Assembly: GCA_903862955.1 (NCBI GenBank)
Contig: CAIPAH010000021.1
Location: 1-64,000 of the forward strand
DNA: 64,000 nucleotides
Direction of reading: 5' to 3'
DNA from: an uncultured Opitutia bacterium
GTDB lineage: Bacteria > Verrucomicrobiota > Verrucomicrobiia > Opitutales > Opitutaceae
Positions within the stretch are counted from its first letter, which is position 1. Each line of letters opens with the position of its first letter. A program made the position numbers and the translations under genes. Positions 1 to 64,000 of this stretch are shown one piece after another. Below the pieces are notes generated by a model. It had not been told where the DNA came from and searched no databases. It was given only the letters and a program-made list of their open reading frames with translations.

Positions 1-60
1 CGCCAAGGCGCGAAGAAGGCATATGCCCGGCTTTGCGCCTTGGCGGCTTTGCGTGATAAA
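1..60. repeat. Intergenic palindrome, CGCAAAGGCGCGAAGAAG family (copy 1)
   Basis: The arms CGCCAAGGCGCGAAGAA and the right-hand TTTGCGCCTTGGCGGCTTTG are inverted copies. The same family recurs at 46371-46438 and 59156-59331. The left part may continue outside the window. It overlaps the 3' coding end of the AraC gene. Confidence 0.7.
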
Positions 61-1012
61 AAGCCTTCACGTCCTTCCCACCCCGGCCTGCCAGCAGCGC
101 CGCCCGATAGTGCGCCGGCGACAGCCCGTCCACGCGGCGGAACACCTTGCTGAAATGGCTCGTGTCGCGGAAACCCGTCCGTGCCGCGATCTCCTTCACC
201 GCCAGCCGGCCGTCCGCCAGCAGTCGCCGCCCTTCCTCCACCCGCAGCCGCCGCAAGTAATCCAGCGGCGGATAGCCGGTCACTTCGCGAAACACCGCCT
301 GCAGCCGGCTCGAGCTCAGCCCCGCCACCCGCTGCAACGCCGCCTGGTCGATCCGCCCGGCCAGGTGCGCCCGCATGTGCGCGGTGACCCGCTCGACGCG
401 GTCGTGGTCCCGGGCCTGGCCGGCATCGGCTCCGGCCCGCGGCCGCGCCGCCAGCAGTGCCAGCAGCACCGAAGCCAAATGCGCTGAAGCCGTCGCCGCG
501 CCCAGCACCGCGCCCGCCGCCTGGGCAGTCACCACGGCCTGCAACATCCGCTCCAGACGGTGACCGGCATACAGGCGCTGCTGCGCCGCGAGTTCCAACC
601 CGTGCGTGAAACCCACTCGATATGGCCGCCGCTGGTCGAGTCCGCGGGTGGCGGCCGGCACGCCCGGGGCAAAGTCAAAATGCACCGCCACATGCTCCGA
701 CACGCCTTCCACGTTGAACGCATGCGGCACGAACGGCGGGATGAGCAACAGGTCGTGCGCCGCCAGGGGCCGCACTTCGCCATTCAGCGTCCACTCCCCG
801 CGCCCGCGCAGCAGGAGCACCAGCTCGTGGTCGAAGATGATCCGGCGCGGAATCTGCAGCCCGCCGGTCAGCCGGTGGGCGATGCGCACCACGGGGTGAA
901 TCTGCTCCGGGCGCAACGTGCAGGCCCGCCGCGTTCCCGCCCGTCCGAGCGGCGCCGGACGCTGGATGGACTCAGTCAACAACAGGCGACTGCGACTGCG
1001 GGCTGCACACAT
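1..1012 (-). CDS. AraC family transcriptional regulator (3' end beyond the window)
   Basis: Reading the minus strand from an ATG at 1012 gives an open frame to the window edge. The N-terminal half has a cupin-like sensor (segment with FDHELVLLLRGRGEWTLNGE and a VPHAFNV turn). The C-terminal half has the second AraC helix-turn-helix (KEIAARTGFRDTSHFSKVFR, then SPAHYRAALL). AraC regulators bind DNA as dimers or monomers and respond to a small ligand, often a sugar; the ligand here is unknown. The DNA-binding domain ends near base 90. After it the frame runs into the palindromic repeat at the window edge, so the C-terminal tail is repeat-derived and the stop lies outside. It is divergent from the thioredoxin-like gene. 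The start is not certain because the frame stays open upstream. Confidence 0.85.
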   Translation of the reverse strand, partial: MCAARSRSRLLLTESIQRPAPLGRAGTRRACTLRPEQIHPVVRIAHRLTGGLQIPRRIIFDHELVLLLRGRGEWTLNGEVRPLAAHDLLLIPPFVPHAFNVEGVSEHVAVHFDFAPGVPAATRGLDQRRPYRVGFTHGLELAAQQRLYAGHRLERMLQAVVTAQAAGAVLGAATASAHLASVLLALLAARPRAGADAGQARDHDRVERVTAHMRAHLAGRIDQAALQRVAGLSSSRLQAVFREVTGYPPLDYLRRLRVEEGRRLLADGRLAVKEIAARTGFRDTSHFSKVFRRVDGLSPAHYRAALLAGRGGKDVKAFYHAKPPRRKAGHMPSSRLG

Positions 1013-1052
1013 GGCCCGACGACTAACAGTCCGCCGCCCGCCGGCAATCTCC

Positions 1053-1147
1053 GAGGTGGAACGTGTTGCCCCAACGCGTTTGATGCGCTTTGCCGGACCG
1101 AAAGTTCTGCTCGACGGCAAACGCGTTGAGGGCAACGCGTTCCACCC
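1053..1147. repeat. Long palindrome, GAGGTGGAACG/GTTGCCCC family (copy 1)
   Basis: The left arm GGTGGAACGTGTTGCCCCAA and the right arm GGGCAACGCGTTCCACC are imperfect inverted copies separated by about 50 bases. A second copy with the same arms lies at 3772-3846. It occupies the gap between the divergent AraC and thioredoxin-like genes, so promoters for both must sit in or beside it. Confidence 0.7.
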
Positions 1148-1194
1148 GCGGAAATTTTCCTTCCAAGCCTCCCCGCCACGCTAGAACCTAGCCC

Positions 1195-1689
1195 ATGCGC
1201 TCCTACATTTTCCTCGCTGCCCTTGCCTTCGCCACCGCCGCCGTCAGCCGGGCCTCCGAACCCGAGTATCCCAAGCAGGGACCCGACATCTACAGCCCGA
1301 CCGCCGATGCCTCGTCGGACATCACCGCCGCGCTCGCCTCAGCCAAGGCCGCGCACCGGCACGTGCTCCTCGATTTCGGCGCCAACTGGTGCGTCTGGTG
1401 CCATCGGTTGCATCACACCTTCGACACGGATCCGCAGGTCGCCGCCGCACTCCACCGTGACTTCGTGGTCGTGATGGTCGACGTCAACACCCGCCACGGC
1501 GTGAACCGCAACGCCGACGTCAACGCCCGCTACGGCAATCCCATCCAGCACGGTCTGCCCGTGCTCGTCGTCCTCGACGCCAGCGGCAACCAGCTCACCA
1601 CCCAGGACACCGGCGCCCTCGAGGAAGGCGCCGGGCACAGTCCCACCAAGATTCTCGCCTTCCTCGCCCACTGGGCGCCCACGCGCTGA
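1195..1689 (+). CDS. Exported thioredoxin-like protein
   Basis: This is a 164-residue protein with an N-terminal signal peptide (about residues 1-20, hydrophobic core FLAALAFATAAVSRA) and one thioredoxin fold. The redox motif is WCVWC at C66 and C69 in a FGANWCVWCHRL context, typical of the thioredoxin_7/DUF255-like group. It probably acts in the periplasm on disulfides. Its position just upstream of a CcsA-type haem/cytochrome protein is compatible with keeping cytochrome c cysteines reduced, but that link is inference. The ATG was chosen because it starts the signal peptide. Confidence 0.8.
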   Translation: MRSYIFLAALAFATAAVSRASEPEYPKQGPDIYSPTADASSDITAALASAKAAHRHVLLDFGANWCVWCHRLHHTFDTDPQVAAALHRDFVVVMVDVNTRHGVNRNADVNARYGNPIQHGLPVLVVLDASGNQLTTQDTGALEEGAGHSPTKILAFLAHWAPTR

Positions 1690-1703
1690 GCGGACATGCC
1701 TTG

Positions 1704-1764
1704 GTAGGTCGGGCTTTACGCCCGATATCAGGGGCTCGGATATCGGGCCTGAAGCCCGACCTAC
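1704..1764. repeat. Palindrome, GTAGGTCGGGC family (copy 1)
   Basis: GTAGGTCGGGCTTTACGCCC at the left is matched by an inverted right arm ending AGCCCGACCTAC, with a second ATATC/GATAT inversion toward the centre. A near-identical element is at 38625-38678. Here it lies between two co-directional genes and could form a strong hairpin in the transcript. Confidence 0.8.
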
Positions 1765-1840
1765 ACCCAACCCACGTCACGCTAATACTCCCGACCCGCG
1801 GACTTGCCCCCGTCGATGAAAGCCCTACCGTTTCCCTTCC

Positions 1841-2686
1841 ATGTTTGCCGGACTCACTGATCGTTCCTGGTTATGGCTCGCGGGGGAATGTTACCTCGTG
1901 GGTCTCCTGCTGGGCACGTGGACCCTCCTGCGCGGCAACCGCCAGTCCAACACGGTGATCAACACGATCATCACCGTCGGCTATTTCTTCCAAGTCATCG
2001 GCCTCATGCTGCGTGGCCGCGCCGTCGCCGGCTGCCCGCTGGGCAACACGTTTGAGATCTTCCAGTTCACCGCCTGGTCCGCCATCTCGCTCTACCTCGT
2101 CGTGGGCGTCACCTTCCGGCTCAGCTTGCTGGGATACTTCACCTCCTGCCTCGCGGCGGCAGTCACGCTCGTCTCGCTCTCGATCCCGGCGTGGGACGCG
2201 ACGCGGCGTGCGCACATCTTCGGCGGCAATCCCTGGATCGAACTCCACGCGGCGATCGCGCTGTTCAGTTACGGGGTGTTCGCCCTCGTGGCGTTGACGT
2301 CGGTGATGTATCTGCTGCGCAACTTTTCGCTCAAGCAGAAGCAGCTCCGCGGCTTCTTCACGTTCCTGCCGTCGATCATGGACCTCGACCACATGAGCCT
2401 GCGGCTGCTCTTCGTCGGCGTGATCCTGCTAACCATCTCCCTCGCCGTCGGCTCAGTCTACTGGTTGCGGGACCTCCAGAGCGTCAACCTCACCAAGTTA
2501 TTTCTGACTGTTGCGGTCTGGCTGGCGTATGCGATTGCGCTCGGCCTGCGGCTGCGCGGCCGCCTGATCGCCCAGCGTTTCGCGTGGGTCGGGATCATTC
2601 TGTTCGGCTGCGCCTTGTTTTCCCTGTGGCCGGTGGACGCCAGCCGCCACGCGCCCACGTCCCACACCCAGGCCGCGAGCAGATGA
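1841..2686 (+). CDS. CcsA/HemX-like cytochrome c assembly membrane protein
   Basis: The 281-residue protein has about eight hydrophobic segments and belongs to the CcsA/CcmC/YpjD (HemX-like) superfamily, which handles haem at the inner membrane. Family-type features are the CPLGNTFEIFQ segment near residues 65-75 and a conserved-looking histidine at H136 in WIELHAAIALFSYG. It overlaps hemA by four bases (ATGA), so the two are probably translationally coupled. Linkage of a CcsA/HemX protein to hemA is known in other bacteria, where HemX affects glutamyl-tRNA reductase amount. Whether this one assembles cytochrome c or regulates HemA cannot be told from sequence. Confidence 0.8.
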   Translation: MFAGLTDRSWLWLAGECYLVGLLLGTWTLLRGNRQSNTVINTIITVGYFFQVIGLMLRGRAVAGCPLGNTFEIFQFTAWSAISLYLVVGVTFRLSLLGYFTSCLAAAVTLVSLSIPAWDATRRAHIFGGNPWIELHAAIALFSYGVFALVALTSVMYLLRNFSLKQKQLRGFFTFLPSIMDLDHMSLRLLFVGVILLTISLAVGSVYWLRDLQSVNLTKLFLTVAVWLAYAIALGLRLRGRLIAQRFAWVGIILFGCALFSLWPVDASRHAPTSHTQAASR

Positions 2687-3762
2687 GTGCGGACCATCTT
2701 TTTGTGCTGGGGGCGACCCATCACACTGCCCCGATGGCAGTGCGGGAGAAACTGTCGATCGATGCCGAGGGCGCCGAGGCGCTGCGGCGCGAGCTCGCGG
2801 CGATGACGGGGTTGCGCGAGTTCACCGTCGTCAGCACCTGCAACCGCATCGAGTTCTACGGCGTCGCCGCCACGCCCGAAACGGCAGCGGACGTGCAGGC
2901 GCGATTCTGCGCGCGCCAACACTTCACTCTCGCTGAGTTTGAGCAGTTCCGCCTCAGCTTGTCCGGCCCCGACGCCGTGCGTCACCTGCTGGAAGTCACC
3001 GCCGGCCTCGACTCCCAGATGCTCGGCGAAACCGAGATCCTCGGCCAGGTGAAGGAAGCCTACGGCGCGGCGCAGGCGAAGGGGCACACGGGCGCCGTCC
3101 TCAACCGCGTTTTCCAAAAAGCTTTCCAGGCGGCGAAGCACGTGCGCTCCAACACCGCCATCACCGAGGGCCAGGTCAGCATCGCCAACGTCGCCGTCGA
3201 GCTCGCCGTGAACATCTTCGGTCAGCTCAGCGAGGCACGGGTGTGCCTGCTCGGCGCCGGCGACATCGGCGAAAAAACCGCCAAGGCCTTCCAGAGCCGC
3301 GGCGCGGGTAGCCTCACGGTGGCGAACCGCGGATTCGAGCGCGCCCTGCAGCTCGCCACCGAACTCGGCGCCAGCGCGATGCCCTACGACCAGCGCGAGG
3401 CACGGCTGTCGGAGTTTGACGTGGTCGTGTGCGCCACGTCCGCCCCCGAAACGATCGTTTCCCGCGACGCCACCGCCGCCGCGATGCGCAAGCGCCCGGC
3501 CCGCCCGCTGTTCTTCATCGACCTGGCCCTGCCCCGCGACGTCGACGCCACCGTCGCCAGCCTGCAGAACGTCTTCCTCTACAATCTCGACGACCTCGCG
3601 AAGATCGCGGAGGAAAACCGCGTCGCGCGCACCGCCGAGATCGGCAAGTGCCGCGAGCTGATCACCACGCGCGCCGACGCCCTCTGGCGCCAGGTCGAGC
3701 CCCGCCTCGCGGCCGCCGCCGGCGGCAACCACGTCGCGGACCAGCGACCCGAGTCAGCCTAA
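2683..3762 (+). CDS. hemA: Glutamyl-tRNA reductase
   Basis: This enzyme reduces glutamyl-tRNA to glutamate-1-semialdehyde with NADPH, the first committed step of C5 tetrapyrrole synthesis. The N-terminal catalytic domain carries the nucleophile C53 in STCNRIEFYG. The GLDSQMLGETEILGQVKEAY signature and the NADPH-binding LLGAGDIGEKTAKAF segment follow. The ATG at 2683 overlaps the stop of the upstream gene. At 359 residues the protein is shorter than the usual 410-430. The part after the NADPH domain is only about 60 residues, so the C-terminal dimerisation domain looks cut down. Confidence 0.95.
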   Translation: MSADHLFVLGATHHTAPMAVREKLSIDAEGAEALRRELAAMTGLREFTVVSTCNRIEFYGVAATPETAADVQARFCARQHFTLAEFEQFRLSLSGPDAVRHLLEVTAGLDSQMLGETEILGQVKEAYGAAQAKGHTGAVLNRVFQKAFQAAKHVRSNTAITEGQVSIANVAVELAVNIFGQLSEARVCLLGAGDIGEKTAKAFQSRGAGSLTVANRGFERALQLATELGASAMPYDQREARLSEFDVVVCATSAPETIVSRDATAAAMRKRPARPLFFIDLALPRDVDATVASLQNVFLYNLDDLAKIAEENRVARTAEIGKCRELITTRADALWRQVEPRLAAAAGGNHVADQRPESA

Positions 3763-3771
3763 GTTTTGCGA

Positions 3772-3846
3772 GGTGGAGCGGCTTGCCCCCAAGACGCTGA
3801 ATTGAATCCCATCCGAACCACCGCGTTAGGGGCAACGCGCTCCACC
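3772..3846. repeat. Long palindrome, GGTGGAGCG/CTTGCCCC family (copy 2)
   Basis: GGTGGAGCGGCTTGCCCCCA on the left is inverted as GGGGCAACGCGCTCCACC on the right. It lies between the convergent ends of hemA and lpxB, where it could end transcription from both sides. It is the same family as 1053-1147. Confidence 0.75.
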
Positions 3847-3857
3847 TTCGAGCACGC

Positions 3858-5006
3858 TCACAAAAACCGCGCCAGCCAGTCCGCGGCGGTCCCGCCCGCC
3901 GGCTGGCTCAGCAACGTGCGCAACCGCGCCGCCTGCTCTGCGGTTCGAGCGCGGCGGCGCGGGTCCTCCACGCAGGCGTGCAGCTCGGCGGCGAGCGCCG
4001 CGGGCGTGGCCGCGCCTTGGATGAACTCAGGATACATCGGCTCCTTGAGCAACAGATTCGCGATGCCGATGTAATCGATCTTCACCCAGTAGCGCGCCAG
4101 CAGGTAGGTCAGCGGGTTCGTGTGGTAGGCAATCGCCCCCGGGATCGCCGCCAGCGCGCAGTGCATCGACATCGTGCCTGAGCTGGTCAGCACCGCCGAC
4201 GCCGCCACGGGCGTGCCCATCGGCTGCAAACGGACATTCGCTGGCGGATTCGCCGCTTGCAGGACCTCGCGAATCGCATCGCTCGGGTAAAGCACGACCG
4301 CTTCCCCCCGGCCGAACGCCTCGAAGCCGCGCAGCAACACGGGGAAAATCCGCGCGACTGCCTGCCGCCGGCTACCCGGCAGCAGCAGCACGGGGCCAGC
4401 GGGGTCGTAGCGCACGGGAGAGGCATAGTCGGCCGCGACAAACGGGTGACCGACAAACTCCACTGGCAGCGTCGTGTCCGCGTAGCACGCGGGCTCAAAT
4501 GGGAAAATCACCGCGAGCGCATCCAAGTCCCGCGCCATCGTGAACCGGCGCTTCGCCTTCCACGCCCAAATCTGCGGGCTGATGTAGAAAAGCGTTTTGA
4601 TCTTTCCCCCGCCCTTCACCGACAGCCCGCGCTCCCGCAGCGCGGCGGCGAGCCGGAGGTTGAAGCCCGGGTAGTCCACGAGACAAATCACCCGCGGCTG
4701 GTGCTCGGCAATCCAGCGCAGCGTCTCGGCAAACAGCGCGCGAAATTCCGGATAATGCTTCACCACCTCAACGAAGCCGACCACCGACGACGCCGTCAGG
4801 TCGTGCAACAACTGCGCCCCCGCCGCCGCCAGCTCCGGCCCGCCCAGCGCGGCGACCACCACGCCCGGTTGCTTCGCGCGCAGCTCGCGCACCATCCGCG
4901 CCGCATGCTCATCCCCCGAGTGCTCCCCCGCCACAACCAGCACGTCCACCCGTCCGCCCGTCGGCGGAGGCAAATGGAGCGGCGCTGATTTGGAGTCTGC
5001 AGACAT
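3858..5006 (-). CDS. lpxB: Lipid-A-disaccharide synthase
   Basis: LpxB joins UDP-2,3-diacylglucosamine and lipid X to form the lipid A disaccharide at the cytoplasmic face of the inner membrane. The 382-residue protein shows the family start VLVVAGEHSGDEHAARMVRE, the FYISPQIWAWKAKR segment, the PVEFVGHPF motif and the LLLPGSRRQ motif. Length matches the family. It is downstream of, and on the same strand as, the Gfo/Idh/MocA oxidoreductase, with a palindromic repeat between them. Lipid A synthesis shows a Gram-negative outer membrane. Confidence 0.95.
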   Translation of the reverse strand: MSADSKSAPLHLPPPTGGRVDVLVVAGEHSGDEHAARMVRELRAKQPGVVVAALGGPELAAAGAQLLHDLTASSVVGFVEVVKHYPEFRALFAETLRWIAEHQPRVICLVDYPGFNLRLAAALRERGLSVKGGGKIKTLFYISPQIWAWKAKRRFTMARDLDALAVIFPFEPACYADTTLPVEFVGHPFVAADYASPVRYDPAGPVLLLPGSRRQAVARIFPVLLRGFEAFGRGEAVVLYPSDAIREVLQAANPPANVRLQPMGTPVAASAVLTSSGTMSMHCALAAIPGAIAYHTNPLTYLLARYWVKIDYIGIANLLLKEPMYPEFIQGAATPAALAAELHACVEDPRRRARTAEQAARLRTLLSQPAGGTAADWLARFL

Positions 5007-5012
5007 CAGGAT

Positions 5013-5168
5013 TTAACCGCCAAGAGCGCAAAGACCGCGAAAACCCAGGCAAAGTTGGCCACAAAGAGGCACGAAAAGTCGCAAAAAAGGGTCTCCGTTC
5101 TTGTGCTCTTTGTGCCTTTTTGTGGCCATCACTCCGGCATTCGCGCTCATTCGTGTCATTCGCGGGCC
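5013..5168. repeat. Modular palindrome, GGCCACAAAGAGGCAC core (copy 1)
   Basis: The inner arms GGCCACAAAGAGGCACGAAA and TTTGTGCCTTTTTGTGGCC face each other around 5057-5127. The outer left arm (AACCGCCAAGAGCGCAAAGA) resembles the CGCAAAG family, while the outer right arm (CATTCGCGCTCATTCGTGTC) resembles the outer arm of the copy at 39648-39797, so the element looks mosaic. It separates the oxidoreductase gene from lpxB. Confidence 0.7.
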
Positions 5169-5172
5169 AACT

Positions 5173-6156
5173 TCATTTCTGCCCCGCCCGGATCTGCTCC
5201 GTGATGGTGATCGCGACTTCGAGCGCGCTCTTCGCCAGCGCGCCGCCGACCTTGGGCTGCCGGGCCTTCGCCACGCTCTCCACAAAATGCGCCAACTCCA
5301 GCGCCAGCGGCTCGCCCTTCTCGATCGGGATCTCCTTCACCGGGATCGCGCTCAGGTCGCCCGCCTTCACCAGGCCGATCTTCATCTTCAGCCCGTAGGC
5401 GATGATGTCGCTCTTCTTCACGAGGTGCCCGGCCTGGTTCATGAAATCGAGCGAGAGGTAGGCGTCGGACTGGAAGATCCGGATCTCCCGCATCTTCTTC
5501 GTGGCCATGCGGCTGGCACTGAGGTTGGCCACGCAGCCGTTCTCGAACTGGATGCGCGCGTTGGCGATGTCCTCGCTCTTCGAGAGCACCGTCACGCCCA
5601 CGCTGTCGATCTTCGCGATGGGTGACTTCACCAGTTCCAGCACGATGCCGATGTCGTGGATCATCAGGTCGAGCACCACCCCCACCTCCGTGCCGCGCGG
5701 CTGATACGGCGCCAGCCGTTCCGCCGTGATGTAACGCGGCTCGTCGATTTCCTTCTCCAGGAAGCTCATCACCGGGTTGAAATGCTCGATGTGCCCGACC
5801 TGCACCAGGCAGCCGTTCTGCCGTGCCGACGCGAGCACGCGCTCGGCCTCGGCCAGCGACGCGCAAATCGGCTTCTCGATCAGCAAATGGGTCTTCCTCG
5901 CCAGCAGCGGCAACGCGACCTGCTCGTGTTTGTCGGTCGGCACGACGACCGAGACGGCATCGCACGCGTCGCCGAGTTCCTCAACGGACCCGAACACCCG
6001 GCAGGAGAACTTCTCGCTGATCTCCTTCGCCCTTGCCGCATTGGGCTCAAAGATGCCCGCCAACTCCGCGCCGGGCAGCGTGGAGTAGATGCGCGCATGA
6101 TGCTGACCCAGCGAGCCGACCCCGGCCACGCCACAGCGGATTTTGGGTGATGCCAT
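5173..6156 (-). CDS. Gfo/Idh/MocA family oxidoreductase, possibly lipid A-linked
   Basis: This is an NAD(P)-dependent sugar dehydrogenase of about 327 residues. The Rossmann motif is GVAGVGSLGQHHAR near the N-terminus, followed by the EKPICASLAEAE segment characteristic of the family and an IHDIGIVLELV segment with the usual active-site histidine. The ATG at 6156 (MASPKIRCG) is preferred; starts at 6165 and a TTG at 6192 are also in frame. Position just upstream of lpxB suggests a nucleotide-sugar substrate. One precedent is GnnA, which oxidises UDP-GlcNAc at C3 to make 3-amino lipid A, but no GnnB aminotransferase is in this window. Substrate assignment is inference. Confidence 0.85.
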   Translation of the reverse strand: MASPKIRCGVAGVGSLGQHHARIYSTLPGAELAGIFEPNAARAKEISEKFSCRVFGSVEELGDACDAVSVVVPTDKHEQVALPLLARKTHLLIEKPICASLAEAERVLASARQNGCLVQVGHIEHFNPVMSFLEKEIDEPRYITAERLAPYQPRGTEVGVVLDLMIHDIGIVLELVKSPIAKIDSVGVTVLSKSEDIANARIQFENGCVANLSASRMATKKMREIRIFQSDAYLSLDFMNQAGHLVKKSDIIAYGLKMKIGLVKAGDLSAIPVKEIPIEKGEPLALELAHFVESVAKARQPKVGGALAKSALEVAITITEQIRAGQK

Positions 6157-6208
6157 GCATCCCATAGCACGCTGTTCCGAAGCGGGTTGCAACGCGGGAA
6201 ACGATCCG

Positions 6209-6376
6209 GAACGGAAGCCGGAGGGTTTTTAGCCGGAAGCCAGGAAACCAGGAATCGGACGCTCGGACGCATGAACTCGAGCCAGAGCCGCAGCTTGGAT
6301 CCCGCCCTGCTCTCACCTGCTCCGTTCCTGGTTTCCTGGCTTCCGGCTAAAACCGGCTCGTCTCCGGCTCCGTTTT
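6209..6376. repeat. Very long palindrome, GCCAGGAAACCAGGAA family (copy 1)
   Basis: The arms at 6227-6254 and 6325-6352 are perfect 28-base inverted repeats (core AGCCGGAAGCCAGGAAACCA). Weaker complementarity extends outward through GGAAGCCGGAG and CTCCGGCTCC. The loop is about 70 bases. It fills the gap between two divergent genes. A related element is at 24201-24274. Confidence 0.85.
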
Positions 6377-6411
6377 GCCCAAGGCATGGCGTAGTTCGTT
6401 CCTCCTGCCCC

Positions 6412-7179
6412 ATGACCTCCACCGCTGGCCTGACCGCCCCGCTCTCCGCAGCCGCGACCAAGGACATCCTTGACCGCTTCTATCGCGACGGGAGCGTGAT
6501 CGTCCCGGGCGTGCTCGGCACTGAGGAGTGCGCCAAGCTCCGGGCCATCACCGACGAGATCGCCAAGACCGACCCCTCCTTCGTCATCCGCGAGCCCGAG
6601 GAAAAGAACCTCGCCTTCGTCGAGCTCTTCATCCGCGAGCCGATCCTGTCGCTCGTCCGCGCCATCCTCGGGCCCAACGCCCGCTTCTGCGCGCAAAACG
6701 TCATCCGCAACCAACCCGGCCAATCCATCTCGCACTGGCACGTCGACGACATCGTCGAATACCCGCTACCGCCCGACGTCCCCCGCTGGCCCGCCCCGCT
6801 GCCGCTCCCGTGGCTCAGCGTGCAGGTCGCACTCAGCGACATCCTCACGCTCGAAGACGGCCCGACCGAGATCGTGCCCGGCAGCCAACTCTCCGGCCGC
6901 GACTCCCCGAAGGAAAACCCCGTGTTCGAGGGCCAGGGCGCCGTGCCGCTGTTCTGCCGCGCCGGCGACATCTACCTCTTCAACCACCAAGTCTGGCACC
7001 GCGGCCGCCCGAACACCGGGAAGCGCACGCGTTACCTGATGCAGCTCCAATACGGCCGCGGCGACAATCCCGCCTGGCGCATGAAAGGCGCCATCCGCAC
7101 CCCCGGTCTCGAACGCATCCTCGCGAACGCCACCCCCGCCCTCCGCGAGTTCATGTACGCCGAGGTGAAGTATCGGTGA
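6412..7179 (+). CDS. Phytanoyl-CoA dioxygenase (PhyH) family protein
   Basis: This is a predicted Fe(II)/2-oxoglutarate-dependent oxygenase of 255 residues. The iron-binding facial triad is visible as H110-V-D112 in SISHWHVDD and the distal H197 in FNHQVWHRGRP; R206 or R208 in GKRTRYL probably binds 2-oxoglutarate. These enzymes hydroxylate small molecules; the substrate cannot be inferred. The ATG at 6412 was chosen because upstream codons lie in the palindrome. It is one of three PhyH genes in this window and has no obvious operon partner. Confidence 0.85.
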   Translation: MTSTAGLTAPLSAAATKDILDRFYRDGSVIVPGVLGTEECAKLRAITDEIAKTDPSFVIREPEEKNLAFVELFIREPILSLVRAILGPNARFCAQNVIRNQPGQSISHWHVDDIVEYPLPPDVPRWPAPLPLPWLSVQVALSDILTLEDGPTEIVPGSQLSGRDSPKENPVFEGQGAVPLFCRAGDIYLFNHQVWHRGRPNTGKRTRYLMQLQYGRGDNPAWRMKGAIRTPGLERILANATPALREFMYAEVKYR

Positions 7180-7279
7180 GCGCAGTCGCACTAGACAGTT
7201 TTCGGAATCGCTAGTAACTATACAATAACGTCTTAGAATCAATAGCCGGCCGAGGCTGCGCCGGCGAGCCACGCTAAAG

Positions 7280-7804
7280 ATGAAATGGCCAACCAAGCAC
7301 CAACTCAGATTCTTGGAGCAGATGGCACCCGTTCGTAGGGACAACGAACTGGTCATAATTTTGACAGGCCATCTCCTAGTCGAGGAACTCTTGGTCGTAG
7401 CTGTCGAAAAACACATCGCTCGTCCGGAAATGCTAAATCGTCGGTCGTTTTACGATTACTTGTGTTTAGCCAGAGCGTTGATGCGCCCAGAATTGTCGGA
7501 TGAACTCTTAGACGAGGCCGATGCACTAAACAGACTCAGAAACCAGTTAGCTCACAATCTTGACGAGAAGAAATACCAAGAACGTCGTGCAGCCTTTCTA
7601 GCCTACACTCGCGAGAAGCCTGACCCGGTCTTGTTGGCCGAATTCAGTGAGGTCTGGATTGCCATCATGAGCCTCCACAGCCGCCTTACGTTTGCTGTCG
7701 AGTTTGACCCAGCGACTCTCCGGCTTCCGACCCTACTTACTATGGAACCGGCGTCGCAACTCTCGGCCTCGGACAAACCAAACTCAAATCCATCGGCCAC
7801 CTAG
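7280..7804 (+). CDS. HEPN-type domain protein, function unknown
   Basis: The 174-residue helical protein sits in a stretch visibly richer in A and T than its surroundings. It carries an RX4H motif, R87-N-Q-L-A-H92 (in LNRLRNQLAH), with asparagine right after the arginine. This is the hallmark of HEPN domains, many of which are RNases in toxin-antitoxin and defence systems, though others are non-catalytic. No MNT nucleotidyltransferase partner is adjacent; the next gene is the unknown at 7937. The tail after residue 150 looks disordered. The domain call rests on one motif, the helical character and the length. Confidence 0.55.
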   Translation: MKWPTKHQLRFLEQMAPVRRDNELVIILTGHLLVEELLVVAVEKHIARPEMLNRRSFYDYLCLARALMRPELSDELLDEADALNRLRNQLAHNLDEKKYQERRAAFLAYTREKPDPVLLAEFSEVWIAIMSLHSRLTFAVEFDPATLRLPTLLTMEPASQLSASDKPNSNPSAT

Positions 7805-7936
7805 CTAACCGTCGAGGCGTGATCTCATCGCCCATCGGCCCAAGACCAAAAATATAGAAAACTCTTAGGGCCCGAACACGGCGAACAATCGCCCATCTTA
7901 CTGGTTGTCCGGTGATTACCGTTTCCCTTTACGCCC

Positions 7937-8332
7937 ATGTATATTGACTCCGAGTCCAGAGAGAACGCATTTCAAATATTCGCGCGTGTTCAAAAATTGC
8001 CCTTCGCCATTTCGAGACACAATTGGACTGACCACGATTTGGTAATAGTCTTAAGAATTGTGCCGCGTGGAAAATACGGCGTCGCCTATGGCTTTCCTGT
8101 GCGCGATGGCGTCCCGAACGCACATCTGTCGTATGACTCCAAATGGAAGAAGAAAATGGAGCTTCCCAATATAGGGAGTTACCAATGGAGATTCATTGAT
8201 ATTCCAGAAATCAGACTCAGAGAGCTGGAGAAAGAATTTTTCGCGAAGGTCGCACCTGGATATAACTTTAGTAGAAAGAAACTTGGTGCCGAACTGCCCT
8301 GGTTTGAGCCGACCGTTGAAAAAGACGTCTGA
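7937..8332 (+). CDS. Hypothetical protein in AT-rich patch
   Basis: I do not recognise this 131-residue protein. It is lysine- and aromatic-rich, with no signal peptide or membrane segment, and ends in a basic region (FSRKKLGAELPWFEPTVEKD). Its codon use, like that of the HEPN-type gene 130 bases upstream, is less GC-biased than the neighbours, which suggests shared recent acquisition. It could be the partner of the HEPN-type gene, but nothing in the sequence proves that. Confidence 0.5.
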   Translation: MYIDSESRENAFQIFARVQKLPFAISRHNWTDHDLVIVLRIVPRGKYGVAYGFPVRDGVPNAHLSYDSKWKKKMELPNIGSYQWRFIDIPEIRLRELEKEFFAKVAPGYNFSRKKLGAELPWFEPTVEKDV

Positions 8333-8416
8333 AAAGTGTTCGGGGTTCGGGACTTTGGGCAGGCCTCCATCACGATCAGCAAAATTTCATCCGTCCACCC
8401 TCAACCAAGGATAACC

Positions 8417-8728
8417 ATGATTCGCCTGAGCATTCTCTACCCCAACACGGCCGGCGCGCGCTTTGACTGGGCGTATTATCTCGGCACGCATATGCCGCTG
8501 GTCAGGCGCCGCTTGGGCGACGCGCTGAAGGCCGTGTCAGTCGAGCAGGGCTTGACGGGAGGCGCGCCGGGCGCACCCGCGGCCTATGTCGCGCTCTGCC
8601 ACCTCACCTTCGACACGATGCCGGCGTTCCAGGCGGCCTTCGCCGCCCATGCGACCGAACTGATGGCCGATATCCCCAATTACACGTCGATTGAGCCGAC
8701 CATCCAGATCAACGAAGTGAAGCTCTGA
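8417..8728 (+). CDS. EthD family protein
   Basis: This is a 103-residue ferredoxin-like (dimeric alpha/beta barrel) protein. It has the family pattern of an N-terminal strand (MIRLSILYPN), a YYLGTHMPLVRRRL segment holding the conserved histidine, and a second half ending in a strand (IEPTIQINEVKL). EthD was named from an ETBE-degradation cluster; most relatives have no known reaction. The ATG at 8417 is preceded by an AAGGA-type ribosome binding site, which fixes the start. It marks the return to GC-rich host-type sequence after the AT-rich patch. Confidence 0.75.
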   Translation: MIRLSILYPNTAGARFDWAYYLGTHMPLVRRRLGDALKAVSVEQGLTGGAPGAPAAYVALCHLTFDTMPAFQAAFAAHATELMADIPNYTSIEPTIQINEVKL

Positions 8729-8860
8729 TCCCGGGTCCAACCGGCCGGCAGAGTCCGCCAGAAATTCAGGGTCGGGACCTAGGTTGATGGGTCCGCCTCC
8801 GTTCCCCCTTTCCTGGCTTCCCCCTTCAAAAAACGCCCAGCTCCGGCTTTTCCCTTGCCA

Positions 8861-8896
8861 TGTTAAATCTTAACACTGGCATGTGAGAACTGAACA
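8861..8896 (+). promoter_or_regulatory. Tandem candidate DeoR operator
   Basis: A perfect dyad TGTTAAATCTTAACA (6-base arms, 3-base centre) at 8861-8875 is followed by TGTGAGAACTGAACA at 8882-8896. The two 15-mers agree at 11 positions and are spaced 21 bases centre to centre, two helical turns. They lie 47-82 bases upstream of the DeoR regulator start and are the only such signal before the long sugar locus. Confidence 0.55.
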
Positions 8897-8942
8897 CCCC
8901 GATGAGCGCCCCCTCATTCGCCACGACCTTCCTGCTCCGGGC

Positions 8943-9755
8943 ATGACCACCGCCGACCGCCGCCAGTTCATCCTCGACCGGCTCGAGGCGTCCGGCACCG
9001 GCAGCTACGGGGAATTCGCGTCCGCCCTGCGGGTCTCGACCATGACGGTCCGGCGCGACTTGGAGGAACTCATCCGGCAGGGCGCGGTGATCAAGACCGT
9101 CGGGGGCGTCCAGAAGGCGGCGGCGCCGTCCTATCTCCAGGAAACCGCCGTCCACTCCCGCATGGCCCTGCGCCGACAGGAGAAGCGCGCCATCGCCCGC
9201 GCCGCGCTCGAACTCGTCACGCCGGGTTCCACCCTCTTCCTCGACGGCAGCAGCACCTGCCTCGAGTTCGCCCGGCTGCTCGCCAAGGAAAGTTCCGGCC
9301 TCACCGTCGTCACCAACTCCGCCCTCGCCTGCCTCGAGCTGGGCAAGAGCAGCGGGCTAGCCGTTGTCGGCATCGGGGGGCTTTACGACGCCCTCAGCCT
9401 GTCCTTCGTCGGACCGCAGGCGGAGGATTGGGCCAAGACGCTCTTCGTGGATTTCGCCTTCATCGGCACCAAGGGCCTCCTCCCCGCCACCGGCACGTTC
9501 GAGTCCGCGGTCCCCACTTCCCGCATCAAGCAGATCATCGCCAGGCAGTGCGGCCGGCTCGTGTTGCTCGCCGACCACTCCAAATTTGGCCAGCGCGGAC
9601 TGAGCAAGGTGCTCGACATCGCGCAGGTCCACACCGTCGTCACCGACGACCGCACCGCCCGCGCCGACCTCGCCACCCTCGGCAAGAAGGTCCGATCCGT
9701 CGTGGTCGCCCCGGTCCGTCGCCACGCTATGAAAGGAACCGCCCATGCCACTTGA
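8943..9755 (+). CDS. DeoR family transcriptional regulator
   Basis: This 270-residue regulator is probably a repressor of the downstream sugar locus. The N-terminal winged helix-turn-helix (about residues 20-45, EFASALRVSTMTVRRDLEEL) is the DeoR signature. The C-terminal ligand-binding domain has the LFLDGSSTCLEFARLL and VVTNSALACLEL segments that bind phosphorylated sugars in relatives, and a late ADHSKFGQRGL motif. The ATG at 8943 was chosen because residues encoded further upstream overlap the candidate operator. It overlaps the aldolase gene by 11 bases, so it is co-transcribed with it. The inducer is probably a sugar phosphate made in this pathway. Confidence 0.9.
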   Translation: MTTADRRQFILDRLEASGTGSYGEFASALRVSTMTVRRDLEELIRQGAVIKTVGGVQKAAAPSYLQETAVHSRMALRRQEKRAIARAALELVTPGSTLFLDGSSTCLEFARLLAKESSGLTVVTNSALACLELGKSSGLAVVGIGGLYDALSLSFVGPQAEDWAKTLFVDFAFIGTKGLLPATGTFESAVPTSRIKQIIARQCGRLVLLADHSKFGQRGLSKVLDIAQVHTVVTDDRTARADLATLGKKVRSVVVAPVRRHAMKGTAHAT

Positions 9756-10641
9756 ACCCATCGGAAAGCTCATGGCCGCCGCCCGCGCCGGCCGCTACGC
9801 CCTCGGCTACTTCGAGAGCTGGAACCTCGAGTCGCTCCAAGGCGTGATCGACGCCGCCGAGTCCACCCGCTCGCCCATCATCATCGGGTTCAACGGCGAC
9901 TTCCTCAGCCGCCCCGGGCGCCGGGCCGCCGAGCGGCTGTCGTGGTATGGCGCGCTAGGACGCGCCGCGGCGGAATCCGCCAAGGTCCCGGTCGGCTTCA
10001 TTTTCAACGAGTGCCCCAACGACGAGTGGGTCCACGCCGCCGCGACCGCCGGCTTCAACCTCATCATGCCGTCCGATCCCGAGGCTTCCTACGAGGACTA
10101 CGAGCGGCGCGTGAAAGCCCTCACCGCCCACGCGCACGCGCACGGCACCGCCGTCGAGGCCGAGATCGGCACCCTGCCCTGCGGGGCATCCGGCACCGTC
10201 GGGGCGGACGGTGATATGACCGATCCCGAACTCGCCGCGCGTTTTGTGGCGGCCACCGGCATTGACCTGCTCGCGGTCAGCGTCGGCAACGTCCACATCA
10301 AGCTCTCCGGCCAGCAGGACTTGAACCTCGACCAACTGGACCGCATCACCCGGCGCGTCTCGATCCCGCTGGTGCTGCACGGCGGCACCGGCATCGCGAC
10401 CGACTCACTCAAGCAAGCGATCCAGCGCGGCGTGACGAAGGTCAACTACGGCACCTACCTGAAGCAGCGCTACCTGCTCGCCGTGCACAAGGCGCTGCAC
10501 AATCCCATCCCCAACCCGCACGAGCTGCTCGGCATTGGCGGAGAGCACGACGTGATGGTCGCGGGCCGGCTGGCGGTGCGGGACGCTGTTTTGGAACGAA
10601 TCGAAACCCTGGGTTGCTGCGGGAGGACTTTTCATGCCTGA
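9745..10641 (+). CDS. Class II fructose-bisphosphate aldolase family protein, divergent active site
   Basis: The 298-residue TIM-barrel protein is homologous to class II (zinc) aldolases that split ketose phosphates into DHAP and an aldehyde. Retained family features are VEAEIGTL (about 137-144), the ligand-type H184 in VGNVHIKLSG, H212 in PLVLHGGTG and the VNYGTYLKQ segment. The usual HLDHG motif, which carries the catalytic aspartate and first zinc histidine, reads FIFNEC here (N88, E89). Either the metal site is rebuilt or the reaction differs. Overlaps with deoR upstream and the PfkB kinase downstream show tight coupling. A sugar-phosphate substrate is likely; identity is open. Confidence 0.8.
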   Translation: MPLEPIGKLMAAARAGRYALGYFESWNLESLQGVIDAAESTRSPIIIGFNGDFLSRPGRRAAERLSWYGALGRAAAESAKVPVGFIFNECPNDEWVHAAATAGFNLIMPSDPEASYEDYERRVKALTAHAHAHGTAVEAEIGTLPCGASGTVGADGDMTDPELAARFVAATGIDLLAVSVGNVHIKLSGQQDLNLDQLDRITRRVSIPLVLHGGTGIATDSLKQAIQRGVTKVNYGTYLKQRYLLAVHKALHNPIPNPHELLGIGGEHDVMVAGRLAVRDAVLERIETLGCCGRTFHA

Positions 10642-11608
10642 CATGACTGCCATAGCTGAAATCGCCTGCGTTGGAATTCTCGTGGAAGACACCTTCTGCG
10701 GGCCGATGAAGGAAATGCCGCCTGAGGGCTCGCTGCTCGGCGTGGACGCCATGCCGGTGAAGGTCGGCGGCTGCGCGGCCAACGTCGCCATCGACTTGGC
10801 GAAGCAGGGCCTGTCCGTGGACGTCATCGGCTGCCTCGGCCGCGACGGCTCCGGCAAGTCGCTCGTCGCCTCGCTGGAAAAGCAGGGCGCGAGCTGCCGC
10901 CACATGATCTACACGGACCGCTTTCCGACGAGCCGCACGGTGGTCCTCCTCGTCGAGGGCCAGGACCGCCGGTTCATCCACATGTTTGGCGCGAACCAGG
11001 ACCTGTCCGTCGACAAGATCGACCGCGCCTGGCTGGACGGCGTGAAGGTCTTCTACTTCGGCGGGCTGTGTGCGATGCCGGGCATCAATTTCGCCGCCTT
11101 CCGCGAGCTGCTGAAATATTGCCGTTCCAAGGGCATCGTGACGGTCGTGGACGTCGTCGTCCCGCAGCAATTTTCCGGCGGCGATGAGCTCAACTCCCTG
11201 CTGCCCGAGATCGACTACTTCCTCCCCAACGACGACGAGGCGAAGCACCTCACCGGCCTCGCCGACCCGATGGACCAGCTCCGCCACTTCCTGAAGCACG
11301 GCGCCCGCACCGTGATCGTCACGCAGGGCAAGGCCGGCGCCCTCGCGGCGCGCGGTGGCCAGTTTTGGCGCAGCGGCATCTTCCCCGCCAAGGTCGTCGA
11401 TCCCTCCGGTTCCGGCGATGCCTTCGACGCCGGCGTCATCACCGCGATCCGCCGCGGCTGGGACCTGCCCAAGATGCTCGCCTACGCCAGCGCCCTCGGC
11501 TCGTCCGCCACGCGCGCCGTCGGCACCACCGACGGCGTGTTCACCGCCGCCGAGGCCGAAGCGTTCATCGCCTCCCACGCGCTGCCCGTCACCACCGGCA
11601 AGCTCTGA
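10634..11608 (+). CDS. PfkB family carbohydrate kinase
   Basis: This is a 324-residue ribokinase-fold sugar kinase. The N-terminal KVGGCAANVAIDLAKQGL segment is the first PfkB signature. The second, DPSGSGDAFDAG near residues 256-267, contains the catalytic base D262 and the anion hole. It overlaps the aldolase gene by eight bases. With the lyxose-isomerase-like gene downstream, a plausible role is phosphorylating a ketose (for instance fructose from mannose) before aldol cleavage. The exact sugar cannot be read from the sequence. Confidence 0.9.
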   Translation: MPDMTAIAEIACVGILVEDTFCGPMKEMPPEGSLLGVDAMPVKVGGCAANVAIDLAKQGLSVDVIGCLGRDGSGKSLVASLEKQGASCRHMIYTDRFPTSRTVVLLVEGQDRRFIHMFGANQDLSVDKIDRAWLDGVKVFYFGGLCAMPGINFAAFRELLKYCRSKGIVTVVDVVVPQQFSGGDELNSLLPEIDYFLPNDDEAKHLTGLADPMDQLRHFLKHGARTVIVTQGKAGALAARGGQFWRSGIFPAKVVDPSGSGDAFDAGVITAIRRGWDLPKMLAYASALGSSATRAVGTTDGVFTAAEAEAFIASHALPVTTGKL

Positions 11609-11616
11609 TTCGCCCC

Positions 11617-13653
11617 GTGCCAACCGCCACCCAGTCCGCGGGTCCGACAATCGTCGCCAATCCCTGGCTGGCGGTTGGCATCCACCACTGCGGCGACGAG
11701 GCCGGAACGCATCGCATCGGCGCCTTGGCGTTGAAGGATGGCAGCGGCTGGCGGCATCTCCTGCAGGGCATCGAGGGCCAGGAATTTTCCACGTCCGTCG
11801 GTTGCGCGGACGCCACCACCTGCACGACGAAGCAGCTCCCCGATGGCGGCTGGGAGATCACGCTGAAGGGGTCTTCCGAATTCTGGAGCGCCACGTCCGT
11901 GGTCACTCTCCCCGCCCAGGAGCCCGTGATTCGGCGCGTGCAACGTTACCGCTTCCTGAAGCCGTGTGCCGCTGCGATTCATCCCGGCTTCAAACTCAAC
12001 GCCAACGCGGCCATCTGCTACACCCTGCCGCTGCACGCGCACGAGCAGCCGCTCGCCGACGTTCCAGCGAGCCGCAGCGCAGTGGACTGGGCGGTGCCCT
12101 TCCCGTTCCACGTCTGGCACGATGGACAAGTGGTTGCGATCTACGGCGTGGACCGGAGCCGGTCGGCTGGGACGCTGGATTTCTCCCCCACGTCCGGCGG
12201 CGGCGCGCAGGTGCGGTGCTACCTGCCTGACGTCGCCACGCAAAATCCCGGCGGCGTGCCGCACGTGTCCCCGAGTTTGGCGGAGTTCAAAGCTGGGGAT
12301 GAGATCACCCTGACCGAGGTCTTCTCCGCGAAGCCGCTGGCTGTGGGCGAAGAGCCATGGCTCGAGGCGGAGCGTATGGCCGCGGCCATTTTGCTCCGCA
12401 CTCCGCCGCGCGCCTTCGACGCCAAGGCTGCAGCGGCGCGCATCGCGGCGTTTTATCCGCGTTGCGAGCTGTGGGAGCCCGACGCCCTCGGGCCGGGCCG
12501 CGGCTGGTTCAGCAACATGTGGGTTCGCACCCAGACCGGACCAGCCAAGAAGCGCGGCGAGATGAGTGGCTACTTTGATTTTGGCTGGGGCGAAGGCATC
12601 GCGGTGGAAATGTGGATGGGCAGCGTCCGCCACTGGCTGCGCACGGGCGATCGCCGGTTGTTGCCTTACGTCGACGAAATGACGCGCAACCTGGACTGCT
12701 TCCAGCGCGGGACCGACGGCGCGTATTTCGACCGCAGCGATGGCAAAAAATATGGCGACTTCCTGATGAACCTCGTGCCGGGCAGCCGGATCTGGACGCA
12801 CTCGCTCGGGCACACCGCGAGCCAGTTGATCCAGCTCTACCAACTCGCGCCGAACTATCCGGACGCCGCGACCCGCCAGCACTGGCTGAGAGCCGCCACG
12901 GCCATGGGCGAATTTCTTGCGCGCCAGCAGCGTCCCGACGGCGACCTGCCGGACATCCTCGACGAGCACAATCACGAGGTGAACCGGAAGCCGCACCGCA
13001 TCGCCGCCCGCGCGGTGGTCTGCGGGCTGTGGACGCGTCTCGGGCAGGTCACCGGCGACGCAACTTGGACGGAGCGTGCCCGGCGTCTTGCGGCCTTCGT
13101 CGCCCCCGGGCTGCACCGGTACGAATACTACAACCAGATGCTCGACGGCATTTATGCCGCCGACAAGGAGTTCGTGGACAGCGAGGCCGCGTGCTACGTG
13201 CTCGAGGGCGTGGTGCCGCTCTACGTCGCGACGCGCGACCCCGCCGTGCTCGCGCTCTGCCAGAAGGCTGCGGCATTTGCGTTTGCGTGGACCTATTTCT
13301 ACGATCTCCCGCACGCGAACCACGGCGTGGCGCGCGGCGGCCAGTGCTGCCGCACAGATGACTACCCGCTCCTCTACCCGATCGGGCCGGTCAAGGCCAT
13401 CGAGCCCGTTCTCGCGCTGGCGGCCGCCACGGGTGATCCGCTCTATCGCACAATGGCCGCCGAAATGGCGTCGTTCATCGGCAACTGGCTGATGGATGCG
13501 CCCGGCCAGCCGTGGGACGGCGGTATGATCCACGCGCTCGGACAATTTTCCGGAAAACACTGGGGCCCCGACCTCGCCGGCCAGGTGGACACGGGCATGG
13601 CGACCGGCAACAGCCTCGCTGCCCTGGAATGCTGGCTCGCGCACCAGGCCTAG
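11617..13653 (+). CDS. Glycosidase-like protein with alpha/alpha-barrel domain
   Basis: The 678-residue protein starts at a GTG nine bases after the PfkB stop. The first 270 residues or so look like a beta-sandwich; from about residue 300 a helical repeat region follows (ARIAAFYPRCELW onward) with paired aromatic and acidic residues (FDFGWGEGIAVEMWMGS, QQRPDGDLPDILDEHNHEVN) typical of six-hairpin glycosidases and lyases. There is no signal peptide, so it should be cytoplasmic. I cannot place it in a named GH family. Its position among GH38-like and DUF4450 proteins supports a role in trimming glycans or glycosides. Confidence 0.7.
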   Translation: MPTATQSAGPTIVANPWLAVGIHHCGDEAGTHRIGALALKDGSGWRHLLQGIEGQEFSTSVGCADATTCTTKQLPDGGWEITLKGSSEFWSATSVVTLPAQEPVIRRVQRYRFLKPCAAAIHPGFKLNANAAICYTLPLHAHEQPLADVPASRSAVDWAVPFPFHVWHDGQVVAIYGVDRSRSAGTLDFSPTSGGGAQVRCYLPDVATQNPGGVPHVSPSLAEFKAGDEITLTEVFSAKPLAVGEEPWLEAERMAAAILLRTPPRAFDAKAAAARIAAFYPRCELWEPDALGPGRGWFSNMWVRTQTGPAKKRGEMSGYFDFGWGEGIAVEMWMGSVRHWLRTGDRRLLPYVDEMTRNLDCFQRGTDGAYFDRSDGKKYGDFLMNLVPGSRIWTHSLGHTASQLIQLYQLAPNYPDAATRQHWLRAATAMGEFLARQQRPDGDLPDILDEHNHEVNRKPHRIAARAVVCGLWTRLGQVTGDATWTERARRLAAFVAPGLHRYEYYNQMLDGIYAADKEFVDSEAACYVLEGVVPLYVATRDPAVLALCQKAAAFAFAWTYFYDLPHANHGVARGGQCCRTDDYPLLYPIGPVKAIEPVLALAAATGDPLYRTMAAEMASFIGNWLMDAPGQPWDGGMIHALGQFSGKHWGPDLAGQVDTGMATGNSLAALECWLAHQA

Positions 13654-13702
13654 ACACTTTCGCCCACACCCTCACCCGCCCCTCTCACTTCCCGCCGCCA
13701 TC

Positions 13703-14122
13703 ATGGAAATCAAAATGAAGATGCCCGACCTGGCCACGACTGACTCCGCGATCAAGGTGATCCGGTGGCTCGTCACGCCCGGCCAGCCAGTCCAGCGCGG
13801 CCAGGCCTTGCTCGAGGTCGAGACCGACAAAGCCACGATGGAAGTCGAGTGCATCGCCACCGGCATTTTCAAGCAGCCCCTCGCCCAGCCCGGTGACACC
13901 CTGCTCGCCGGCCAGGCCCTGGCCGCGATTGAAGTCGAAGGCCCCGCTCGTCCCGCTGCGGCCGCTCCGCCAACCACACCTCCAGAAACTTCGGCGAAGG
14001 AGAGCCCGCCAATCGAAAATCGAAATTCGAAATTCGAAAATCCGGCGCCTCGCGCCGCGGGCGGAATGTTCGCCAAGAACCGCGCCGCAGCCAATCGCCC
14101 CAACCAAAGCCAAACGCCTTAA
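13703..14122 (+). CDS. Stand-alone lipoyl-domain protein (E2 N-terminus only)
   Basis: This 139-residue protein has a single biotinyl/lipoyl domain (residues 1-78) with the lipoylation motif ETDKATMEVE; K43 is the predicted modified lysine. After a proline/alanine linker it ends with no peripheral-subunit-binding region and no acyltransferase domain, so it cannot act as a complete E2. E1-alpha and E1-beta genes lie 7 and 9 kb downstream in the same locus. It may serve as a free acyl carrier for that E1, with catalytic E2 and E3 supplied elsewhere. Part of the linker (about residues 103-113) is encoded by an AT-rich low-complexity repeat. The lipA and lipB genes are elsewhere in this window. 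Confidence 0.85.
   Translation: MEIKMKMPDLATTDSAIKVIRWLVTPGQPVQRGQALLEVETDKATMEVECIATGIFKQPLAQPGDTLLAGQALAAIEVEGPARPAAAAPPTTPPETSAKESPPIENRNSKFENPAPRAAGGMFAKNRAAANRPNQSQTP
14010..14042 (+). repeat. Low-complexity TCGAAAATCGAAATTC repeat inside a coding region
   Basis: Tandem variants of ATCGAAA/ATTCGAAA make a short AT-rich stretch in GC-rich coding DNA. It encodes the linker segment IENRNSKFENP of the lipoyl protein. A similar GAAATCCGAA-type stretch is intergenic near 63723-63790. Confidence 0.65.
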
Positions 14123-14143
14123 CCGCCCCAACGCGCCCGCTAC

Positions 14144-15361
14144 ATGAGCTCCCCCGCCGCCCCCACCGTCGCACCCGCAACGCTCGAGCCAGAATTGGCT
14201 GAAGCCTACCGCCAGTGCGCGGACAAGAGCGTCCTCGCGGCGCTCAATCCAAAGATCTTCTTCGGCTATTTCTCGGTCTGCGCCGACCCTTCGCAGGGAC
14301 ACGGCTCCAACACGACCTTCCCCGGCCTCGACTGGGGCCAGTCCGCCGAGGCGCTGCTTTGGCTGGGCCGCAAGGCCGAGGTGCTCGCGAGCTGGAACTA
14401 CGTGAAGACCTTCCTGCGCGACGACGGCCTGATCCCCTTCGCCATCGTGCCCGACCAGGCCGGCACGACGGCGATGATGAAGCTGCCCAAGTCGGACAAG
14501 GAGTATCCCTTCGTCGTCGCGGCCAACGGCGGGGCCTACTCCCACTGGTTCCCCGGCAACCCGCTGCTGATGCTGCCGAATGTCACCGTCGTGCAGATGG
14601 CCGACGCGATCTTCCGGCACACGCAGGACCGGGCGTGGCTGGCGGCGCAGCAGGATTACCTGCGCGCCGTGTCCGACTGGATGGTGTTGCAAGTCACGCC
14701 CGAGGGACTCGTCAAGGGCGGCGGCTTCTACATCGAGCGTCCCCCACGGCTCGACCACGACGGCGTCACGCAATGCTACACCGCTGACGCCCTGCGCCTC
14801 GCCTCCCAGCTGACGGGCCAGTCCAGCTACGCGGCCGTCGCCGACCGGATCACCGCCTGCTTCCGCCAGAAATTCTGGGCGGGCGACCACTGCGTCGAAT
14901 ACATCAACCTCGAGCGCGGGGCCATTTCACATCACGGCCTCACCGACGTGGACTGGGCCGCCATCGCCATGGGCCTCGCCACGCCGGAGCAGGTGAAGAC
15001 GCTCTGGCCGCAGCTGCGCGACAATCGCGACTTTCTCTACAACGGTATTCCCACCGGCATCTCCACGCGGCCGGAAACCTACGAAGACTGGGAAATGCTT
15101 TATCTCGACCGCCACGATCTCGCGGCGATGGGCCGGGTCTGGTTCGTGGAAGCCCGGGCGCGCCACGTCATGGGCGACCGCGCCGGCATCCTCGAATCGC
15201 TGCGCCAGGTGGCGCGCGTGGGCCGCGCGAACGATTGGTATTGGCGCGAACGCTATTATTCCGAGCGCAGCGGCGACCTCGGGAGCTATCGCATCAACAC
15301 CTACTGCGAATATCCCGCGACGTTCATCCGCATCGTCCACCGCTACGTGCTGGGCGCCTGA
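14144..15361 (+). CDS. Six-hairpin glycosidase-like protein
   Basis: The 405-residue protein has the pattern of an (alpha/alpha)6 barrel glycosidase: an early FFGYFSVCADPSQGHGSNTT segment, LDWGQSAEALLWLGR, FLRDDGLIPFAIVPD, and acidic or aromatic loops such as LDHDGVTQCYTADALRLA and TRPETYEDWEML. Related architectures occur in GH63/GH15-type and unclassified families. It lacks a signal peptide. It follows the lipoyl gene after 21 bases and precedes the DUF4450 protein by 5 bases, consistent with one operon. Substrate unknown. Confidence 0.7.
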   Translation: MSSPAAPTVAPATLEPELAEAYRQCADKSVLAALNPKIFFGYFSVCADPSQGHGSNTTFPGLDWGQSAEALLWLGRKAEVLASWNYVKTFLRDDGLIPFAIVPDQAGTTAMMKLPKSDKEYPFVVAANGGAYSHWFPGNPLLMLPNVTVVQMADAIFRHTQDRAWLAAQQDYLRAVSDWMVLQVTPEGLVKGGGFYIERPPRLDHDGVTQCYTADALRLASQLTGQSSYAAVADRITACFRQKFWAGDHCVEYINLERGAISHHGLTDVDWAAIAMGLATPEQVKTLWPQLRDNRDFLYNGIPTGISTRPETYEDWEMLYLDRHDLAAMGRVWFVEARARHVMGDRAGILESLRQVARVGRANDWYWRERYYSERSGDLGSYRINTYCEYPATFIRIVHRYVLGA

Positions 15362-15366
15362 TCCCC

Positions 15367-18300
15367 ATGAGAGCCCCGAACGCCCCATCGCCCACCGCCG
15401 CGCGTTTCGCCGCCACGGCGCAAGGGCCGTGGCGTGAACCGGGCCAGACGGTGGACGCGACCTACCGCCGCGAGGGCAAGCTGCGCTACGTGGCTGGCGA
15501 CCACGAAATCGTCGGCCGCAATGGCCCCTATTTCAACAACCGCCCCCTCTACTGCCGGCTCAACACCGATGGCGCCGTGCTCACCGGCGACCGGCCGATG
15601 GCACGGCTGATCGCCAAACCCTACCTGCTGGGTGCGTGGTCGGCATCCATCGTCCGGCAGGATCGCGCGTTGTGGCTGCATGAATTTTGGGAAATCGAGT
15701 CGCGCTACCGCTGCGGCCGCATGACCTGGCTCTGCACCGACCCGTCGCTGCCCGGCATCGCGGTCACCCTCACCGTGGTTCCCCTGACGGAGGTCGCCGG
15801 TTTCGCCGCGCACATCCACGTGACGGGCGCCCGCCAGGGCGATCAACTGATCTGGAGCTTCGGCGGCGCGCGCCCCGAGGAAGGCGATCCGCGCCTTAAT
15901 TGGGACCCGGTCATGCGCGGCAATCCCGACATCTGCCGCTCGGGCGATCCGCGCCGGCCGCAGCTGTTCCAGGGCATGGTGGCCGGCTTCTGCGCGAACA
16001 ACGTGGCGACGATCGACGGGCCGCTGTTTCGCCTGGCGGCGACGGCGGACGCCACGCTCGTCGCCGTGGGCCGCGCGAGCCGGACGGACAAGCTGAGCGT
16101 CGGCGACGCCACGTGGTTGACCAATCCGCGGCAATTGGCCGTGTCCGCAGCCGGAGACGCGCCGATGGTGGTCGGGACCACGAGCCTTGCTGCCGGGGAA
16201 CATGAGTTCTTCTACGCGATCGAGGCGTGTGCTCCCGGGACGGCCGGGACGGAATTGCGGAGCGCTGATCCCGCCCAGGCGTTCGCGGCCGGCGTGGAGT
16301 CCCTTCGCGAAGCCGAGCGCGTGAAGAGTGTAAGCCCCGACGTGCTGCTGGATGCCGCGGTCGCGGCCGTGAACCACGCCGTGGACGGCAACTGCGAGCG
16401 CGACCCCTACATTTTCCGTCACGGCTGCATGGCCTTCAGCTGCCGCTTCGTCGGCTGGCGGGTGATTTGCGGCGCCACGGCGCTGGGCTGGCACGAGCGC
16501 GTGCTCGGGAACGCCCGCTACACGATCGGCCTGCAGAAAACCTCCGACCCCGCGCGCCTGCGCGCCGTCGCGAGCGAGGAGCGGTTGCTGGTGCACGAAG
16601 GCAAGGACTCGCGGCTCTACGGCCGCGGTTCGCTCGATCGGGATTTCCCGATGTATGACGTCCAGTCGCAGTTCTTCGACCAGACGATTGCCGACTGGCG
16701 GGCGACGGCGGATCCGGCGATGGAGCAGCTATTGCGCCCCGCGCTGGAGCTGCACCTGGAGTGGCTGCGGGACTGCTTCGATCCCGATAACGACGGGCTC
16801 TACGAGAGCTACATCAACACGCTGCCGACCGACTCGGTCTGGTATAACGGCGGCGGCAGCGCCGAGGCGTCGTCCTATGCGTTCACCGGCCACCGCGCGG
16901 CGGCGGACATGGCACGGCGCGCGGGGGATCTGTCGATGGCCGCCCGCCACGAGGCGCAGGCGACCAAAATCCAGCGCGCCATGCGCGAACTCCTCTGGGT
17001 CCGGGACCGCGGGCATTTCGGCCTCTATCGCGAGCAGGGCGGACACGGCCGGGTGCACGCCGATGCCTGGCTCTACAGCGTTTTCCTGCCGATCGACGCG
17101 GGACTGACCTCGGCCGCGGAGGCATTGCAGTCGCTGTATTACACCGAGTGGGACCTCGAGCGCATTCCGCTGCCTTACGGCGGCGAACTCTGCCAGCTCT
17201 CCAACTGGGTGCCGTGGAAATGGTCGGTGCGCGACATGTTTGGCGGCGACCTGTTCGCGCTTGCCCTCGCCTATTTCCAAACCGGGCTCGGCGATGCGGG
17301 CTATTCACTGCTGCAGGGCGCGACACTGGAGAGTGCATTCGCGAGCGCGGTGCCGGGCGGCTTCAGCCATATCGGCGCGGCCACGGATTTCGGCGACAAC
17401 TCCCACATGTTCGCGCGCAGCGTCGTCGAGGGACTTTACGGCTACGCGCCCGATTACCCGAACGGCCGCGTGCGGCTGCAGCCGGCGTTTCCCTCGGAGT
17501 GGAAGAACGCCGCGATCACCACACCGGATTTTGCGCTCACGTTCTCCCAGGATGGCGACACCGATCGCTACCAGCTCAAGCTGACCAAACCCGCGGAGGT
17601 GATTTTCCGTGTGCCCGTCCGCGCGGAACAGATCGCGTCGCTCACGCTGAATGGCCAGTCCGTCGCCGGGCGCGTCGAACCGGCGTTTGGCTGCACGTGG
17701 CTGCATTTCACCGCGCCACCGGCGCGTTCCTTCGACCTCGCGCTCGACCTCGTCCAACGCGTCCCACAGGGCCAGCCGGTGCACGTTGTCGGCCGCGTGG
17801 GCGACAACGTGGCGTTGCAGGTGCCGTCGGGCCGGCCGCAAACGTGGCACGACCTGCACGGCGTGATGGAAACGGCGCAACCGCAGGACGCGACGCTGCA
17901 GAGCCGGCTGGCGTCCAAACCCGGGCATCATTTGGTCCTCGTGCAGCATCGGTGCGGCGACCTCCCCCGCTGGCAGATCTTCAAGCTGCACGTCACCGAT
18001 CCCGCGGCCGACCTCGCCCAGCTCGCCCGCACGCCCCGCGAACCCAAGCCGTCCGCCACGTGGGAATGCCTCGACCTCGTTGCGCACACCCCGAATGACG
18101 TCCGCACGATCTTCCAGCAGCGCTACCTCTCCCCGCGTCCGGCGACGTGCTCCGTCCGGCTCGGCGTCGACGGCTATTCCGCCTGGACCTTTCCTTATTG
18201 GAATCTGCCGCCGCCTACCATCGACCTCGGCGGTGTGGCGAAACTGGTCGGCGCCGACGGCCGGATCCGGACGACTGCGAATGTCCCCTTTGCGCGCTTC

Positions 18301-18732
18301 GCGGAGGATCGAAACATCGCCTTCACCTCGCTGTGGGACAACTGGCCGACCGCGGTGACCGTGCCGGTCGAGCGGAAAGCGTCCACGATCTGGCTGCTGG
18401 TCTGCGGCACGACATTCCCGATGCAAACGCGCATCGCCAACGCCGAGTTCCGCTTCCGCTACGCCGACGGCGCGGTGGAGAAGCTCGCGTTGATCCCGCC
18501 GGACAATTTCTGGATGCTCTGCCCGTGGGGCGGCGAGGATTACAGCTACGCCCACGACGGGTTCTGCCTGCCTGACAAGCCGCCGCCGCAGGTTCAGCTC
18601 GGCGCCAACTGCCGCGCCATCGTGCTGTCCTGGAAACTCCGGCCCGACGTCGTGCTGCAGGATGTCACGCTCGAAACCCTGTCGCAGGACGTCGTGATTG
18701 GGTTGATGGGAGTGAGCTTGGAAACCGCATGA
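15367..18732 (+). CDS. DUF4450-type glycosidase-like protein (1121 aa)
   Basis: The N-terminal region (about 35-230) matches the DUF4450 pattern, with YFNNRPLYCRLNTDGAVLTG and a following GDRP turn. A central alpha/alpha-barrel-like region covers roughly 340-700 (CRFVGWRVICGATALGW, DNDGLYESYINTLPTDSVWY, WLYSVFLPIDAGLTS). After it come beta-rich domains of some 400 residues. DUF4450 proteins are mostly known from polysaccharide utilisation loci and are treated as glycosidases of unknown specificity. The ATG at 15367 follows the upstream stop by five bases. The 3' end overlaps the next gene by four bases (ATGA). No signal peptide is seen. Confidence 0.75.
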   Translation: MRAPNAPSPTAARFAATAQGPWREPGQTVDATYRREGKLRYVAGDHEIVGRNGPYFNNRPLYCRLNTDGAVLTGDRPMARLIAKPYLLGAWSASIVRQDRALWLHEFWEIESRYRCGRMTWLCTDPSLPGIAVTLTVVPLTEVAGFAAHIHVTGARQGDQLIWSFGGARPEEGDPRLNWDPVMRGNPDICRSGDPRRPQLFQGMVAGFCANNVATIDGPLFRLAATADATLVAVGRASRTDKLSVGDATWLTNPRQLAVSAAGDAPMVVGTTSLAAGEHEFFYAIEACAPGTAGTELRSADPAQAFAAGVESLREAERVKSVSPDVLLDAAVAAVNHAVDGNCERDPYIFRHGCMAFSCRFVGWRVICGATALGWHERVLGNARYTIGLQKTSDPARLRAVASEERLLVHEGKDSRLYGRGSLDRDFPMYDVQSQFFDQTIADWRATADPAMEQLLRPALELHLEWLRDCFDPDNDGLYESYINTLPTDSVWYNGGGSAEASSYAFTGHRAAADMARRAGDLSMAARHEAQATKIQRAMRELLWVRDRGHFGLYREQGGHGRVHADAWLYSVFLPIDAGLTSAAEALQSLYYTEWDLERIPLPYGGELCQLSNWVPWKWSVRDMFGGDLFALALAYFQTGLGDAGYSLLQGATLESAFASAVPGGFSHIGAATDFGDNSHMFARSVVEGLYGYAPDYPNGRVRLQPAFPSEWKNAAITTPDFALTFSQDGDTDRYQLKLTKPAEVIFRVPVRAEQIASLTLNGQSVAGRVEPAFGCTWLHFTAPPARSFDLALDLVQRVPQGQPVHVVGRVGDNVALQVPSGRPQTWHDLHGVMETAQPQDATLQSRLASKPGHHLVLVQHRCGDLPRWQIFKLHVTDPAADLAQLARTPREPKPSATWECLDLVAHTPNDVRTIFQQRYLSPRPATCSVRLGVDGYSAWTFPYWNLPPPTIDLGGVAKLVGADGRIRTTANVPFARFAEDRNIAFTSLWDNWPTAVTVPVERKASTIWLLVCGTTFPMQTRIANAEFRFRYADGAVEKLALIPPDNFWMLCPWGGEDYSYAHDGFCLPDKPPPQVQLGANCRAIVLSWKLRPDVVLQDVTLETLSQDVVIGLMGVSLETA

Positions 18733-21341
18733 GTGCCGCGAAGCCCATTTCCGCCGTCGGCAGGCCCAAGCTCTGCTTCACGCTGCTGAACCACTGGAGC
18801 TACACCGGCATTGGCTGGAACCTGGGACTCGAGTCCTGCGCGCAGTCCATCACCGACAGCCTCGACATGGCGGACTACGCGCCGAGCGTGAAGACCGGCA
18901 TCAACCTCGACGCGCTCACCTACGAACTGGTCGCGGAGCACTATCCCCACATCAACCGCCGGCTGCAGCGTTACCTCGAGGCGGGCCAGGTGGAAATCGT
19001 CGGCGGCACCTTCGGCCAGCCCATCGGCTCGATGGTGTCGGGCGAGTCCAACCTGCGGCAGCTCATCGTCGGCCAGGAGACGATCACCCGCGTTCTCGGC
19101 CGGCCGGTCGCCGTTTTTCTCGAGGAGGAGGAGATGAGCCACCCGCAGATTCCCCAACTGCTTACCCTGACGGGCTATCGCTTCGGGAGCATGGCGCAGT
19201 GCGATACATGGGGCCGCCACGGCGCGCCGTCCATGGAGGAGGCCGTCATCTGGTGGGAAGGCGCGGACGGCACCCGCATGCTCGCGGTGCCGGCGAACCC
19301 GCTGGTTTTCCACCCGCCAATGGTCACCCACGACATCGACTGGCTCTGGACGGACGATGGCCGCGCCACCGTCGGTCGTATGGCCGGCTCGCGCACGCCG
19401 CTCGTGTTGAAATGGACGGAGTTCGGCTGGGAGAAACTCACCGGCAAATCCATCAACAAGTTTGACCCGGAGCTTTTCCGCGCGCTCTCCGACCAGTTCG
19501 ACGTCGAGTATCTCACGATCGAGCAATACCTCGACCGGCAGGCGGCCCCGGGCGCGCCCGCCATCGCGGTAAAGCGGCCGGTGGTGGATGATTTCGCCAA
19601 GCTGCTGCCTTGGGGCATCGGCGGAGACCAGATCCGTCGCTTCGGCCGCGAAGTGGAGGCCGTGCTGCACGCGGCGGAGCGGTTCGAGGCCATCGCGCAC
19701 CTGCTGGATTCCGCCTTCGACGAGGCCGCCGCGCTCCACGAGGCATGGCGGCAACTGCTCGCGGCACAAAGCCACGACGTCTGCCTGTGCGAATACACGC
19801 GCCACCAAGGCGCCACGCCGCCCGCCGACCCGGTCCTCGACACGCATTTCCAGACCTGGGGTTCCTACGGCTACCGTTTCATGGACAATGCCGCCGTCGC
19901 GGGACGCAAGGTGTTGGGCCGCGCCTTGCACGCCATCGCGCAGTCCGTCGGAACCGCGCCGGGCGTCGCACCTGGCAGTCTCGCCACGGTGGTCTTCAAT
20001 CCCTGCGGCTTCGCACGCGATGCGCTGGTCACAACGGGCACCCTGCAACTCGAAGGCCTCAACTCAACCGCGGTGCACGTCCGTGATTCCGCGGGGAAAA
20101 CCGTGCCGGCCCAGCTGCTCTCCAGCGAGCGCAACGCGAACGGCCAGCTGGTCTGCGCCGATCTCGCCTTCCCCGCCCGCGCGCTGCCGTCGGTAGGCTA
20201 CGACACCTATTTTCTCGTTCCCACGGCGACCGCTGCCGTGACTCCAGCGACGGACCTTCGCGTGGACCGGGACGCCCACGTGCTCGAAAACTCCCGGGTG
20301 CGCGTCAGTCTCGATCCGGTCAGCGGCGCCATCTGCAGCCTCGTCGACCGGCAAAGCGGAAAGGAACTGCTGGCGGGCGCGGCACGGCCTTTCCCCACGC
20401 TCACGGGAGAAGCTAATGGTTCCTCACCGCTCGCGCGTCCGCCCAACACCCCGGTTGCGCCCTACAACACCGCGCAAACGCAGGCGCAATTCACCTGGCT
20501 GGAGACGGGGCCGCTGCGCGCAAGGGTGCGGGCGACGCACCCCGACACGCGCGGGCTGCGGTTTGAGATCACGGTCACGCTTGCCGCAGATTCGGCCGAC
20601 GTCGACGTGGCGGTGCGCGTCTTCCCCGACCTGCCGCCGAAAACCGGCGAGGCGAAGGTCAACGGCTGGCAGTTTCCATTGGAGATCCACGAGGGCTACT
20701 GGCTCGAGTTTGTCCCCGGCTTCCCGGTCGCGACGGTCTTGCGCGACTATCCGTTCGGTGTGGAGCCCAGCCGGAAGCAGACCCTGCAGGCGCTCTCGTG
20801 GCTCGACCTGATGGCGGCGGATGGCTCCGGGCTGCTGGTCGTGCACAGCGGCACGCAATATTTCAAGCGCCGCGACGACGGCGGCTTCGCCAATCTCGTC
20901 GTGCGCGAGTGGGAGTCTCACTTTACCGGCGAGTTCGGCTGGCCGCGGACCTGCGCCTTCCGCTACGTGCTGCGCCCCCATGCGGCCGGTTTCACTAACA
21001 CCGACCGGCTCCAGGCCGTCGCAACCTTCGACCAAAAGCCTCGCTGCATCGTCCACGCGCCGCAAGCTGGCCCGCTGCCACGCCGCCAGAGTTTCCTGGC
21101 CGTGTCGAACGCCACGCTCTCGGCCTTTCGGCGCCCGGCGGGCACAGAAACGTGCGAGCTCCGCGTGATCGAATGCGAGGGGAAGCCCAGCGCGTGCCAC
21201 GTCACCACGACGCTGCCCTTGCACACGCGCCAGGCGACCGACGCCATGGGCCGGACCACCGATGCATCCAACCCTGTCCCTCTCGCCGCCGACATCGCGC
21301 TGCGTCCCTGGGAAATTAGGCAATTCCGACTTTTAAAATGA
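18729..21341 (+). CDS. GH38-like protein lacking the usual nucleophile
   Basis: The 870-residue protein aligns by eye along its first 300 residues with GH38 alpha-mannosidases but has altered catalytic residues. Where the true GH38 in this window has HWDREW, it has NHWSYTG, so the metal-binding aspartate is serine. Where GH38 has MPDEFTVSGE it has QPIGSMVSGE, so the nucleophilic aspartate is I99. The region normally DMFGHTSQLPQI reads EEEMSHPQIPQL. A later QSHDVCLC segment keeps one histidine. It cannot use the standard zinc-dependent retaining mechanism. It may be an unclassified glycosidase, perhaps using the E132-E135 acidic run, or a binding protein. It is tightly coupled at both ends. 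Confidence 0.75.
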   Translation: MSAAKPISAVGRPKLCFTLLNHWSYTGIGWNLGLESCAQSITDSLDMADYAPSVKTGINLDALTYELVAEHYPHINRRLQRYLEAGQVEIVGGTFGQPIGSMVSGESNLRQLIVGQETITRVLGRPVAVFLEEEEMSHPQIPQLLTLTGYRFGSMAQCDTWGRHGAPSMEEAVIWWEGADGTRMLAVPANPLVFHPPMVTHDIDWLWTDDGRATVGRMAGSRTPLVLKWTEFGWEKLTGKSINKFDPELFRALSDQFDVEYLTIEQYLDRQAAPGAPAIAVKRPVVDDFAKLLPWGIGGDQIRRFGREVEAVLHAAERFEAIAHLLDSAFDEAAALHEAWRQLLAAQSHDVCLCEYTRHQGATPPADPVLDTHFQTWGSYGYRFMDNAAVAGRKVLGRALHAIAQSVGTAPGVAPGSLATVVFNPCGFARDALVTTGTLQLEGLNSTAVHVRDSAGKTVPAQLLSSERNANGQLVCADLAFPARALPSVGYDTYFLVPTATAAVTPATDLRVDRDAHVLENSRVRVSLDPVSGAICSLVDRQSGKELLAGAARPFPTLTGEANGSSPLARPPNTPVAPYNTAQTQAQFTWLETGPLRARVRATHPDTRGLRFEITVTLAADSADVDVAVRVFPDLPPKTGEAKVNGWQFPLEIHEGYWLEFVPGFPVATVLRDYPFGVEPSRKQTLQALSWLDLMAADGSGLLVVHSGTQYFKRRDDGGFANLVVREWESHFTGEFGWPRTCAFRYVLRPHAAGFTNTDRLQAVATFDQKPRCIVHAPQAGPLPRRQSFLAVSNATLSAFRRPAGTETCELRVIECEGKPSACHVTTTLPLHTRQATDAMGRTTDASNPVPLAADIALRPWEIRQFRLLK

Positions 21342-22339
21342 AAACCACCTCCGCCCCCGGCGCCGCCCCTGCGACCGCCACTCACCGGGACCGGGCTTCC
21401 CTGCTCGGCCTGTACGAACGCATTGTCCTCATCCGCGAGTTCGAGGAGCGCGTGAAGTTTCTTTTCCTCGAGGGCACGATGCCCGGCACCATCCACCAAT
21501 GTCAGGGCCAGGAGGCCACCGCCGTCGGCGTGTGTAGCGCGCTGCAACCGGGCGACTACATCACCTCGACGTTCCGCGGCCACGGCCACGCGCTGGCCAA
21601 GGGGCTGAGCGTACAGGAGCTCCTCGACGAGCTGTTCGGCGCGACCACCGGCTGCTGCAAGGGCAAGGGCGGCTCGATGCACATGGGCAACATGGACAAG
21701 GGCATGGTCCCCGGTATCGCCATCGTCGCGGGCGGCATTCCCCTCGCCGCAGGCATGGCGCTCGCATTCAAGATGCAAAAAAAGCCGCAGGTCGTCGCGT
21801 GCTTCTTCGGCGACGGCGCCGTCGCCGAGGGCGCGTTCCACGAGGGCGTCAACATGGCCGCCATCTGGAACCTGCCCGTCGTGCTCGTCTGCGAAAACAA
21901 CCTCTACGGCGCCTCCACCCACATCGGGAAGGTGATGAAGAACCCAAAAATCTCCGACCGCGCCGCGTCGTATGGCTTCCGCGGCGAAACCGTCGACGGC
22001 AACGACGTGCTCGCCGTCCTCGCCGCCGCCGAACGCGCCGTCGCGGAGTGTCGCGCCGGCAAGGGCCCCGTGCTGCTCGAGCTGCTCACCTACCGCCGCA
22101 CGGGGCATTCCCGCCGCGACGCCTGCCACTACCAGCCGAAAGACGAGCGCGAGGCGTGGTTCGCGCGCGACCCGATCACGCGCTTCGCCGAGGTGCTGCT
22201 CGCGCGCCCGGATGTGAAGCAGGCCGATCTCGACGCCATCAAGGCGAAGATCGATGCCGAGATCCAAACCGCCGTCGTGAACGCCCAGAAGGCCCCGCAA
22301 CCCACCCTCGCCAACCTCACCGAGGACGTCTTCGCCTGA
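21338..22339 (+). CDS. 2-oxoacid dehydrogenase E1 component, alpha subunit
   Basis: This is the thiamine-diphosphate-dependent E1-alpha of a pyruvate/acetoin/branched-chain-type dehydrogenase, 333 residues. The ThDP-binding motif runs from GDG (158-160) to ENN (186-188). The FRGHGHALAKG segment near residue 80 is the E1-alpha loop seen in pyruvate and acetoin enzymes. It would decarboxylate a 2-oxo compound and, with E1-beta, acylate a lipoyl domain. The start overlaps the GH38-like gene stop by four bases. A PhyH dioxygenase gene separates it from E1-beta. Confidence 0.9.
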   Translation: MKTTSAPGAAPATATHRDRASLLGLYERIVLIREFEERVKFLFLEGTMPGTIHQCQGQEATAVGVCSALQPGDYITSTFRGHGHALAKGLSVQELLDELFGATTGCCKGKGGSMHMGNMDKGMVPGIAIVAGGIPLAAGMALAFKMQKKPQVVACFFGDGAVAEGAFHEGVNMAAIWNLPVVLVCENNLYGASTHIGKVMKNPKISDRAASYGFRGETVDGNDVLAVLAAAERAVAECRAGKGPVLLELLTYRRTGHSRRDACHYQPKDEREAWFARDPITRFAEVLLARPDVKQADLDAIKAKIDAEIQTAVVNAQKAPQPTLANLTEDVFA

Positions 22340-22350
22340 CCCACCCCGCC

Positions 22351-23172
22351 ATGAGCACCACCCCCGTTATCCCGCCTTCCGCCGCTCAGAAGAGCACCGC
22401 CACCGCGCAGTATGCGCGGGATGGCTTTGTCATCCTGCCTCCCGTGCTGCCCGCCGACCTGCTTGCGCGAGTGCGCCGGCGCATCGACGCGGTTTACGCC
22501 GGCGAATATGAGACCGGCATCGCGCCCTGCGCCAAACCGACCGGCCAAAAGGAGCCTCCCACCAAGCTGGTTAAGATCGACAACGCCCACCGCTCCGACC
22601 GCACGATTCTCGAAGTCGTCAGCCACCCGGCCATCGGCCAATGGGCCGCCGCGCTCACCGGCGCAAAAATGGTGCAGGTCTTCGCCACGCAGCTGCTGAT
22701 CAAGCCGCCGGGCGGCCAGGGCGGCGTCAACGTCGGCTGGCACCAGGACCAGGAATACTGGGACCCGGCCCTCACCGGCGAGTTGTTCACCGCGTGGGTC
22801 GCGATCAGCGACGTCACCGCGGATTCCGGCCCGATGCGCTTCGTCCCGGGCTCCCATCACTGGGGCCTGCTCAAGGCCGGCGACTTCTTTAGCGACAAGC
22901 TCGACGAACTGAAGCAGCGCATCCACGCGAAGAGCGGCGGCGGCAAATGGGAGGAAGTCGCCGCGATCCTGCCTCCGGGCGGCGTCAGCTTCCACCACCG
23001 GCTCACCGTCCACGGCAGCGGCGAGAACCACGCCGCCGGCCCGCGCGTGAGCTTCGCCATCCATTTCCGCACCGAAAAATCCGCCCTGCGCGAGGGCACG
23101 AAATGGCAGGACGCCGGGTATCTCAACGACTTCGCCGATCCGGTCGGCAGCCCCGTCAGCTACCGCGCTTAA
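22351..23172 (+). CDS. Phytanoyl-CoA dioxygenase (PhyH) family protein
   Basis: This is a predicted Fe(II)/2-oxoglutarate oxygenase of 273 residues. The iron ligands are H131 and D133 in GWHQDQEYW and the distal H221 in LTVHGSG; R232 in GPRVSFAIHF is the likely 2-oxoglutarate contact. The gene lies between E1-alpha and E1-beta, 11 bases after the first and 11 before the second, so it is part of that unit. A direct role could be hydroxylating the substrate that later becomes the 2-oxo acid, but this is inference from position. Confidence 0.85.
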   Translation: MSTTPVIPPSAAQKSTATAQYARDGFVILPPVLPADLLARVRRRIDAVYAGEYETGIAPCAKPTGQKEPPTKLVKIDNAHRSDRTILEVVSHPAIGQWAAALTGAKMVQVFATQLLIKPPGGQGGVNVGWHQDQEYWDPALTGELFTAWVAISDVTADSGPMRFVPGSHHWGLLKAGDFFSDKLDELKQRIHAKSGGGKWEEVAAILPPGGVSFHHRLTVHGSGENHAAGPRVSFAIHFRTEKSALREGTKWQDAGYLNDFADPVGSPVSYRA

Positions 23173-23183
23173 TTTTTAAAAAT

Positions 23184-24200
23184 ATGAAACGACAAGGCAT
23201 TGCAGAGGCTCTCCGTGACGGCATCGCCGAGGAAATGATGCGCGACTCGAGCGTGTTTTGCATCGGCGAGGACATCGGCGTCCCCGGCGGCTGGGGCGGC
23301 GCGTTCACCGTCACGCTCGGGCTGTCCGAGAAATTTCCTGGCCGGATCATCGACACGCCCATCGCGGAACTCGGTTTCACCGGCATGGCCGTCGGCGCCG
23401 CCATGATGGGCATGCGACCCATCGCCGACATGCAGTATGGCGACTTCCTCTTCCTCGCCAGCGACCAGCTGATCAACAACGCCGCCAAGATGCGCTACAT
23501 GTCCGGCGGCACCATCAAGGTGCCCATGGTCATGCGCGCCCCGATCGGCGCCACCGGCCGCGGCTCGCAGCACGCGCAGAGCATGGAGCGTTATTTCACC
23601 GGCGTGCCCGGACTGAAGGTCGTCGCCGTGTCCACCGCCTACGACGCGAAAGGCATGCTCAAGGCCGCTGTGCGCGACGACAACCCCGTCATGATCTTCG
23701 AGCACAAGCTGCTCTACGGCTCCAAGGGCGCGCGCGCCGAGCCCGGAGCCGTCGACGCCACCAGCGACATCCCCGACGAGGATTACGTGGTGCCGCTCGA
23801 CCGCGCCGTGGTGCGTCGTGAGGGCAAGCACGTCACGATCCTCGGCTGGCTGCTGATGGCGCACTTCGCTGCCCAAGCCGCCGAGCAACTCGCTCAGGAG
23901 GGCATAGAGGCGGAGGTCATCGACGTCCGCAGCCTGTCGCCGATTGATTACGAGACCATCGGCGCGTCGCTCCGCAAGACGGGTCGCGTGGTCATCGTCG
24001 AGGAAGGACCCAAGACCGGCGGCGTGAGCGCCGAGATCGCCGCGGGCATCATGGAGCACTGCGGCGACAGCCTGCAGGCCCCGGTCGTGCGCGTTGCCTC
24101 CCCCGACGTGCCCGTGCCCTTCAGCCCCATCCTGGAAAACGCCTACCGCCCCGACGTCGCCCGCATCGTTGCCGCCGCGCGCTCACTGGCCCAGATGTAA
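23184..24200 (+). CDS. 2-oxoacid dehydrogenase E1 component, beta subunit
   Basis: The 338-residue E1-beta has the transketolase-type pyrimidine-binding domain (CIGEDIGVPGGWGGAF, DTPIAELGFTGMAVGAAMMG) and the C-terminal transketolase domain (EVIDVRSLSPIDYETI, VVIVEEGPKTGG). It forms the alpha2beta2 heterotetramer with E1-alpha. The ATG at 23184 follows the PhyH stop after an AT-rich TTTTTAAAAAT spacer. No E2 acyltransferase or E3 dihydrolipoamide dehydrogenase follows; the only lipoyl protein is the short one at 13703. Acetoin- and pyruvate-type substrates are both possible. Confidence 0.9.
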   Translation: MKRQGIAEALRDGIAEEMMRDSSVFCIGEDIGVPGGWGGAFTVTLGLSEKFPGRIIDTPIAELGFTGMAVGAAMMGMRPIADMQYGDFLFLASDQLINNAAKMRYMSGGTIKVPMVMRAPIGATGRGSQHAQSMERYFTGVPGLKVVAVSTAYDAKGMLKAAVRDDNPVMIFEHKLLYGSKGARAEPGAVDATSDIPDEDYVVPLDRAVVRREGKHVTILGWLLMAHFAAQAAEQLAQEGIEAEVIDVRSLSPIDYETIGASLRKTGRVVIVEEGPKTGGVSAEIAAGIMEHCGDSLQAPVVRVASPDVPVPFSPILENAYRPDVARIVAAARSLAQM

Positions 24201-24274
24201 GGGGAAGCCAGGAAGCCACGAACAAGCTCCGAACCCTCTCAGCAAAACCCCTCCTGGATTCCTGGCTACCCCTT
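24201..24274. repeat. Palindrome, GAAGCCAGGAAGCCA family (copy 2)
   Basis: GGGGAAGCCAGGAAGCCACG at 24201 is inverted as TCCTGGATTCCTGGCTACCC near 24252-24271. The arms resemble those of the palindrome at 6209-6376. It begins right after the E1-beta stop. It might attenuate transcription into the isomerase gene, 160 bases downstream. Confidence 0.65.
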
Positions 24275-24360
24275 CCAATATCCCAAACCCCGGCTCATCC
24301 GGAGGATTCGCCCTACCCACCCTCACCTGATTCGATTTCCATCCCCCATCCCAACTCATC

Positions 24361-24915
24361 ATGATCACCCAAGCTGAACTGAAACGCCGCCAGCAGGAGG
24401 CCTATGGCTATTTCCAGCAGGCCCAACTCGTCATCACCCCCGCCGAGCAGGAGCAGATCGAGGTCGCGGACTTCGGCCTGAGCGAATTCGAAAAGACCGG
24501 CCTCGGCGTGCTCGTCTACGTCAACACCCTGCGCTGCTGCGCCAAGGAGCTCGCCATGTGGCCACGCCAGACTTGCCCCGAACACCGCCACCCCAACGTC
24601 GGCGGCCAGCCCGGCAAGGAGGAGACGTTCCGCTGCCGCTGGGGAAAGGTCTTCCTCTACGTCTCCGGCGCCAAGACCCCCGCGCCCCACTGCCGCCCAC
24701 CCGCGGGCCGCGAGGCCACCTACACCGTCTGGCACGAGGTCGTGCTCAACCCGGGCGACCAATACACCATCACGCCCAACACCCCGCACTGGTTCCAAGC
24801 CGGCGACGAGGGCGCGGTGGTTTCCGAATTCTCCACGCACAGCACCGACGAAAACGACATCTTCACCGACAAATCGATCGGTCGCGCCACGAAGGTGGTT
24901 GAAGGAAAACCATGA
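24361..24915 (+). CDS. D-lyxose/D-mannose isomerase-like cupin
   Basis: The 184-residue cupin matches the D-lyxose isomerase family, which interconverts lyxose and xylulose and often mannose and fructose. Metal ligands are visible: H75 and H77 in CPEHRHPNVGG, E88 in GKEETFRC and H143 in NTPHWFQAG. With a GH38 mannosidase in the same locus, mannose to fructose is a reasonable in vivo reaction, feeding the PfkB kinase and aldolase; this is inference. The end overlaps the aldolase/dehydrogenase gene by four bases. Confidence 0.8.
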   Translation: MITQAELKRRQQEAYGYFQQAQLVITPAEQEQIEVADFGLSEFEKTGLGVLVYVNTLRCCAKELAMWPRQTCPEHRHPNVGGQPGKEETFRCRWGKVFLYVSGAKTPAPHCRPPAGREATYTVWHEVVLNPGDQYTITPNTPHWFQAGDEGAVVSEFSTHSTDENDIFTDKSIGRATKVVEGKP

Positions 24916-26885
24916 AGAGCCTCTGGAACGAAACGGAAGCCGCGCAGTATCCCGGCGACCTCGGCCAACGCGTCTACACGTCCCGCCTGCTCGGGCGCGA
25001 CGCCTCACTCGTGCTCCACGGCGGGGGCAACACCTCCGTCAAGCTGCGCGAGAAAAACATCTTCGGCGAGGAGGAGGACCTGCTCTACGTCAAGGGCAGC
25101 GGCTGGGACCTCGAGACGATCGAGGCCGCCGGCTTCTCGCCGTGCCGGATGAACCACCTGCTCAGGCTCGCGAAACTCCCCGAGCTCACCGACCTGCAGA
25201 TGGCGAACGAACTCAAGGGCTGCCTGACCAACTCGGGCGCGCCCATGCCGTCGGTCGAAGCAATCCTCCATGCGATCCTTCCGGGCAAGTTCGTGGACCA
25301 CACCCACACCGACGCCCTGATCTCCATCACCAACACCGCCGGCGGCCTGCAGCGGGTGCAGGAGATCTTCAGCGACCGCGTCGTCTTCATCCCGTATGTG
25401 ATGCCCGGCTTCAAACTCGCGCGCCTCGCCGCCGAGCTTTACGCGAAACAGGCCGGCCCCCGCACCGTCGGGCTCGTGCTGATGAACCACGGCTTGTTCA
25501 CCTTCGCCGACACCGCGAAGGGCGCCTACGAGCTGATGATCGAGCTGGTGACGCTCGCGGAAAATTACCTCGCCAAGCACCGCGCGTGGGAGCTCGCGAC
25601 GCCCGCCCCCGTCTCCGCTCCGCGCCCTGCCCGCCTCGAAATCGCGGCCTTGCGGAAGGAAATCTCCTCCGCCCTCGGCGCTCCCGCCATCGTCGCCGTG
25701 CAAGGCACCGCCTCCGGCCACGCCTTCGCCGCGCGCCCGGATGTGGCCCAAATCTCGCAGCAGGGCCCGGCCACACCCGACCACGTCATCCGCACCAAGC
25801 GCATCCCGCAGGTGGGCCGCGACGTCGCCGCCTTCCGCTCTGCCTACGAGCAGTATTTCAAGGCCTGCGCCGCCACCGCCGGTCGCAAGCTTGTCATGCT
25901 CGACCCTGCGCCGCGCGTGCTGCTCGATCCCGAACTGGGCCTCTGCACCATCGGCCGCACCGCCAAGGAAGCCGCCATCTCGACCGATATCTACCACCAC
26001 ACCATCGACATCATTCTGCGCGCCACGGCACTCGGCGGCTGGAAGGCACTCCCGGCCCAGGACATCTTCGACGTCGAATACTGGGACCTCGAGCAGGCCA
26101 AGCTGCGCGCCGCCGGCAAGCCGGCCGTGTTCGCAGGGGAAATCGCCCTCGTGACTGGCGCCGCCTCGGGCATCGGCAAGGCTTGCGTCGAGTCACTGCT
26201 CAAACGCGGCGCGGCCGTGGTCGGCCTCGACGTCAATCCCGCCATTACGAAGCTGCACAAGCGGCCCGATTTTCATGGCATCGTCTGCGACCTGACCTCT
26301 GAGTCCGCCCTGCCCGCGGCATTGGAGGAGGCCGTCCGGAAGTTCGGCGGACTGGACCTGCTGATCCTCAACGCCGGCATCTTCCCGCCCGGCGCGCCGA
26401 TCGCGGACCTCAAGTCCGCCCTCTGGCACAAGGTCATGACCGTCAACCTCGACGCCAATTTCCTGCTGCTGCGCGAGTGCCATCCGCTGCTGAAGCTCGC
26501 GCCCAACGGCGGCCGCGTCGTCGTCATTGGCTCGAAAAATGTCCCCGCGCCCGGCCCCGGTGCCGCCGCCTACTCGGCGTCGAAGGCCGCCGTCAACCAG
26601 CTCGTCCGCGTCGCCGCGCTCGAATGGGGCAAGGACCGCATCCGCCTCAACTCGATCCACCCCAACATGGTCTTCGACACCGCCCTGTGGACGCCGGAGA
26701 TCCTCGCGTCGCGCGCCCAGCACTACGGCCTCACCGTCGAGGCCTACAAGACCAACAACGTCCTCAAGACCGAGGTCACCAGCCGTGACGTCGCCGAGCT
26801 CGCCGCCGAGATGTGCGGCCCGCTCTTCGCCAAAACCACCGCCGCGCAAGTCCCCGTCGACGGCGGCAACGACCGCGTGATATAA
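24912..26885 (+). CDS. Bifunctional class II aldolase / short-chain dehydrogenase (RhaD-type fusion)
   Basis: The 657-residue fusion has an N-terminal class II aldolase/adducin domain with LHGGGNTSVK (35-44) and the zinc motif H130-T-H132 in VDHTHTDALIS. The C-terminal short-chain dehydrogenase starts near residue 405 with VTGAASGIGKA and has the catalytic YSASKAA. Family members are annotated as rhamnulose-1-phosphate aldolase with lactaldehyde dehydrogenase, producing DHAP and lactate. Here no rhamnose kinase or rhamnose isomerase of the usual type is adjacent, so the substrate may be another 6-deoxy or pentulose phosphate. It could supply the acid oxidised before the E1 step. Confidence 0.9.
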   Translation: MKSLWNETEAAQYPGDLGQRVYTSRLLGRDASLVLHGGGNTSVKLREKNIFGEEEDLLYVKGSGWDLETIEAAGFSPCRMNHLLRLAKLPELTDLQMANELKGCLTNSGAPMPSVEAILHAILPGKFVDHTHTDALISITNTAGGLQRVQEIFSDRVVFIPYVMPGFKLARLAAELYAKQAGPRTVGLVLMNHGLFTFADTAKGAYELMIELVTLAENYLAKHRAWELATPAPVSAPRPARLEIAALRKEISSALGAPAIVAVQGTASGHAFAARPDVAQISQQGPATPDHVIRTKRIPQVGRDVAAFRSAYEQYFKACAATAGRKLVMLDPAPRVLLDPELGLCTIGRTAKEAAISTDIYHHTIDIILRATALGGWKALPAQDIFDVEYWDLEQAKLRAAGKPAVFAGEIALVTGAASGIGKACVESLLKRGAAVVGLDVNPAITKLHKRPDFHGIVCDLTSESALPAALEEAVRKFGGLDLLILNAGIFPPGAPIADLKSALWHKVMTVNLDANFLLLRECHPLLKLAPNGGRVVVIGSKNVPAPGPGAAAYSASKAAVNQLVRVAALEWGKDRIRLNSIHPNMVFDTALWTPEILASRAQHYGLTVEAYKTNNVLKTEVTSRDVAELAAEMCGPLFAKTTAAQVPVDGGNDRVI

Positions 26886-26892
26886 TGCAAGG

Positions 26893-26985
26893 AGGTCTCG
26901 CGACGAACGCGAAGGACGCAACGAACAATCCACTGTGAATAAAAACTTATCCTGATCGACCGTCGCGGCCGTCGCGAGGAATTCA
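26893..26985. repeat. Palindrome with CTCGCGACG arms
   Basis: TCTCGCGACGAACGCGAAGG on the left is partly inverted as GACCGTCGCGGCCGTCGCGA on the right, with an AT-rich centre. It fills most of the 105-base gap before the GH38 gene, and its right arm leaves little room for a ribosome binding site. Confidence 0.6.
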
Positions 26986-26990
26986 TTCCC

Positions 26991-29720
26991 ATGCCCTCCC
27001 CGAAAAAACGCACCGTTCATTACACGCTCAGCACCCACTGGGATCGCGAGTGGCGCGAGCCTTACCAAGGTATCCGCTACGCGCTGGTCGGCTTGATGGA
27101 CCGCGTGATTGCGGGCCTCGAGGACGGCCGGCTGAAGGGACCGTTCCAGACCGACGGGCAGTCCATCCTCCTCGATGACTACCTCGAAATCCGGCCCGAC
27201 CGCCGCGCGCAGGTCGACCAGCTCGCCCGCGAGGGCAAGCTGGTCGTGGGCCCGTGGTATTCCATGCCGGACGAATTCACCGTCTCGGGCGAGGCACTGA
27301 TCCGCAACCTGCTCGTCGGCCGCCAGGCGGCGCGCGCCGCCGGCGGCGCGCCGTCGCGGGCGGGCTACGTGCCCGACATGTTTGGCCACACCAGCCAGCT
27401 GCCACAAATCTTCGCCGGCTTCGACATCCCGGTGGGCTACGTCTGGCGCGGCATCAACCTGCAGCAGCGGAATTTCATCTGGCGCGGCGCGGACGGCACC
27501 GAGTTGCCGTGTCACAAGTTCGGCAACGTCGGCTACGGCACGTTCGCCCACGCGGTGAACCGCGGCCACGAATACAACGGAGCTGTCGAGGACCGTCCGG
27601 AGGAACACGCCCGCCGCGCCAAGCAGTATCTCGACCAGGAGGCCGCCGTCACCGCCGTGGACGACATCCTGCTCCACGACTCCTGCGACCACCAGGAATG
27701 GAACCCGAAGCGCTACGCCCTGCTGTTCGCGCAGCTGGCGCGGAGTCCGAAATATAAACTGGTCCACACCAGCCTCGACGCCTACCTGCTCGAGCTGCTG
27801 GTCCAGCGGGACAAGATCACGACGGTGCTCGAAGGCGAACTCCGCATGGCGGGCCGCCAGCACGCCGCGCCGGAGGTCGAAAAGTATGACAACCAGTGGG
27901 TCATTCCCGGCGTGCTCTCCAGCCGCGTCCGCCTGAAGCAGGCCAACAGCCGCTGCCAGACGCTGCTTTGCCAGTGGGCCGAGCCCTTCACCGCCCTCGC
28001 CCACGCCAGCGTCGGCGCGAGTTTCGCCCCTGGCTTCCTCGAACACGCCTGGCGGCTGCTGATGCAGAATCACGCGCACGACTCCATCGACGGCTGCAGC
28101 CCGGACCAGGTGCACAAGGACATGGCGTTCCGCTTCGACCAGGTCCGGATGATTGCCGAAAAGCTCATCGTTGACGCCACCAACCAGATCGCCGCCAGCG
28201 TGCGCGGCCGGGTCACAGACCAGGAACTGCGTGTCACCGTCTTCAATCCCCTCACCCGCGATTTCAACGGCGTCGCCGAGGTCACCCTCGAGGTGCCGAC
28301 CAACTGGCCGACGTTCAACGAGTTCTTCGGCTTCGAACCCAAGACCGGTTTCCTCATCCACGACGCCGACGCACGCGAAGTGCCGTATCAGCGCCTGGGA
28401 CAGACGTTGAACCGCATCCGCCAGCGGATCCGCCCGACCAAGTTCCCCGAGGTCGTCATGAGCCACCACATCCCGGTCTCGCTGCGACTCGCGATCCCGG
28501 CGCAGGGCTACACGACGCTCACCGTGAGCGCCGTCGCTGCCGGCCGCCCCACCCGTTACCCCGATGAACCCGCGCTGGCCACGAGCGAGCGTTCGATGGC
28601 GAACGAACACCTCGACGTCGTGATCGAGGACAACGGCACGCTCACGCTCACCGACCGTCACACCGGCCACGTTTATCGCCGCCTGCTCACGTTTGAGGAT
28701 CGCGCCGACATCGGCGACGGCTGGTATCACGGCCTCGCGATCAACGACCAGATCTTCGCGTCGTCCGCCTGCCGCGCCGACGTGGCGCTCGTGCACAACG
28801 GCCCGATGCTGACGACCTTCCGTGTGCGCACCACGATGCCGGTGCCCGCGGGCGTCGTTGGCGAAAGCCAGACCCGGTCGAACGATTTCGTGCCGATGGT
28901 CCTCGACAGCCTCGTGAGCCTCCGGCCCGGCCAGGCGTTCGTCGAAGTGCAAACCACCGTGGACAACCCCGCCAACGACCACCGCGTCCGCGTGCTCTTT
29001 CCCAGCGGCGTCAAAGCGGACACATACCTAACCGACACGGCCTTCGACGTTGTCGAGCGGCCCGTCGCGCTGCCGAAGGACAACCACGAATACCGCGAGT
29101 TGAACGTCGAAACCCAACCCCAGCAGAGCTGGACCGCGGTGCACGACGCCAAGTCCGGCCTCGCCGTCATCGCCGACGGCTTGCTCGAAACCGCGGTCCG
29201 CGACCTGCCCGAGCGGCCGATTGCGCTCACGCTCTTCCGCGCCACGCGCCGCACCGTTTTCACCAATGGCGAACCCGACGGCCAGATGCGCGGCGAAATG
29301 AACTTCCGCTACCTCGTGATGCCGCTGGCCGGCAAACCCAACCGCAGCCAGCTCTGCGAACTCGGCCAGCGCCTGTCCGCCGGACTGCGCGCCGTACAAC
29401 TGCGTCGCGAGGACGCCGAACTCTACCAGACCGCGCAGACGCTGCCGCCCACCGCCGGCTTCCTCCGCGTGGAAGGCCCCGCCGTCGTCACCAGCCTCCG
29501 CCAAGCCGGCGACGCGCTCGAACTCCGGATGTTCAACCCCGACACGAAAGCCGTCACCGCCACCCTCCATTTCGCGCCCAAGACCGGCCTCGCCAAGCCG
29601 CCGACCACCGCCCAGCACGTGGATTTCGAAAGCCGCCCGCTCGGTCCGCTCGCGGTGACCAACGGCAAGATCAAGGTGGGGCTCAAGCCGAAGCAGATTG
29701 TGACGGTGCGGCTGGCGTGA
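26991..29720 (+). CDS. Alpha-mannosidase, glycoside hydrolase family 38
   Basis: This is a 909-residue retaining, zinc-dependent alpha-mannosidase. Metal ligands H16 and D18 lie in STHWDREW; the nucleophile is D94 in SMPDEFTVSGE; VPDMFGHTSQLPQIF (128-141) carries the acid-side residues; NHAHDSIDGCS near residue 360 holds the last zinc histidine. The C-terminal half is the GH38 beta-sandwich region. No signal peptide is present, so it acts in the cytoplasm on imported or internal mannosides. It closes the long plus-strand sugar locus and contrasts with the altered GH38-like protein at 18729. Confidence 0.93.
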   Translation: MPSPKKRTVHYTLSTHWDREWREPYQGIRYALVGLMDRVIAGLEDGRLKGPFQTDGQSILLDDYLEIRPDRRAQVDQLAREGKLVVGPWYSMPDEFTVSGEALIRNLLVGRQAARAAGGAPSRAGYVPDMFGHTSQLPQIFAGFDIPVGYVWRGINLQQRNFIWRGADGTELPCHKFGNVGYGTFAHAVNRGHEYNGAVEDRPEEHARRAKQYLDQEAAVTAVDDILLHDSCDHQEWNPKRYALLFAQLARSPKYKLVHTSLDAYLLELLVQRDKITTVLEGELRMAGRQHAAPEVEKYDNQWVIPGVLSSRVRLKQANSRCQTLLCQWAEPFTALAHASVGASFAPGFLEHAWRLLMQNHAHDSIDGCSPDQVHKDMAFRFDQVRMIAEKLIVDATNQIAASVRGRVTDQELRVTVFNPLTRDFNGVAEVTLEVPTNWPTFNEFFGFEPKTGFLIHDADAREVPYQRLGQTLNRIRQRIRPTKFPEVVMSHHIPVSLRLAIPAQGYTTLTVSAVAAGRPTRYPDEPALATSERSMANEHLDVVIEDNGTLTLTDRHTGHVYRRLLTFEDRADIGDGWYHGLAINDQIFASSACRADVALVHNGPMLTTFRVRTTMPVPAGVVGESQTRSNDFVPMVLDSLVSLRPGQAFVEVQTTVDNPANDHRVRVLFPSGVKADTYLTDTAFDVVERPVALPKDNHEYRELNVETQPQQSWTAVHDAKSGLAVIADGLLETAVRDLPERPIALTLFRATRRTVFTNGEPDGQMRGEMNFRYLVMPLAGKPNRSQLCELGQRLSAGLRAVQLRREDAELYQTAQTLPPTAGFLRVEGPAVVTSLRQAGDALELRMFNPDTKAVTATLHFAPKTGLAKPPTTAQHVDFESRPLGPLAVTNGKIKVGLKPKQIVTVRLA

Positions 29721-29725
29721 TCGGC

Positions 29726-30046
29726 ATGAAGATAACTGCTACAGCAATCTTGGTTTCCCTAAATGTCGCGCTAGCGACCGCATATCTTATCTTGGGATCA
29801 AAGTGGTGGTGGCTGGAGCCGGAGCTAGCGGATGAACCCGTAGCCTACGGTGGTGTGGCATTTGTATGGTTTGGGGCCAGCTGCTACACATTGCTAATGG
29901 TCGCCATCCTCAACCTTACATTTCTGACCGTCCACGCGTACCGTTACGTCAAGCTCCGTGAGCGCACCCTAACCCTTGCTGCTCTGGCAATCCCTGCCGT
30001 CTGGGCGCTTACGGTATGGATAGATTTCGCGCATCACTATCATTAG
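29726..30046 (+). CDS. Small three-helix membrane protein, unknown
   Basis: The 106-residue protein has three hydrophobic segments (about 5-22, 44-66 and 80-97) and ends in a histidine pair (DFAHHYH). A GTG nine bases upstream overlaps the GH38 stop; the ATG at 29726 is preferred. The stretch is less GC-rich than the mannosidase, suggesting a different history. I do not recognise a family. Confidence 0.55.
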   Translation: MKITATAILVSLNVALATAYLILGSKWWWLEPELADEPVAYGGVAFVWFGASCYTLLMVAILNLTFLTVHAYRYVKLRERTLTLAALAIPAVWALTVWIDFAHHYH

Positions 30047-30114
30047 CATCGCCGGGTTGTCCTCAGGTGACGCGTTATGGACAACGCGCCCTACCGCAAA
30101 CATTCCGGCCAACC

Positions 30115-30771
30115 CTAAGCGAACCGGCCGTTGTGCAGCAACAACCGGCGCGCGCATTTGGCGGCGTGTTCGGCATTGTGCGTCACCAGCACGAGCGTCG
30201 TGCCGGTTTCGCGGCAGAGGCCGAGGAGCAGTTCAATGACAGCGGCGCCGGTCTGTTCGTCGAGGTTGCCCGTCGGCTCGTCGGCGAGGATCAGCCGGGG
30301 CGAATTCATCAGCGCGCGCGCCACGGCGACGCGCTGGCGCTCGCCGCCCGAGAGCTGCGCGGGCAGGTGCTCCATCCGCTCCGCCAGGCCAACGCGCTTG
30401 AGCAGGTCCGCCGCCCGGGCCCGGTCCGCCGCGCCGGGCGCGCCGAGGATGCGGCGCGCCATCAGCACGTTCTGCAGCACGTCGAGTTCAGGAATCAGGT
30501 AGAACGACTGGAACACGATGCCGAGGAACGCCGCGCGGCGTTTCGCCCCGGTGTCAGCCACGCCTTCCCACGCGAGAGCGCCGGCGTCGGGGACGTCGAG
30601 CCCCGCCAGCAGGTGCAGCAACGTGGACTTGCCGGAGCCAGACTCGCCGCGGATGGAAATGCTTTCGCCCGGCGCGATTTCGAGGTCGACGCCGCGCAGC
30701 ACCTCGATGCGGCGGTCGCCGCTGCGAAAGGTCTTCACGAGCCCGCTGGCGCTGAGGATCGGGTTACTCAC
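30115..30771 (-). CDS. lolD: Lipoprotein-release ABC transporter ATPase
   Basis: This is a 218-residue ABC ATPase of the LolD/MacB group. Walker A is GESGSGKST near residues 40-48, the signature is LSGGERQRVAVARA, and Walker B is LILADEPTGNLD. It overlaps the permease gene by eight bases. LolD powers extraction of outer-membrane lipoproteins from the inner membrane. The pairing with a LolC/E-type permease supports that role; a MacB-like exporter is the alternative. Confidence 0.88.
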   Translation of the reverse strand: MSNPILSASGLVKTFRSGDRRIEVLRGVDLEIAPGESISIRGESGSGKSTLLHLLAGLDVPDAGALAWEGVADTGAKRRAAFLGIVFQSFYLIPELDVLQNVLMARRILGAPGAADRARAADLLKRVGLAERMEHLPAQLSGGERQRVAVARALMNSPRLILADEPTGNLDEQTGAAVIELLLGLCRETGTTLVLVTHNAEHAAKCARRLLLHNGRFA

Positions 30772-31990
30772 TGCGCAGCGCCTCCACGGGTTTAAGCCGC
30801 GACGCCAGGATCGCAGGGATGATGCCGGCCAGCGTCGACAGCACGAGCGCGGCGACGACGATCAACGCAAGGTCGCGGTTCTCGAGGTGCTCCGGCAGTT
30901 CGCTGAATTGGTAAAAGCGCGCGAGCAGTTCCTGCCCGCCGGTGACGTGCGTGATAGCGCGCACCAGATCGTTGCGGAAATGCAGGACGGTGAAACCCAG
31001 CGCGAGCCCGGCGCCCGTGCCCACGACGCCGACGCCCACGCCCTGCAAGCAGAAGCAAAGGGCAATCTGCCGCCGGCTGGCGCCGAGCGCGCCGAGCACG
31101 CCAATCTCGCGGGTTTTCTTCAACACGAGCACCAGGAGGAGGCTCATGGTGAGGAACGCCGCCACGAGGACGACGAAGAGCAGCACGAACATCATCATGT
31201 TCTTCTCGAGCTGCAGCACCCACAGGAAGTCCGCGAAGCTGTCCCGCCAGGAAAACGCCCGCACTTCCGCCGGCAGAATCTCGTTGATGCGCGACACCAC
31301 CGCGTCCTCTTTTTCGCCCGGCTTCACCCGGACGTTGATGCCATGCACGTCCTCGTTGAGTCCGTAAAGGTCCTGCGCCATTCGCAGTGTGCAATAGAGC
31401 GTCGAGCTGTCGAGTTGCTGGTGCCCGATCTCGAGGATGCCGACCACCTTTGCCGTGCGCGGCAGAATCACTTCGCTGTCCTTCCGCGACAGCATCAATG
31501 GCGTGTAGATGTCCACGACGGCGCCCAGCCGCACGCCGAGTGCGTCCGCCAACCCGCCGCTCAGGATGACCGAGTCGTCGTCCAGCGCGTCGAGCGAACC
31601 CAGCCGCACGAAGCGGTCGAGCGAGACCACGCGATTGATGCTGCCGAGGTCGAGCCCGCGCATCTGCGGGAATGCCGGCTTGTTTTGATATTGCACCATC
31701 AGCACCCCTGCCGCGTAGGGCGTCGCGCCGGCCACGCCGGGCACCGTTTCGATCTTCTTCACCGCCTCGCGGTAATGGCTGATCGAACCCTGGGCCTTGA
31801 TCTGGATCTCGCCCTCGGTGTCCGTGATCATCTCGCGGATCTGGTAGCCGAACCCGCCCATCACCCCGAGGACCACGATGAGCAGCGCCACGCCCAGCGC
31901 CACGCTGACGGCCGAAATCACCGTGAAAAACGGAAACCTCCGCCCCGTCGGGAACAGCTGCTTGAAGGCGAGGTAGAGATACCAGGGCAT
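30764..31990 (-). CDS. LolC/LolE family permease
   Basis: The 408-residue protein has one N-terminal helix (FFTVISAVSVALGVALLIVV), a large periplasmic MacB-type domain and three C-terminal helices of the FtsX domain (MMMFVLLFVVLVAAFLTMSL onward). The KKTREIGVLGALGAS coupling motif is typical of LolC/E. With the LolD ATPase it would release lipoproteins to the LolA carrier. Only one permease gene is present, so it may work as a homodimer, as described for LolF-type systems. Confidence 0.85.
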   Translation of the reverse strand: MPWYLYLAFKQLFPTGRRFPFFTVISAVSVALGVALLIVVLGVMGGFGYQIREMITDTEGEIQIKAQGSISHYREAVKKIETVPGVAGATPYAAGVLMVQYQNKPAFPQMRGLDLGSINRVVSLDRFVRLGSLDALDDDSVILSGGLADALGVRLGAVVDIYTPLMLSRKDSEVILPRTAKVVGILEIGHQQLDSSTLYCTLRMAQDLYGLNEDVHGINVRVKPGEKEDAVVSRINEILPAEVRAFSWRDSFADFLWVLQLEKNMMMFVLLFVVLVAAFLTMSLLLVLVLKKTREIGVLGALGASRRQIALCFCLQGVGVGVVGTGAGLALGFTVLHFRNDLVRAITHVTGGQELLARFYQFSELPEHLENRDLALIVVAALVLSTLAGIIPAILASRLKPVEALRSE

Positions 31991-31996
31991 TGGCTG

Positions 31997-32081
31997 AGAT
32001 TTAAGTTGTAAGGTGTAAGGGGTAAGGTCGAGCCACCGGACTGGGCCTCAGGCTTAAAACTTACACCTTAAACCTTACGCC
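31997..32081. repeat. Palindrome, GTAAGGTGTAAGGGGTAAGG family
   Basis: TTAAGTTGTAAGGTGTAAGG at left and ACTTACACCTTAAACCTTAC at right are imperfect inverted copies around a GC-rich centre. The right arm covers the lysS stop codon, so the end of lysS is repeat-derived. It could end transcription of lysS before lolC. Confidence 0.7.
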
Positions 32082-33583
32082 TGCGGCGCAGTCGCTCCAC
32101 CCGGACGCAGCTGCGGGAACAGAATCACGTCGCGGATGCTCTCGGCGCCGGTCAGCAGGATGCACAACCGGTCGATGCCCACGCCCATGCCGCCCGCCGG
32201 GGGCATGCCGTGCTCCAGCGCGAGCAGGAAATCCTGGTCGATGTTCTGCTTTTCCTCGCCGGCCTGCGCCTCGAACATCGCGCGTTGCGCGTCGGGGTCG
32301 TTCTGCTCCGAATAGGCCGGGGCGACTTCCATGCCACCGATGCACAGTTCGAACACGTCGAGCGTCGTCGGGTCGTCGGGCGTGATCTTCGCCAGCGGGC
32401 AGAGTTCCTTCGGCAGGTGCGTCACAAATGTCGGCTGGATCAGGTTTGGCTCGATCTTCTTGGAAAAGATTTCGTTGGTGATCTCGAATTCCTGCCACGC
32501 CGGGTTGACGGCGAGCCCGAGCTTCTCGGCGCCGGCGATCTTGTCGGCCTTGGAGCGCTCGAACCAGCCCGGGTCGCCCGTCTCCGTGCGAATGAGGTCC
32601 TTGTATTTCACTTCGCGCCAGTCGCCGGTGAAGTTGATCATCTGCCCGCTCGCGGCGTGCTTGATCTCGGTCGTGCCCAGCACGTCGGCGCAGAGCGTCG
32701 TCAGCAGGTCCTTGATCAGCGTCATCATGCCGCGGTAGTCGCTGTAGGCTTGGTAAACCTCGAGCATGGTGAACTCCGGGTTGTGCTTCCGCGAAACGCC
32801 CTCGTTGCGGAAGATCCGGCCGATCTCGAACACGCGGTCGTAGCCGCCGACGAGCAGGCGCTTGAGGCGCAGTTCCGTCGCGATGCGGAGGAAAAAGTCG
32901 GCATTGAGCGCATTGTGGTGCGTCACGAACGGCCGCGCGGCCGCGCCGCCCGCAGTGCTTTCCAAGATCGGCGTTTCCGCCTCGATGAAATTGCGGGCCT
33001 CGAGAAAACGGCGGATGTGCGACACGATGCGCGAGCGCAGCAGCAGGCGCTTGCGGGACTCCTCGTTGACGATGAGGTCGAGGTAGCGCTGGCGGTAAAC
33101 CTGCTCCGGGTCGCTCAACCCGTGCCACTTCTCCGGCAGCGGGCGCAGCGCCTTGGCCACAAGCGTGTAGCTGTCCACGCGGACGGTGATCTCACCGGTC
33201 TTGGTTTTGAACAGCGTGCCCTTCGCCCCGATGATGTCGCCGAGATCGAGCTTCTTGAACGCCGCGTAGGCGTCGTCGCCGACGACGTCCTTCTTCACGT
33301 AGAGCTGGATCTGCCCCTGCTGGTCGAGAATCTTCACGAACTGGCTCTTGCCCATGTCGCGCATGGTCACCAGCCGGCCGGCGACGGCCACCGCCACGAC
33401 GTTTTCCTGCCCGTCCACGTAGGCTTTGAGCGCCTCGCCCGAGAAATGCGTCGTCGCGAAACTCGCGCGAAACGGGTCAAACCCCGCCGCCCGCATGTCG
33501 GCGAGCTTCTGGCGTCGCACGGCATGCTGGTCGTGGGAGATATCGGAGTGGGTGTCGCTCATGGAACCGGAGGAAATAGCCAT
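32075..33583 (-). CDS. lysS: Lysyl-tRNA synthetase, class II
   Basis: LysS charges tRNA-Lys. The protein is 502 residues, normal for the family. It has the N-terminal OB-fold, then motif 1-type VYRQRYLDLIVNEESRK, motif 2 FEIGRIFRNEGVSRKHNPEF and motif 3 GMGVGIDRLCILLT. An in-frame ATG at 33562 (MSDTHSD) is an alternative start that removes seven residues; neither has a clear ribosome binding site. Confidence 0.96.
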   Translation of the reverse strand: MAISSGSMSDTHSDISHDQHAVRRQKLADMRAAGFDPFRASFATTHFSGEALKAYVDGQENVVAVAVAGRLVTMRDMGKSQFVKILDQQGQIQLYVKKDVVGDDAYAAFKKLDLGDIIGAKGTLFKTKTGEITVRVDSYTLVAKALRPLPEKWHGLSDPEQVYRQRYLDLIVNEESRKRLLLRSRIVSHIRRFLEARNFIEAETPILESTAGGAAARPFVTHHNALNADFFLRIATELRLKRLLVGGYDRVFEIGRIFRNEGVSRKHNPEFTMLEVYQAYSDYRGMMTLIKDLLTTLCADVLGTTEIKHAASGQMINFTGDWREVKYKDLIRTETGDPGWFERSKADKIAGAEKLGLAVNPAWQEFEITNEIFSKKIEPNLIQPTFVTHLPKELCPLAKITPDDPTTLDVFELCIGGMEVAPAYSEQNDPDAQRAMFEAQAGEEKQNIDQDFLLALEHGMPPAGGMGVGIDRLCILLTGAESIRDVILFPQLRPGGATAPQA

Positions 33584-33612
33584 GCGCCGCCACCCGGCGC
33601 AATTGGATTTTA

Positions 33613-33750
33613 CGGCGTGGCCCGGGTCTCCCGGCCCGTGATTCGAGCCACTTTCGGAAGTAGCGCAGGCGTCTCGCCTGCAAAACGATGGAATGCAGGC
33701 GGGGACGCCTGCGCTACCTTCATCACGGGCCGGAGACCCGTGCCACGCCG
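33613..33750. repeat. Nested double palindrome
   Basis: The outer arms 33613-33642 (core CCGGGTCTCCCGGCCCGTGA) and 33722-33750 (core TCACGGGCCGGAGACCCGTG) enclose a different complete palindrome. Its arms are 33660-33681 (GTAGCGCAGGCGTCTCGCCT) and 33695-33717 (GGCGGGGACGCCTGCGCTAC). One element appears to sit in the loop of another, between the divergent lysS and MgtC-type genes. Confidence 0.85.
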
Positions 33751-33799
33751 GTCACCTGCGTCTTGCACGCCCCGCCCCGCGGGCCCAGACTGGCTCGCT

Positions 33800-35056
33800 G
33801 TGACCAACCTGCTCGTCTCGATCATCGTGAGCGCCTGCCTCGGCGCGCTGGTGGGATTGATCCGGCAATGGAGCGACCAAGCTTCGCCCAAGGGCAGCGG
33901 GGATTTTGGCGGCGTGCGCACCTACGCCTTCTGGGCCATGCTGGGCTGCCTCGGGGCTTTTCTTGGCGAGACCGCCGCTCCTGCCCTGCTCACTGCCACG
34001 TTTGTCCTGGTCGGCGGGCACCAAGTCGTCGCCATGGCCAAGATGCCCGCGCGCTACCGGCCCGGCGGCACCACGTTCGCGTCGGTCCTGCTGACCGTCC
34101 TCATCGGGGCGCTCGTGTTCTGGCAGCACCACCAGGCCGCCGTCGTCGTCGCGGCCACAACCATGGTGCTGCTCGGCCTCAAGCAGCCGCTGCACGCGTG
34201 GACCCGTCATTTCACGTCCGAGGATATCCGGGCGACGCTGCAGTTCGTGGCAATCACCGGCGTGATTTTGCCCCTCGTGCCAAATCGCAGCTTCGGCCCC
34301 TACGACGCGTTCAACCCCTACACGACCTGGCTGCTCGTCGTGTTGATCTCGGGCCTCGGCTTTCTCGGCTACCTCGCGATGCGGTCGCTCGGGGCCAGCG
34401 CGGGGCTGCTGGTCACCAGCCTGTTCGGCGGACTTGCCTCCAGCACGGCAACCACGCTCGCGTTCAGCCGGCGCAGCAAGGACGACCCGGCGTTCTCGCA
34501 ACACTACACCCTCGCCGTCGTCATCGCGTGCAGCGTGATGCTGGCCCGCGTCATCTTCGCGGTGGGCGTGCTGAATCTCGAACTCGCCGTGACCCTGATC
34601 GCGCCCTTCGCCATGATGGCGCTACCCGGCGTCGTCTACGGTGCGTGGCTGTGGTTCCGCCGCCAGCCCGGCACGGGCGAGGTCGCCACGCCGCAGATCG
34701 GCAACCCGCTCAACCTTAAAATCGCGATCAAGTTCGCCGTGCTTTACGCGCTGATTGGCCTGCTCGTCAAAGTCCTGACCAGCCAGCATCTCCTGCAATC
34801 CGGCCTGCTGCCGCTGAGCTTCATTTCCGGTCTCACCGACATGGACGCCATTTCCCTTTCCATGGCCGGGAGCCATTCGAGCGGGTCCGTGCCCCTCCGG
34901 CTCGCCGGCCAGGCCATCATCGTGGCCGCCGTGGCGAACTCCGTCGTCAAAGCCGGCATCGCCGTCTGCATCGGCTCGCCCACGCTGCGCCGCGAAGTCG
35001 CCATCGTCCTCGGCCTGACCGCCGCCGCCGGCATCGCGGCGTGCTGGTTTCTATGA
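33800..35056 (+). CDS. MgtC/SapB and DUF4010 domain membrane protein
   Basis: The 418-residue protein starts at a GTG just after the nested palindrome. The first 150 residues are MgtC/SapB-like (ACLGALVGLIRQW, GGVRTYAFWAMLG) and the remainder is DUF4010 (LKQPLHAWTRHFTSEDIRAT, LFGGLASSTATTLAFSRRSK, ISGLTDMDAISLSMA). About twelve membrane helices are expected. The function of the combined family is not established; transport or a role in envelope stress or magnesium homeostasis has been suggested for MgtC relatives. It overlaps the next gene by four bases. Confidence 0.82.
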   Translation: MTNLLVSIIVSACLGALVGLIRQWSDQASPKGSGDFGGVRTYAFWAMLGCLGAFLGETAAPALLTATFVLVGGHQVVAMAKMPARYRPGGTTFASVLLTVLIGALVFWQHHQAAVVVAATTMVLLGLKQPLHAWTRHFTSEDIRATLQFVAITGVILPLVPNRSFGPYDAFNPYTTWLLVVLISGLGFLGYLAMRSLGASAGLLVTSLFGGLASSTATTLAFSRRSKDDPAFSQHYTLAVVIACSVMLARVIFAVGVLNLELAVTLIAPFAMMALPGVVYGAWLWFRRQPGTGEVATPQIGNPLNLKIAIKFAVLYALIGLLVKVLTSQHLLQSGLLPLSFISGLTDMDAISLSMAGSHSSGSVPLRLAGQAIIVAAVANSVVKAGIAVCIGSPTLRREVAIVLGLTAAAGIAACWFL

Positions 35057-35991
35057 TCAGCGAGGAGTTCCTGGACAAAGGCCTGACCGCGCTCGGACGT
35101 TGCTGTCATGCGCCGTGGGACGCGCACTTTGCCGCCGCGGTGTTGGCCGGATTCTATTTTTCGTCGAACAACTGCTTATCGGCCGACACGGAGCGAAACC
35201 TGGAGGCGCAGCTACGACTCCTCATCCGAACCAAGCCCGCTCTCTTTGAGCCTTATGCCCGCAACGGCCGCGTCGCCGACGCTTTCGGCCCCGTGGTGGA
35301 AGCGCTGGAGACCAGCGTCGATAAACTCTCCGAACTGGGTCACAATTGTATCTTCAGCGCCTATGCGCTGCGCGCCCTGAAGGACCTCGACGCCTTTCGC
35401 CATGACGAGGCCATCCGCGATATCGCCACCGTCATCCGCACTTTCCACGACGGACCGGCCCGCTACTGGCTTCGCATCCGCAAAGGCCACGACCCGCGGA
35501 AATTTTCCATCCCGCACCGGACGATCTTCACCGATAACCTGCCCGCCCCCGCGATGGCCCGGACCATCCTCTCCGAGCTCCCCAAGTTTGAACACGTCTA
35601 CACCCAGATGGGGAGCAAGTCCCACATCGGCCACCTGCTGACCCAATCCCAAGCGCTCGTGACGCTTCAGGAACTCGGTTTTCCCGAACTGGCCAACCGT
35701 GGATCGTATTCATTGGAATGCCGCTTCCTCCTCCTGAAGGACAGCCAGCCGCACCAATCCTCGCCGCTCAGCTTCTACACTCCCGCCACTCGCAGCGCGC
35801 TGCTGCCGACGGAACCGGCATACTGGCTCCAGGATTTCACCCACTGCGAATGGGACGAGGGGCATGTCTTCAAATACACCTTCAGCTTCCACGAACTACT
35901 CAACCGCAGCGGTGACCCGGAACTCAACCAATGCGCGGCTGAAAAATTCCGCTACCTGATCTCGCCCAACGAGCGCTCGAAGTCGACGTGA
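35053..35991 (+). CDS. Hypothetical protein coupled to the DUF4010 membrane protein
   Basis: I do not recognise this 312-residue protein. It looks soluble and mainly helical in its first half, with several histidine-bearing segments (LGHNCIFSAYALRAL, GSKSHIGHLLTQSQALVTLQ, DFTHCEWDEGHVFKYTFSFH) that could bind metal or cofactor. The ATG at 35053 overlaps the upstream stop (ATGA), so it is translated with the membrane protein and may work with it. Confidence 0.6.
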   Translation: MISEEFLDKGLTALGRCCHAPWDAHFAAAVLAGFYFSSNNCLSADTERNLEAQLRLLIRTKPALFEPYARNGRVADAFGPVVEALETSVDKLSELGHNCIFSAYALRALKDLDAFRHDEAIRDIATVIRTFHDGPARYWLRIRKGHDPRKFSIPHRTIFTDNLPAPAMARTILSELPKFEHVYTQMGSKSHIGHLLTQSQALVTLQELGFPELANRGSYSLECRFLLLKDSQPHQSSPLSFYTPATRSALLPTEPAYWLQDFTHCEWDEGHVFKYTFSFHELLNRSGDPELNQCAAEKFRYLISPNERSKST

Positions 35992-36019
35992 CCGTGCCCG
36001 CCGTGGACCTCGGATTCAC

Positions 36020-37321
36020 TCAGCGCGTCAGTCGATAAATCAGCAGCGCCGCGCGCTTCACCAATTCCGGCGCGCGGGTGAGCTCGGACGTCTCGTGGAT
36101 CGTGTGCTCGCCTTTGCCACCCAAGCCGAGGCCGTCGAGGCCGGGCAGCGGGGGTGACACGAAGGCGATGTCACCGGCGCCGCGACCGCGCGGGTCGAAC
36201 GCGGTGATCGCGCCGTAACCGAGATCTCGACTGGCGCGGTCGAGCTGGGCCAGCAGTGCGTAGTTGGCCGGCGTCGGCGCCATGGCCGGATAGCCGTTGT
36301 CGTTGAATTTCAATTCCGCCGACGTGCGCGGCAGGTGCTTGGCGACGATCGCCTCCATCTTCGCGCGGGCCTCCGCCAGCTGCTCGTTGCTCAGGTAGCG
36401 CAGGTCGCCGTGCACCAGCACGCGCTGGGCAATGATGTTGGCCTTGCCCGTCACCGTGCCACCGGTGGCCGTCAGCTCCGCCGTCGTGCCGCCCACGATC
36501 AGCGCCGGGTTCATCGTGATGCCGTCCATCGTGTGCAGCTGGTCGTAGAAGCCGGAAAGAATCCGCGCTGTCTCGAACACCGCTCCGCTGCCCATCGCCG
36601 CGGAAAACATGCCCGAGGAGTGACCCGTGGCGCCTTGCACCTCGAGATCCCACGCCACAAAGCCGCGACGGGCCACCGTGCCGGTATTTTCAATCGCCCC
36701 CTCAAACGCCAGCGCCACGTCGCTGCGCCGGGCGGCGTCGAGCAAATCGCGGCGGGAAACCGCGAGGGGGCTGCCGGGCAATTCCTCGTCGCCGCTCATG
36801 ACGACGATGATCTGCGTGTCGGCCAGCAGCCCGGCCCGGTGCAGCGCCCGCAGCGCGTGGATCAGCACGACGTCGCCGCCCTTCATATCCGCGACGCCCG
36901 CGCCGGAAACCTGGTCGCCGTCGCGCTTGAAATTCGCCCCGGGAAAAACCGTGTCGAGGTGGCCGATCAGCAATACCCGTTTACCCATGGTGCCGCGATG
37001 CTCCGCCACGAGGTGACCCGCCCGCCCCGTCGCCACCGGCAACGGGACGAAACGACTGTCAAAGCCCAGCGCTGCGAGCTGGCCGCGGAAGAGTTCGCCG
37101 ACCTGCCGGACGCCCGCGAGGTTCTCGGTGGCGCTGTCAATCGCGACCGCCCGCCCGAGGTCGGCGGCAAAGTCCGCCTTCCCTGCCTCCACCGCCGCCA
37201 TCAGCCGCTGCTCCTCGGCTGTCAGCGCGGTGGCAGGCGCCGTTGAGCTGCCCGCCGCCGGCGAGACGGCGGCCAAAAAAATCAGCGCGAACAGGGCAAA
37301 AAAGGAACGGGCGAAGATCAT
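36020..37321 (-). CDS. Exported M20 family metallopeptidase
   Basis: The 433-residue protein has a signal peptide (about 1-24, FFALFALIFLAAVSPAAG) and the di-zinc M20 fold of the carboxypeptidase G2 type. Ligand motifs are LLIGHLDTVF, GVADMKGG and VVMSGDEELPGS, with a dimerisation domain beginning at WDLEVQGATGHSSGMF and a late KGEHTIHE histidine. It should cleave small peptides or N-acyl amino acids in the periplasm. It converges with the unknown gene at 35053. Confidence 0.88.
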   Translation of the reverse strand: MIFARSFFALFALIFLAAVSPAAGSSTAPATALTAEEQRLMAAVEAGKADFAADLGRAVAIDSATENLAGVRQVGELFRGQLAALGFDSRFVPLPVATGRAGHLVAEHRGTMGKRVLLIGHLDTVFPGANFKRDGDQVSGAGVADMKGGDVVLIHALRALHRAGLLADTQIIVVMSGDEELPGSPLAVSRRDLLDAARRSDVALAFEGAIENTGTVARRGFVAWDLEVQGATGHSSGMFSAAMGSGAVFETARILSGFYDQLHTMDGITMNPALIVGGTTAELTATGGTVTGKANIIAQRVLVHGDLRYLSNEQLAEARAKMEAIVAKHLPRTSAELKFNDNGYPAMAPTPANYALLAQLDRASRDLGYGAITAFDPRGRGAGDIAFVSPPLPGLDGLGLGGKGEHTIHETSELTRAPELVKRAALLIYRLTR

Positions 37322-37442
37322 GGCTGGGACAGCAGGCTGGCCGTTTCGTCCGTGCCGGTCGAGCTCGCCGTGTCCCTCGCCGGCCGGCCGGGGTCACCGG
37401 CGTTTTTCGCCTCGCCCGGATCCCGCTTGCCATCACGTCTTT

Positions 37443-37465
37443 TTACGTCATGTAATCTTACGTCA
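37443..37465 (+). promoter_or_regulatory. TTACGTCA direct repeats upstream of the ATPase gene
   Basis: TTACGTCA occurs at 37443-37450 and again at 37458-37465, 15 bases apart, with a related CACGTC just upstream. They sit about 20 bases before the ATPase start and could bind a regulator. This is a pattern only. Confidence 0.35.
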
Positions 37466-37485
37466 CGCTGCCGGACGTCGCCGCC

Positions 37486-38601
37486 ATGCCCACCCTGGTC
37501 AACCCCTTCTTCTTCGAGTCGCCCGCCGACCGCTGGGCCTTCACCGACCGGGAGGAGCTGCTGCCGCTCCTCCAGCACGCCATGGGCGAGCAGGGCCGGC
37601 GGATGCTGCTGTATGGCCGGCGGCGGATGGGCAAGACGTCGCTGATCCAGAACGCCGCGCGCAAGGCCAAGGCGGAGCTGCTTTACTCCGACCTGTCCAC
37701 CGCCAGCGACCTGACCGAGGCCGCGAACAAGCTGCTCCAGGCCGTGCCCGAGCCGGAGACGGGTTTGGCGGACAAGGCGGTCAAGCTCGTGCGGAAGCAC
37801 TTCCGGGCCATCGCGATGACGGGCGGCAAATGGAAGTTGTCCGCCGACCTGCGCCCCGCGTCCGCCGAGGCGAACCTCGAATCGGTGCTCAATTACATCG
37901 ACGACTATGCCGGCTTGATCGACCGGCCCGTGAGCGTGTGCTTCGACGAGTTCCAGGACATCCGCACGCTCGGCGGCGACAAGGCCGAGTGGAAGCTGCG
38001 CGGCATCATCCAGCCCCACCGCCGGGTGAACTATTTCTTTTCCGGCTCGGACCACCGCCTCCTGCCCTGGATGACCGAACCCCGCGCAGCGTTCTACAAG
38101 CAGGTCCAGCCGGTGGAGGTCGGCCCCATTCCCACCGAAAAGCTGGCGACGTGGATCAACGAGCGCTCCGAGCGCGGAGGGCTGACTCACGCGGATTTCG
38201 GCGCGGAAGTGGTGGCACTGGCCGGACCCTGCACGGGCGATGTTGTGCGGCTCGCGAAGACCGTCTTCGAACTCCGCGCGACCGGAAAAAAAGGCTCCGT
38301 CCGGGACGCCTTCGACGAGATCGCGCTGAAGGAACTGCACAACGAATTCGTCGGCCTGTGGCGCCCGTGCACCAGCGTGCAACGCGTCGTCCTGCGCGCG
38401 ATCGCCGCCGGCCGGCCGCCCCAGGCCGCGGACACGCTCCATGCCTTCGGCATCCGCAGCGCGTCCAGCGCGCAGACGGCCATCGTCTCGCTGACCGACA
38501 GCCAGCTGCTGACGCGCGTTCAGGACGCGCTCGTCTTCGACAACCCCTTCTTCTGCCGCTGGGTGGCGGCAAACGCGGTCGCGGGCGATGCCAAACCGTG
38601 A
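37486..38601 (+). CDS. AAA/STAND-type ATPase (ATPase_2-like)
   Basis: The 371-residue P-loop ATPase resembles the archaeal-type ATPase_2 (STAND) group. Walker A is YGRRRMGKTSLI near residues 44-55, and Walker B is VCFDEFQDI. Sensor-like FFSGSDHRLL and a C-terminal winged-helix-like region (SVQRVVLRAIAAGRPPQAAD) follow. These proteins are often solitary and accessory; roles in defence or regulation are suspected but not shown. It is divergent from the M20 peptidase gene and followed by a palindromic repeat. Confidence 0.8.
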   Translation: MPTLVNPFFFESPADRWAFTDREELLPLLQHAMGEQGRRMLLYGRRRMGKTSLIQNAARKAKAELLYSDLSTASDLTEAANKLLQAVPEPETGLADKAVKLVRKHFRAIAMTGGKWKLSADLRPASAEANLESVLNYIDDYAGLIDRPVSVCFDEFQDIRTLGGDKAEWKLRGIIQPHRRVNYFFSGSDHRLLPWMTEPRAAFYKQVQPVEVGPIPTEKLATWINERSERGGLTHADFGAEVVALAGPCTGDVVRLAKTVFELRATGKKGSVRDAFDEIALKELHNEFVGLWRPCTSVQRVVLRAIAAGRPPQAADTLHAFGIRSASSAQTAIVSLTDSQLLTRVQDALVFDNPFFCRWVAANAVAGDAKP

Positions 38602-38624
38602 AACCGGTGGACGCTCAACTCGGT

Positions 38625-38678
38625 GTAGGTCGGGCTTTACGCCCGATATCCGAGTATCGGGCGTGAAGCCCGACCTAC
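38625..38678. repeat. Palindrome, GTAGGTCGGGC family (copy 2)
   Basis: GTAGGTCGGGCTTTACGCCC at left is inverted as GGGCGTGAAGCCCGACCTAC at right. The arms are nearly identical to 1704-1764, with a shorter centre. It lies between the convergent ATPase and beta-propeller glycosidase genes. Confidence 0.8.
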
Positions 38679-38684
38679 AAATGT

Positions 38685-39638
38685 TCAAAAACCGAATTCC
38701 TTCAGGGCAGCTGCGTCCGCAACTTGCGTGATCGTCGGCTCCGCCACCGACCAATCCAGCACCCCGAGCAGCAAGCGGTAGTAGCGCAGGCCGAAATAGG
38801 CCACGAGCCAGCGCGGGCCGCGCCGGGCGATGACTTCCATCCCGGTGATATCCGCCCGCAGCGCCCGCGGGGCGACGTCGGGCCAGCGCAACGGGTTGTC
38901 CGACTCGACCACGCTCCACGCGTGGTGGCCGCCGAAGAAGAGCAGCCACCGGCCGTCGTCGCGCTTTTGGACGTTGCACGACTCGCACTGGTTCCAATCC
39001 GAGAACGCGTAGGCGATGCCCTCGTCTTTCCACGTCAGCAGGTCGCACGACGACGCCCGCGCCACGCAGCCGCGGCCGTCCTTCGTGACCGCCGTGTAAT
39101 ACATCTGCCACCCACCCTCGTGCGCGATGACGTGCGGGTCGCGACACGCGGCGCCGCCGCTCGTCGGGCAAAACGCCCAGCTGTATTCCTCCGGCCGGAT
39201 CACCGGCCGGTTGCCGACCCTCTGCCAGTGCTGCAGGTCGGTCGATGCCGCCACGCCGATCCGCTGCGTGTTGTCCGTCGCCACGCCGGTGTAGAACATC
39301 CAGTGCTGCCCGGCGTGGGAAACCACGAACGGCGCGAACACGTGACCGTGATCCCAGCCTTGCGGGTCGATGAAGAAGCAGGGCTCGTGCGTTTCCCACG
39401 TCACAAAATCACGCGTGGTCGCGTGGCCGAACCAGATTTCATTGCCCGGCAGGCAGCAGCTGACGCCTGGCGTGCCCGCGATGTGGTAGAGGTGCCAGGT
39501 GCCATCCACCTCGTGCAGGCAGAAATCCTTTAGATAAAATCCCAGCGGCGCGTAGCCAACCTTTAGCCAATCCTCCTGGTGCGCCCGCTGCCGCGCCACC
39601 GCGTCGAGGTAGCACTGGTAGTCAGGATTGGAGGACAT
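38685..39638 (-). CDS. Five-bladed beta-propeller glycosidase-like protein
   Basis: The 317-residue protein has the repeated blade pattern of GH43/GH32/GH117-type enzymes: YHIAGTPGVSCCLPGNEIWFGHATTRDFV is split over two blades, then GWDHGHVFAPFVV, GVAASTDLQHW, ACRDPHVIAHEGGWQMYYTA and LLFFGGHHAWSV. No signal peptide is seen. The family cannot be fixed by eye. It is on the same strand as the GH172 and GH127 genes upstream, so it probably acts on the same furanoside-containing glycan. Confidence 0.72.
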   Translation of the reverse strand: MSSNPDYQCYLDAVARQRAHQEDWLKVGYAPLGFYLKDFCLHEVDGTWHLYHIAGTPGVSCCLPGNEIWFGHATTRDFVTWETHEPCFFIDPQGWDHGHVFAPFVVSHAGQHWMFYTGVATDNTQRIGVAASTDLQHWQRVGNRPVIRPEEYSWAFCPTSGGAACRDPHVIAHEGGWQMYYTAVTKDGRGCVARASSCDLLTWKDEGIAYAFSDWNQCESCNVQKRDDGRWLLFFGGHHAWSVVESDNPLRWPDVAPRALRADITGMEVIARRGPRWLVAYFGLRYYRLLLGVLDWSVAEPTITQVADAAALKEFGF

Positions 39639-39647
39639 TTTTAAACC

Positions 39648-39797
39648 GCGAATGGACGCGAATGAACACGAAAGCCGATCCGTTTAGCCACAAAGAGGCG
39701 CAAGAATGCACAAAAACCAAAACGGGGTTCTTTGTGACTTTTTGTGCCTCTTTGTGGCCAACCTTGCAGAATTCGCGTTCATTCGCGCAATTCGCGG
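39648..39797. repeat. Modular palindrome, GCCACAAAGAGGC core (copy 2)
   Basis: The outer arms CGCGAATGGACGCGAATGAA and TTCATTCGCGCAATTCGCG enclose inner arms AGCCACAAAGAGGCGCAAGA and TTTTGTGCCTCTTTGTGGCC. The inner module is shared with 5013-5168 and 48210-48346. It separates the GH172 gene from the propeller gene. Confidence 0.75.
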
Positions 39798-39806
39798 GCA
39801 AACTCA

Positions 39807-40913
39807 TCACCGCTGCCAGCGCTCGTTGACCGTGGGGAATTTCGGGAAGGCCACGTGCGGCTCGCTCTGATACCAGAAGGCGGTCGAAGCGACGTCCTCC
39901 GTGAGCGGCTGGTAAATGTGGCCCGGCCACCAGCCGAGCGTCTGCACCGTCACCTTGAGGTCCTTGGCAAAGCCGATGCTGTCAAAAATGTGCCAGCGGT
40001 AGAGGCTGAAGTAGCGCGGGCCGTCCGCGCTGCCGGTGTGCGCCAGCGGCATGCCGTAGAACGGCGCGTTGAACGCCTGCTCAACCTGGTCCTTCTGCGG
40101 GTGCTTGAAGAAACCCCACGCGCCGCCGAAGTAATCCTCCGTGCCGTTGTCGCAGATCGTCGGGAATTCCTTGTCGCCATCGAGGTAGAACTTCACCTCA
40201 CCCTCGCCCCACCAGCCGCGCGACAGCGCCGTCCAGGCGAGATATGTGCCGACGTAGAGGCCCTTGCCTTTCACGCCATCGAGGATCGTGTGCTCGGGAT
40301 GTTCGCGCGTCGTCAGGCTGCGACGCCACTGCGCGTGGAAATACGCGGCACCGGCCGGGATCGGGTGCAGCTTGTAGAGCACCTTGAACGCGATGATCCG
40401 CACGTCCTTTTTGTCGTCGTTCGTCAGCGTGATGCGCGCGTGCTTGCGGAAGGGCATCTGCCAGTAGCAGCCGCAGCCGCGGTGCGGGGCGACGACCACC
40501 GGCATCGAAGTCACCTGGTGCGGCTGGGTATCGAAGCCCATCGCGAAAAAGTCCCCCAGCGGCGCCTCGACGGACGGCGTCTTCTCGTTGTCCCAATACA
40601 TCCGCAGCACGAGCGTGCGGAACTCCTCGGCGCTGGCCGTGATCCAAAACTGGTTGATGCACCCCGGGCCCTTGATGTCCGCGAGCGTGGCGGTCTCGCC
40701 GGCCTTGAGGCTGATGAACGGCCGGACCTTCCAGCCGCGGCCGAGGTGCTTCGCCGGGCCGCTGTGCGCGAGGAAAGGATCGTCGGGATTCGGGTCCCAC
40801 TTGGCGCCGCCGCCCTTTTCGCCGGTGGGATTCTCGGCGTTGATCATGCGGGTGACCGCGCCCCCTTGGAACGGGAGCTGCCCGAGGGGGTTCTGCATCA
40901 TCAGGGGCGTCAT
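39807..40913 (-). CDS. Glycoside hydrolase family 172 (DUF2961) protein
   Basis: The 368-residue protein has the GH172 start (NAENPTGEKGGGAKWDPNPD), the ADIKGPGCINQFWIT segment and the GEGEVKFYLDGDKEFPTICDNGTEDYFGG region (residues near 230) with its glutamates. GH172 enzymes form oligomers of jelly-roll pairs and act on alpha-D-arabino- or fructofuranosides. It lies six bases from the GH127 gene upstream and appears cytoplasmic. A role in releasing arabinose- or fructose-type furanosides is likely. Confidence 0.85.
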   Translation of the reverse strand: MTPLMMQNPLGQLPFQGGAVTRMINAENPTGEKGGGAKWDPNPDDPFLAHSGPAKHLGRGWKVRPFISLKAGETATLADIKGPGCINQFWITASAEEFRTLVLRMYWDNEKTPSVEAPLGDFFAMGFDTQPHQVTSMPVVVAPHRGCGCYWQMPFRKHARITLTNDDKKDVRIIAFKVLYKLHPIPAGAAYFHAQWRRSLTTREHPEHTILDGVKGKGLYVGTYLAWTALSRGWWGEGEVKFYLDGDKEFPTICDNGTEDYFGGAWGFFKHPQKDQVEQAFNAPFYGMPLAHTGSADGPRYFSLYRWHIFDSIGFAKDLKVTVQTLGWWPGHIYQPLTEDVASTAFWYQSEPHVAFPKFPTVNERWQR

Positions 40914-40919
40914 GGGAAA

Positions 40920-42611
40920 TCAGCGGGCAAAGACCGCCTGCAACTGCCGCGTGCGGGCCTTCGCTTCGGGCAGATAAGTTATCCCGTCGATCGGTGTGAG
41001 CAACACCTGCGTGCGCCGGCACTGGTAGCGCCCGCCGCCCAGGTGCGCGAGGTCCGCTGCCGCCGGCATCGCGATCGCGACATCCGTCTCCGCGCCCAGC
41101 AGCAGCGCGCCGTGCATGTAGTGCCGGCCCTGCGGGAAATCCGCCGGGTATTTCGCCGACTCGGCGACCAGCGCGATGGCGAACTCCACCGTGAGCACGT
41201 CGTCGACTGCGAGCGCCGTCTCCACGACGACAAAGCCATTTTCAACCTTCGTCGGCAGCGCCGTCGCGCTCTTTTTCACGGCGAACGACTTCGCGTCGAC
41301 GCCCGGCGGCACGAAGAACCGCAGCCGCCATGGCGCGCCCGCGGTGGCCTTCGTCACGGTATACGAAACCGAGCCAGTGTAAGGATATTCGCCCGCGGCA
41401 CGCAGGCCGAGTTCGCCCCCGGGCGCACGCACCGTCACGGCGCCCTCGAAGTAGAACGGGAACCACACATCGCGTGGCGCCGCCGGGTCGGTGAACGCGG
41501 CGTAACGCGCAGCGCAGCTCAGCCCCTCGGCGCCGCGCATCGAGCAGCACCACGGGGCCTCGAACCATTTGAACGCGTGCACGAACTGCTCGCCATTCGA
41601 GCCGGTGCAGAAGTCCGTGCCGAAACCGCCGTTGGGCCGCTGGTGGTGGCAGATGGCGTTGTGGTAGATCTTGTGCGCCTCGGTCACGTAGCTCGTCGCG
41701 CGCGTCAGTTGCCAGAGCTGCACACAGAGCATGAACGAGTCGATGATGGCACAGGTCTCGGTCCAGTCCGGCCGCCCGAACCAGTTGAAATTCGCATGAT
41801 GCTCGGTGCGCGCCTGGTCGAGGTAGATCTGGAAACGGTCCACCACGATTTTCAGGTATTCCGGCCGGGCATCGACCTCAAGATGCCAGCGCAGGATGCC
41901 GCGCAGCGCCGTGAGCGTGGCGTGCGTTTGCGCGCTCAACTTGAGGATATCGAGCTCCGCATAGCGCGCGATCATCGTTTCGATCAGCGCCCGCAACTCC
42001 GGCGTCGGATCGATCAGGTAAGCCTGCGTGAGCCCGTCGAGCGTGAAGAAGAGCGTACCGATGTCCGTCGACAGCCCGAGCCACACGCCGTCGTGGGCCA
42101 CGGTGAGACCGGAGACCGGCCCGCCCATGAGCTTGTCCATCAGATGATCGGGATACGCGCCGTAGAGCGGCCGCGTGGGCAGCATGAGATTCTTGATGAT
42201 CCCGCGGATCGCGGTGAGGGCGCGCGGATCCTTTTTCCAGAGGTAGTATTCGGACAACCCGCGCAGCATCGCATTGTGGCCGCCGACCTGGTTCTCGTCG
42301 GCGCGGCCCGTCGGATGGATGACCCCGATGTAGCCGCGCTCGTTGCACGCCTCCGGCCAGCGGCGCACGGTTTCCTCGGCCCGCGGCGCCTCGCGGTCGA
42401 GCGCCTGTGCATCGAGCGTCAGCCCCAGCAGCGTCCGACCCAGCCAGTCGCCGGGCGCCTCACGCGCGGTGAAGGCCGTGATGGCATATTCGAACGAGAA
42501 CTCCGCGTCGTGGAGCCGCCCGAAATTCAGCTCGAGGCGGCGGCGAAGATCTCCCGCCGGCAAGCTGTCAGCCAGCGCCGTCGGTTGCAGAAGGGATGAG
42601 GACAGGAGCAT
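40920..42611 (-). CDS. GH127-like beta-L-arabinofuranosidase
   Basis: The 563-residue protein is an (alpha/alpha)6 barrel followed by beta domains. The cysteine-glutamate zinc site that defines GH127 is visible: ETC near residues 285-287 (in DWTETCAIID) and the C-C pair near 355-356 (in WFEAPWCCSMRGAEG), one of which is the nucleophile in characterised members. There is no clear signal peptide. It is the first gene of the minus-strand set with GH172 and the propeller enzyme. Confidence 0.85.
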   Translation of the reverse strand: MLLSSSLLQPTALADSLPAGDLRRRLELNFGRLHDAEFSFEYAITAFTAREAPGDWLGRTLLGLTLDAQALDREAPRAEETVRRWPEACNERGYIGVIHPTGRADENQVGGHNAMLRGLSEYYLWKKDPRALTAIRGIIKNLMLPTRPLYGAYPDHLMDKLMGGPVSGLTVAHDGVWLGLSTDIGTLFFTLDGLTQAYLIDPTPELRALIETMIARYAELDILKLSAQTHATLTALRGILRWHLEVDARPEYLKIVVDRFQIYLDQARTEHHANFNWFGRPDWTETCAIIDSFMLCVQLWQLTRATSYVTEAHKIYHNAICHHQRPNGGFGTDFCTGSNGEQFVHAFKWFEAPWCCSMRGAEGLSCAARYAAFTDPAAPRDVWFPFYFEGAVTVRAPGGELGLRAAGEYPYTGSVSYTVTKATAGAPWRLRFFVPPGVDAKSFAVKKSATALPTKVENGFVVVETALAVDDVLTVEFAIALVAESAKYPADFPQGRHYMHGALLLGAETDVAIAMPAAADLAHLGGGRYQCRRTQVLLTPIDGITYLPEAKARTRQLQAVFAR

Positions 42612-42697
42612 AAGAGGTTACCCAAGGGCGGGTCCGGTCAAACAGCCCCAGCCGGGCGCAGCGCGCAAGCTCACAACGGGTGATATTTCAATCCGAG

Positions 42698-43276
42698 CTA
42701 CCGCCAGCCGAACATTTCATCATCAAGTTTCATAACGAGTTTTCCCAAGCCTGATGAAATGTTGACCGACAAATAATAGGTAAAGCCATGGCCCGAGCTG
42801 TTCAGTTCGTCGGTATGTCCGAAGACTCTGATCAGCAACTGACGGGAGCTTTCCCACTTCACCGCTTCATAGTAAACATGGCCGGCCAGCTCTGCCTTCT
42901 GCGCAATGTCTCGGATGTTCTTCACATCAAGTTCCACCGCTCTCGACGGTGACTGCACATCCACCAGGAAGATCCCGGCCACGTTGCTGCCGCTCCAATC
43001 AGTGACAGCGATATGCTGACTGTCGTCACTCCATAGTGTATCGCAACTGCGCCCGGACTCCCAGATGGACACTTTATCTGACTGTCCCACCCGGTTGAGG
43101 AAGAGCTGGTGAACATACTCTCCACTGTCTTGTTCCTGCGACTCGCACCGAATGCACCATTTTTGGTTGGGCGACACGCAAGTGTCTGCGGATTTGCCGG
43201 GAAATGAAACTCCCGTCGCGTAGGCGCTCATGCTCTCGGCAAAAACAAACAGGATGACCAGCGCAAATAGTTTCAT
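42698..43276 (-). CDS. Exported hypothetical protein
   Basis: The 192-residue protein starts with a signal peptide (MKLFALVILFVFAESMSAYA). The mature part has four cysteines in the first 65 residues (DTCVSPNQKWCIRCESQ and RSCDTLW), probably two disulfides, and a beta-rich pattern. The longer frame upstream runs antisense into lipB and is rejected as the start. Codon use is less GC-biased than its neighbours. I do not recognise the family. Confidence 0.6.
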   Translation of the reverse strand: MKLFALVILFVFAESMSAYATGVSFPGKSADTCVSPNQKWCIRCESQEQDSGEYVHQLFLNRVGQSDKVSIWESGRSCDTLWSDDSQHIAVTDWSGSNVAGIFLVDVQSPSRAVELDVKNIRDIAQKAELAGHVYYEAVKWESSRQLLIRVFGHTDELNSSGHGFTYYLSVNISSGLGKLVMKLDDEMFGWR

Positions 43277-43366
43277 TGGGCGACGCAACTTGGTTCTGTC
43301 ACGCCTGATGTGGGGGGAAAAGGGCAAAAACTTGCGCCGCCGGGCGCGCTGCGCGAGGTTGCGCGC

Positions 43367-44044
43367 GTGCCGAGCGCTCCCAGCACCCTCCCCGCCCACA
43401 CGACCGTCGACTGGGGTCACACCCGGTATGCGGCCGCGCGCGCGCGGCAGGATGAACTGGTGACGCAGCGGATCGCGGGTGAGATCGGCGACACGCTCGT
43501 CTTCACCGAGCATGCCCCGGTCTTCACGCTCGGCATGCGCCGCGGCTCGGAGCTCAACCTCGTCTGGGACGCGGCCGAGCTCGCCCGGCAGGGGATCGAA
43601 GTGGCCAAGACCAATCGGGGCGGCGACATCACGTATCACGGACCCGGCCAGGTCGTGGGGTATCCCATTGTCTCCCTCGCGCCGCGCCCCGACCTGCATG
43701 CCTACCTGCGCTTTCTCGAACAGGTGCTGATCAACAGCGTCGGTTCACTCGGCCTCGCCGCCGCGCGGCGCGAGGGCAAGACCGGCATCTGGATCGGTCC
43801 GCGCAAGATCGCCGCCATCGGCGTCGCCGTGCGCCGCTGGGTGGCCTACCATGGTTTCGCGCTCAACGTCTCGCCCGATCTCAATCATTTCTCGGGCATC
43901 ATTCCGTGCGGCATCAATGCCGCGGACGGCAGCGTCACCTCGCTCTCAGCCGAACTCGGCCGCACGCTCGATCCCGCCGAGGCCAAGGCCGTGCTCGCGC
44001 GCGAATTCTGGCAGCTGTGGCCGGAATTCCTGCGGGGAGCCTAA
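43367..44044 (+). CDS. lipB: Octanoyl-[ACP]:protein N-octanoyltransferase
   Basis: LipB moves octanoate from acyl carrier protein to lipoyl domains. The 225-residue form from the GTG at 43367 fits the family; a GTG at 43310 is also possible. The signature NRGGDITYHGPGQVVGYPI is present, the catalytic cysteine is in GIIPCGI and the lysine in GPRKIAAIGV. With lipA 0.6 kb downstream it supplies lipoylation for the 2-oxoacid dehydrogenases, including the lipoyl protein at 13703. Confidence 0.93.
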   Translation: MPSAPSTLPAHTTVDWGHTRYAAARARQDELVTQRIAGEIGDTLVFTEHAPVFTLGMRRGSELNLVWDAAELARQGIEVAKTNRGGDITYHGPGQVVGYPIVSLAPRPDLHAYLRFLEQVLINSVGSLGLAAARREGKTGIWIGPRKIAAIGVAVRRWVAYHGFALNVSPDLNHFSGIIPCGINAADGSVTSLSAELGRTLDPAEAKAVLAREFWQLWPEFLRGA

Positions 44045-44055
44045 TTCGCGACTGC

Positions 44056-44589
44056 TCAGCGGTAGGTGTCCGGCCAGAGCCAGAACGCCACCTTCTCGCG
44101 CGTCCAGCCGTTCTTGGTCGCCCAAGCTTGGTCGTCCGAGCTGATCACCCAGAGAAACTTGCCTTCCTTGCTGAAGCGAATGACCGGCACGAGGCCGGGA
44201 CCCGCCTTCACGGAAACATAGCCCAACGCACCCTCGGTCACATAACCGACCTTCGTGCGGGCATCGGCCTCCTCCTGGCTCACCGCCAGCATGCGGACCA
44301 CGCCGCCCTTCGGCAACGGATGGAACATGCGGAAGAGCTGAGCCGACCCGGCAACCGGGTCGCCCTGCATCACCCCGACGCCGCTCACCTTCCAGTTGCC
44401 GCGGGCGAGGCCGGATTTCTCCAGCACGTCCGTGGACATGATGGTCTCGGGCAAAGCGGGATTGCCGGTGTTGATCATCAGCCAGGCCTGGATGTCCCCG
44501 GCCACCGCCAGCAACGGCGTCGCGGCGAGCAGCAGGAGCAGTTTGCCCAACGTGGGGCGGAAAAACGGGGCGGCGATTGTTTTCATCAA
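44056..44589 (-). CDS. Exported hypothetical protein
   Basis: The 177-residue protein has a signal peptide (LGKLLLLLAATPLLAVAG) and a beta-rich mature part with no cysteine. An alternative start is the second ATG at 44586. It lies between lipB and lipA on the opposite strand. I do not recognise it. Confidence 0.6.
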   Translation of the reverse strand: MMKTIAAPFFRPTLGKLLLLLAATPLLAVAGDIQAWLMINTGNPALPETIMSTDVLEKSGLARGNWKVSGVGVMQGDPVAGSAQLFRMFHPLPKGGVVRMLAVSQEEADARTKVGYVTEGALGYVSVKAGPGLVPVIRFSKEGKFLWVISSDDQAWATKNGWTREKVAFWLWPDTYR

Positions 44590-44678
44590 GCCGCGATTAG
44601 GCCCAGCGCGGCCAAAAAAGACACGCTAAAAAAACGTGCCCAAAATCGCATTCCGTGTTTACGTTTTCCCTTCAACCG

Positions 44679-45575
44679 ATGGATACCACGCGCAAACCCT
44701 CCTGGCTCCGCGCCAAACTGCCCGCCGGGCCGGGCTACAACGCCACGCGCCGGCTGGTGGACCAGAACGAGCTCCACACTGTTTGCCAGAGCGCGCAGTG
44801 CCCCAATCTCGGCGAATGCTGGTCGCGCGGCACGGCCACCGTGATGATTCTCGGCAACATCTGCACGCGGTCATGCAACTTCTGCGCGATCCAGACCGGC
44901 CGGCCCACGGAACTCGATCTCGGCGAGCCCGCCCGCGTCGCCGACGCCGTCGCCCGGATGAATCTCAAGCACTGCGTCATCACCAGCGTCGCCCGCGACG
45001 AGCTGGCCGACGGCGGCGCCGGCGTGTGGGCCGCCACCATCCGCGCCATCCGCCACCGCAACCCGTCCACCGCCATCGAGGTGCTCGTGCCGGATTTCAA
45101 GGGCCAGCTGGAGCTGGTTGACGTCGTGCTCGCCGCCAAGCCCGACATCTACAACCACAACCTCGAGACCGTGGAGCGCCTCCAGAAACCCGTGCGCGTG
45201 CAGGCCCGCTACGAGCGGTCGCGCTCCGTCCTCCGCCACGCCAAGAGCCGCGGCTTCGTGACCAAAACCGGCATCATGCTCGGCTTGGGCGAGGAACAGG
45301 CGGAGATCGAGCAGACGCTTCGCGATATCGCCTCGGACAAGACCGACATTCTCACGATCGGCCAATACCTGCAGCCCACGCCACAGCACTTGCCGATCTC
45401 CCGTTGGGTCGAACCCGCGGAATTCGTCCGCTGGAAGGAGTTCGGCCTCTCCATCGGCCTCGGTGTCGTCGAGAGCGGCCCTCTCGTCCGCTCCAGCTAC
45501 CACGCCGACGAACAGTCACAGAAATACACCGGCGTGGAGCATCTCAACACCGCCAACGCCCTGGCCAGCCACTGA
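44679..45575 (+). CDS. lipA: Lipoyl synthase
   Basis: LipA is a radical SAM enzyme that inserts two sulfurs into octanoyl-lysine. The auxiliary cluster motif is CQSAQCPNLGEC near the N-terminus, and the radical SAM motif is CTRSCNFC. The C-terminal SSYHADEQ serine motif is present. The ATG at 44679 (MDTTRKPSWLR) is preferred over 44655 because it begins at the conserved region. Confidence 0.95.
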   Translation: MDTTRKPSWLRAKLPAGPGYNATRRLVDQNELHTVCQSAQCPNLGECWSRGTATVMILGNICTRSCNFCAIQTGRPTELDLGEPARVADAVARMNLKHCVITSVARDELADGGAGVWAATIRAIRHRNPSTAIEVLVPDFKGQLELVDVVLAAKPDIYNHNLETVERLQKPVRVQARYERSRSVLRHAKSRGFVTKTGIMLGLGEEQAEIEQTLRDIASDKTDILTIGQYLQPTPQHLPISRWVEPAEFVRWKEFGLSIGLGVVESGPLVRSSYHADEQSQKYTGVEHLNTANALASH

Positions 45576-45583
45576 CCCCGCCC

Positions 45584-46354
45584 ATGAAATCCCGCCGCGA
45601 AATCGTCGAAAACTGGTTGCCCCGCTACACGGGCGTGCCGCTGAAGGATTTTGGCGAATACATCATCCTCACCAACTTTCACCGCTACGTGAAACTCTTC
45701 GCCCAGTGGCACCGCGTGCCCGTCCTGGGCAAGGACAAGCCGATGTCCAGCGCCACGGCCGGCGACATCACCATCATCAACTTCGGCATGGGCAGCGCGC
45801 TGGCGGCGACCGTCATGGACCTGCTCAGCGCGATCAAACCCAAGGCCGTGCTGTTCCTCGGCAAGTGCGGTGGCGTGAAACATCGCGCCGAGCTCGGCGA
45901 TTTCATCCTCCCGATCGCCGCCATCCGCGGCGAGGGCACGAGCAGCGACTATTTTCCCCCCGAGGTCCCCGCCCTGCCCGCGTTCGCGCTGCAGAAGGCC
46001 ATCTCGACCACCATCCGCGACCACGCGCGCGACTACTGGACCGGCACCGTCTACACCACGAACCGCCGCGTCTGGGAGCACGACGAGGATTTCAAGAAAT
46101 ACCTGAAGAAGATCCACGTCCTCGCGATCGACATGGAAACCGCGACGATCTTCATGACCGGTTTCTACAACCAGATTCCGACTGGCGCCCTGCTGCTCGT
46201 GTCCGACCAGCCGATGACCCCCGAGGGCGTGAAGACCGCCAAGAGCGACGAGCAGGTGGATGAATCCTTCGTCAACGACCACCTCCGCATCGGCATCGAC
46301 GCCCTGAAGCAACTCATCAACAAGGGCCTCACGGTAAAGCACCTGCGGTTCTGA
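45584..46354 (+). CDS. amn: AMP nucleosidase
   Basis: The 256-residue protein belongs to the short AMP nucleosidase group of the nucleoside phosphorylase superfamily and hydrolyses AMP to adenine and ribose-5-phosphate. Family features are INFGMGSALAATVMDLLSAI, FLGKCGGVKH, the EGTSSDYFPPEVPALP segment and AIDMETATIFM with the purine-binding glutamate. It starts eight bases after lipA and is probably co-transcribed. Confidence 0.88.
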   Translation: MKSRREIVENWLPRYTGVPLKDFGEYIILTNFHRYVKLFAQWHRVPVLGKDKPMSSATAGDITIINFGMGSALAATVMDLLSAIKPKAVLFLGKCGGVKHRAELGDFILPIAAIRGEGTSSDYFPPEVPALPAFALQKAISTTIRDHARDYWTGTVYTTNRRVWEHDEDFKKYLKKIHVLAIDMETATIFMTGFYNQIPTGALLLVSDQPMTPEGVKTAKSDEQVDESFVNDHLRIGIDALKQLINKGLTVKHLRF

Positions 46355-46370
46355 GCCGCAGGCTGGGTTG

Positions 46371-46438
46371 TTTCACGCAAAGCCGCAAAGGCGCGAAGAA
46401 GAGCCTGGCTTGGCGCCTTCGCAGCTTTGCGTGAGAAA
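46371..46438. repeat. Palindrome, CGCAAAGGCGCGAAGAAG family (copy 2)
   Basis: TTTCACGCAAAGCCGCAAAG at left is inverted as CTTCGCAGCTTTGCGTGAGA at right. It lies between convergent amn and araC-type genes, where it could serve as a bidirectional terminator. Confidence 0.8.
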
Positions 46439-46443
46439 AATCC

Positions 46444-47286
46444 TCATCCCCTGACCGTCGGGTGGGCTTGCAGCCGGTATTTCCGCGGACTCACGCCGAA
46501 ACGCTTCCGGAACAGCGCGTAAAAATGCGAAAGATTGTGCAGCCCGCAATCGAGCGCGATCTCCATGATCGGCCGCGACGTCTCCGCGAGCTGCCGCGCG
46601 CTGAATTCCATCCGCGCCGAGTTGACGAGGTCGGTCGGTGTCTGCCCATACCAGCGCACCGCCGCGCGTGCCACATGGGACGGACTCCGCGCCGCCAGCC
46701 GCGCCAACTCCACCGTGCCGCCGGCGAAATGCGCCGGTGACGCAATCTCGCGTCGCGCGCGCTCGAGCCACTCCGGCGCCGGTTTCGGACCGCGCGTCTG
46801 CAGATGCAGCAAACTCGGCAGCTCCATCAAAAATCCGTCCAGCACGACCCGCCTCCGCTCCGGCAGCGACAGCCTCGCGGCCCAGTGCTCCAAGGCCGAC
46901 GACGCCCGCGCGTCGAGCACCCAGGCCCGGTCCCGCGGCGAGCGTTCGTAGACATCCGGCTCCTGCGCGAAATACCGCCGCCGCACCTCCGCCCAGCTGC
47001 GGCTGGGAAACGCGAGGTTGAGGATGCGCAGCGGCGCCGCGTCCGACCCGGTCACGTGATGGCGGTCCCGCGGCCGGATCAGGTAAAGCCGCCCGGCCGA
47101 CAGCGGCTCCTTCCGACCGTTGAGCAGGTGCTCACCCCGGCCGTGTGTCACCCAAAAGAGCTCGTGAAAATCGTGGTCGTGATACCGCGCCGCGTTGCCG
47201 GCGGTCAGTTCGGTCCGCGCAAAGTGGTAGGATTCCCCCGGGCGGACGAAGTCGGCCAGCTTGAAGTGCGCGCAGGACAGGGGCAT
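46444..47286 (-). CDS. AraC family transcriptional regulator
   Basis: The 280-residue regulator has an N-terminal cupin sensor (ARYHDHDFHELFWVTHGRGE with metal-type histidines) and two C-terminal helix-turn-helices (LARLAARSPSHVARAAVRW; IMEIALDCGLHNLSHFYALF, then GVSPRKYR). It is divergent from the PhyH gene at 47359 and most likely controls it. The 72-base gap between them holds two copies of ATATAACAC. Confidence 0.92.
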   Translation of the reverse strand: MPLSCAHFKLADFVRPGESYHFARTELTAGNAARYHDHDFHELFWVTHGRGEHLLNGRKEPLSAGRLYLIRPRDRHHVTGSDAAPLRILNLAFPSRSWAEVRRRYFAQEPDVYERSPRDRAWVLDARASSALEHWAARLSLPERRRVVLDGFLMELPSLLHLQTRGPKPAPEWLERARREIASPAHFAGGTVELARLAARSPSHVARAAVRWYGQTPTDLVNSARMEFSARQLAETSRPIMEIALDCGLHNLSHFYALFRKRFGVSPRKYRLQAHPTVRG

Positions 47287-47293
47287 GGCATCA

Positions 47294-47357
47294 ATATAAC
47301 ACCAGAATGTGCGCTTTTATAGGAAGATTTTCCCACCAAGCGGTGATATAACACAAG
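47294..47357 (+). promoter_or_regulatory. ATATAACAC direct repeats between araC-type and PhyH genes
   Basis: ATATAACACCAG at 47294-47305 and ATATAACACAAG at 47346-47357 are direct repeats 52 bases apart, about five helical turns, in an otherwise AT-rich short divergent gap. Spaced direct repeats are typical AraC binding sites. The second touches the PhyH start codon. Confidence 0.5.
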
Positions 47358-47358
47358 C

Positions 47359-48195
47359 ATGGTTGCATCCACTTCCTCCCCCACCTCCCACCACCGCCTC
47401 ACGCCCGCCGAGGTCGCCCGTTACAACGCGGAGGGCTACCACATCTTCCGCGAACAGCTGTTCCCGCCGGCCAAGTTCGACGGCCTGAAGTCCACGTTCG
47501 AGGACATCCTCAACGGCCTCGAAACCGGCGTGCGCCCGGAGTCGATGGACGTGCCGCATTTCCAGCACCCCGAGTTGTTCAAGTGGCTGCTCGCCGACGA
47601 GGTGCTCGACCTCGTGGAGCCCATCCTCGGGCCGGACATCGCCCTGTTCTCCAGCCATTTCATCTGCAAGCCCCGCGGCAACGGCCAGCGCGTGCCGTGG
47701 CACGAGGACTCCCACTACTGGAAAACGATGATCACCCCGATGGAAGTGGTCACCGTCTGGCTCGCGATCGACCCGTCCACCAAGCTGAACGGCTGCATGA
47801 ACGTCATCCCGCGCACGCACAACACCGGCAAGCTGGGCTTTTCCGACTACGACGACCTCACGCCCGGCACCGCGGTGTTCAACGACGAGATCAAGGCCGC
47901 CCAGCGCGACCCGAGCAAGGCCGTCGCCATCGAACTCGAGGCCGGCCAGTGCAGCCTCCACGACGGCCGCATCATCCATGGCAGTGCGCCCAACACCAGT
48001 GCCATCCGCCGCTGCGGCTACACCATGCGCTACATCAGCGCGGGCGTGAAGCTCAACTCGGACATGGTGGGCAAATTCCACAACATTTACCTCGCCCGCG
48101 GCCAGGACCGCGCCGGCAACGTCTACGGCGACCCCAAGCAGGCCTACCCCGAGCTCGCCCGCTTCCGCGCCAAACACGGCAAGAACGGCCACTGA
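47359..48195 (+). CDS. Phytanoyl-CoA dioxygenase (PhyH) family protein
   Basis: This is a 278-residue Fe(II)/2-oxoglutarate oxygenase. The iron ligands are H and D in VPWHEDSHYW (about 115-117) and the distal histidine in GRIIHGSAPN; RRCGYTMRY supplies the likely 2-oxoglutarate arginine. The family includes ectoine, quorum-signal and natural-product hydroxylases. Control by the adjacent AraC regulator suggests a catabolic substrate that also acts as inducer. Confidence 0.87.
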   Translation: MVASTSSPTSHHRLTPAEVARYNAEGYHIFREQLFPPAKFDGLKSTFEDILNGLETGVRPESMDVPHFQHPELFKWLLADEVLDLVEPILGPDIALFSSHFICKPRGNGQRVPWHEDSHYWKTMITPMEVVTVWLAIDPSTKLNGCMNVIPRTHNTGKLGFSDYDDLTPGTAVFNDEIKAAQRDPSKAVAIELEAGQCSLHDGRIIHGSAPNTSAIRRCGYTMRYISAGVKLNSDMVGKFHNIYLARGQDRAGNVYGDPKQAYPELARFRAKHGKNGH

Positions 48196-48209
48196 GCGGG
48201 GGCGGTCTG

Positions 48210-48346
48210 GTTCACCGCGAAGAGAACTGAGCGCCACAAAAAGGCGCAAGAGGCACAAAACAGGGCGTATTTCTTCGTGCCTTTTTGCGCCTCTTGGCGG
48301 CCCAACCTGCCCTGGCCTTCGCGCGCTTTGCGATCTTTGCGGTGAA
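48210..48346. repeat. Modular palindrome, CCACAAAAAGGCGC core (copy 3)
   Basis: TTCACCGC at 48211 matches GCGGTGAA at 48339-48346 as the outermost arms, and GCGCCACAAAAAGGCGCAAG is matched inwardly by CTTTTTGCGCCTCTTGGCGG. The outer arms are of the CGCAAAG type, unlike copy 2. It follows the PhyH stop. Confidence 0.7.
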
Positions 48347-48407
48347 AATCCGCTCCGGGTTTACCTCCGAAGTTGAATGCCGGCGCAAGGGCCGCATGCT
48401 GCCGGCC

Positions 48408-48782
48408 ATGTCCCTCAGCGCCCTCTCCGCCCGCGCGCAGCGGGTGCGCCAGCTCTACGCCACGCTTGAAACCAAACGCGGCGGCCGGCCGTGGACTCGC
48501 GCCGAGCTGGCGCAGGGCTTTGTGGGTGATGTCGGCGACTTGATGAAGTTGCTCATGGCCCGGGACGGGCTGCGCCCCGTCACCCGGCTCACAGCGCGGC
48601 TTCGGCATGAGTTTGGCGACTGCCTGTGGTCCCTGCTCGTGCTCGCCGAGGCCTGCGACGTGGACCTCGAGGCCGCGTTTCACTCCACCATGAATGAGCT
48701 CGAACGGCGGCTGCGGCCGCGCCGCGTCACGGTTCGACGTCGAACCAAAACGGCAAAAACGTCTCGCGGCCGCCGACGTTGA
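48408..48782 (+). CDS. MazG-like nucleotide pyrophosphohydrolase family protein
   Basis: The 124-residue all-alpha protein has the MazG-like acidic pairs: ELAQGFVGDVGDLMKLL and RLRHEFGDCLWSLLVLAEA, matching the ExxE and ExxD magnesium motifs only in part. Relatives hydrolyse NTPs or house-cleaning substrates. The C-terminal tail is strongly basic (RRRTKTAKTSRGRRR) and overlaps the 3' end of the convergent copper-associated gene by 56 bases, so the tail may be a read-through extension. A start at 48396 is also possible. Confidence 0.65.
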   Translation: MSLSALSARAQRVRQLYATLETKRGGRPWTRAELAQGFVGDVGDLMKLLMARDGLRPVTRLTARLRHEFGDCLWSLLVLAEACDVDLEAAFHSTMNELERRLRPRRVTVRRRTKTAKTSRGRRR

Positions 48783-49674
48783 GTTGGGCCCAGATCACGT
48801 ATTTGCCCGGCGCCGGGATCGTGATCTTGAAATTCAGCACCGGCTTCACAGCATCCGGCGGGTGCAGGAGATTCGTTTCCGTCGGGTGCAGGTGCGCAAA
48901 CCCGCTGCGCGCCTCGTCGAAGGCCACGAGGTGCGCGAAGGCCCCCATCACCGGCTCCAGCGGCACGCGTCCGCCGTCCGCGCGGCTCAGGATGAGTTTC
49001 AGGTCAACCGGCTGGCGCGCGCGGATGGGTTGCGTTGCCGGCACGAGCGCGCAGCGCAGGCCGGTTTGCTCCACCACCCAGGAAAGCTCGTGGCTCATCA
49101 CGAGGGTGAACATGGCGGGCAGGCCGGAGCGCCCGATCTGCACGTCCGTCGACGCATACAGCCCGCGCCCCGTCGCCACCGGCGTGAAATCCGCGAACAC
49201 GCGATAGTTGCCCTCGCGCCGCGGCGTGAAGGCAAAAGTCCACTCGCCCGGCCGCGTTCCCGGCTCGGGATGCACGTGCTGGTAGTCGTTCAGCCAGGGA
49301 TCGATGATGAGCAGGTGCAGCAGCCGCGTGTGCGTCACGATCAGGTCCTCCGGGGCGATCGGCTTGCCGCTCGCGGTCTTCAGCGTGAGGACAAAACGCG
49401 TCTCCTGGCCCGGCGTCGGCGGAGTGACGGTGCCGTCAGCGCGCACGAGCGTCATCGTCACCGGCGACTTCACCGCCACCACCGGGATGAACTGCGGATT
49501 GAGCGGGTCGCAGAACTCGATGGAATTCGTCCCCGTCGCGCGGAAATCCATGTGGCTGAGGTTCGTCCCCGTCGGCAGCCAGCGGAAAACGGCAAAGAGC
49601 GCGAGCGCGCCCACCGTGATCAGCACGATCTGGCGGCGCGTCCGGCGATCGAGGGGCTGGGCGGTCGCGCTCAT
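48727..49674 (-). CDS. Membrane-anchored periplasmic protein with HxHP motifs, copper-associated
   Basis: The 315-residue protein has one N-terminal helix (IVLITVGALALFAVFRWL) and a periplasmic part with two beta domains. HVHPEPG and FAHLHPTET are histidine motifs that could bind copper, and the EGNYRVFADFTPV segment is typical of a family found beside cytochrome oxidase and copper genes. It overlaps the SCO gene by four bases. A role in copper delivery to the oxidase is inferred from context. Confidence 0.65.
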   Translation of the reverse strand: MSATAQPLDRRTRRQIVLITVGALALFAVFRWLPTGTNLSHMDFRATGTNSIEFCDPLNPQFIPVVAVKSPVTMTLVRADGTVTPPTPGQETRFVLTLKTASGKPIAPEDLIVTHTRLLHLLIIDPWLNDYQHVHPEPGTRPGEWTFAFTPRREGNYRVFADFTPVATGRGLYASTDVQIGRSGLPAMFTLVMSHELSWVVEQTGLRCALVPATQPIRARQPVDLKLILSRADGGRVPLEPVMGAFAHLVAFDEARSGFAHLHPTETNLLHPPDAVKPVLNFKITIPAPGKYVIWAQLNVGGRETFLPFWFDVEP

Positions 49675-50564
49675 CCCTTGTGCATCTTCGCCACAAAATC
49701 CTCCGGCTCCCACGCACCGCCGTCGGCGCGGTGGATGATGCGGCCGTTTTCGTCGATTAGCAGCGTGCCCAGTGTGTGCTTCAGGATGTTGCCGTCGAAC
49801 TCCGCGATGATGCCGAACTGCGTGAGCAGGTCCTTGATCGCGTTCTCCGGGCCGGTCAGGAAGGTGAAGTTCGACGTGTCGATGCCGCGGGCGGCGGCAT
49901 ATTCCTTGAGCACCGCGGGCGTGTCGTAGGCCGGATCCATCGTGATCGAGACGAGCTCCAGGTTCGTCACCCCGGACTTTTTCGCCAGTGCCTGCGTGCC
50001 CATCATCTTCATCGTCGCCGCCGGGCACATCGTGGCCACCGGGCAGCGGGAATAGATGAAGTTCAGCATGATCAGTTTGCCGTGAAAGCGCGCGCTCTGC
50101 ACCACCCGGCCTTCCTGGTCGTAGAGGGCGAAGTCGGGGATCTTCTCGCCCACCTCGCGGTAAGCGGACTGGCCGCGGATCAGCGTGTCCTGCCGCAGCG
50201 CCATGGCCTGCGCCGCCACGGCGGTGTCGGCGGCCTTGTCGTTGGGCCAGATCTTTTCGAGACGCCAGTTGCCCTTCTCGCTGGGAATCAGCTCCGCACG
50301 GATGCGCTCGCCGGGTTTGGCGGCGGCGACATCGCTGGCCGACGCGCTGAATTCCATCACCATCGCGGGCATGAGCCCGGGAATCGCTTCGTGCTGGACG
50401 ACGAGCACCTTGTGGGCCGCGTCCACGGACACGACTTCGCCCGTCAACGGATAGCGCTTTTCCTGGGGCACGGCGGCCGTCACGGCATCCCCCGCCGGCC
50501 GGCTGCATCCGGTTGCACCCATCAGGGCAAGGAGGCCCACGGCCAGGGTGGCATAAGATTTCAT
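49671..50564 (-). CDS. SCO1/SenC lipoprotein with N-terminal CusF-like domain
   Basis: The 297-residue lipoprotein has a lipobox ending ALMGATGC. Residues 38-105 look like the CusF/copper-binding secondary-glutamate fold (YPLTGEVVSVDAAHKVLVV, PGLMPAMVMEF with methionines). The rest is a SCO thioredoxin fold that supplies copper to CuA of oxidase subunit II. The copper cysteines are in SRCPVATMCP, with five residues between them in place of the common three. The distal histidine is in ILKHTLGTLL. It is transcribed away from the ctaA-ctaB genes. Confidence 0.88.
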   Translation of the reverse strand: MKSYATLAVGLLALMGATGCSRPAGDAVTAAVPQEKRYPLTGEVVSVDAAHKVLVVQHEAIPGLMPAMVMEFSASASDVAAAKPGERIRAELIPSEKGNWRLEKIWPNDKAADTAVAAQAMALRQDTLIRGQSAYREVGEKIPDFALYDQEGRVVQSARFHGKLIMLNFIYSRCPVATMCPAATMKMMGTQALAKKSGVTNLELVSITMDPAYDTPAVLKEYAAARGIDTSNFTFLTGPENAIKDLLTQFGIIAEFDGNILKHTLGTLLIDENGRIIHRADGGAWEPEDFVAKMHKG

Positions 50565-50650
50565 GACACTACGGATTCGCCGCCGGAAAAATTTGTCAAA
50601 GGGTTTGCTCAGTTAAGCCCGCCCCCTTCTGCTGGCGGGTCTCCCTGTCC

Positions 50651-51634
50651 ATGTCCTCTTCCGATCGCTCATCCCGCACCGCGGCCTACAAGCCCGCCCT
50701 CGCCGCCTTCGCCGGTTTCGGCAGCGCGTGGGTCTTCCTGCTGGTGGCGCTCGGGGCGTTCACGACCAGCATTGGCGCGGGCATGGCCTTCGCGGACTGG
50801 CCGACGTCCAACGGCTCGTTCAACCCGCACGGCTGGCTGACCAATCTCGCGATGTTTGCCGAGCACTCGCACCGGCTGAGCGCCGGCGTGATGAGCACGG
50901 TGACGATCATCCTCGCCCTCTGGCTCTGGCGGAGCGAGCAACGCGGATGGCTGCGCAAACTCGCCTATTTCGCCGTGGCGCTGGTGCTCGTGCAGGCTGT
51001 CGTGGGCGGGTTGCGCGTCCTCTACGACAGCAAGCAAGTCGGTTTGGTGGACACCAGTCTCGGCCGGCTCTTCGCGATGCTGCACGCGTGCCTCGCCCAG
51101 CTCTTCGCCTGCACGCTGATTGGCATCGCCACCGCGTGCTCGCGGACGTGGATCGAATCTTCCGAAACGCCTCTCGCCGCCCGCACTCGGACACTGGGCC
51201 GACTGTGCGTGGCATTGATCTTTGTCCAACTGGCGATCGCCGCAGTGATGCGACACAGCTTCGCCGGGCTCGCGATTCCCACTTTCCCGGCGTCGAACTT
51301 CGATGGCGGGCTCATCCCGCACGCCTGGAATTTCCGCATCGGCATCCATTTCGCGCACCGCATCATGGCGCTGGTGCTGTGCATCGCCCTGCCGTGGTTC
51401 GCCTTCACGCTGCTCAACGAGCGCGGGGCGGCTTTCCGATTTCGCCTGGGTGCCGTGGTGCTGCTCGTGCTGCTCGCCCTCCAGATTTCCCTCGGCGCGC
51501 AGATCATCTGGACCTACCGCGCAGCGGCCGTGACGACCGGCCATGTGCTGGTTGGAGCGCTCACGCTCGCGACGACGTTCTGGCTGACGTGGTTCGCGCA
51601 TCGTGACGTGATTGAGGCGAAGGCCACCGCATGA
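50651..51634 (+). CDS. ctaA: Haem A synthase (COX15/CtaA family)
   Basis: CtaA hydroxylates haem O to haem A for the oxidase. The 327-residue protein has eight helices. Haem-ligand histidines are visible in AEHSHRLSAGV, FAMLHACLAQL, HFAHRIMALV and TTGHVLVGAL. It overlaps ctaB by four bases, giving an ATGA coupling. Confidence 0.9.
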   Translation: MSSSDRSSRTAAYKPALAAFAGFGSAWVFLLVALGAFTTSIGAGMAFADWPTSNGSFNPHGWLTNLAMFAEHSHRLSAGVMSTVTIILALWLWRSEQRGWLRKLAYFAVALVLVQAVVGGLRVLYDSKQVGLVDTSLGRLFAMLHACLAQLFACTLIGIATACSRTWIESSETPLAARTRTLGRLCVALIFVQLAIAAVMRHSFAGLAIPTFPASNFDGGLIPHAWNFRIGIHFAHRIMALVLCIALPWFAFTLLNERGAAFRFRLGAVVLLVLLALQISLGAQIIWTYRAAAVTTGHVLVGALTLATTFWLTWFAHRDVIEAKATA

Positions 51635-52521
51635 CGAAGCCGGCGGAACTGGTGCCGGTCAAATTCGGCGACTACCTCGAGCTGACCAAGCCCCGGCTGA
51701 GCCTGCTCTCGGTTTTCACCGTGCTGGTCGCGTATGTCGCGGCCCGGCCCGCGCCCGAAGCGCTGCGCACCGCGCTGCTGATCGTGGGCACCGTGCTGGC
51801 CGCAGGCGGCGTGGCGGCGCTGAACCAGTGGATGGAAGTCGACGTCGACGCGCGCATGCAACGCACCTCCGACCGGCCGATTCCCGCGGGCAAGGTGCCG
51901 GACGGCTCCGCCTTCGTGATGGGCATGCTGATGTGCATCGCCGCGCTCTTCGTGCTGTTCGCCACCGTCAACCCGCTCTCGGCGCTGTTCACCTTGCTGA
52001 CCATCGTATCCTACCTGTGCTGGTATACCCCGGCAAAACGCTGGTCCCGCTGGTCCACGGAAATCGGGGCGCTCGCGGGGGCCTTTCCGCCGTTGATCGG
52101 CTGGGCGGCCGGCGAGGGTCGCATCACGGCGCTGGGGTGGATCCTGTTCGGGATGCTGTTCTTCTGGCAAATCCCGCACTTCATGGCCGTGGCTTGGATT
52201 TACCGGAAAGATTACTCGCTGGTGCAGTTTCCCATGCTGCCCGTCCGGGACGAATCCGGCGTCTGGGTTTCCCTCTGGTCGCTCGTCTGCACGGCCGCGC
52301 TCGTGGCGGTCAGCCTGCTGCCGGTGGCCTGGCACCTCACGAGCAAGGTCTATGGCGTGGCCGCCGTCGTGGGCGGGATCTTTTTCCTCTGGCGGGCCAG
52401 CCGTTTCCTGCGGGCCGACGGCCGTGACCTCGCCGCCCGAAAGCTTTTCCTCGCCTCCATCACCTACCTTCCGCTGCTGCTCATCGTCCTCGTGATCGAC
52501 CGGCTGCTTTTCGTCTCATGA
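51631..52521 (+). CDS. ctaB: Protohaem IX farnesyltransferase
   Basis: CtaB (CyoE) adds a farnesyl group to haem B to make haem O. The 296-residue UbiA-family protein has the diphosphate-binding motif LNQWMEVDVDARMQRTSDRP near residues 64-84 and a second acidic loop, AWIYRKDY. It lies between ctaA and the DUF420 gene with four-base overlaps at both ends. Confidence 0.93.
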   Translation: MTKPAELVPVKFGDYLELTKPRLSLLSVFTVLVAYVAARPAPEALRTALLIVGTVLAAGGVAALNQWMEVDVDARMQRTSDRPIPAGKVPDGSAFVMGMLMCIAALFVLFATVNPLSALFTLLTIVSYLCWYTPAKRWSRWSTEIGALAGAFPPLIGWAAGEGRITALGWILFGMLFFWQIPHFMAVAWIYRKDYSLVQFPMLPVRDESGVWVSLWSLVCTAALVAVSLLPVAWHLTSKVYGVAAVVGGIFFLWRASRFLRADGRDLAARKLFLASITYLPLLLIVLVIDRLLFVS

Positions 52522-52952
52522 CCATCCGCGACATTCCCGCCCTCAATGCCACGCTGAACGGCCTCGCGACCGTGCTGATCACCGCGGGATTCATCCTGAT
52601 CAAAACCGGCCGCAAGGACGCCCACCGCCGGGTCATGACGACCGCGATGGTTGTATCCGCATTGTTTCTCGTGGGTTACGTGACACACAAGGTTCTTATC
52701 CATGGCGTGCACACGCCGTTCGGCGGGACTGGGCTGCTCCGCATGGTCTACTATGTGATGCTCACCTCGCACATCATTCTCGCGATGAGCATCGCCTTCC
52801 TTGTGCCGCGAACCTTCCTCTTCGCGCTCCAAGGCAACTTCGAGCGGCACAAGGCCTGGGCGAAATGGACATTCCCGATCTGGTATTACGTTTCGGTCAC
52901 CGGCGTCCTGGTCTATTTTTCGCTCTACCAGTGGTGGCCGGCGGCGCGTTAA
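52518..52952 (+). CDS. DUF420 membrane protein
   Basis: The 144-residue protein has four membrane helices and DUF420 features: LNATLNGLATVLITAGFILI, RKDAHRRVMT, VTHKVLIHG and YYVMLTSHIILA with conserved histidines. DUF420 proteins (CtaM-like) are found in cytochrome oxidase clusters and are needed for oxidase assembly in some bacteria. Confidence 0.88.
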   Translation: MTIRDIPALNATLNGLATVLITAGFILIKTGRKDAHRRVMTTAMVVSALFLVGYVTHKVLIHGVHTPFGGTGLLRMVYYVMLTSHIILAMSIAFLVPRTFLFALQGNFERHKAWAKWTFPIWYYVSVTGVLVYFSLYQWWPAAR

Positions 52953-53117
52953 CGCGCCGAACGCTTAATGGTCAACGTTTAACGCTGAACACCCAACGCC
53001 GGAAAAAGAAAACCGCGCCGGATGCAAATCACGGCGCGGCTACAAAAGCATTCGGCATTTCGCCCGTTCCGATTTCGAACGTAAGCGTTAAAAGTTGAAC
53101 GTTTAGTGTTGAGCGTT
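52951..53117. repeat. AACGTTTAACGCTGAAC inverted repeats
   Basis: TGGTCAACGTTTAACGCTGA near 52962 and GCGTTAAAAGTTGAACGTTT near 53085 are partial inverted copies, with GCG-rich matter between. The element separates convergent DUF420 and cupredoxin genes. Confidence 0.6.
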
Positions 53118-53137
53118 CCGGCCTGGCGCCCGGCCGG

Positions 53138-53626
53138 TTACCTGACCGTCAGGACGCCCTTCATGCCGACCTGGAAGTGCGCCGGGTAGCTGCACAGATA
53201 CGGGTAGTCGCCGGGGGTCGTCGGGGCGGTGAAAGTGACCTCGCCGGACTTGCGGGGCCCCAGCAGTTCGATGTGCGCCAGCACCTCGCCAGCCAGATCC
53301 TTCGGGAAGAACTCGGTGTCCTTGGCCAGCGCGGCGGCCTTGTCGAAGGCTTCCACGTCCGAGCCCGCTTTCAGGAGGATCCAGTTGTGGCCCATGACTT
53401 CCTTCGGCTGCGTGCCGATGTTGGTGAGGACGACCGTGATCTGCTCGCCGGGCTTGGCCGAGATCGAGTTGAGGCTGTATTTCATGTTGTCGCCGGCCGT
53501 GATTTCCACGGTGCGCGGGCCGGCCGGGGCGGCGGCGGCGGTGGACGAGGTGTCCTTCTGGCCGCAGCCGGAAGTGACGAGGGCAATCAAGGCGGAGGCG
53601 AAAAGCAGGCGAAGGTTCAGGTTCAT
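53138..53626 (-). CDS. Azurin-like cupredoxin lipoprotein
   Basis: The 162-residue protein has a lipobox (IALVTSGC) and one cupredoxin domain. Type 1 copper ligands are the histidine in VMGHNW, then the cysteine, histidine and methionine in LCSYPAHFQVGMKG. It probably donates electrons to, or carries electrons for, the adjacent oxidase in the periplasm. It is divergent from coxB. Confidence 0.9.
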   Translation of the reverse strand: MNLNLRLLFASALIALVTSGCGQKDTSSTAAAAPAGPRTVEITAGDNMKYSLNSISAKPGEQITVVLTNIGTQPKEVMGHNWILLKAGSDVEAFDKAAALAKDTEFFPKDLAGEVLAHIELLGPRKSGEVTFTAPTTPGDYPYLCSYPAHFQVGMKGVLTVR

Positions 53627-53854
53627 GGCCGCGAAACGTCGCCCAAGCTTTTTCCGGATGCAACCGCCATTCGAATAAATGGCGCGGCTAATGCTCCCGT
53701 CATTCCAATTAATAGCTTAAAACAGGGGGTTGCCCGGCCGGGTCGCGAATGACAGAAGTTGAAGGATTATTGCTTGAAATGGCCTGACGTTCGCGAAGTC
53801 TCTTTCGATTGGCGCCCATCACTTGCCCATCCTCCTCTTCCTCCGACTGAACAC
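53627..53854. promoter_or_regulatory. Divergent promoter region, cupredoxin and coxB
   Basis: This 228-base gap must drive the cupredoxin leftward and the cox operon rightward. It is more AT-rich in its middle (TCCAATTAATAGCTTAAAAC), and has a short dyad CCATTCGAATAAATGG near 53668-53684. No clear sigma-70 pair could be fixed. Confidence 0.4.
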
Positions 53855-55108
53855 ATGCGTTTGATCTCCTCTCCCTCCACCCTCGCCCGCTGGGTCCGTG
53901 CGGCGCTCGCGCTCGGTGGCCTCGCCCTGCTGACCGGCTGTGATCTGAATTTCTGGACCATGAAGGGCCACCAGTCGACGATCGACGTGGACGGCCCGGT
54001 CGCCAAGGCCCAGCTGCACGTGTTTTACGTCACCTGCTGGGTGACTTTGGTCATTTTTCTCATCGTCGGCAGCGTCCTGGCCTACGCGATTTTGAAATTC
54101 CGCGCCCGCACCGACGCCGACGAGCACGCCGAGCCGCCCGAACAGGGCCATGGCAATCCGCTCATCGAGCTGGGTCTGATCGGTGCCTCCGTGCTGGCCC
54201 TCGTGATCATTGCCATCCCCACGATCGAGGCCATCGGTTACACCTATGACGTGCCGGCCGAGGACAAGGCCACCGCGTTCGAGGTCAACGCCACGGCCTA
54301 CCAGTGGTGGTTCAAGTTTGAGTATCCGTCCGAGCAGATCGCCGGGGCCGGCCCGCTGGTGGCCGCCAACGAGCTGGTGATTCCCGTCGGCCGCGCCGTG
54401 CACATCAACCTGCGCGCGATGGACGTCATCCACAGCTTCTGGGTGCCCAAACTCGCCGGCAAGGTGGACATGATTCCCAACCGCGGGAATTTCCTCTGGC
54501 TGAAGGCCGAGACGCCCGGCTACTACTGGGGCCAGTGCGCCGAATACTGCGGCGACTCGCACGCCGTCATGCGTTTCCGCGTGATCGCGCTCGGGCCGAG
54601 AGATTTCAACGAGTGGGTCAACCGCCAGACGGCCCCCGCCCGCGAAGTGGCCAAGGTTGCGGCCGCCGACCAGCCCAAGGCGCAATTCGCGTCCTACCGC
54701 AGCGACTGGAAGCGCAACGAGAAGGGTTGGAGCCCGGAGTTTGAGTTGAACCCGTTCCAAGGCTGGCAGGCCCAGCAGGAACCCGACGCCAATCACGAGA
54801 ATCCCGCGCTGATCGCCCAGGGCCGCGCGCTCTTCCAGTCCAAAACCTGTTTCTCCTGCCACGTCATCCGCGGCCACATGGTCGGCGGCAGCGGGGCCTA
54901 TCCGGACCTCACCCACGTCGGCGCCCGCAGCACCATCGCCGCCGGCCTCCTCGAGAACACGCCGGAGCAGCTCGCGCGCTGGATCTCGCATCCCGACCAG
55001 GTCAAGCCCGGTAACAAGATGTATGCCACCGGCTACATCCCCAACAACATCAAGCTCACGCCCGACGACGTCGCGGCGCTCGTGGCTTATCTCCGCAGCC
55101 TCAAATAA
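53855..55108 (+). CDS. coxB: Cytochrome c oxidase subunit II with fused cytochrome c (caa3 type)
   Basis: This is a 417-residue lipoprotein (lipobox ALLTGC) with two helices, a CuA domain and a C-terminal cytochrome c domain. CuA ligands are the histidine of DVIHSFWVP and the CAEYCGDSHAVM motif. The haem site is CFSCH near residue 330, and the methionine in GNKMYATGYIP is the likely axial ligand. The fusion removes the need for a soluble cytochrome c. The ATG at 53855 was chosen at the signal sequence. Confidence 0.95.
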   Translation: MRLISSPSTLARWVRAALALGGLALLTGCDLNFWTMKGHQSTIDVDGPVAKAQLHVFYVTCWVTLVIFLIVGSVLAYAILKFRARTDADEHAEPPEQGHGNPLIELGLIGASVLALVIIAIPTIEAIGYTYDVPAEDKATAFEVNATAYQWWFKFEYPSEQIAGAGPLVAANELVIPVGRAVHINLRAMDVIHSFWVPKLAGKVDMIPNRGNFLWLKAETPGYYWGQCAEYCGDSHAVMRFRVIALGPRDFNEWVNRQTAPAREVAKVAAADQPKAQFASYRSDWKRNEKGWSPEFELNPFQGWQAQQEPDANHENPALIAQGRALFQSKTCFSCHVIRGHMVGGSGAYPDLTHVGARSTIAAGLLENTPEQLARWISHPDQVKPGNKMYATGYIPNNIKLTPDDVAALVAYLRSLK

Positions 55109-55117
55109 TCCCTCTTC

Positions 55118-57058
55118 ATGGACGCCACCGTCAAAACCCACTTCATCGGCAAAGAGGACAAGGCCCCGGCCAAGCCCTCGTTCGTCCTCTGGCGCCCGAG
55201 CGCCAAAACCGGTCTCATGAGCTGGCTGACCACGGTCGACCACAAGAAGATCGGCTTCCTCTACGGCTCGTTCGCGTTGTTTTTCTTCCTCGTCGGCGGC
55301 GTCGAGGCGCTCCTCATCCGGCTGCAGCTGATGCACCCGAACAACACCCTGCTCACCGCACAGCAATACAACACGCTGTTCACGATGCACGGCACGACGA
55401 TGATCTTCCTCGCCGTCATGCCCCTGGGCGCCGCGTTCTTCAATTTCATCATGCCGCTGCAGATCGGCGCGCGCGACGTGGCTTTTCCCCGCCTGAACGC
55501 CTTCTCGCTTTGGACCTTCGTTGCCGGCGCGATCATCCTCAACATCGGCTGGTTCCTGCCCGACGGCGCGCCTGACGCCGGCTGGTTCGGCTACGCTCCC
55601 CTCACCTCCAAGCTCTACAACCCGACCCATGCGACCGACTTTTGGATCCTCGGCCTGCAGCTGCTCGGCGTGGCCTCCATCGCCGCCGCACTGAACTTCA
55701 TCGTCACCATCATCAACTTGCGCGCGCCGGGCATGACGATGATGCGCCTCCCAGTCTTCACTTGGATGACGCTGATCACGTCGTTCCTCATCATCCTGTC
55801 GTTTCCCGCGATCACCATCGCCCTCGTCGAGGTGATGTTCGACCGGCAGTTCGGCACTAACTTCTTCGAGGTGTCCAACGGCGGCATGCCCATCCTCTGG
55901 CAGCACCTTTTCTGGATCTTCGGCCACCCCGAGGTGTACATCCTCATCCTGCCCGCGATGGGCATCGTCTCCGAGATCCTCCCGACTTTCTCGCGCAAGC
56001 CGCTCTTCGGCTACCCGATCGTGGTCTTCTCGGGCGCGTCCATCGGCTTCCTCGGCTTCACCGTCTGGAGCCACCACATGTTCACGACCGGCATGGGCAC
56101 GGTCGCGACCGCGGCGTTCTCGCTCGCCACCATGGCGATCGCGGTGCCGACCGGCGTGAAGATCTTCAACTGGATCGGCACCCTCTGGGGCGGCCACCTG
56201 AAGATGCGCACGCCGATGATGTTCGCGCTCGGCTTCATCTGGATGTTCATGATCGGCGGCTTCTCCGGCGTCATGCACGCCGCGGCGCCGGCGGACGCCC
56301 AGCAGCAGGACAGCTACTTCGTCATCGCCCACTTCCACTACGTGCTGATCGGCGGCTCCATCTTCGCGCTGCTCGCCGGCATCCACTACTGGTTCCCCCT
56401 GGTGATCGGCCGCCAGGTCAGCGATTTCTGGGGCAAGCTCTCCTTCTGGGTCATCTTCGTCGGCTTCAACGTCACCTTCTTCCCGATGCACTTCCTCGGG
56501 CTGAACGGCATGCCGCGCCGCACGTTCACCTACGACGGCAACATGGGCTGGAACACCGCGAACTACATCGCGACGATCGGCGCCCTGATCCTCGGCGTGG
56601 GCATCGGGCTCTACTTCGCGGTGATGATCTACACCTTCTTCAAGGGCGAGAAGGCCAACCGGGACCACTGGGACGGCCGCACCCTGGAGTGGTCGCTGCC
56701 GAACCCGCCGCCGGAGTACAACTACCGCGTGATCCCGACGATCCACGCCCGCGACGCCTACTGGTACGAGAAGCACCACCGGGAGGAGATCGCCCAGGAG
56801 AACGCCGTGCACGCCCAGGAGGACGAGGCGCATGGCGGCATCCACATGCCATACCAGTCCATCTACCCGCTGGTCGCGAGCTGCGGCGCGCTGCTCGGCG
56901 GCTTCGGCGCCTGCTACCACACGCTGGTGGTGGCGCTGGCCGGCGGCCTCGTGCTGCTTAGCGGCATCTACCTCTGGGCCATGGAAGGCGCGGAGGGCTA
57001 CCACATCCACCTCGACGCCGAGGGCCGGATCGTCGAGGACCCGCACGCCAAGCACTAA
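55118..57058 (+). CDS. coxA: Cytochrome c oxidase subunit I
   Basis: The catalytic subunit (646 residues) carries haem a and the haem a3-CuB centre. Ligands visible are the histidine in TMHGTTMI (haem a), H and Y in FGHPEVYILILPAMG (CuB and the crosslinked tyrosine), WSHHMFTTGM (CuB) and AHFHYVLIGG (both haems). The glutamate in GHPEVY marks an A1-type, D-channel enzyme. The N-terminal and C-terminal extensions are longer than minimal. Confidence 0.97.
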   Translation: MDATVKTHFIGKEDKAPAKPSFVLWRPSAKTGLMSWLTTVDHKKIGFLYGSFALFFFLVGGVEALLIRLQLMHPNNTLLTAQQYNTLFTMHGTTMIFLAVMPLGAAFFNFIMPLQIGARDVAFPRLNAFSLWTFVAGAIILNIGWFLPDGAPDAGWFGYAPLTSKLYNPTHATDFWILGLQLLGVASIAAALNFIVTIINLRAPGMTMMRLPVFTWMTLITSFLIILSFPAITIALVEVMFDRQFGTNFFEVSNGGMPILWQHLFWIFGHPEVYILILPAMGIVSEILPTFSRKPLFGYPIVVFSGASIGFLGFTVWSHHMFTTGMGTVATAAFSLATMAIAVPTGVKIFNWIGTLWGGHLKMRTPMMFALGFIWMFMIGGFSGVMHAAAPADAQQQDSYFVIAHFHYVLIGGSIFALLAGIHYWFPLVIGRQVSDFWGKLSFWVIFVGFNVTFFPMHFLGLNGMPRRTFTYDGNMGWNTANYIATIGALILGVGIGLYFAVMIYTFFKGEKANRDHWDGRTLEWSLPNPPPEYNYRVIPTIHARDAYWYEKHHREEIAQENAVHAQEDEAHGGIHMPYQSIYPLVASCGALLGGFGACYHTLVVALAGGLVLLSGIYLWAMEGAEGYHIHLDAEGRIVEDPHAKH

Positions 57059-57071
57059 CCTTCCCCTCTCC

Positions 57072-57911
57072 ATGAGCAGTCACGCCGGCACCATCGATCA
57101 CCATCACGATCACACGACCACGACGGGCATCCCGAACAAGAAACTCCTCATGTGGGCGTTTCTGGCCTCGGACTGCATGTTCTTCGGCGCCCTGATCTCG
57201 ACGCACCTCATCTACCGGCTGCACCCGCCCCCGGGCACGCCGTCGCCGCGCGAGGTCTTCGACATCCCGCTCACGTCCTTCTCGACGTTCATCCTCCTGA
57301 TGTCGTCGCTGATGATGGCGCTGGCAGTGAACGCGATCCAGAAGGGCAACCTCAAGAGCATGCGGTTCTCGCTGCTCACAACGGTGTTCTTCGGCGCGAT
57401 CTTCCTCGGCTGCCAGGTGTTCGAGTTCACGAACTTCGTGAACGAGAAGCACCTCACCATCACGAACAGCATCCTCGGCACGACCTTCTTCACGCTGACC
57501 GGCACGCACGGCACGCACGTGGCGATCGGCGTGCTGTGGCTGATCATGATGTACGTGCGGTCGTTCAAGCCCGCCGACCCGGCCGCGCACCCCTTCTGGT
57601 TCTTCCGCAACCTGCTGCACGTCGCGATGGTCATCGGCCTGGTGCTGAGCGCCATGTTCACGGTCCTCGCCGTGGTCCACACGGTCCAGACCGGCGGCAC
57701 GGCGGCGGCGTTCGCCAGCCAGCATTTCCTGATCGTCGCGGCGCTGGTCGCCACCCTCGTCGGCACCGTGATCCTCGCGTCGCCGCGCGGCGCGGTGCAG
57801 TTCAGCGAGGCCAACGCCATCGACGTCGAGTCGATGGGCCTCTACTGGCACTTCGTCGACATCGTCTGGATCGTGATCTTCACCGCGGTCTACCTGCTCG
57901 AATACCTCTGA
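57072..57911 (+). CDS. coxC: Cytochrome c oxidase subunit III
   Basis: The 279-residue protein has seven helices of the subunit III family. FTNFVNEKHLTI, TGTHGTHVAIGVLWL and the last-helix LYWHFVDIVWIVIF are the family signatures. The N-terminus is histidine-rich (IDHHHDHTTT). It starts 13 bases after coxA. Confidence 0.95.
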   Translation: MSSHAGTIDHHHDHTTTTGIPNKKLLMWAFLASDCMFFGALISTHLIYRLHPPPGTPSPREVFDIPLTSFSTFILLMSSLMMALAVNAIQKGNLKSMRFSLLTTVFFGAIFLGCQVFEFTNFVNEKHLTITNSILGTTFFTLTGTHGTHVAIGVLWLIMMYVRSFKPADPAAHPFWFFRNLLHVAMVIGLVLSAMFTVLAVVHTVQTGGTAAAFASQHFLIVAALVATLVGTVILASPRGAVQFSEANAIDVESMGLYWHFVDIVWIVIFTAVYLLEYL

Positions 57912-57918
57912 TCCCACC

Positions 57919-58284
57919 ATGAGCGACTCCCACGCTTCCGCCTCCGGCCATGTGGCCGAGGAAAACAAGTTCCAGATCTATGTCCGGATCGCGATGCTCC
58001 TCGCGGTCATCACCGGCATCGAGATCGCCGTCATCGGCCTGCCCTTCACCAAGTGGCTGCTCGTCGGCACGCTGGTCATCCTCTCCGCCGTGAAGTTCCT
58101 CTACGTCATCTTCTACTTCATGCACCTGCGGTGGGACAAGGCGTTCTGCACGATCCTGTTCTTCATCGGCCTGGTCATTGCCGGCGCGACGATGTGGGCG
58201 CTGCTCAAGCTGTTCGGCGTGCCGGAGAGCATCCCGCTCACCGTCAGCCTGAACGCGCTGGCGGGCGCCACCGGACTCGCCTGA
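57919..58284 (+). CDS. coxD: Cytochrome c oxidase subunit IV family protein
   Basis: The 121-residue, three-helix protein resembles prokaryotic subunit IV (COX4_pro/CyoD-like): ITGIEIAVIGLPF, VKFLYVIFYFMHLRWDK and a third helix GLVIAGATMWALL. It follows coxC by seven bases and ends the operon just before a terminator. Confidence 0.88.
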   Translation: MSDSHASASGHVAEENKFQIYVRIAMLLAVITGIEIAVIGLPFTKWLLVGTLVILSAVKFLYVIFYFMHLRWDKAFCTILFFIGLVIAGATMWALLKLFGVPESIPLTVSLNALAGATGLA

Positions 58285-58313
58285 GCCGGCCTCCTCCCTT
58301 CCTTCGCAGGTTG

Positions 58314-58343
58314 ACGGCGGCCCCCCGGCCGCCGTTTTCTTTT
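58314..58343 (+). terminator. Rho-independent terminator after coxD
   Basis: The stem ACGGCGGCC/GGCCGCCGT (58314-58322 and 58327-58335) has a CCCC loop and a TTTCTTTT tail. It lies 30 bases after coxD, and the ctaG start at 58349 follows at once, so ctaG may depend on read-through or its own promoter. Confidence 0.85.
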
Positions 58344-58348
58344 GCCCC

Positions 58349-59134
58349 ATGATCGACTGGCGCCACTGGCACAACGAACCCTACCTGGTGGGCGGGCTGG
58401 TGCTGCTGGGCTGGCTCTGGGCGATCGCCGCGGGGCCGCTCCGCGCCCGCCTGGCGCCCGGCGCGCCCTACCCGCGCCGGGAGGCCTGGTTCTACTATTC
58501 CGCGCTGCTGCTGTTCTACCTCGCGGTGGGCTCGCCGCTGGACCAGGTCGGGGAGCGCTACCTTTTCAGCGCGCACATGTTCCAGCACCAGCTGCTGATG
58601 TATCCCGTGCCCGTGCTGTTCCTGCTCGGACTCACGCCCTGGATGGTGGACCCCCTGATCGACCGCCCTGGCCTGCGGCGGCCGCTCGGCTGGCTGCTCA
58701 GCCCGCTCGGCTGCGGCACCCTCGCCACCCTCGTCATCGGGATCTGGCACGCCCCGTCGCTCTACGAATGGGCGCTGGAGGACAAGGTCGTGCACGTGTT
58801 CGAGCACCTGTGCTTCTTCGCCGCCTCGGTCGTGTTCTGGTGGCCGCTGCTGAGCCCCTCGCGGGCCTGTCCCCGCGCCAGCTACGGCGGCCAGATGCTC
58901 TACCTGTTCTGCCTCGAGGTGACGATGACCCCGGTGTTCGCCTACATCACCTTCTCGCCCGACCTCCTCTACCCGACCTACGAGTACGCGCCGCGGCTGC
59001 TGGCAAACTTCAGCGCGGCGGACGACCAGCTGCTGGCGGGCGTGATGATGAAGATCGTGAGCATGCTGGTCTCGATCCTCGCCTTCGGCGTGAGCTTCTT
59101 CCGCTGGAGCCGGACGAACCGCGACGAGGCCTAG
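58349..59134 (+). CDS. ctaG: Cytochrome c oxidase assembly protein CtaG (caa3 type)
   Basis: The 261-residue protein has seven helices and belongs to the Caa3_CtaG family, needed for active caa3 oxidase, probably for copper insertion. Family segments include FSAHMFQHQLLMYPVPVLFLL, GIWHAPSLYEWAL and VFEHLCFFAASVVFWWPLL. The LMYPV to LTPWM region and histidine positions match the family. Confidence 0.9.
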   Translation: MIDWRHWHNEPYLVGGLVLLGWLWAIAAGPLRARLAPGAPYPRREAWFYYSALLLFYLAVGSPLDQVGERYLFSAHMFQHQLLMYPVPVLFLLGLTPWMVDPLIDRPGLRRPLGWLLSPLGCGTLATLVIGIWHAPSLYEWALEDKVVHVFEHLCFFAASVVFWWPLLSPSRACPRASYGGQMLYLFCLEVTMTPVFAYITFSPDLLYPTYEYAPRLLANFSAADDQLLAGVMMKIVSMLVSILAFGVSFFRWSRTNRDEA

Positions 59135-59155
59135 GCCAAGGGCCGTGGTGGGGTT

Positions 59156-59331
59156 GAAGCGCAAAGGCGCGAGGACGCGAAGGGCGATCGCGAAGGTGTG
59201 GCTGGCTCAGCCTGATTTTTCCCGCGGATGGCGCGGATGGACGCGGATGCGATCCGGAGGTGGTTTCCTGTCCTGGCCTGAGTCGTCCTTTGCGGATCGC
59301 CCTTCGCGGCTTGGCGTCTTTGCGATAAAAA
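59156..59331. repeat. Large palindrome, CGCAAAGGCGCGAGGACG family (copy 3)
   Basis: AAGCGCAAAGGCGCGAGGAC and its continuation to 59195 are inverted at about 59288-59330 (CGCGGCTTGGCGTCTTTGCG). The loop contains tandem CGCGGATGG units (59223-59250), a different module. It separates the convergent ctaG and cysK genes. Confidence 0.8.
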
Positions 59332-59357
59332 AGCCCACCCCGCGAACGGGATGGGCT
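59326..59357 (-). terminator. Rho-independent terminator for cysK
   Basis: Read on the minus strand, the stem AGCCCATCCCG/CGGGGTGGGCT has a TTCG tetraloop and a six-T tail. It is 59 bases downstream of the cysK stop. The tail abuts the palindrome at 59156-59331. Confidence 0.9.
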
Positions 59358-59415
59358 GAGTGGTGGCGGGCGCGCCCGGCTTTCAACTCTCAACCTTCAA
59401 CTTTCAACTCCGCCC

Positions 59416-60393
59416 TCACGCCTTCGGCAGCAGGTCGTCGAGCGAGTCGCTCTCGGGGCTGACGTCGGCGAAGAGCCAGGTCGAGAGGTAGCGCTCGCTG
59501 CTCGACGGGATGATGGCGACGATCTGCTTGCCCTTGTTCTCGGGACGCTTGGACAGCTGGATCGCGGCCCAGACGGCGGCGCCGGAGGAGATGCCGATCG
59601 GGATGCCGTCGAGCTGGTTGACCTGCTTGGACAGCGGGCCGGAATCGGCCTCCTTCACGCGGATAATCTCGTCGTAGATCTTGGTGTTGAGCACGGCCGG
59701 GACGAAGCCCGCGCCGAGGCCCTGGAGCTTGTGCGGGCCGGGCGAGCCGCCGGAGAGGACCGGGGAGGCGTCGGGCTCGAGCGCGATGATCTTGATGCCC
59801 GGCTTCTTGGCCTTCAGTACCTCGCCGACACCGGTGATGGTGCCGCCGGTGCCGATGCCGGAAACGACGATGTCCACCTTGCCGTCAGTGTCGCGCCAGA
59901 TCTCCTCCGCGGTCGTGCGGCGGTGGATGGCGGGGTTCGCGGGATTGGCGAACTGCTGCAGGATGACGCTGTTCGGGATGCGGGCCTGCAGTTCCTCGGC
60001 CTTGGCGATCGCGCCCTTCATGCCCTTTGGGCCCTCGGTGAGGACCAGGCGGGCACCGAGGATCTTGAGGAGCTTGCGGCGCTCCGTGCTCATCGTCTCG
60101 GGCATGGTGAGGATGAGCTTGAGGCCCTTGGCGGCGGCGACGAACGCCAGCGCGATGCCGGTGTTGCCGCTGGTGGGCTCGATCAGGACGGTGGTGCTGT
60201 TGATTTTTCCGCTCTTCAGGGCGTCGTCGATCATGGCGAACCCGATGCGGTCCTTGACGCTCGAGAGCGGGTTGAAGAACTCGAGCTTGAGGAGGATCTC
60301 CGCCTGCGCCCCGTGGGCGGCGGCGGTGCGGTTGAGTCGGACCAGGGGCGTGTTGCCGATGGTCTCGGTGATGTCATTGTGGATTCTGGCCAT
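59416..60393 (-). CDS. cysK: Cysteine synthase (O-acetylserine sulfhydrylase)
   Basis: CysK makes cysteine from O-acetylserine and sulfide. The 325-residue PLP enzyme has the lysine in [16 protein letters not shown], the substrate loop [10 protein letters not shown], the phosphate cradle [16 protein letters not shown] and the SGAAVWAA segment. It is downstream of the sulfonate-type ABC genes on the same strand and ends in a strong terminator. Confidence 0.96.
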
Positions 60394-60482
60394 GGTGATT
60401 CAGGGTTTGGGTTCGATAAAAGGGGTGGTGGAAGTGGATGGCTTTGTGGGGACGAGGCAAACGCCGGCTCCGTCTTATTGGG

Positions 60483-61247
60483 CTATTTCTCGGTGCCCCA
60501 GCGGCGGTGGAGGAATTTTTCCCACGGGGAAAAGAGGATTTTATCCGCCAGCAGGCCGATCACGATGATGACCAGCATGATCCCGATGACCTGCTCCATG
60601 GCGTTGAGCTCGCGGCCGTAATGCAGCAGGTTGCCGAGGCCGAAGCCGCTCAGGATGGTCACGTAGATCTCCGCCGCCATCAGCGAGCGCCAGGCGAAGG
60701 CCCAACCCTGCTTCATGCCGCTGACGATGAACGGGAGTGACGCAGGCAGCATCACCTTGAGCCACACGTGCAGGCCGGACGAGCCCATGGTGCGGGCGGC
60801 CCGGGCATAGATCGGCGGGACATTTCGGACGCCGTTGTCGGTCGCGATGATCATGGACCAGAGGGTGCCCATCACGACGACGAAGAACATCGCCATCTCG
60901 CTCTGGCCGAACCAGAGCAGGGCCAGCGGGACCCAGCACACGCTCGGGAGCGTCTGCAGCCCGAGTGCCACGAGGCCGAGGGTGTCGCTGACCACGCGGA
61001 ACCGCGCGGTGAGCAGGCCCAGCGGCAGTCCGAGCACGATGCCGAACACATAGCCGAGCAGCAGCCGCCGCAGCGTCACCAGCGTCGCGTCCCACAGCGT
61101 GCCGTCCATGACCGCCTCGCCGAGGTAGCGCGCCACGCTGAGCGGCGACGGCACCAGGACCGGCGACCAGATCCGCAGGCGGAACAGGATTTCCCAGCCC
61201 ACCACGACGAGCAGGAAGAAGAGCAGGACGCGGAGCGTGCGGTTCAT
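60483..61247 (-). CDS. ABC importer permease (SsuC/TauC/NrtB type)
   Basis: The 254-residue protein has six helices and the EAA loop (AARTMGSSGLHVWLKVMLPA) that contacts the ATPase. Family members import aliphatic sulfonates, taurine or nitrate. The ATG at 61247 overlaps the ATPase gene by four bases. A role in sulfur uptake is suggested by cysK and the Rrf2 gene. Confidence 0.9.
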   Translation of the reverse strand: MNRTLRVLLFFLLVVVGWEILFRLRIWSPVLVPSPLSVARYLGEAVMDGTLWDATLVTLRRLLLGYVFGIVLGLPLGLLTARFRVVSDTLGLVALGLQTLPSVCWVPLALLWFGQSEMAMFFVVVMGTLWSMIIATDNGVRNVPPIYARAARTMGSSGLHVWLKVMLPASLPFIVSGMKQGWAFAWRSLMAAEIYVTILSGFGLGNLLHYGRELNAMEQVIGIMLVIIVIGLLADKILFSPWEKFLHRRWGTEK

Positions 61248-62053
61248 ATGGCGTACTCCTCCGGCGCCGCCGCGCTGCCCTTCAGCGCGGCCGTGACCTC
61301 CGTGGCATGGCGCGCCAGCTCCACGCTGTTGATGTCGCGCAGCCGTGGCAGCGGGATGGCGAACTGCCCGCAGATGCGCCCGGGATGCGGGGAAAACAGC
61401 GCGACCCGGTCGCCCAGGCACGCGGCCTCGCGGACATTGTGGGTCACGAAGACGATCGTCTTGCGGTGCTCCTGCCAGATGCGCTGCAGGTCGCCGTAAA
61501 GCTGCTCCCGCGTGAGGGCGTCCAGCGCGGCGAAGGGTTCGTCCATGAGCAGCACGCGCGGGTTGGGCGCAAGGGAGCGGGCCAGCGCCACCCGCTGCTT
61601 CATGCCGCCGGACAGCTCGTGCACGTACGACTTGGGGAACTTCTCGAGGCCCACGAGCTTCAGGTAGAACTGCGCCACCTCGATGCGCTCCGCGCGCGAC
61701 AAGCCGGGCTTCAAGGCCAGACCGAAGAGGACGTTGTCGAGCACGTCCAGCCACGGGAACAGCGCCGCCTCCTGGAACATCACCATCCGGTCGCGGCCCG
61801 GACCGGTGATTGCGATGCCGTCGGTCAGGACCCGGCCTTCATCGGCGCTCTCCAGGCCCGCGATGATATTGAGCAGGGTCGACTTGCCGCAGCCGCTCGG
61901 TCCCACGAGGCAGACGAACTCCCCTTCCCCGATCTCCAGCGACACGTTGTCGAGCGCATGCACCGTGCGCCCGCCGGAGCGGAAGCGCTTGCTCACGCCC
62001 TGGACGGACAGCTTCGAGGGCGTCGCATTCTGGAGTTCGGAGGAAAGGGTCAT
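61244..62053 (-). CDS. ABC importer ATPase (SsuB/TauB/NrtD type)
   Basis: The 269-residue ATPase has Walker A GPSGCGKST, the Q-loop MFQEAALFPWLDV, signature LSGGMKQRVALARS, Walker B VLLMDEPFAALD and the H-loop FVTHNVREA. The Q-loop form and the length fit the sulfonate/nitrate/taurine group. Four-base overlaps join it to the genes on both sides. Confidence 0.93.
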   Translation of the reverse strand: MTLSSELQNATPSKLSVQGVSKRFRSGGRTVHALDNVSLEIGEGEFVCLVGPSGCGKSTLLNIIAGLESADEGRVLTDGIAITGPGRDRMVMFQEAALFPWLDVLDNVLFGLALKPGLSRAERIEVAQFYLKLVGLEKFPKSYVHELSGGMKQRVALARSLAPNPRVLLMDEPFAALDALTREQLYGDLQRIWQEHRKTIVFVTHNVREAACLGDRVALFSPHPGRICGQFAIPLPRLRDINSVELARHATEVTAALKGSAAAPEEYAI

Positions 62054-63006
62054 GGCGAGCGCTGAAACAAGCGGTCGAGCGGAAGCGCGTTTCTCAGGAA
62101 ACCCACGTTTTGGGCGTCCGTCACGACTGAAGCGAGCTGCGCCGGCGTCACCTGGTCGGTAAACCGGAGCCGCCGCCAGGCGCTGGCCACGAGCGCTGCG
62201 GAGATGTCATGCCTCATCTCCGCCGCCAGCCCCGCACGCACGAGGGCCTGCGCCTCGGCCGGGTGCTGGTGCAGCCAGGCGGTCAGCTCGCCATGGGCGG
62301 CCCGGAATTTCTCCGCCAGAGCCGGGTGGCTGCGCAGAAACCCCGTGCTCGCCACAAGAATCGTGGTCACGGCGTCGGGCTGCTCGACCAGCACATGGCC
62401 GCCGGCCTCCAGCTCCAGCCGCGAGACCCACGGCTCGACCGTCCACACGGCATCGAGCTTGCCCGCCTGGAACAGGGCCAGCTGGTCGGGATTGGCGGTG
62501 GGCAGCACGCTCACATCGCCGCCGGTGAGCGTGATCCGATAACCCTGACGTTGCAGCCAGACCCGTGCCGCGACGTCCTGCGTGTTGCCCAGCTGGGGCG
62601 TGGCAAGGCGCCGGCCCTTCAGGTCGGCGGGCCGGTGGATGCGGTCACCCGCGACGACGAGCGCCGCACCGCCCTCCGCGGCCCCGGCCAGGACGCGGAT
62701 CTCATCACCACCCGAGCGGATGTAGGCGTTAAGCGCGGGATTCGGCCCGACGTAGGTCAGGTCGATGGAGCCGGCGAAGATGGCTTCCATGGCGCTCGGC
62801 CCGGCATTGTAGGCGAACCATTGGATTGTCACGTCCGGTCCGAGCCGCTGCTCGAACCACCCCTGGTGTTCCCGGCTGGTCTGCCGGCCGATCACGCCCT
62901 GGGCATGGGTGACATTTGGAAAATAGCCCACTCGCAGCACGACCCGCTCGGCCGGGGACAGCACGGCCCCGGCGAATATGAGGAGGAGAAATCTCGGTGC
63001 CTTCAT
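62050..63006 (-). CDS. ABC importer substrate-binding protein (sulfonate/nitrate/taurine type)
   Basis: The 318-residue protein has a short signal peptide (FLLLIFAGAVLSPA) and the SsuA/TauA-like fold: RVGYFPNVTHAQGV, QWFAYNAGPSAMEAIFAGSIDLTYVGPNPALNAY split over the ligand pocket, GRRLATPQLGNTQDV and DAVWTVEPWVSRLEL. It should bind a sulfonate or related anion in the periplasm. It lies 36 bases after the Rrf2 gene. No monooxygenase (SsuD or TauD) is nearby. Confidence 0.88.
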   Translation of the reverse strand: MKAPRFLLLIFAGAVLSPAERVVLRVGYFPNVTHAQGVIGRQTSREHQGWFEQRLGPDVTIQWFAYNAGPSAMEAIFAGSIDLTYVGPNPALNAYIRSGGDEIRVLAGAAEGGAALVVAGDRIHRPADLKGRRLATPQLGNTQDVAARVWLQRQGYRITLTGGDVSVLPTANPDQLALFQAGKLDAVWTVEPWVSRLELEAGGHVLVEQPDAVTTILVASTGFLRSHPALAEKFRAAHGELTAWLHQHPAEAQALVRAGLAAEMRHDISAALVASAWRRLRFTDQVTPAQLASVVTDAQNVGFLRNALPLDRLFQRSP

Positions 63007-63042
63007 GGGGTGAGCGCGGATGCGGTCAGGGCTTTCGTCGGA

Positions 63043-63642
63043 TCAAATGGCGTAGTCGCCGAGCAGCTGGTGGAGGACGCCCTCGGTCTCATCCAGCCGC
63101 GAGCGACCCGCGCGGTTCGCGAGCTTGCGGGCATGGCGCGCCGGCAGGCGCACCGGGGCGGCGGCGTTGTCGGCCTCGGGCGAGAACGGCAGCGGCACAT
63201 TGTCGCGACGCAGCTTGCGCAGCGTGACCTCCACGACGTCAGCCAAGGTGTAGCGGTCGAGGATGCCGGCGATCGCGTTGCGCACGTCGAGCATCAGCAT
63301 CCGCAGCCCGCAGTGCGCCTCGTCGGGGCACGTGCATTTCTCGTAGGCGGTCTGACTCACGCAGCCGATCGGGGCGAGCGGGCCGTCAATCAGCCGCACG
63401 ACCTCGCCAATGGTGATCCGCTTGGCGGGCTTCGCGAGCCGGTAGCCGCCGAACTTGCCCCGCGCGCTCACCACCAGCCCGGCCTCCTTCAGGGCCTGCA
63501 TGATCTGCTCCAGGAACTTCACCGGCAGCTGCTCGTTGTCCGCCAGCTCGGTCACCTGCACCAGCGAACGCCCCACCTCCGCCGCAATTCCGAGGTTGAT
63601 CAACGAACGGAGCGCGTATTCGCCCTTTTTGGAGAGTTTCAT
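63043..63642 (-). CDS. Rrf2 family transcriptional regulator with cysteine cluster
   Basis: The 199-residue regulator has an Rrf2 winged helix (LVQVTELADNEQLPVKFLEQ, GLVVSARGKFGGYRLAKPA) and four cysteines, C94, C103, C105 and C111 (GCVSQTAYEKCTCPDEAHC), placed like the iron-sulfur ligands of IscR/NsrR/RirA-type members. CymR, another Rrf2 protein, controls cysteine supply by binding CysK. Here the regulator heads a set ending in cysK, so a sulfur or redox sensor is likely. The region after residue 125 is longer than in IscR. Confidence 0.88.
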   Translation of the reverse strand: MKLSKKGEYALRSLINLGIAAEVGRSLVQVTELADNEQLPVKFLEQIMQALKEAGLVVSARGKFGGYRLAKPAKRITIGEVVRLIDGPLAPIGCVSQTAYEKCTCPDEAHCGLRMLMLDVRNAIAGILDRYTLADVVEVTLRKLRRDNVPLPFSPEADNAAAPVRLPARHARKLANRAGRSRLDETEGVLHQLLGDYAI

Positions 63643-63653
63643 TGGGAACTGAG

Positions 63654-63682
63654 TTAATCTACATTAGAATGGTATAGTTTAA
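63654..63682 (-). promoter_or_regulatory. Candidate Rrf2 operator
   Basis: A 29-base imperfect dyad begins TTAATCTACA and ends TATAGTTTAA; eight of the ten outer positions pair. It is 12 bases upstream of the Rrf2 start on an AT-rich background, fitting autoregulation. Confidence 0.5.
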
Positions 63683-63722
63683 GGCAAGTCCGTATTTTGA
63701 GATTCTTGCGGGATGACACAGA

Positions 63723-63790
63723 AGGAGAAATCCGAAGGTCGAAGCACGAAATCCGATAGAGGCACGAATGCGCTAAGCTCGAAGCAGGCA
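63723..63790. repeat. GAAATCCGAAGGTCGAAGCACGA-type low-complexity stretch
   Basis: Repeated short units (GAAATCCGA at 63727 and 63749, CGAAGCA or CGAAGCACG at 63740 and 63780) make a quasi-tandem region of unknown role in the 298-base gap upstream of the Rrf2 gene. It resembles in style the repeat within the lipoyl gene at 14010. Confidence 0.45.
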
Positions 63791-63850
63791 GGGACCTAGG
63801 CTTGGATTCCCTACCCCCAGCTTTGCTCACGCTCTGTATTTGAGCGAGTT

Positions 63851-63910
63851 GTGGGAGCGAGCTTGCTCGCGACTCAGCGCCCGGAGGGTCGCGAGCAAGC
63901 TCGCTCCCAC
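63851..63910. repeat. Perfect palindrome, GTGGGAGCGAGCTTGCTCGC
   Basis: The arms 63851-63873 and 63888-63910 are perfect 23-base inverted repeats around a 14-base loop. From memory, the arm matches a repetitive extragenic palindrome common in Pseudomonas. It lies in the gap between the partial last gene and the Rrf2 gene. Confidence 0.9.
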
Positions 63911-63940
63911 ATCATACTCCCACAAGACCCCCTGCCCGGC

Positions 63941-64000
63941 CTAGAGCTTCAGCCGCAGGCCATCATAGGCCAGCTTCACGCCGGCGGGCAGGTCGGCCTC
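63941..64000 (-). CDS. C-terminal end of an unidentified protein (partial)
   Basis: The last 19 codons before a TAG stop read EADLPAGVKLAYDGLRLKL in the minus strand. Coding is plausible from the frame's GC-rich third positions and the palindrome just after the stop. The tail resembles those of metallo-hydrolases, but this is too short to assign. Confidence 0.45.
   Translation of the reverse strand, partial: EADLPAGVKLAYDGLRLKL

Follow-up and report, generated by a model that had tools for sequence, protein, structure and literature searches.

What can a lipoyl domain do for a 2-oxoacid dehydrogenase-type E1 when the polypeptide that bears it stops short of the acyltransferase core? The covalent tether between lipoyl arm and core is usually seen as a defining feature of the 2-oxoacid dehydrogenase complexes, and the question is raised by a small gene in the 64-kb window (the whole stretch of DNA analysed here), which encodes a lipoyl protein in the same locus as genes for E1-alpha and E1-beta.

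The lipoyl carrier and its gene cluster

The features to which the text refers are as follows:

8883..9755, + strand: DeoR-family regulator at the head of the cluster (position conserved among relatives)
9745..10641, + strand: class II ketose-bisphosphate-type aldolase (PF01116; conserved beside the lipoyl gene)
10634..11608, + strand: PfkB-type sugar kinase (PF00294; conserved beside the lipoyl gene)
13703..14122, + strand: free lipoyl carrier protein, 139 aa, predicted lipoyl-lysine K43 (PF00364, AlphaFold2, orthologues)
14060..14089, + strand: tail motif G-G-M-F-A-K-N-R-A-A, similar to helix 1 of the peripheral subunit-binding domain (PSBD), presumed E1-docking relic (linker conservation, profile matches, AlphaFold2 helix in a fused relative)
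21338..22339, + strand: E1-alpha of the ThDP-dependent 2-oxoacid dehydrogenase type (PF00676, E=7.4e-81)
22345..23172, + strand: PhyH-type 2-oxoglutarate dioxygenase between E1-alpha and E1-beta (PF05721, E=7.3e-30)
about 23184..24200, + strand: E1-beta (PF02779/PF02780; NCBIfam PRK09212 above cut-off)
24912..26885, + strand: RhaD-like bifunctional aldolase/short-chain dehydrogenase (NF006196, 1068.7 bits, cut-off 831)
43310..44044 (start approximate), + strand: LipB/LplA-type lipoyl (octanoyl) transferase (PF21948, E=1e-49)
44655..45575, + strand: lipoyl synthase LipA (TIGR00510, 358.8 bits, cut-off 310)

The ORF at 13703-14122 starts with ATG, and the only Pfam match of its product is Biotin_lipoyl (PF00364, E=4.6e-15, residues 4-76), in which K43 lies within the lipoyl-type sequence VETDKATME (ETDKA). 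An intact lipoyl domain is followed by a Pro/Ala linker, a conserved MFAKNRAA tail and the stop codon. In the AlphaFold2 model residues 1-80 adopt a lipoyl fold with high confidence (pLDDT about 84-97) and the tail is disordered, so that the earlier description of a full lipoyl domain with K43, ending after a short linker, holds good. Pfam searches of the carrier found neither a peripheral subunit-binding domain (PF02817), of which just a helix-1-like motif is present, nor a PF00198 core with DHRxxxG. Moreover, the next gene begins at 14144, 22 bases past the carrier stop, which leaves no space for a core. The linker at 14012-14053 of the window holds a repeat-like insert, IENRNSKFENP (DNA aatcgaaaatcgaaattcgaaattcgaaaatcc), variants of which occur in close relatives; it may thus derive from the insertion of a small mobile repeat into coding sequence.

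The genes of the cluster all lie on the plus strand, in the order DeoR, class II aldolase, PfkB kinase, glycosidase-like protein, lipoyl protein, two glycosidase-like proteins, GH38-like protein, E1-alpha, PhyH dioxygenase, E1-beta, RhaD-like aldolase/dehydrogenase and GH38. The E1 pair does share the locus with the carrier, as had been noted, though 7-10 kb downstream and with glycosidase-like genes between. Profile matches give the two proteins a full set of E1 domains, and the nearest solved relative of E1-alpha is human PDH E1-alpha. The aldolase, the kinase and the RhaD-like enzyme point to a cluster for sugar or sugar-acid catabolism. It is an accessory cluster: out of 273 sampled genomes of the order, 4 have a close match to E1-beta. 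The PhyH-type gene between the E1 genes is missing from many relatives, and its product is probably outside the mechanism; two further PhyH-like dioxygenase genes were recognized by reading the sequence (6187-7179 and 47359-48195), making three in the window with the one found by Pfam (22345-23172). Still within the window, 30 kb downstream of the carrier, are the genes for the LipB-type transferase and for LipA, of which this genome has a single copy that scores over the family cut-off.

Relatives of the carrier and the fate of the E2 core

A search with E1-alpha recovered 58 loci from other genomes, and in Opitutae, Planctomycetota, Chloroflexota and Steroidobacter one again meets aldolase, kinase, lipoyl gene, E1-alpha and E1-beta together. 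The same shortened protein is encoded by the three closest relatives, whose lipoyl domains are 92-96% identical to that of the carrier. In most loci the position of the lipoyl gene is occupied by a single protein of about 340-370 residues consisting of lipoyl domain, linker and E2 core; the core of this fused form belongs to PF00198 (E=1.2e-48 in the locus L047) and shows an E2 fold in the predicted model. Because more distant members of the window genus have such a full lipoyl-E2 at the same gene position, the core must have been cleanly lost. Furthermore, a single clade of the core tree (support 100/99) unites the cores of this cluster and separates them from those of PDH and ODH, so that the fused form is ancestral. 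The carrier is thus the swinging arm of a former E2 whose core was deleted right after a short helix motif.

When eight different E2 cores were searched by tblastn against the window and 16 core-less loci, in a run that detected control loci at once, the only match in the 64 kb was at chance level (E 0.35), and the 16 loci likewise gave chance matches only. This, together with Pfam, upholds the claim that the protein has no E2 catalytic domain, and the wider one that the locus has neither E2 nor E3, since no E2 core or E3 was found in the 64 kb and E3-type genes lie on other contigs. A frameshift that masks a full-length E2, which the earlier note had named as the result that would speak against it, was looked for and not found: the relatives end alike, no core DNA is present in any frame, and independent assemblies agree. 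Most of the relatives are metagenome-assembled genomes (MAGs); the free form also occurs in Steroidobacter and Peristeroidobacter isolates and is thus not a MAG artefact. In Steroidobacter the lipoyl gene directly adjoins E1, and in one such locus (L059:9998-12001) E1-alpha and E1-beta form one chain beside an 80-residue linkerless free lipoyl protein.

The loss was not a single event. On a tree of E1-alpha and E1-beta with 57 loci, six of which were left unlabelled, several through contig ends, the core-less free lipoyl state requires at least nine changes, and well-supported branches enforce every one of them: the window clade, L053, L066, L051, L056, Steroidobacter/Peristeroidobacter, L072, L074 and L085. 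The state spans Opitutae, Steroidobacter and Planctomycetota, and a single origin was rejected (p-AU 6e-61; 4e-72 for Opitutae alone, the groups having been named after the tree was seen). The lipoyl domain, by contrast with the core, is missing from few loci, and contig ends account for most of these. In two Actinomycetota MAGs it is fused to the N-terminus of E1-alpha, without a core (L089:9512-10951 and L091:9172-10629); elsewhere a single 738-residue frame joins lipoyl domain, E2 core and E1-alpha (L079:8756-10969). One locus, L050, does not fit simple loss, for its core groups with that of L047 (98/92) and its E1 with that of L051 (96/92), so some exchange or regain is possible. L048 and L053 form a sister pair of which only one member has the core; they stand side by side on the E1 tree, and their end branches measure 0.02-0.03. 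About nine such cuts in distant bacteria suggest that the remaining complex can be borrowed or is unneeded.

The missing core was also sought elsewhere in the genomes. The window genome has three E2 cores, those of PDH E2, ODH E2 and an unusual E1-beta/lipoyl/E2 fusion, and each has an in-frame lipoyl domain; consequently no lipoyl-free E2 awaits this arm, and the E2 homologues without lipoyl domain for which the earlier note had proposed to look are not there. The fusion is one polypeptide of at least 698 aa (L013:28-2124, or G000:C13 near 189312-191400), and comparable frames in relatives span about 1030-1070 aa. For the seven core-less genomes of the genus, the top E2-core matches belong to housekeeping enzymes at about 36% identity or lower, and in the other core-less genomes tested E2 cores are at most 38% identical. 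In the same comparison, five genomes of the genus with the fused form, plus one from its sister genus, have the orthologous core at 60-100% identity (100% being the query's own genome), and a planctomycete control has it at 48%. A transfer of the core to another contig in the free genomes is therefore rejected, housekeeping cores at most about 38% identical being all that these genomes offer. No convincing compensating gene was found in the free loci of the genus, where the candidates were mostly noise frames and clade-specific neighbours, and no PDH-type core was found in one free genome (G006, 92% complete).

The window genome encodes a second stand-alone lipoyl protein (L006:1264-1737 on the minus strand, or G000:C22 near 202533), which has 157 aa with a lipoyl and a complete E3-binding domain and no core. 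Its neighbours are kdsA and the gene for a CTP synthase, no E1 was seen close by, and free lipoyl proteins of its size occur in many Opitutaceae genomes.

Selection and the conserved tail motif

Comparison of the window with close free relatives gives the lipoyl domain a dN/dS of 0.04-0.15, which indicates that the gene is maintained. The cores that remain have a dN/dS of 0.08-0.21, close to the value for the lipoyl domain and higher than the one for E1-beta; this purifying selection indicates that their step matters where cores persist. The fused cores retain the catalytic His, and most have Asn at the HxxxD position. Catalytic decay, by a change of Asp to Asn or Ser in DHRxxD, is an unpersuasive reading of this, because Azotobacter E2p apparently has Asn614 natively (title of PDB 1dpb). 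The core is therefore useful where present, yet replaceable.

Across the linkers a single element, [ML]FA[KR]NRAA, is conserved; linker length differs between close species. Truncated proteins stop a few residues past this motif in the window clade, L051, L053, L066 and L072, which are five of the nine events; in the other four the motif is lost too. Deeper relatives have a complete subunit-binding domain at the motif position, with helix 1 sequences such as PLMIRNLAKE, SPLARNLAKE and TPAARNRARE, and from these a profile of PSBD helix 1 was built. With the full 10-residue profile the motif site was the best in just 20 of 28 linkers, because the motif is without the leading Ser-Pro, and with its 8-residue core in 27 of 28. 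As the profile had been shortened from 10 to 8 residues, a column-permuted control was run: in a reduced set the motif site was the best in 23 of 24 linkers, which 4 of 2000 column-permuted profiles equalled, these 24 linkers being related and thus not independent. In the AlphaFold2 model of a fused relative the motif forms a helix (142-151) of low confidence. The subunit-binding domain binds E1 or E3 in known complexes (PMC2663715). Since the tail resembles PSBD helix 1 and is conserved, it is probably a shrunken docking helix of the subunit-binding domain, an E1-docking relic.

Likeness to known systems and the role of the arm

With the E2 components of 2-oxoacid dehydrogenase complexes the carrier shares the ETDKA lipoyl domain, the Pro/Ala linker, the apparent relic of the subunit-binding helix and direct descent, but it is without a catalytic core or a complete subunit-binding domain and so would have no acyltransferase activity of its own. 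The E3-binding protein (protein X) is likewise E2-derived, with catalysis lost and the lipoyl domain retained; within the complex it still has a subunit-binding domain and a core-like domain, both of which the carrier has lost save the helix motif. GcvH is also a free lipoyl protein that serves separate enzymes, but it belongs to PF01597, while the carrier matches PF00364 only, has no GCV_H domain, descends from E2 and has E1-alpha/beta as partners rather than gcvP/gcvT, so that it is not GcvH. LbpA of Hdr-like sulfur oxidation, a GcvH-related protein that works with Hdr-like proteins and its own ligase, is similarly bound to one gene cluster (PMC6067878). The carrier differs in its partners, E1-alpha/beta and sugar enzymes, and identity with LbpA is ruled out by the missing GCV_H match, the cluster of aldolase, kinase, E1 and glycosidases, and the distance of 30 kb to LipB/LipA. 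A biotin carrier protein is ruled out as well, by the motif ETDKATME in place of AMKM and by the E1-alpha/beta genes in the cluster. Actinobacterial OdhA/KGD, which relies on lipoyl-lysine provided in trans by PDH E2 and thereby establishes arm sharing between complexes (PMC10415282), also has the lipoyl arm split from the acyltransferase and needs cross-complex service. It is a mirror image, with E1 and core but no arm there and E1 and arm but no core here. We found nothing specific in the literature on this cluster or on free lipoyl domains that serve E1. Judged from its sequence, then, the carrier is a free lipoyl arm derived from E2 and apparently dedicated to one E1.

We assume, with a probability of roughly 0.55, that the lipoyl arm serves this dedicated E1 and that acyl transfer and re-oxidation take place in trans on a housekeeping E2 core and E3. 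The ancestor would have been a lipoyl-linker-core E2 working with the E1-alpha/E1-beta of a carbohydrate-catabolism cluster. In the present form, K43 would be lipoylated by LipB/LipA, and the tail motif, given its conservation and its likeness to PSBD helix 1, may dock the arm on E1. By the chemistry of its family, E1 with ThDP would then decarboxylate or cleave a keto substrate and reductively acylate the lipoyl group, an E2 core in trans, most simply that of the housekeeping PDH, would pass the acyl group to CoA, and the housekeeping E3 would re-oxidise the dihydrolipoyl group. PDH E2 occurs in nearly all genomes, and its presence thus says little on the partner in trans. What speaks against this picture is that no PDH-type core was found in G006, that the carrier tail is disordered in the AlphaFold2 model and the helix of the fused relative of low confidence, and that four of the nine truncations are without the motif.

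Another possibility, which we consider unlikely, is that the acyl group never needs CoA: E1 would acylate or only reduce the arm, the product would leave by hydrolysis or to another acceptor or the arm would act as an oxidant, and the E2 core would be optional. This would agree with at least nine losses of the core while the lipoyl domain stays, with the lipoyl domain on E1-alpha without a core in the two Actinomycetota MAGs, and with the lack of any compensating gene seen in the free loci of the genus. Against it, the remaining cores are under purifying selection and keep the catalytic His, their frequent Asn at HxxxD is apparently native in Azotobacter E2p too, and the cluster has no conserved hydrolase or alternative acceptor. 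The broader proposal of a ThDP/lipoyl enzyme class, in which E1 with a free or E1-fused lipoyl domain would be the whole machine, with no E2-core transfer to CoA and hence a core dropped at least nine times, is equally tentative.

It is still less probable that the carrier is an auxiliary extra arm that adds capacity or specificity while the cluster E1 uses the arms of the housekeeping PDH E2. That E2 is in the genome with its own lipoyl domain, and surplus lipoyl domains are frequent in E2 proteins; if the PDH arms sufficed, however, the free domain should have been lost, yet it is kept in nearly all loci and under selection. We give little credence to a decaying, functionless remnant of an inactivated E2 gene. 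The protein is shorter than its ancestors and its linker varies in length between close species, but the low dN/dS of the lipoyl domain after core loss, the invariant lipoyl motif, the kept tail motif and the same shape in several species, as well as in the Steroidobacter isolates, all argue for maintenance. A sequencing or assembly artefact, with a frameshift or misjoin concealing the core, has a practically negligible chance even though the window and most relatives are MAG data, because the window and the free loci hold no core DNA in any frame and independent assemblies concur.

Preferring, as we do, service of the dedicated E1 with the remaining steps in trans, we find that the earlier note was right about a free lipoyl domain accompanied by a dedicated E1 pair, the gene proving to be maintained and the cluster conserved, and that it missed the full-E2 ancestry, the repeated core loss and the docking-like motif in what it had taken for a linker. 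The tether of arm and core has thus been given up repeatedly, inside one genus as well as across phyla, the core being deleted and the arm retained. Natural sister pairs with and without the core, such as L048/L053, make the need of the tether for channelling directly testable, and the same pairs allow one to ask whether housekeeping E2 cores serve foreign arms.
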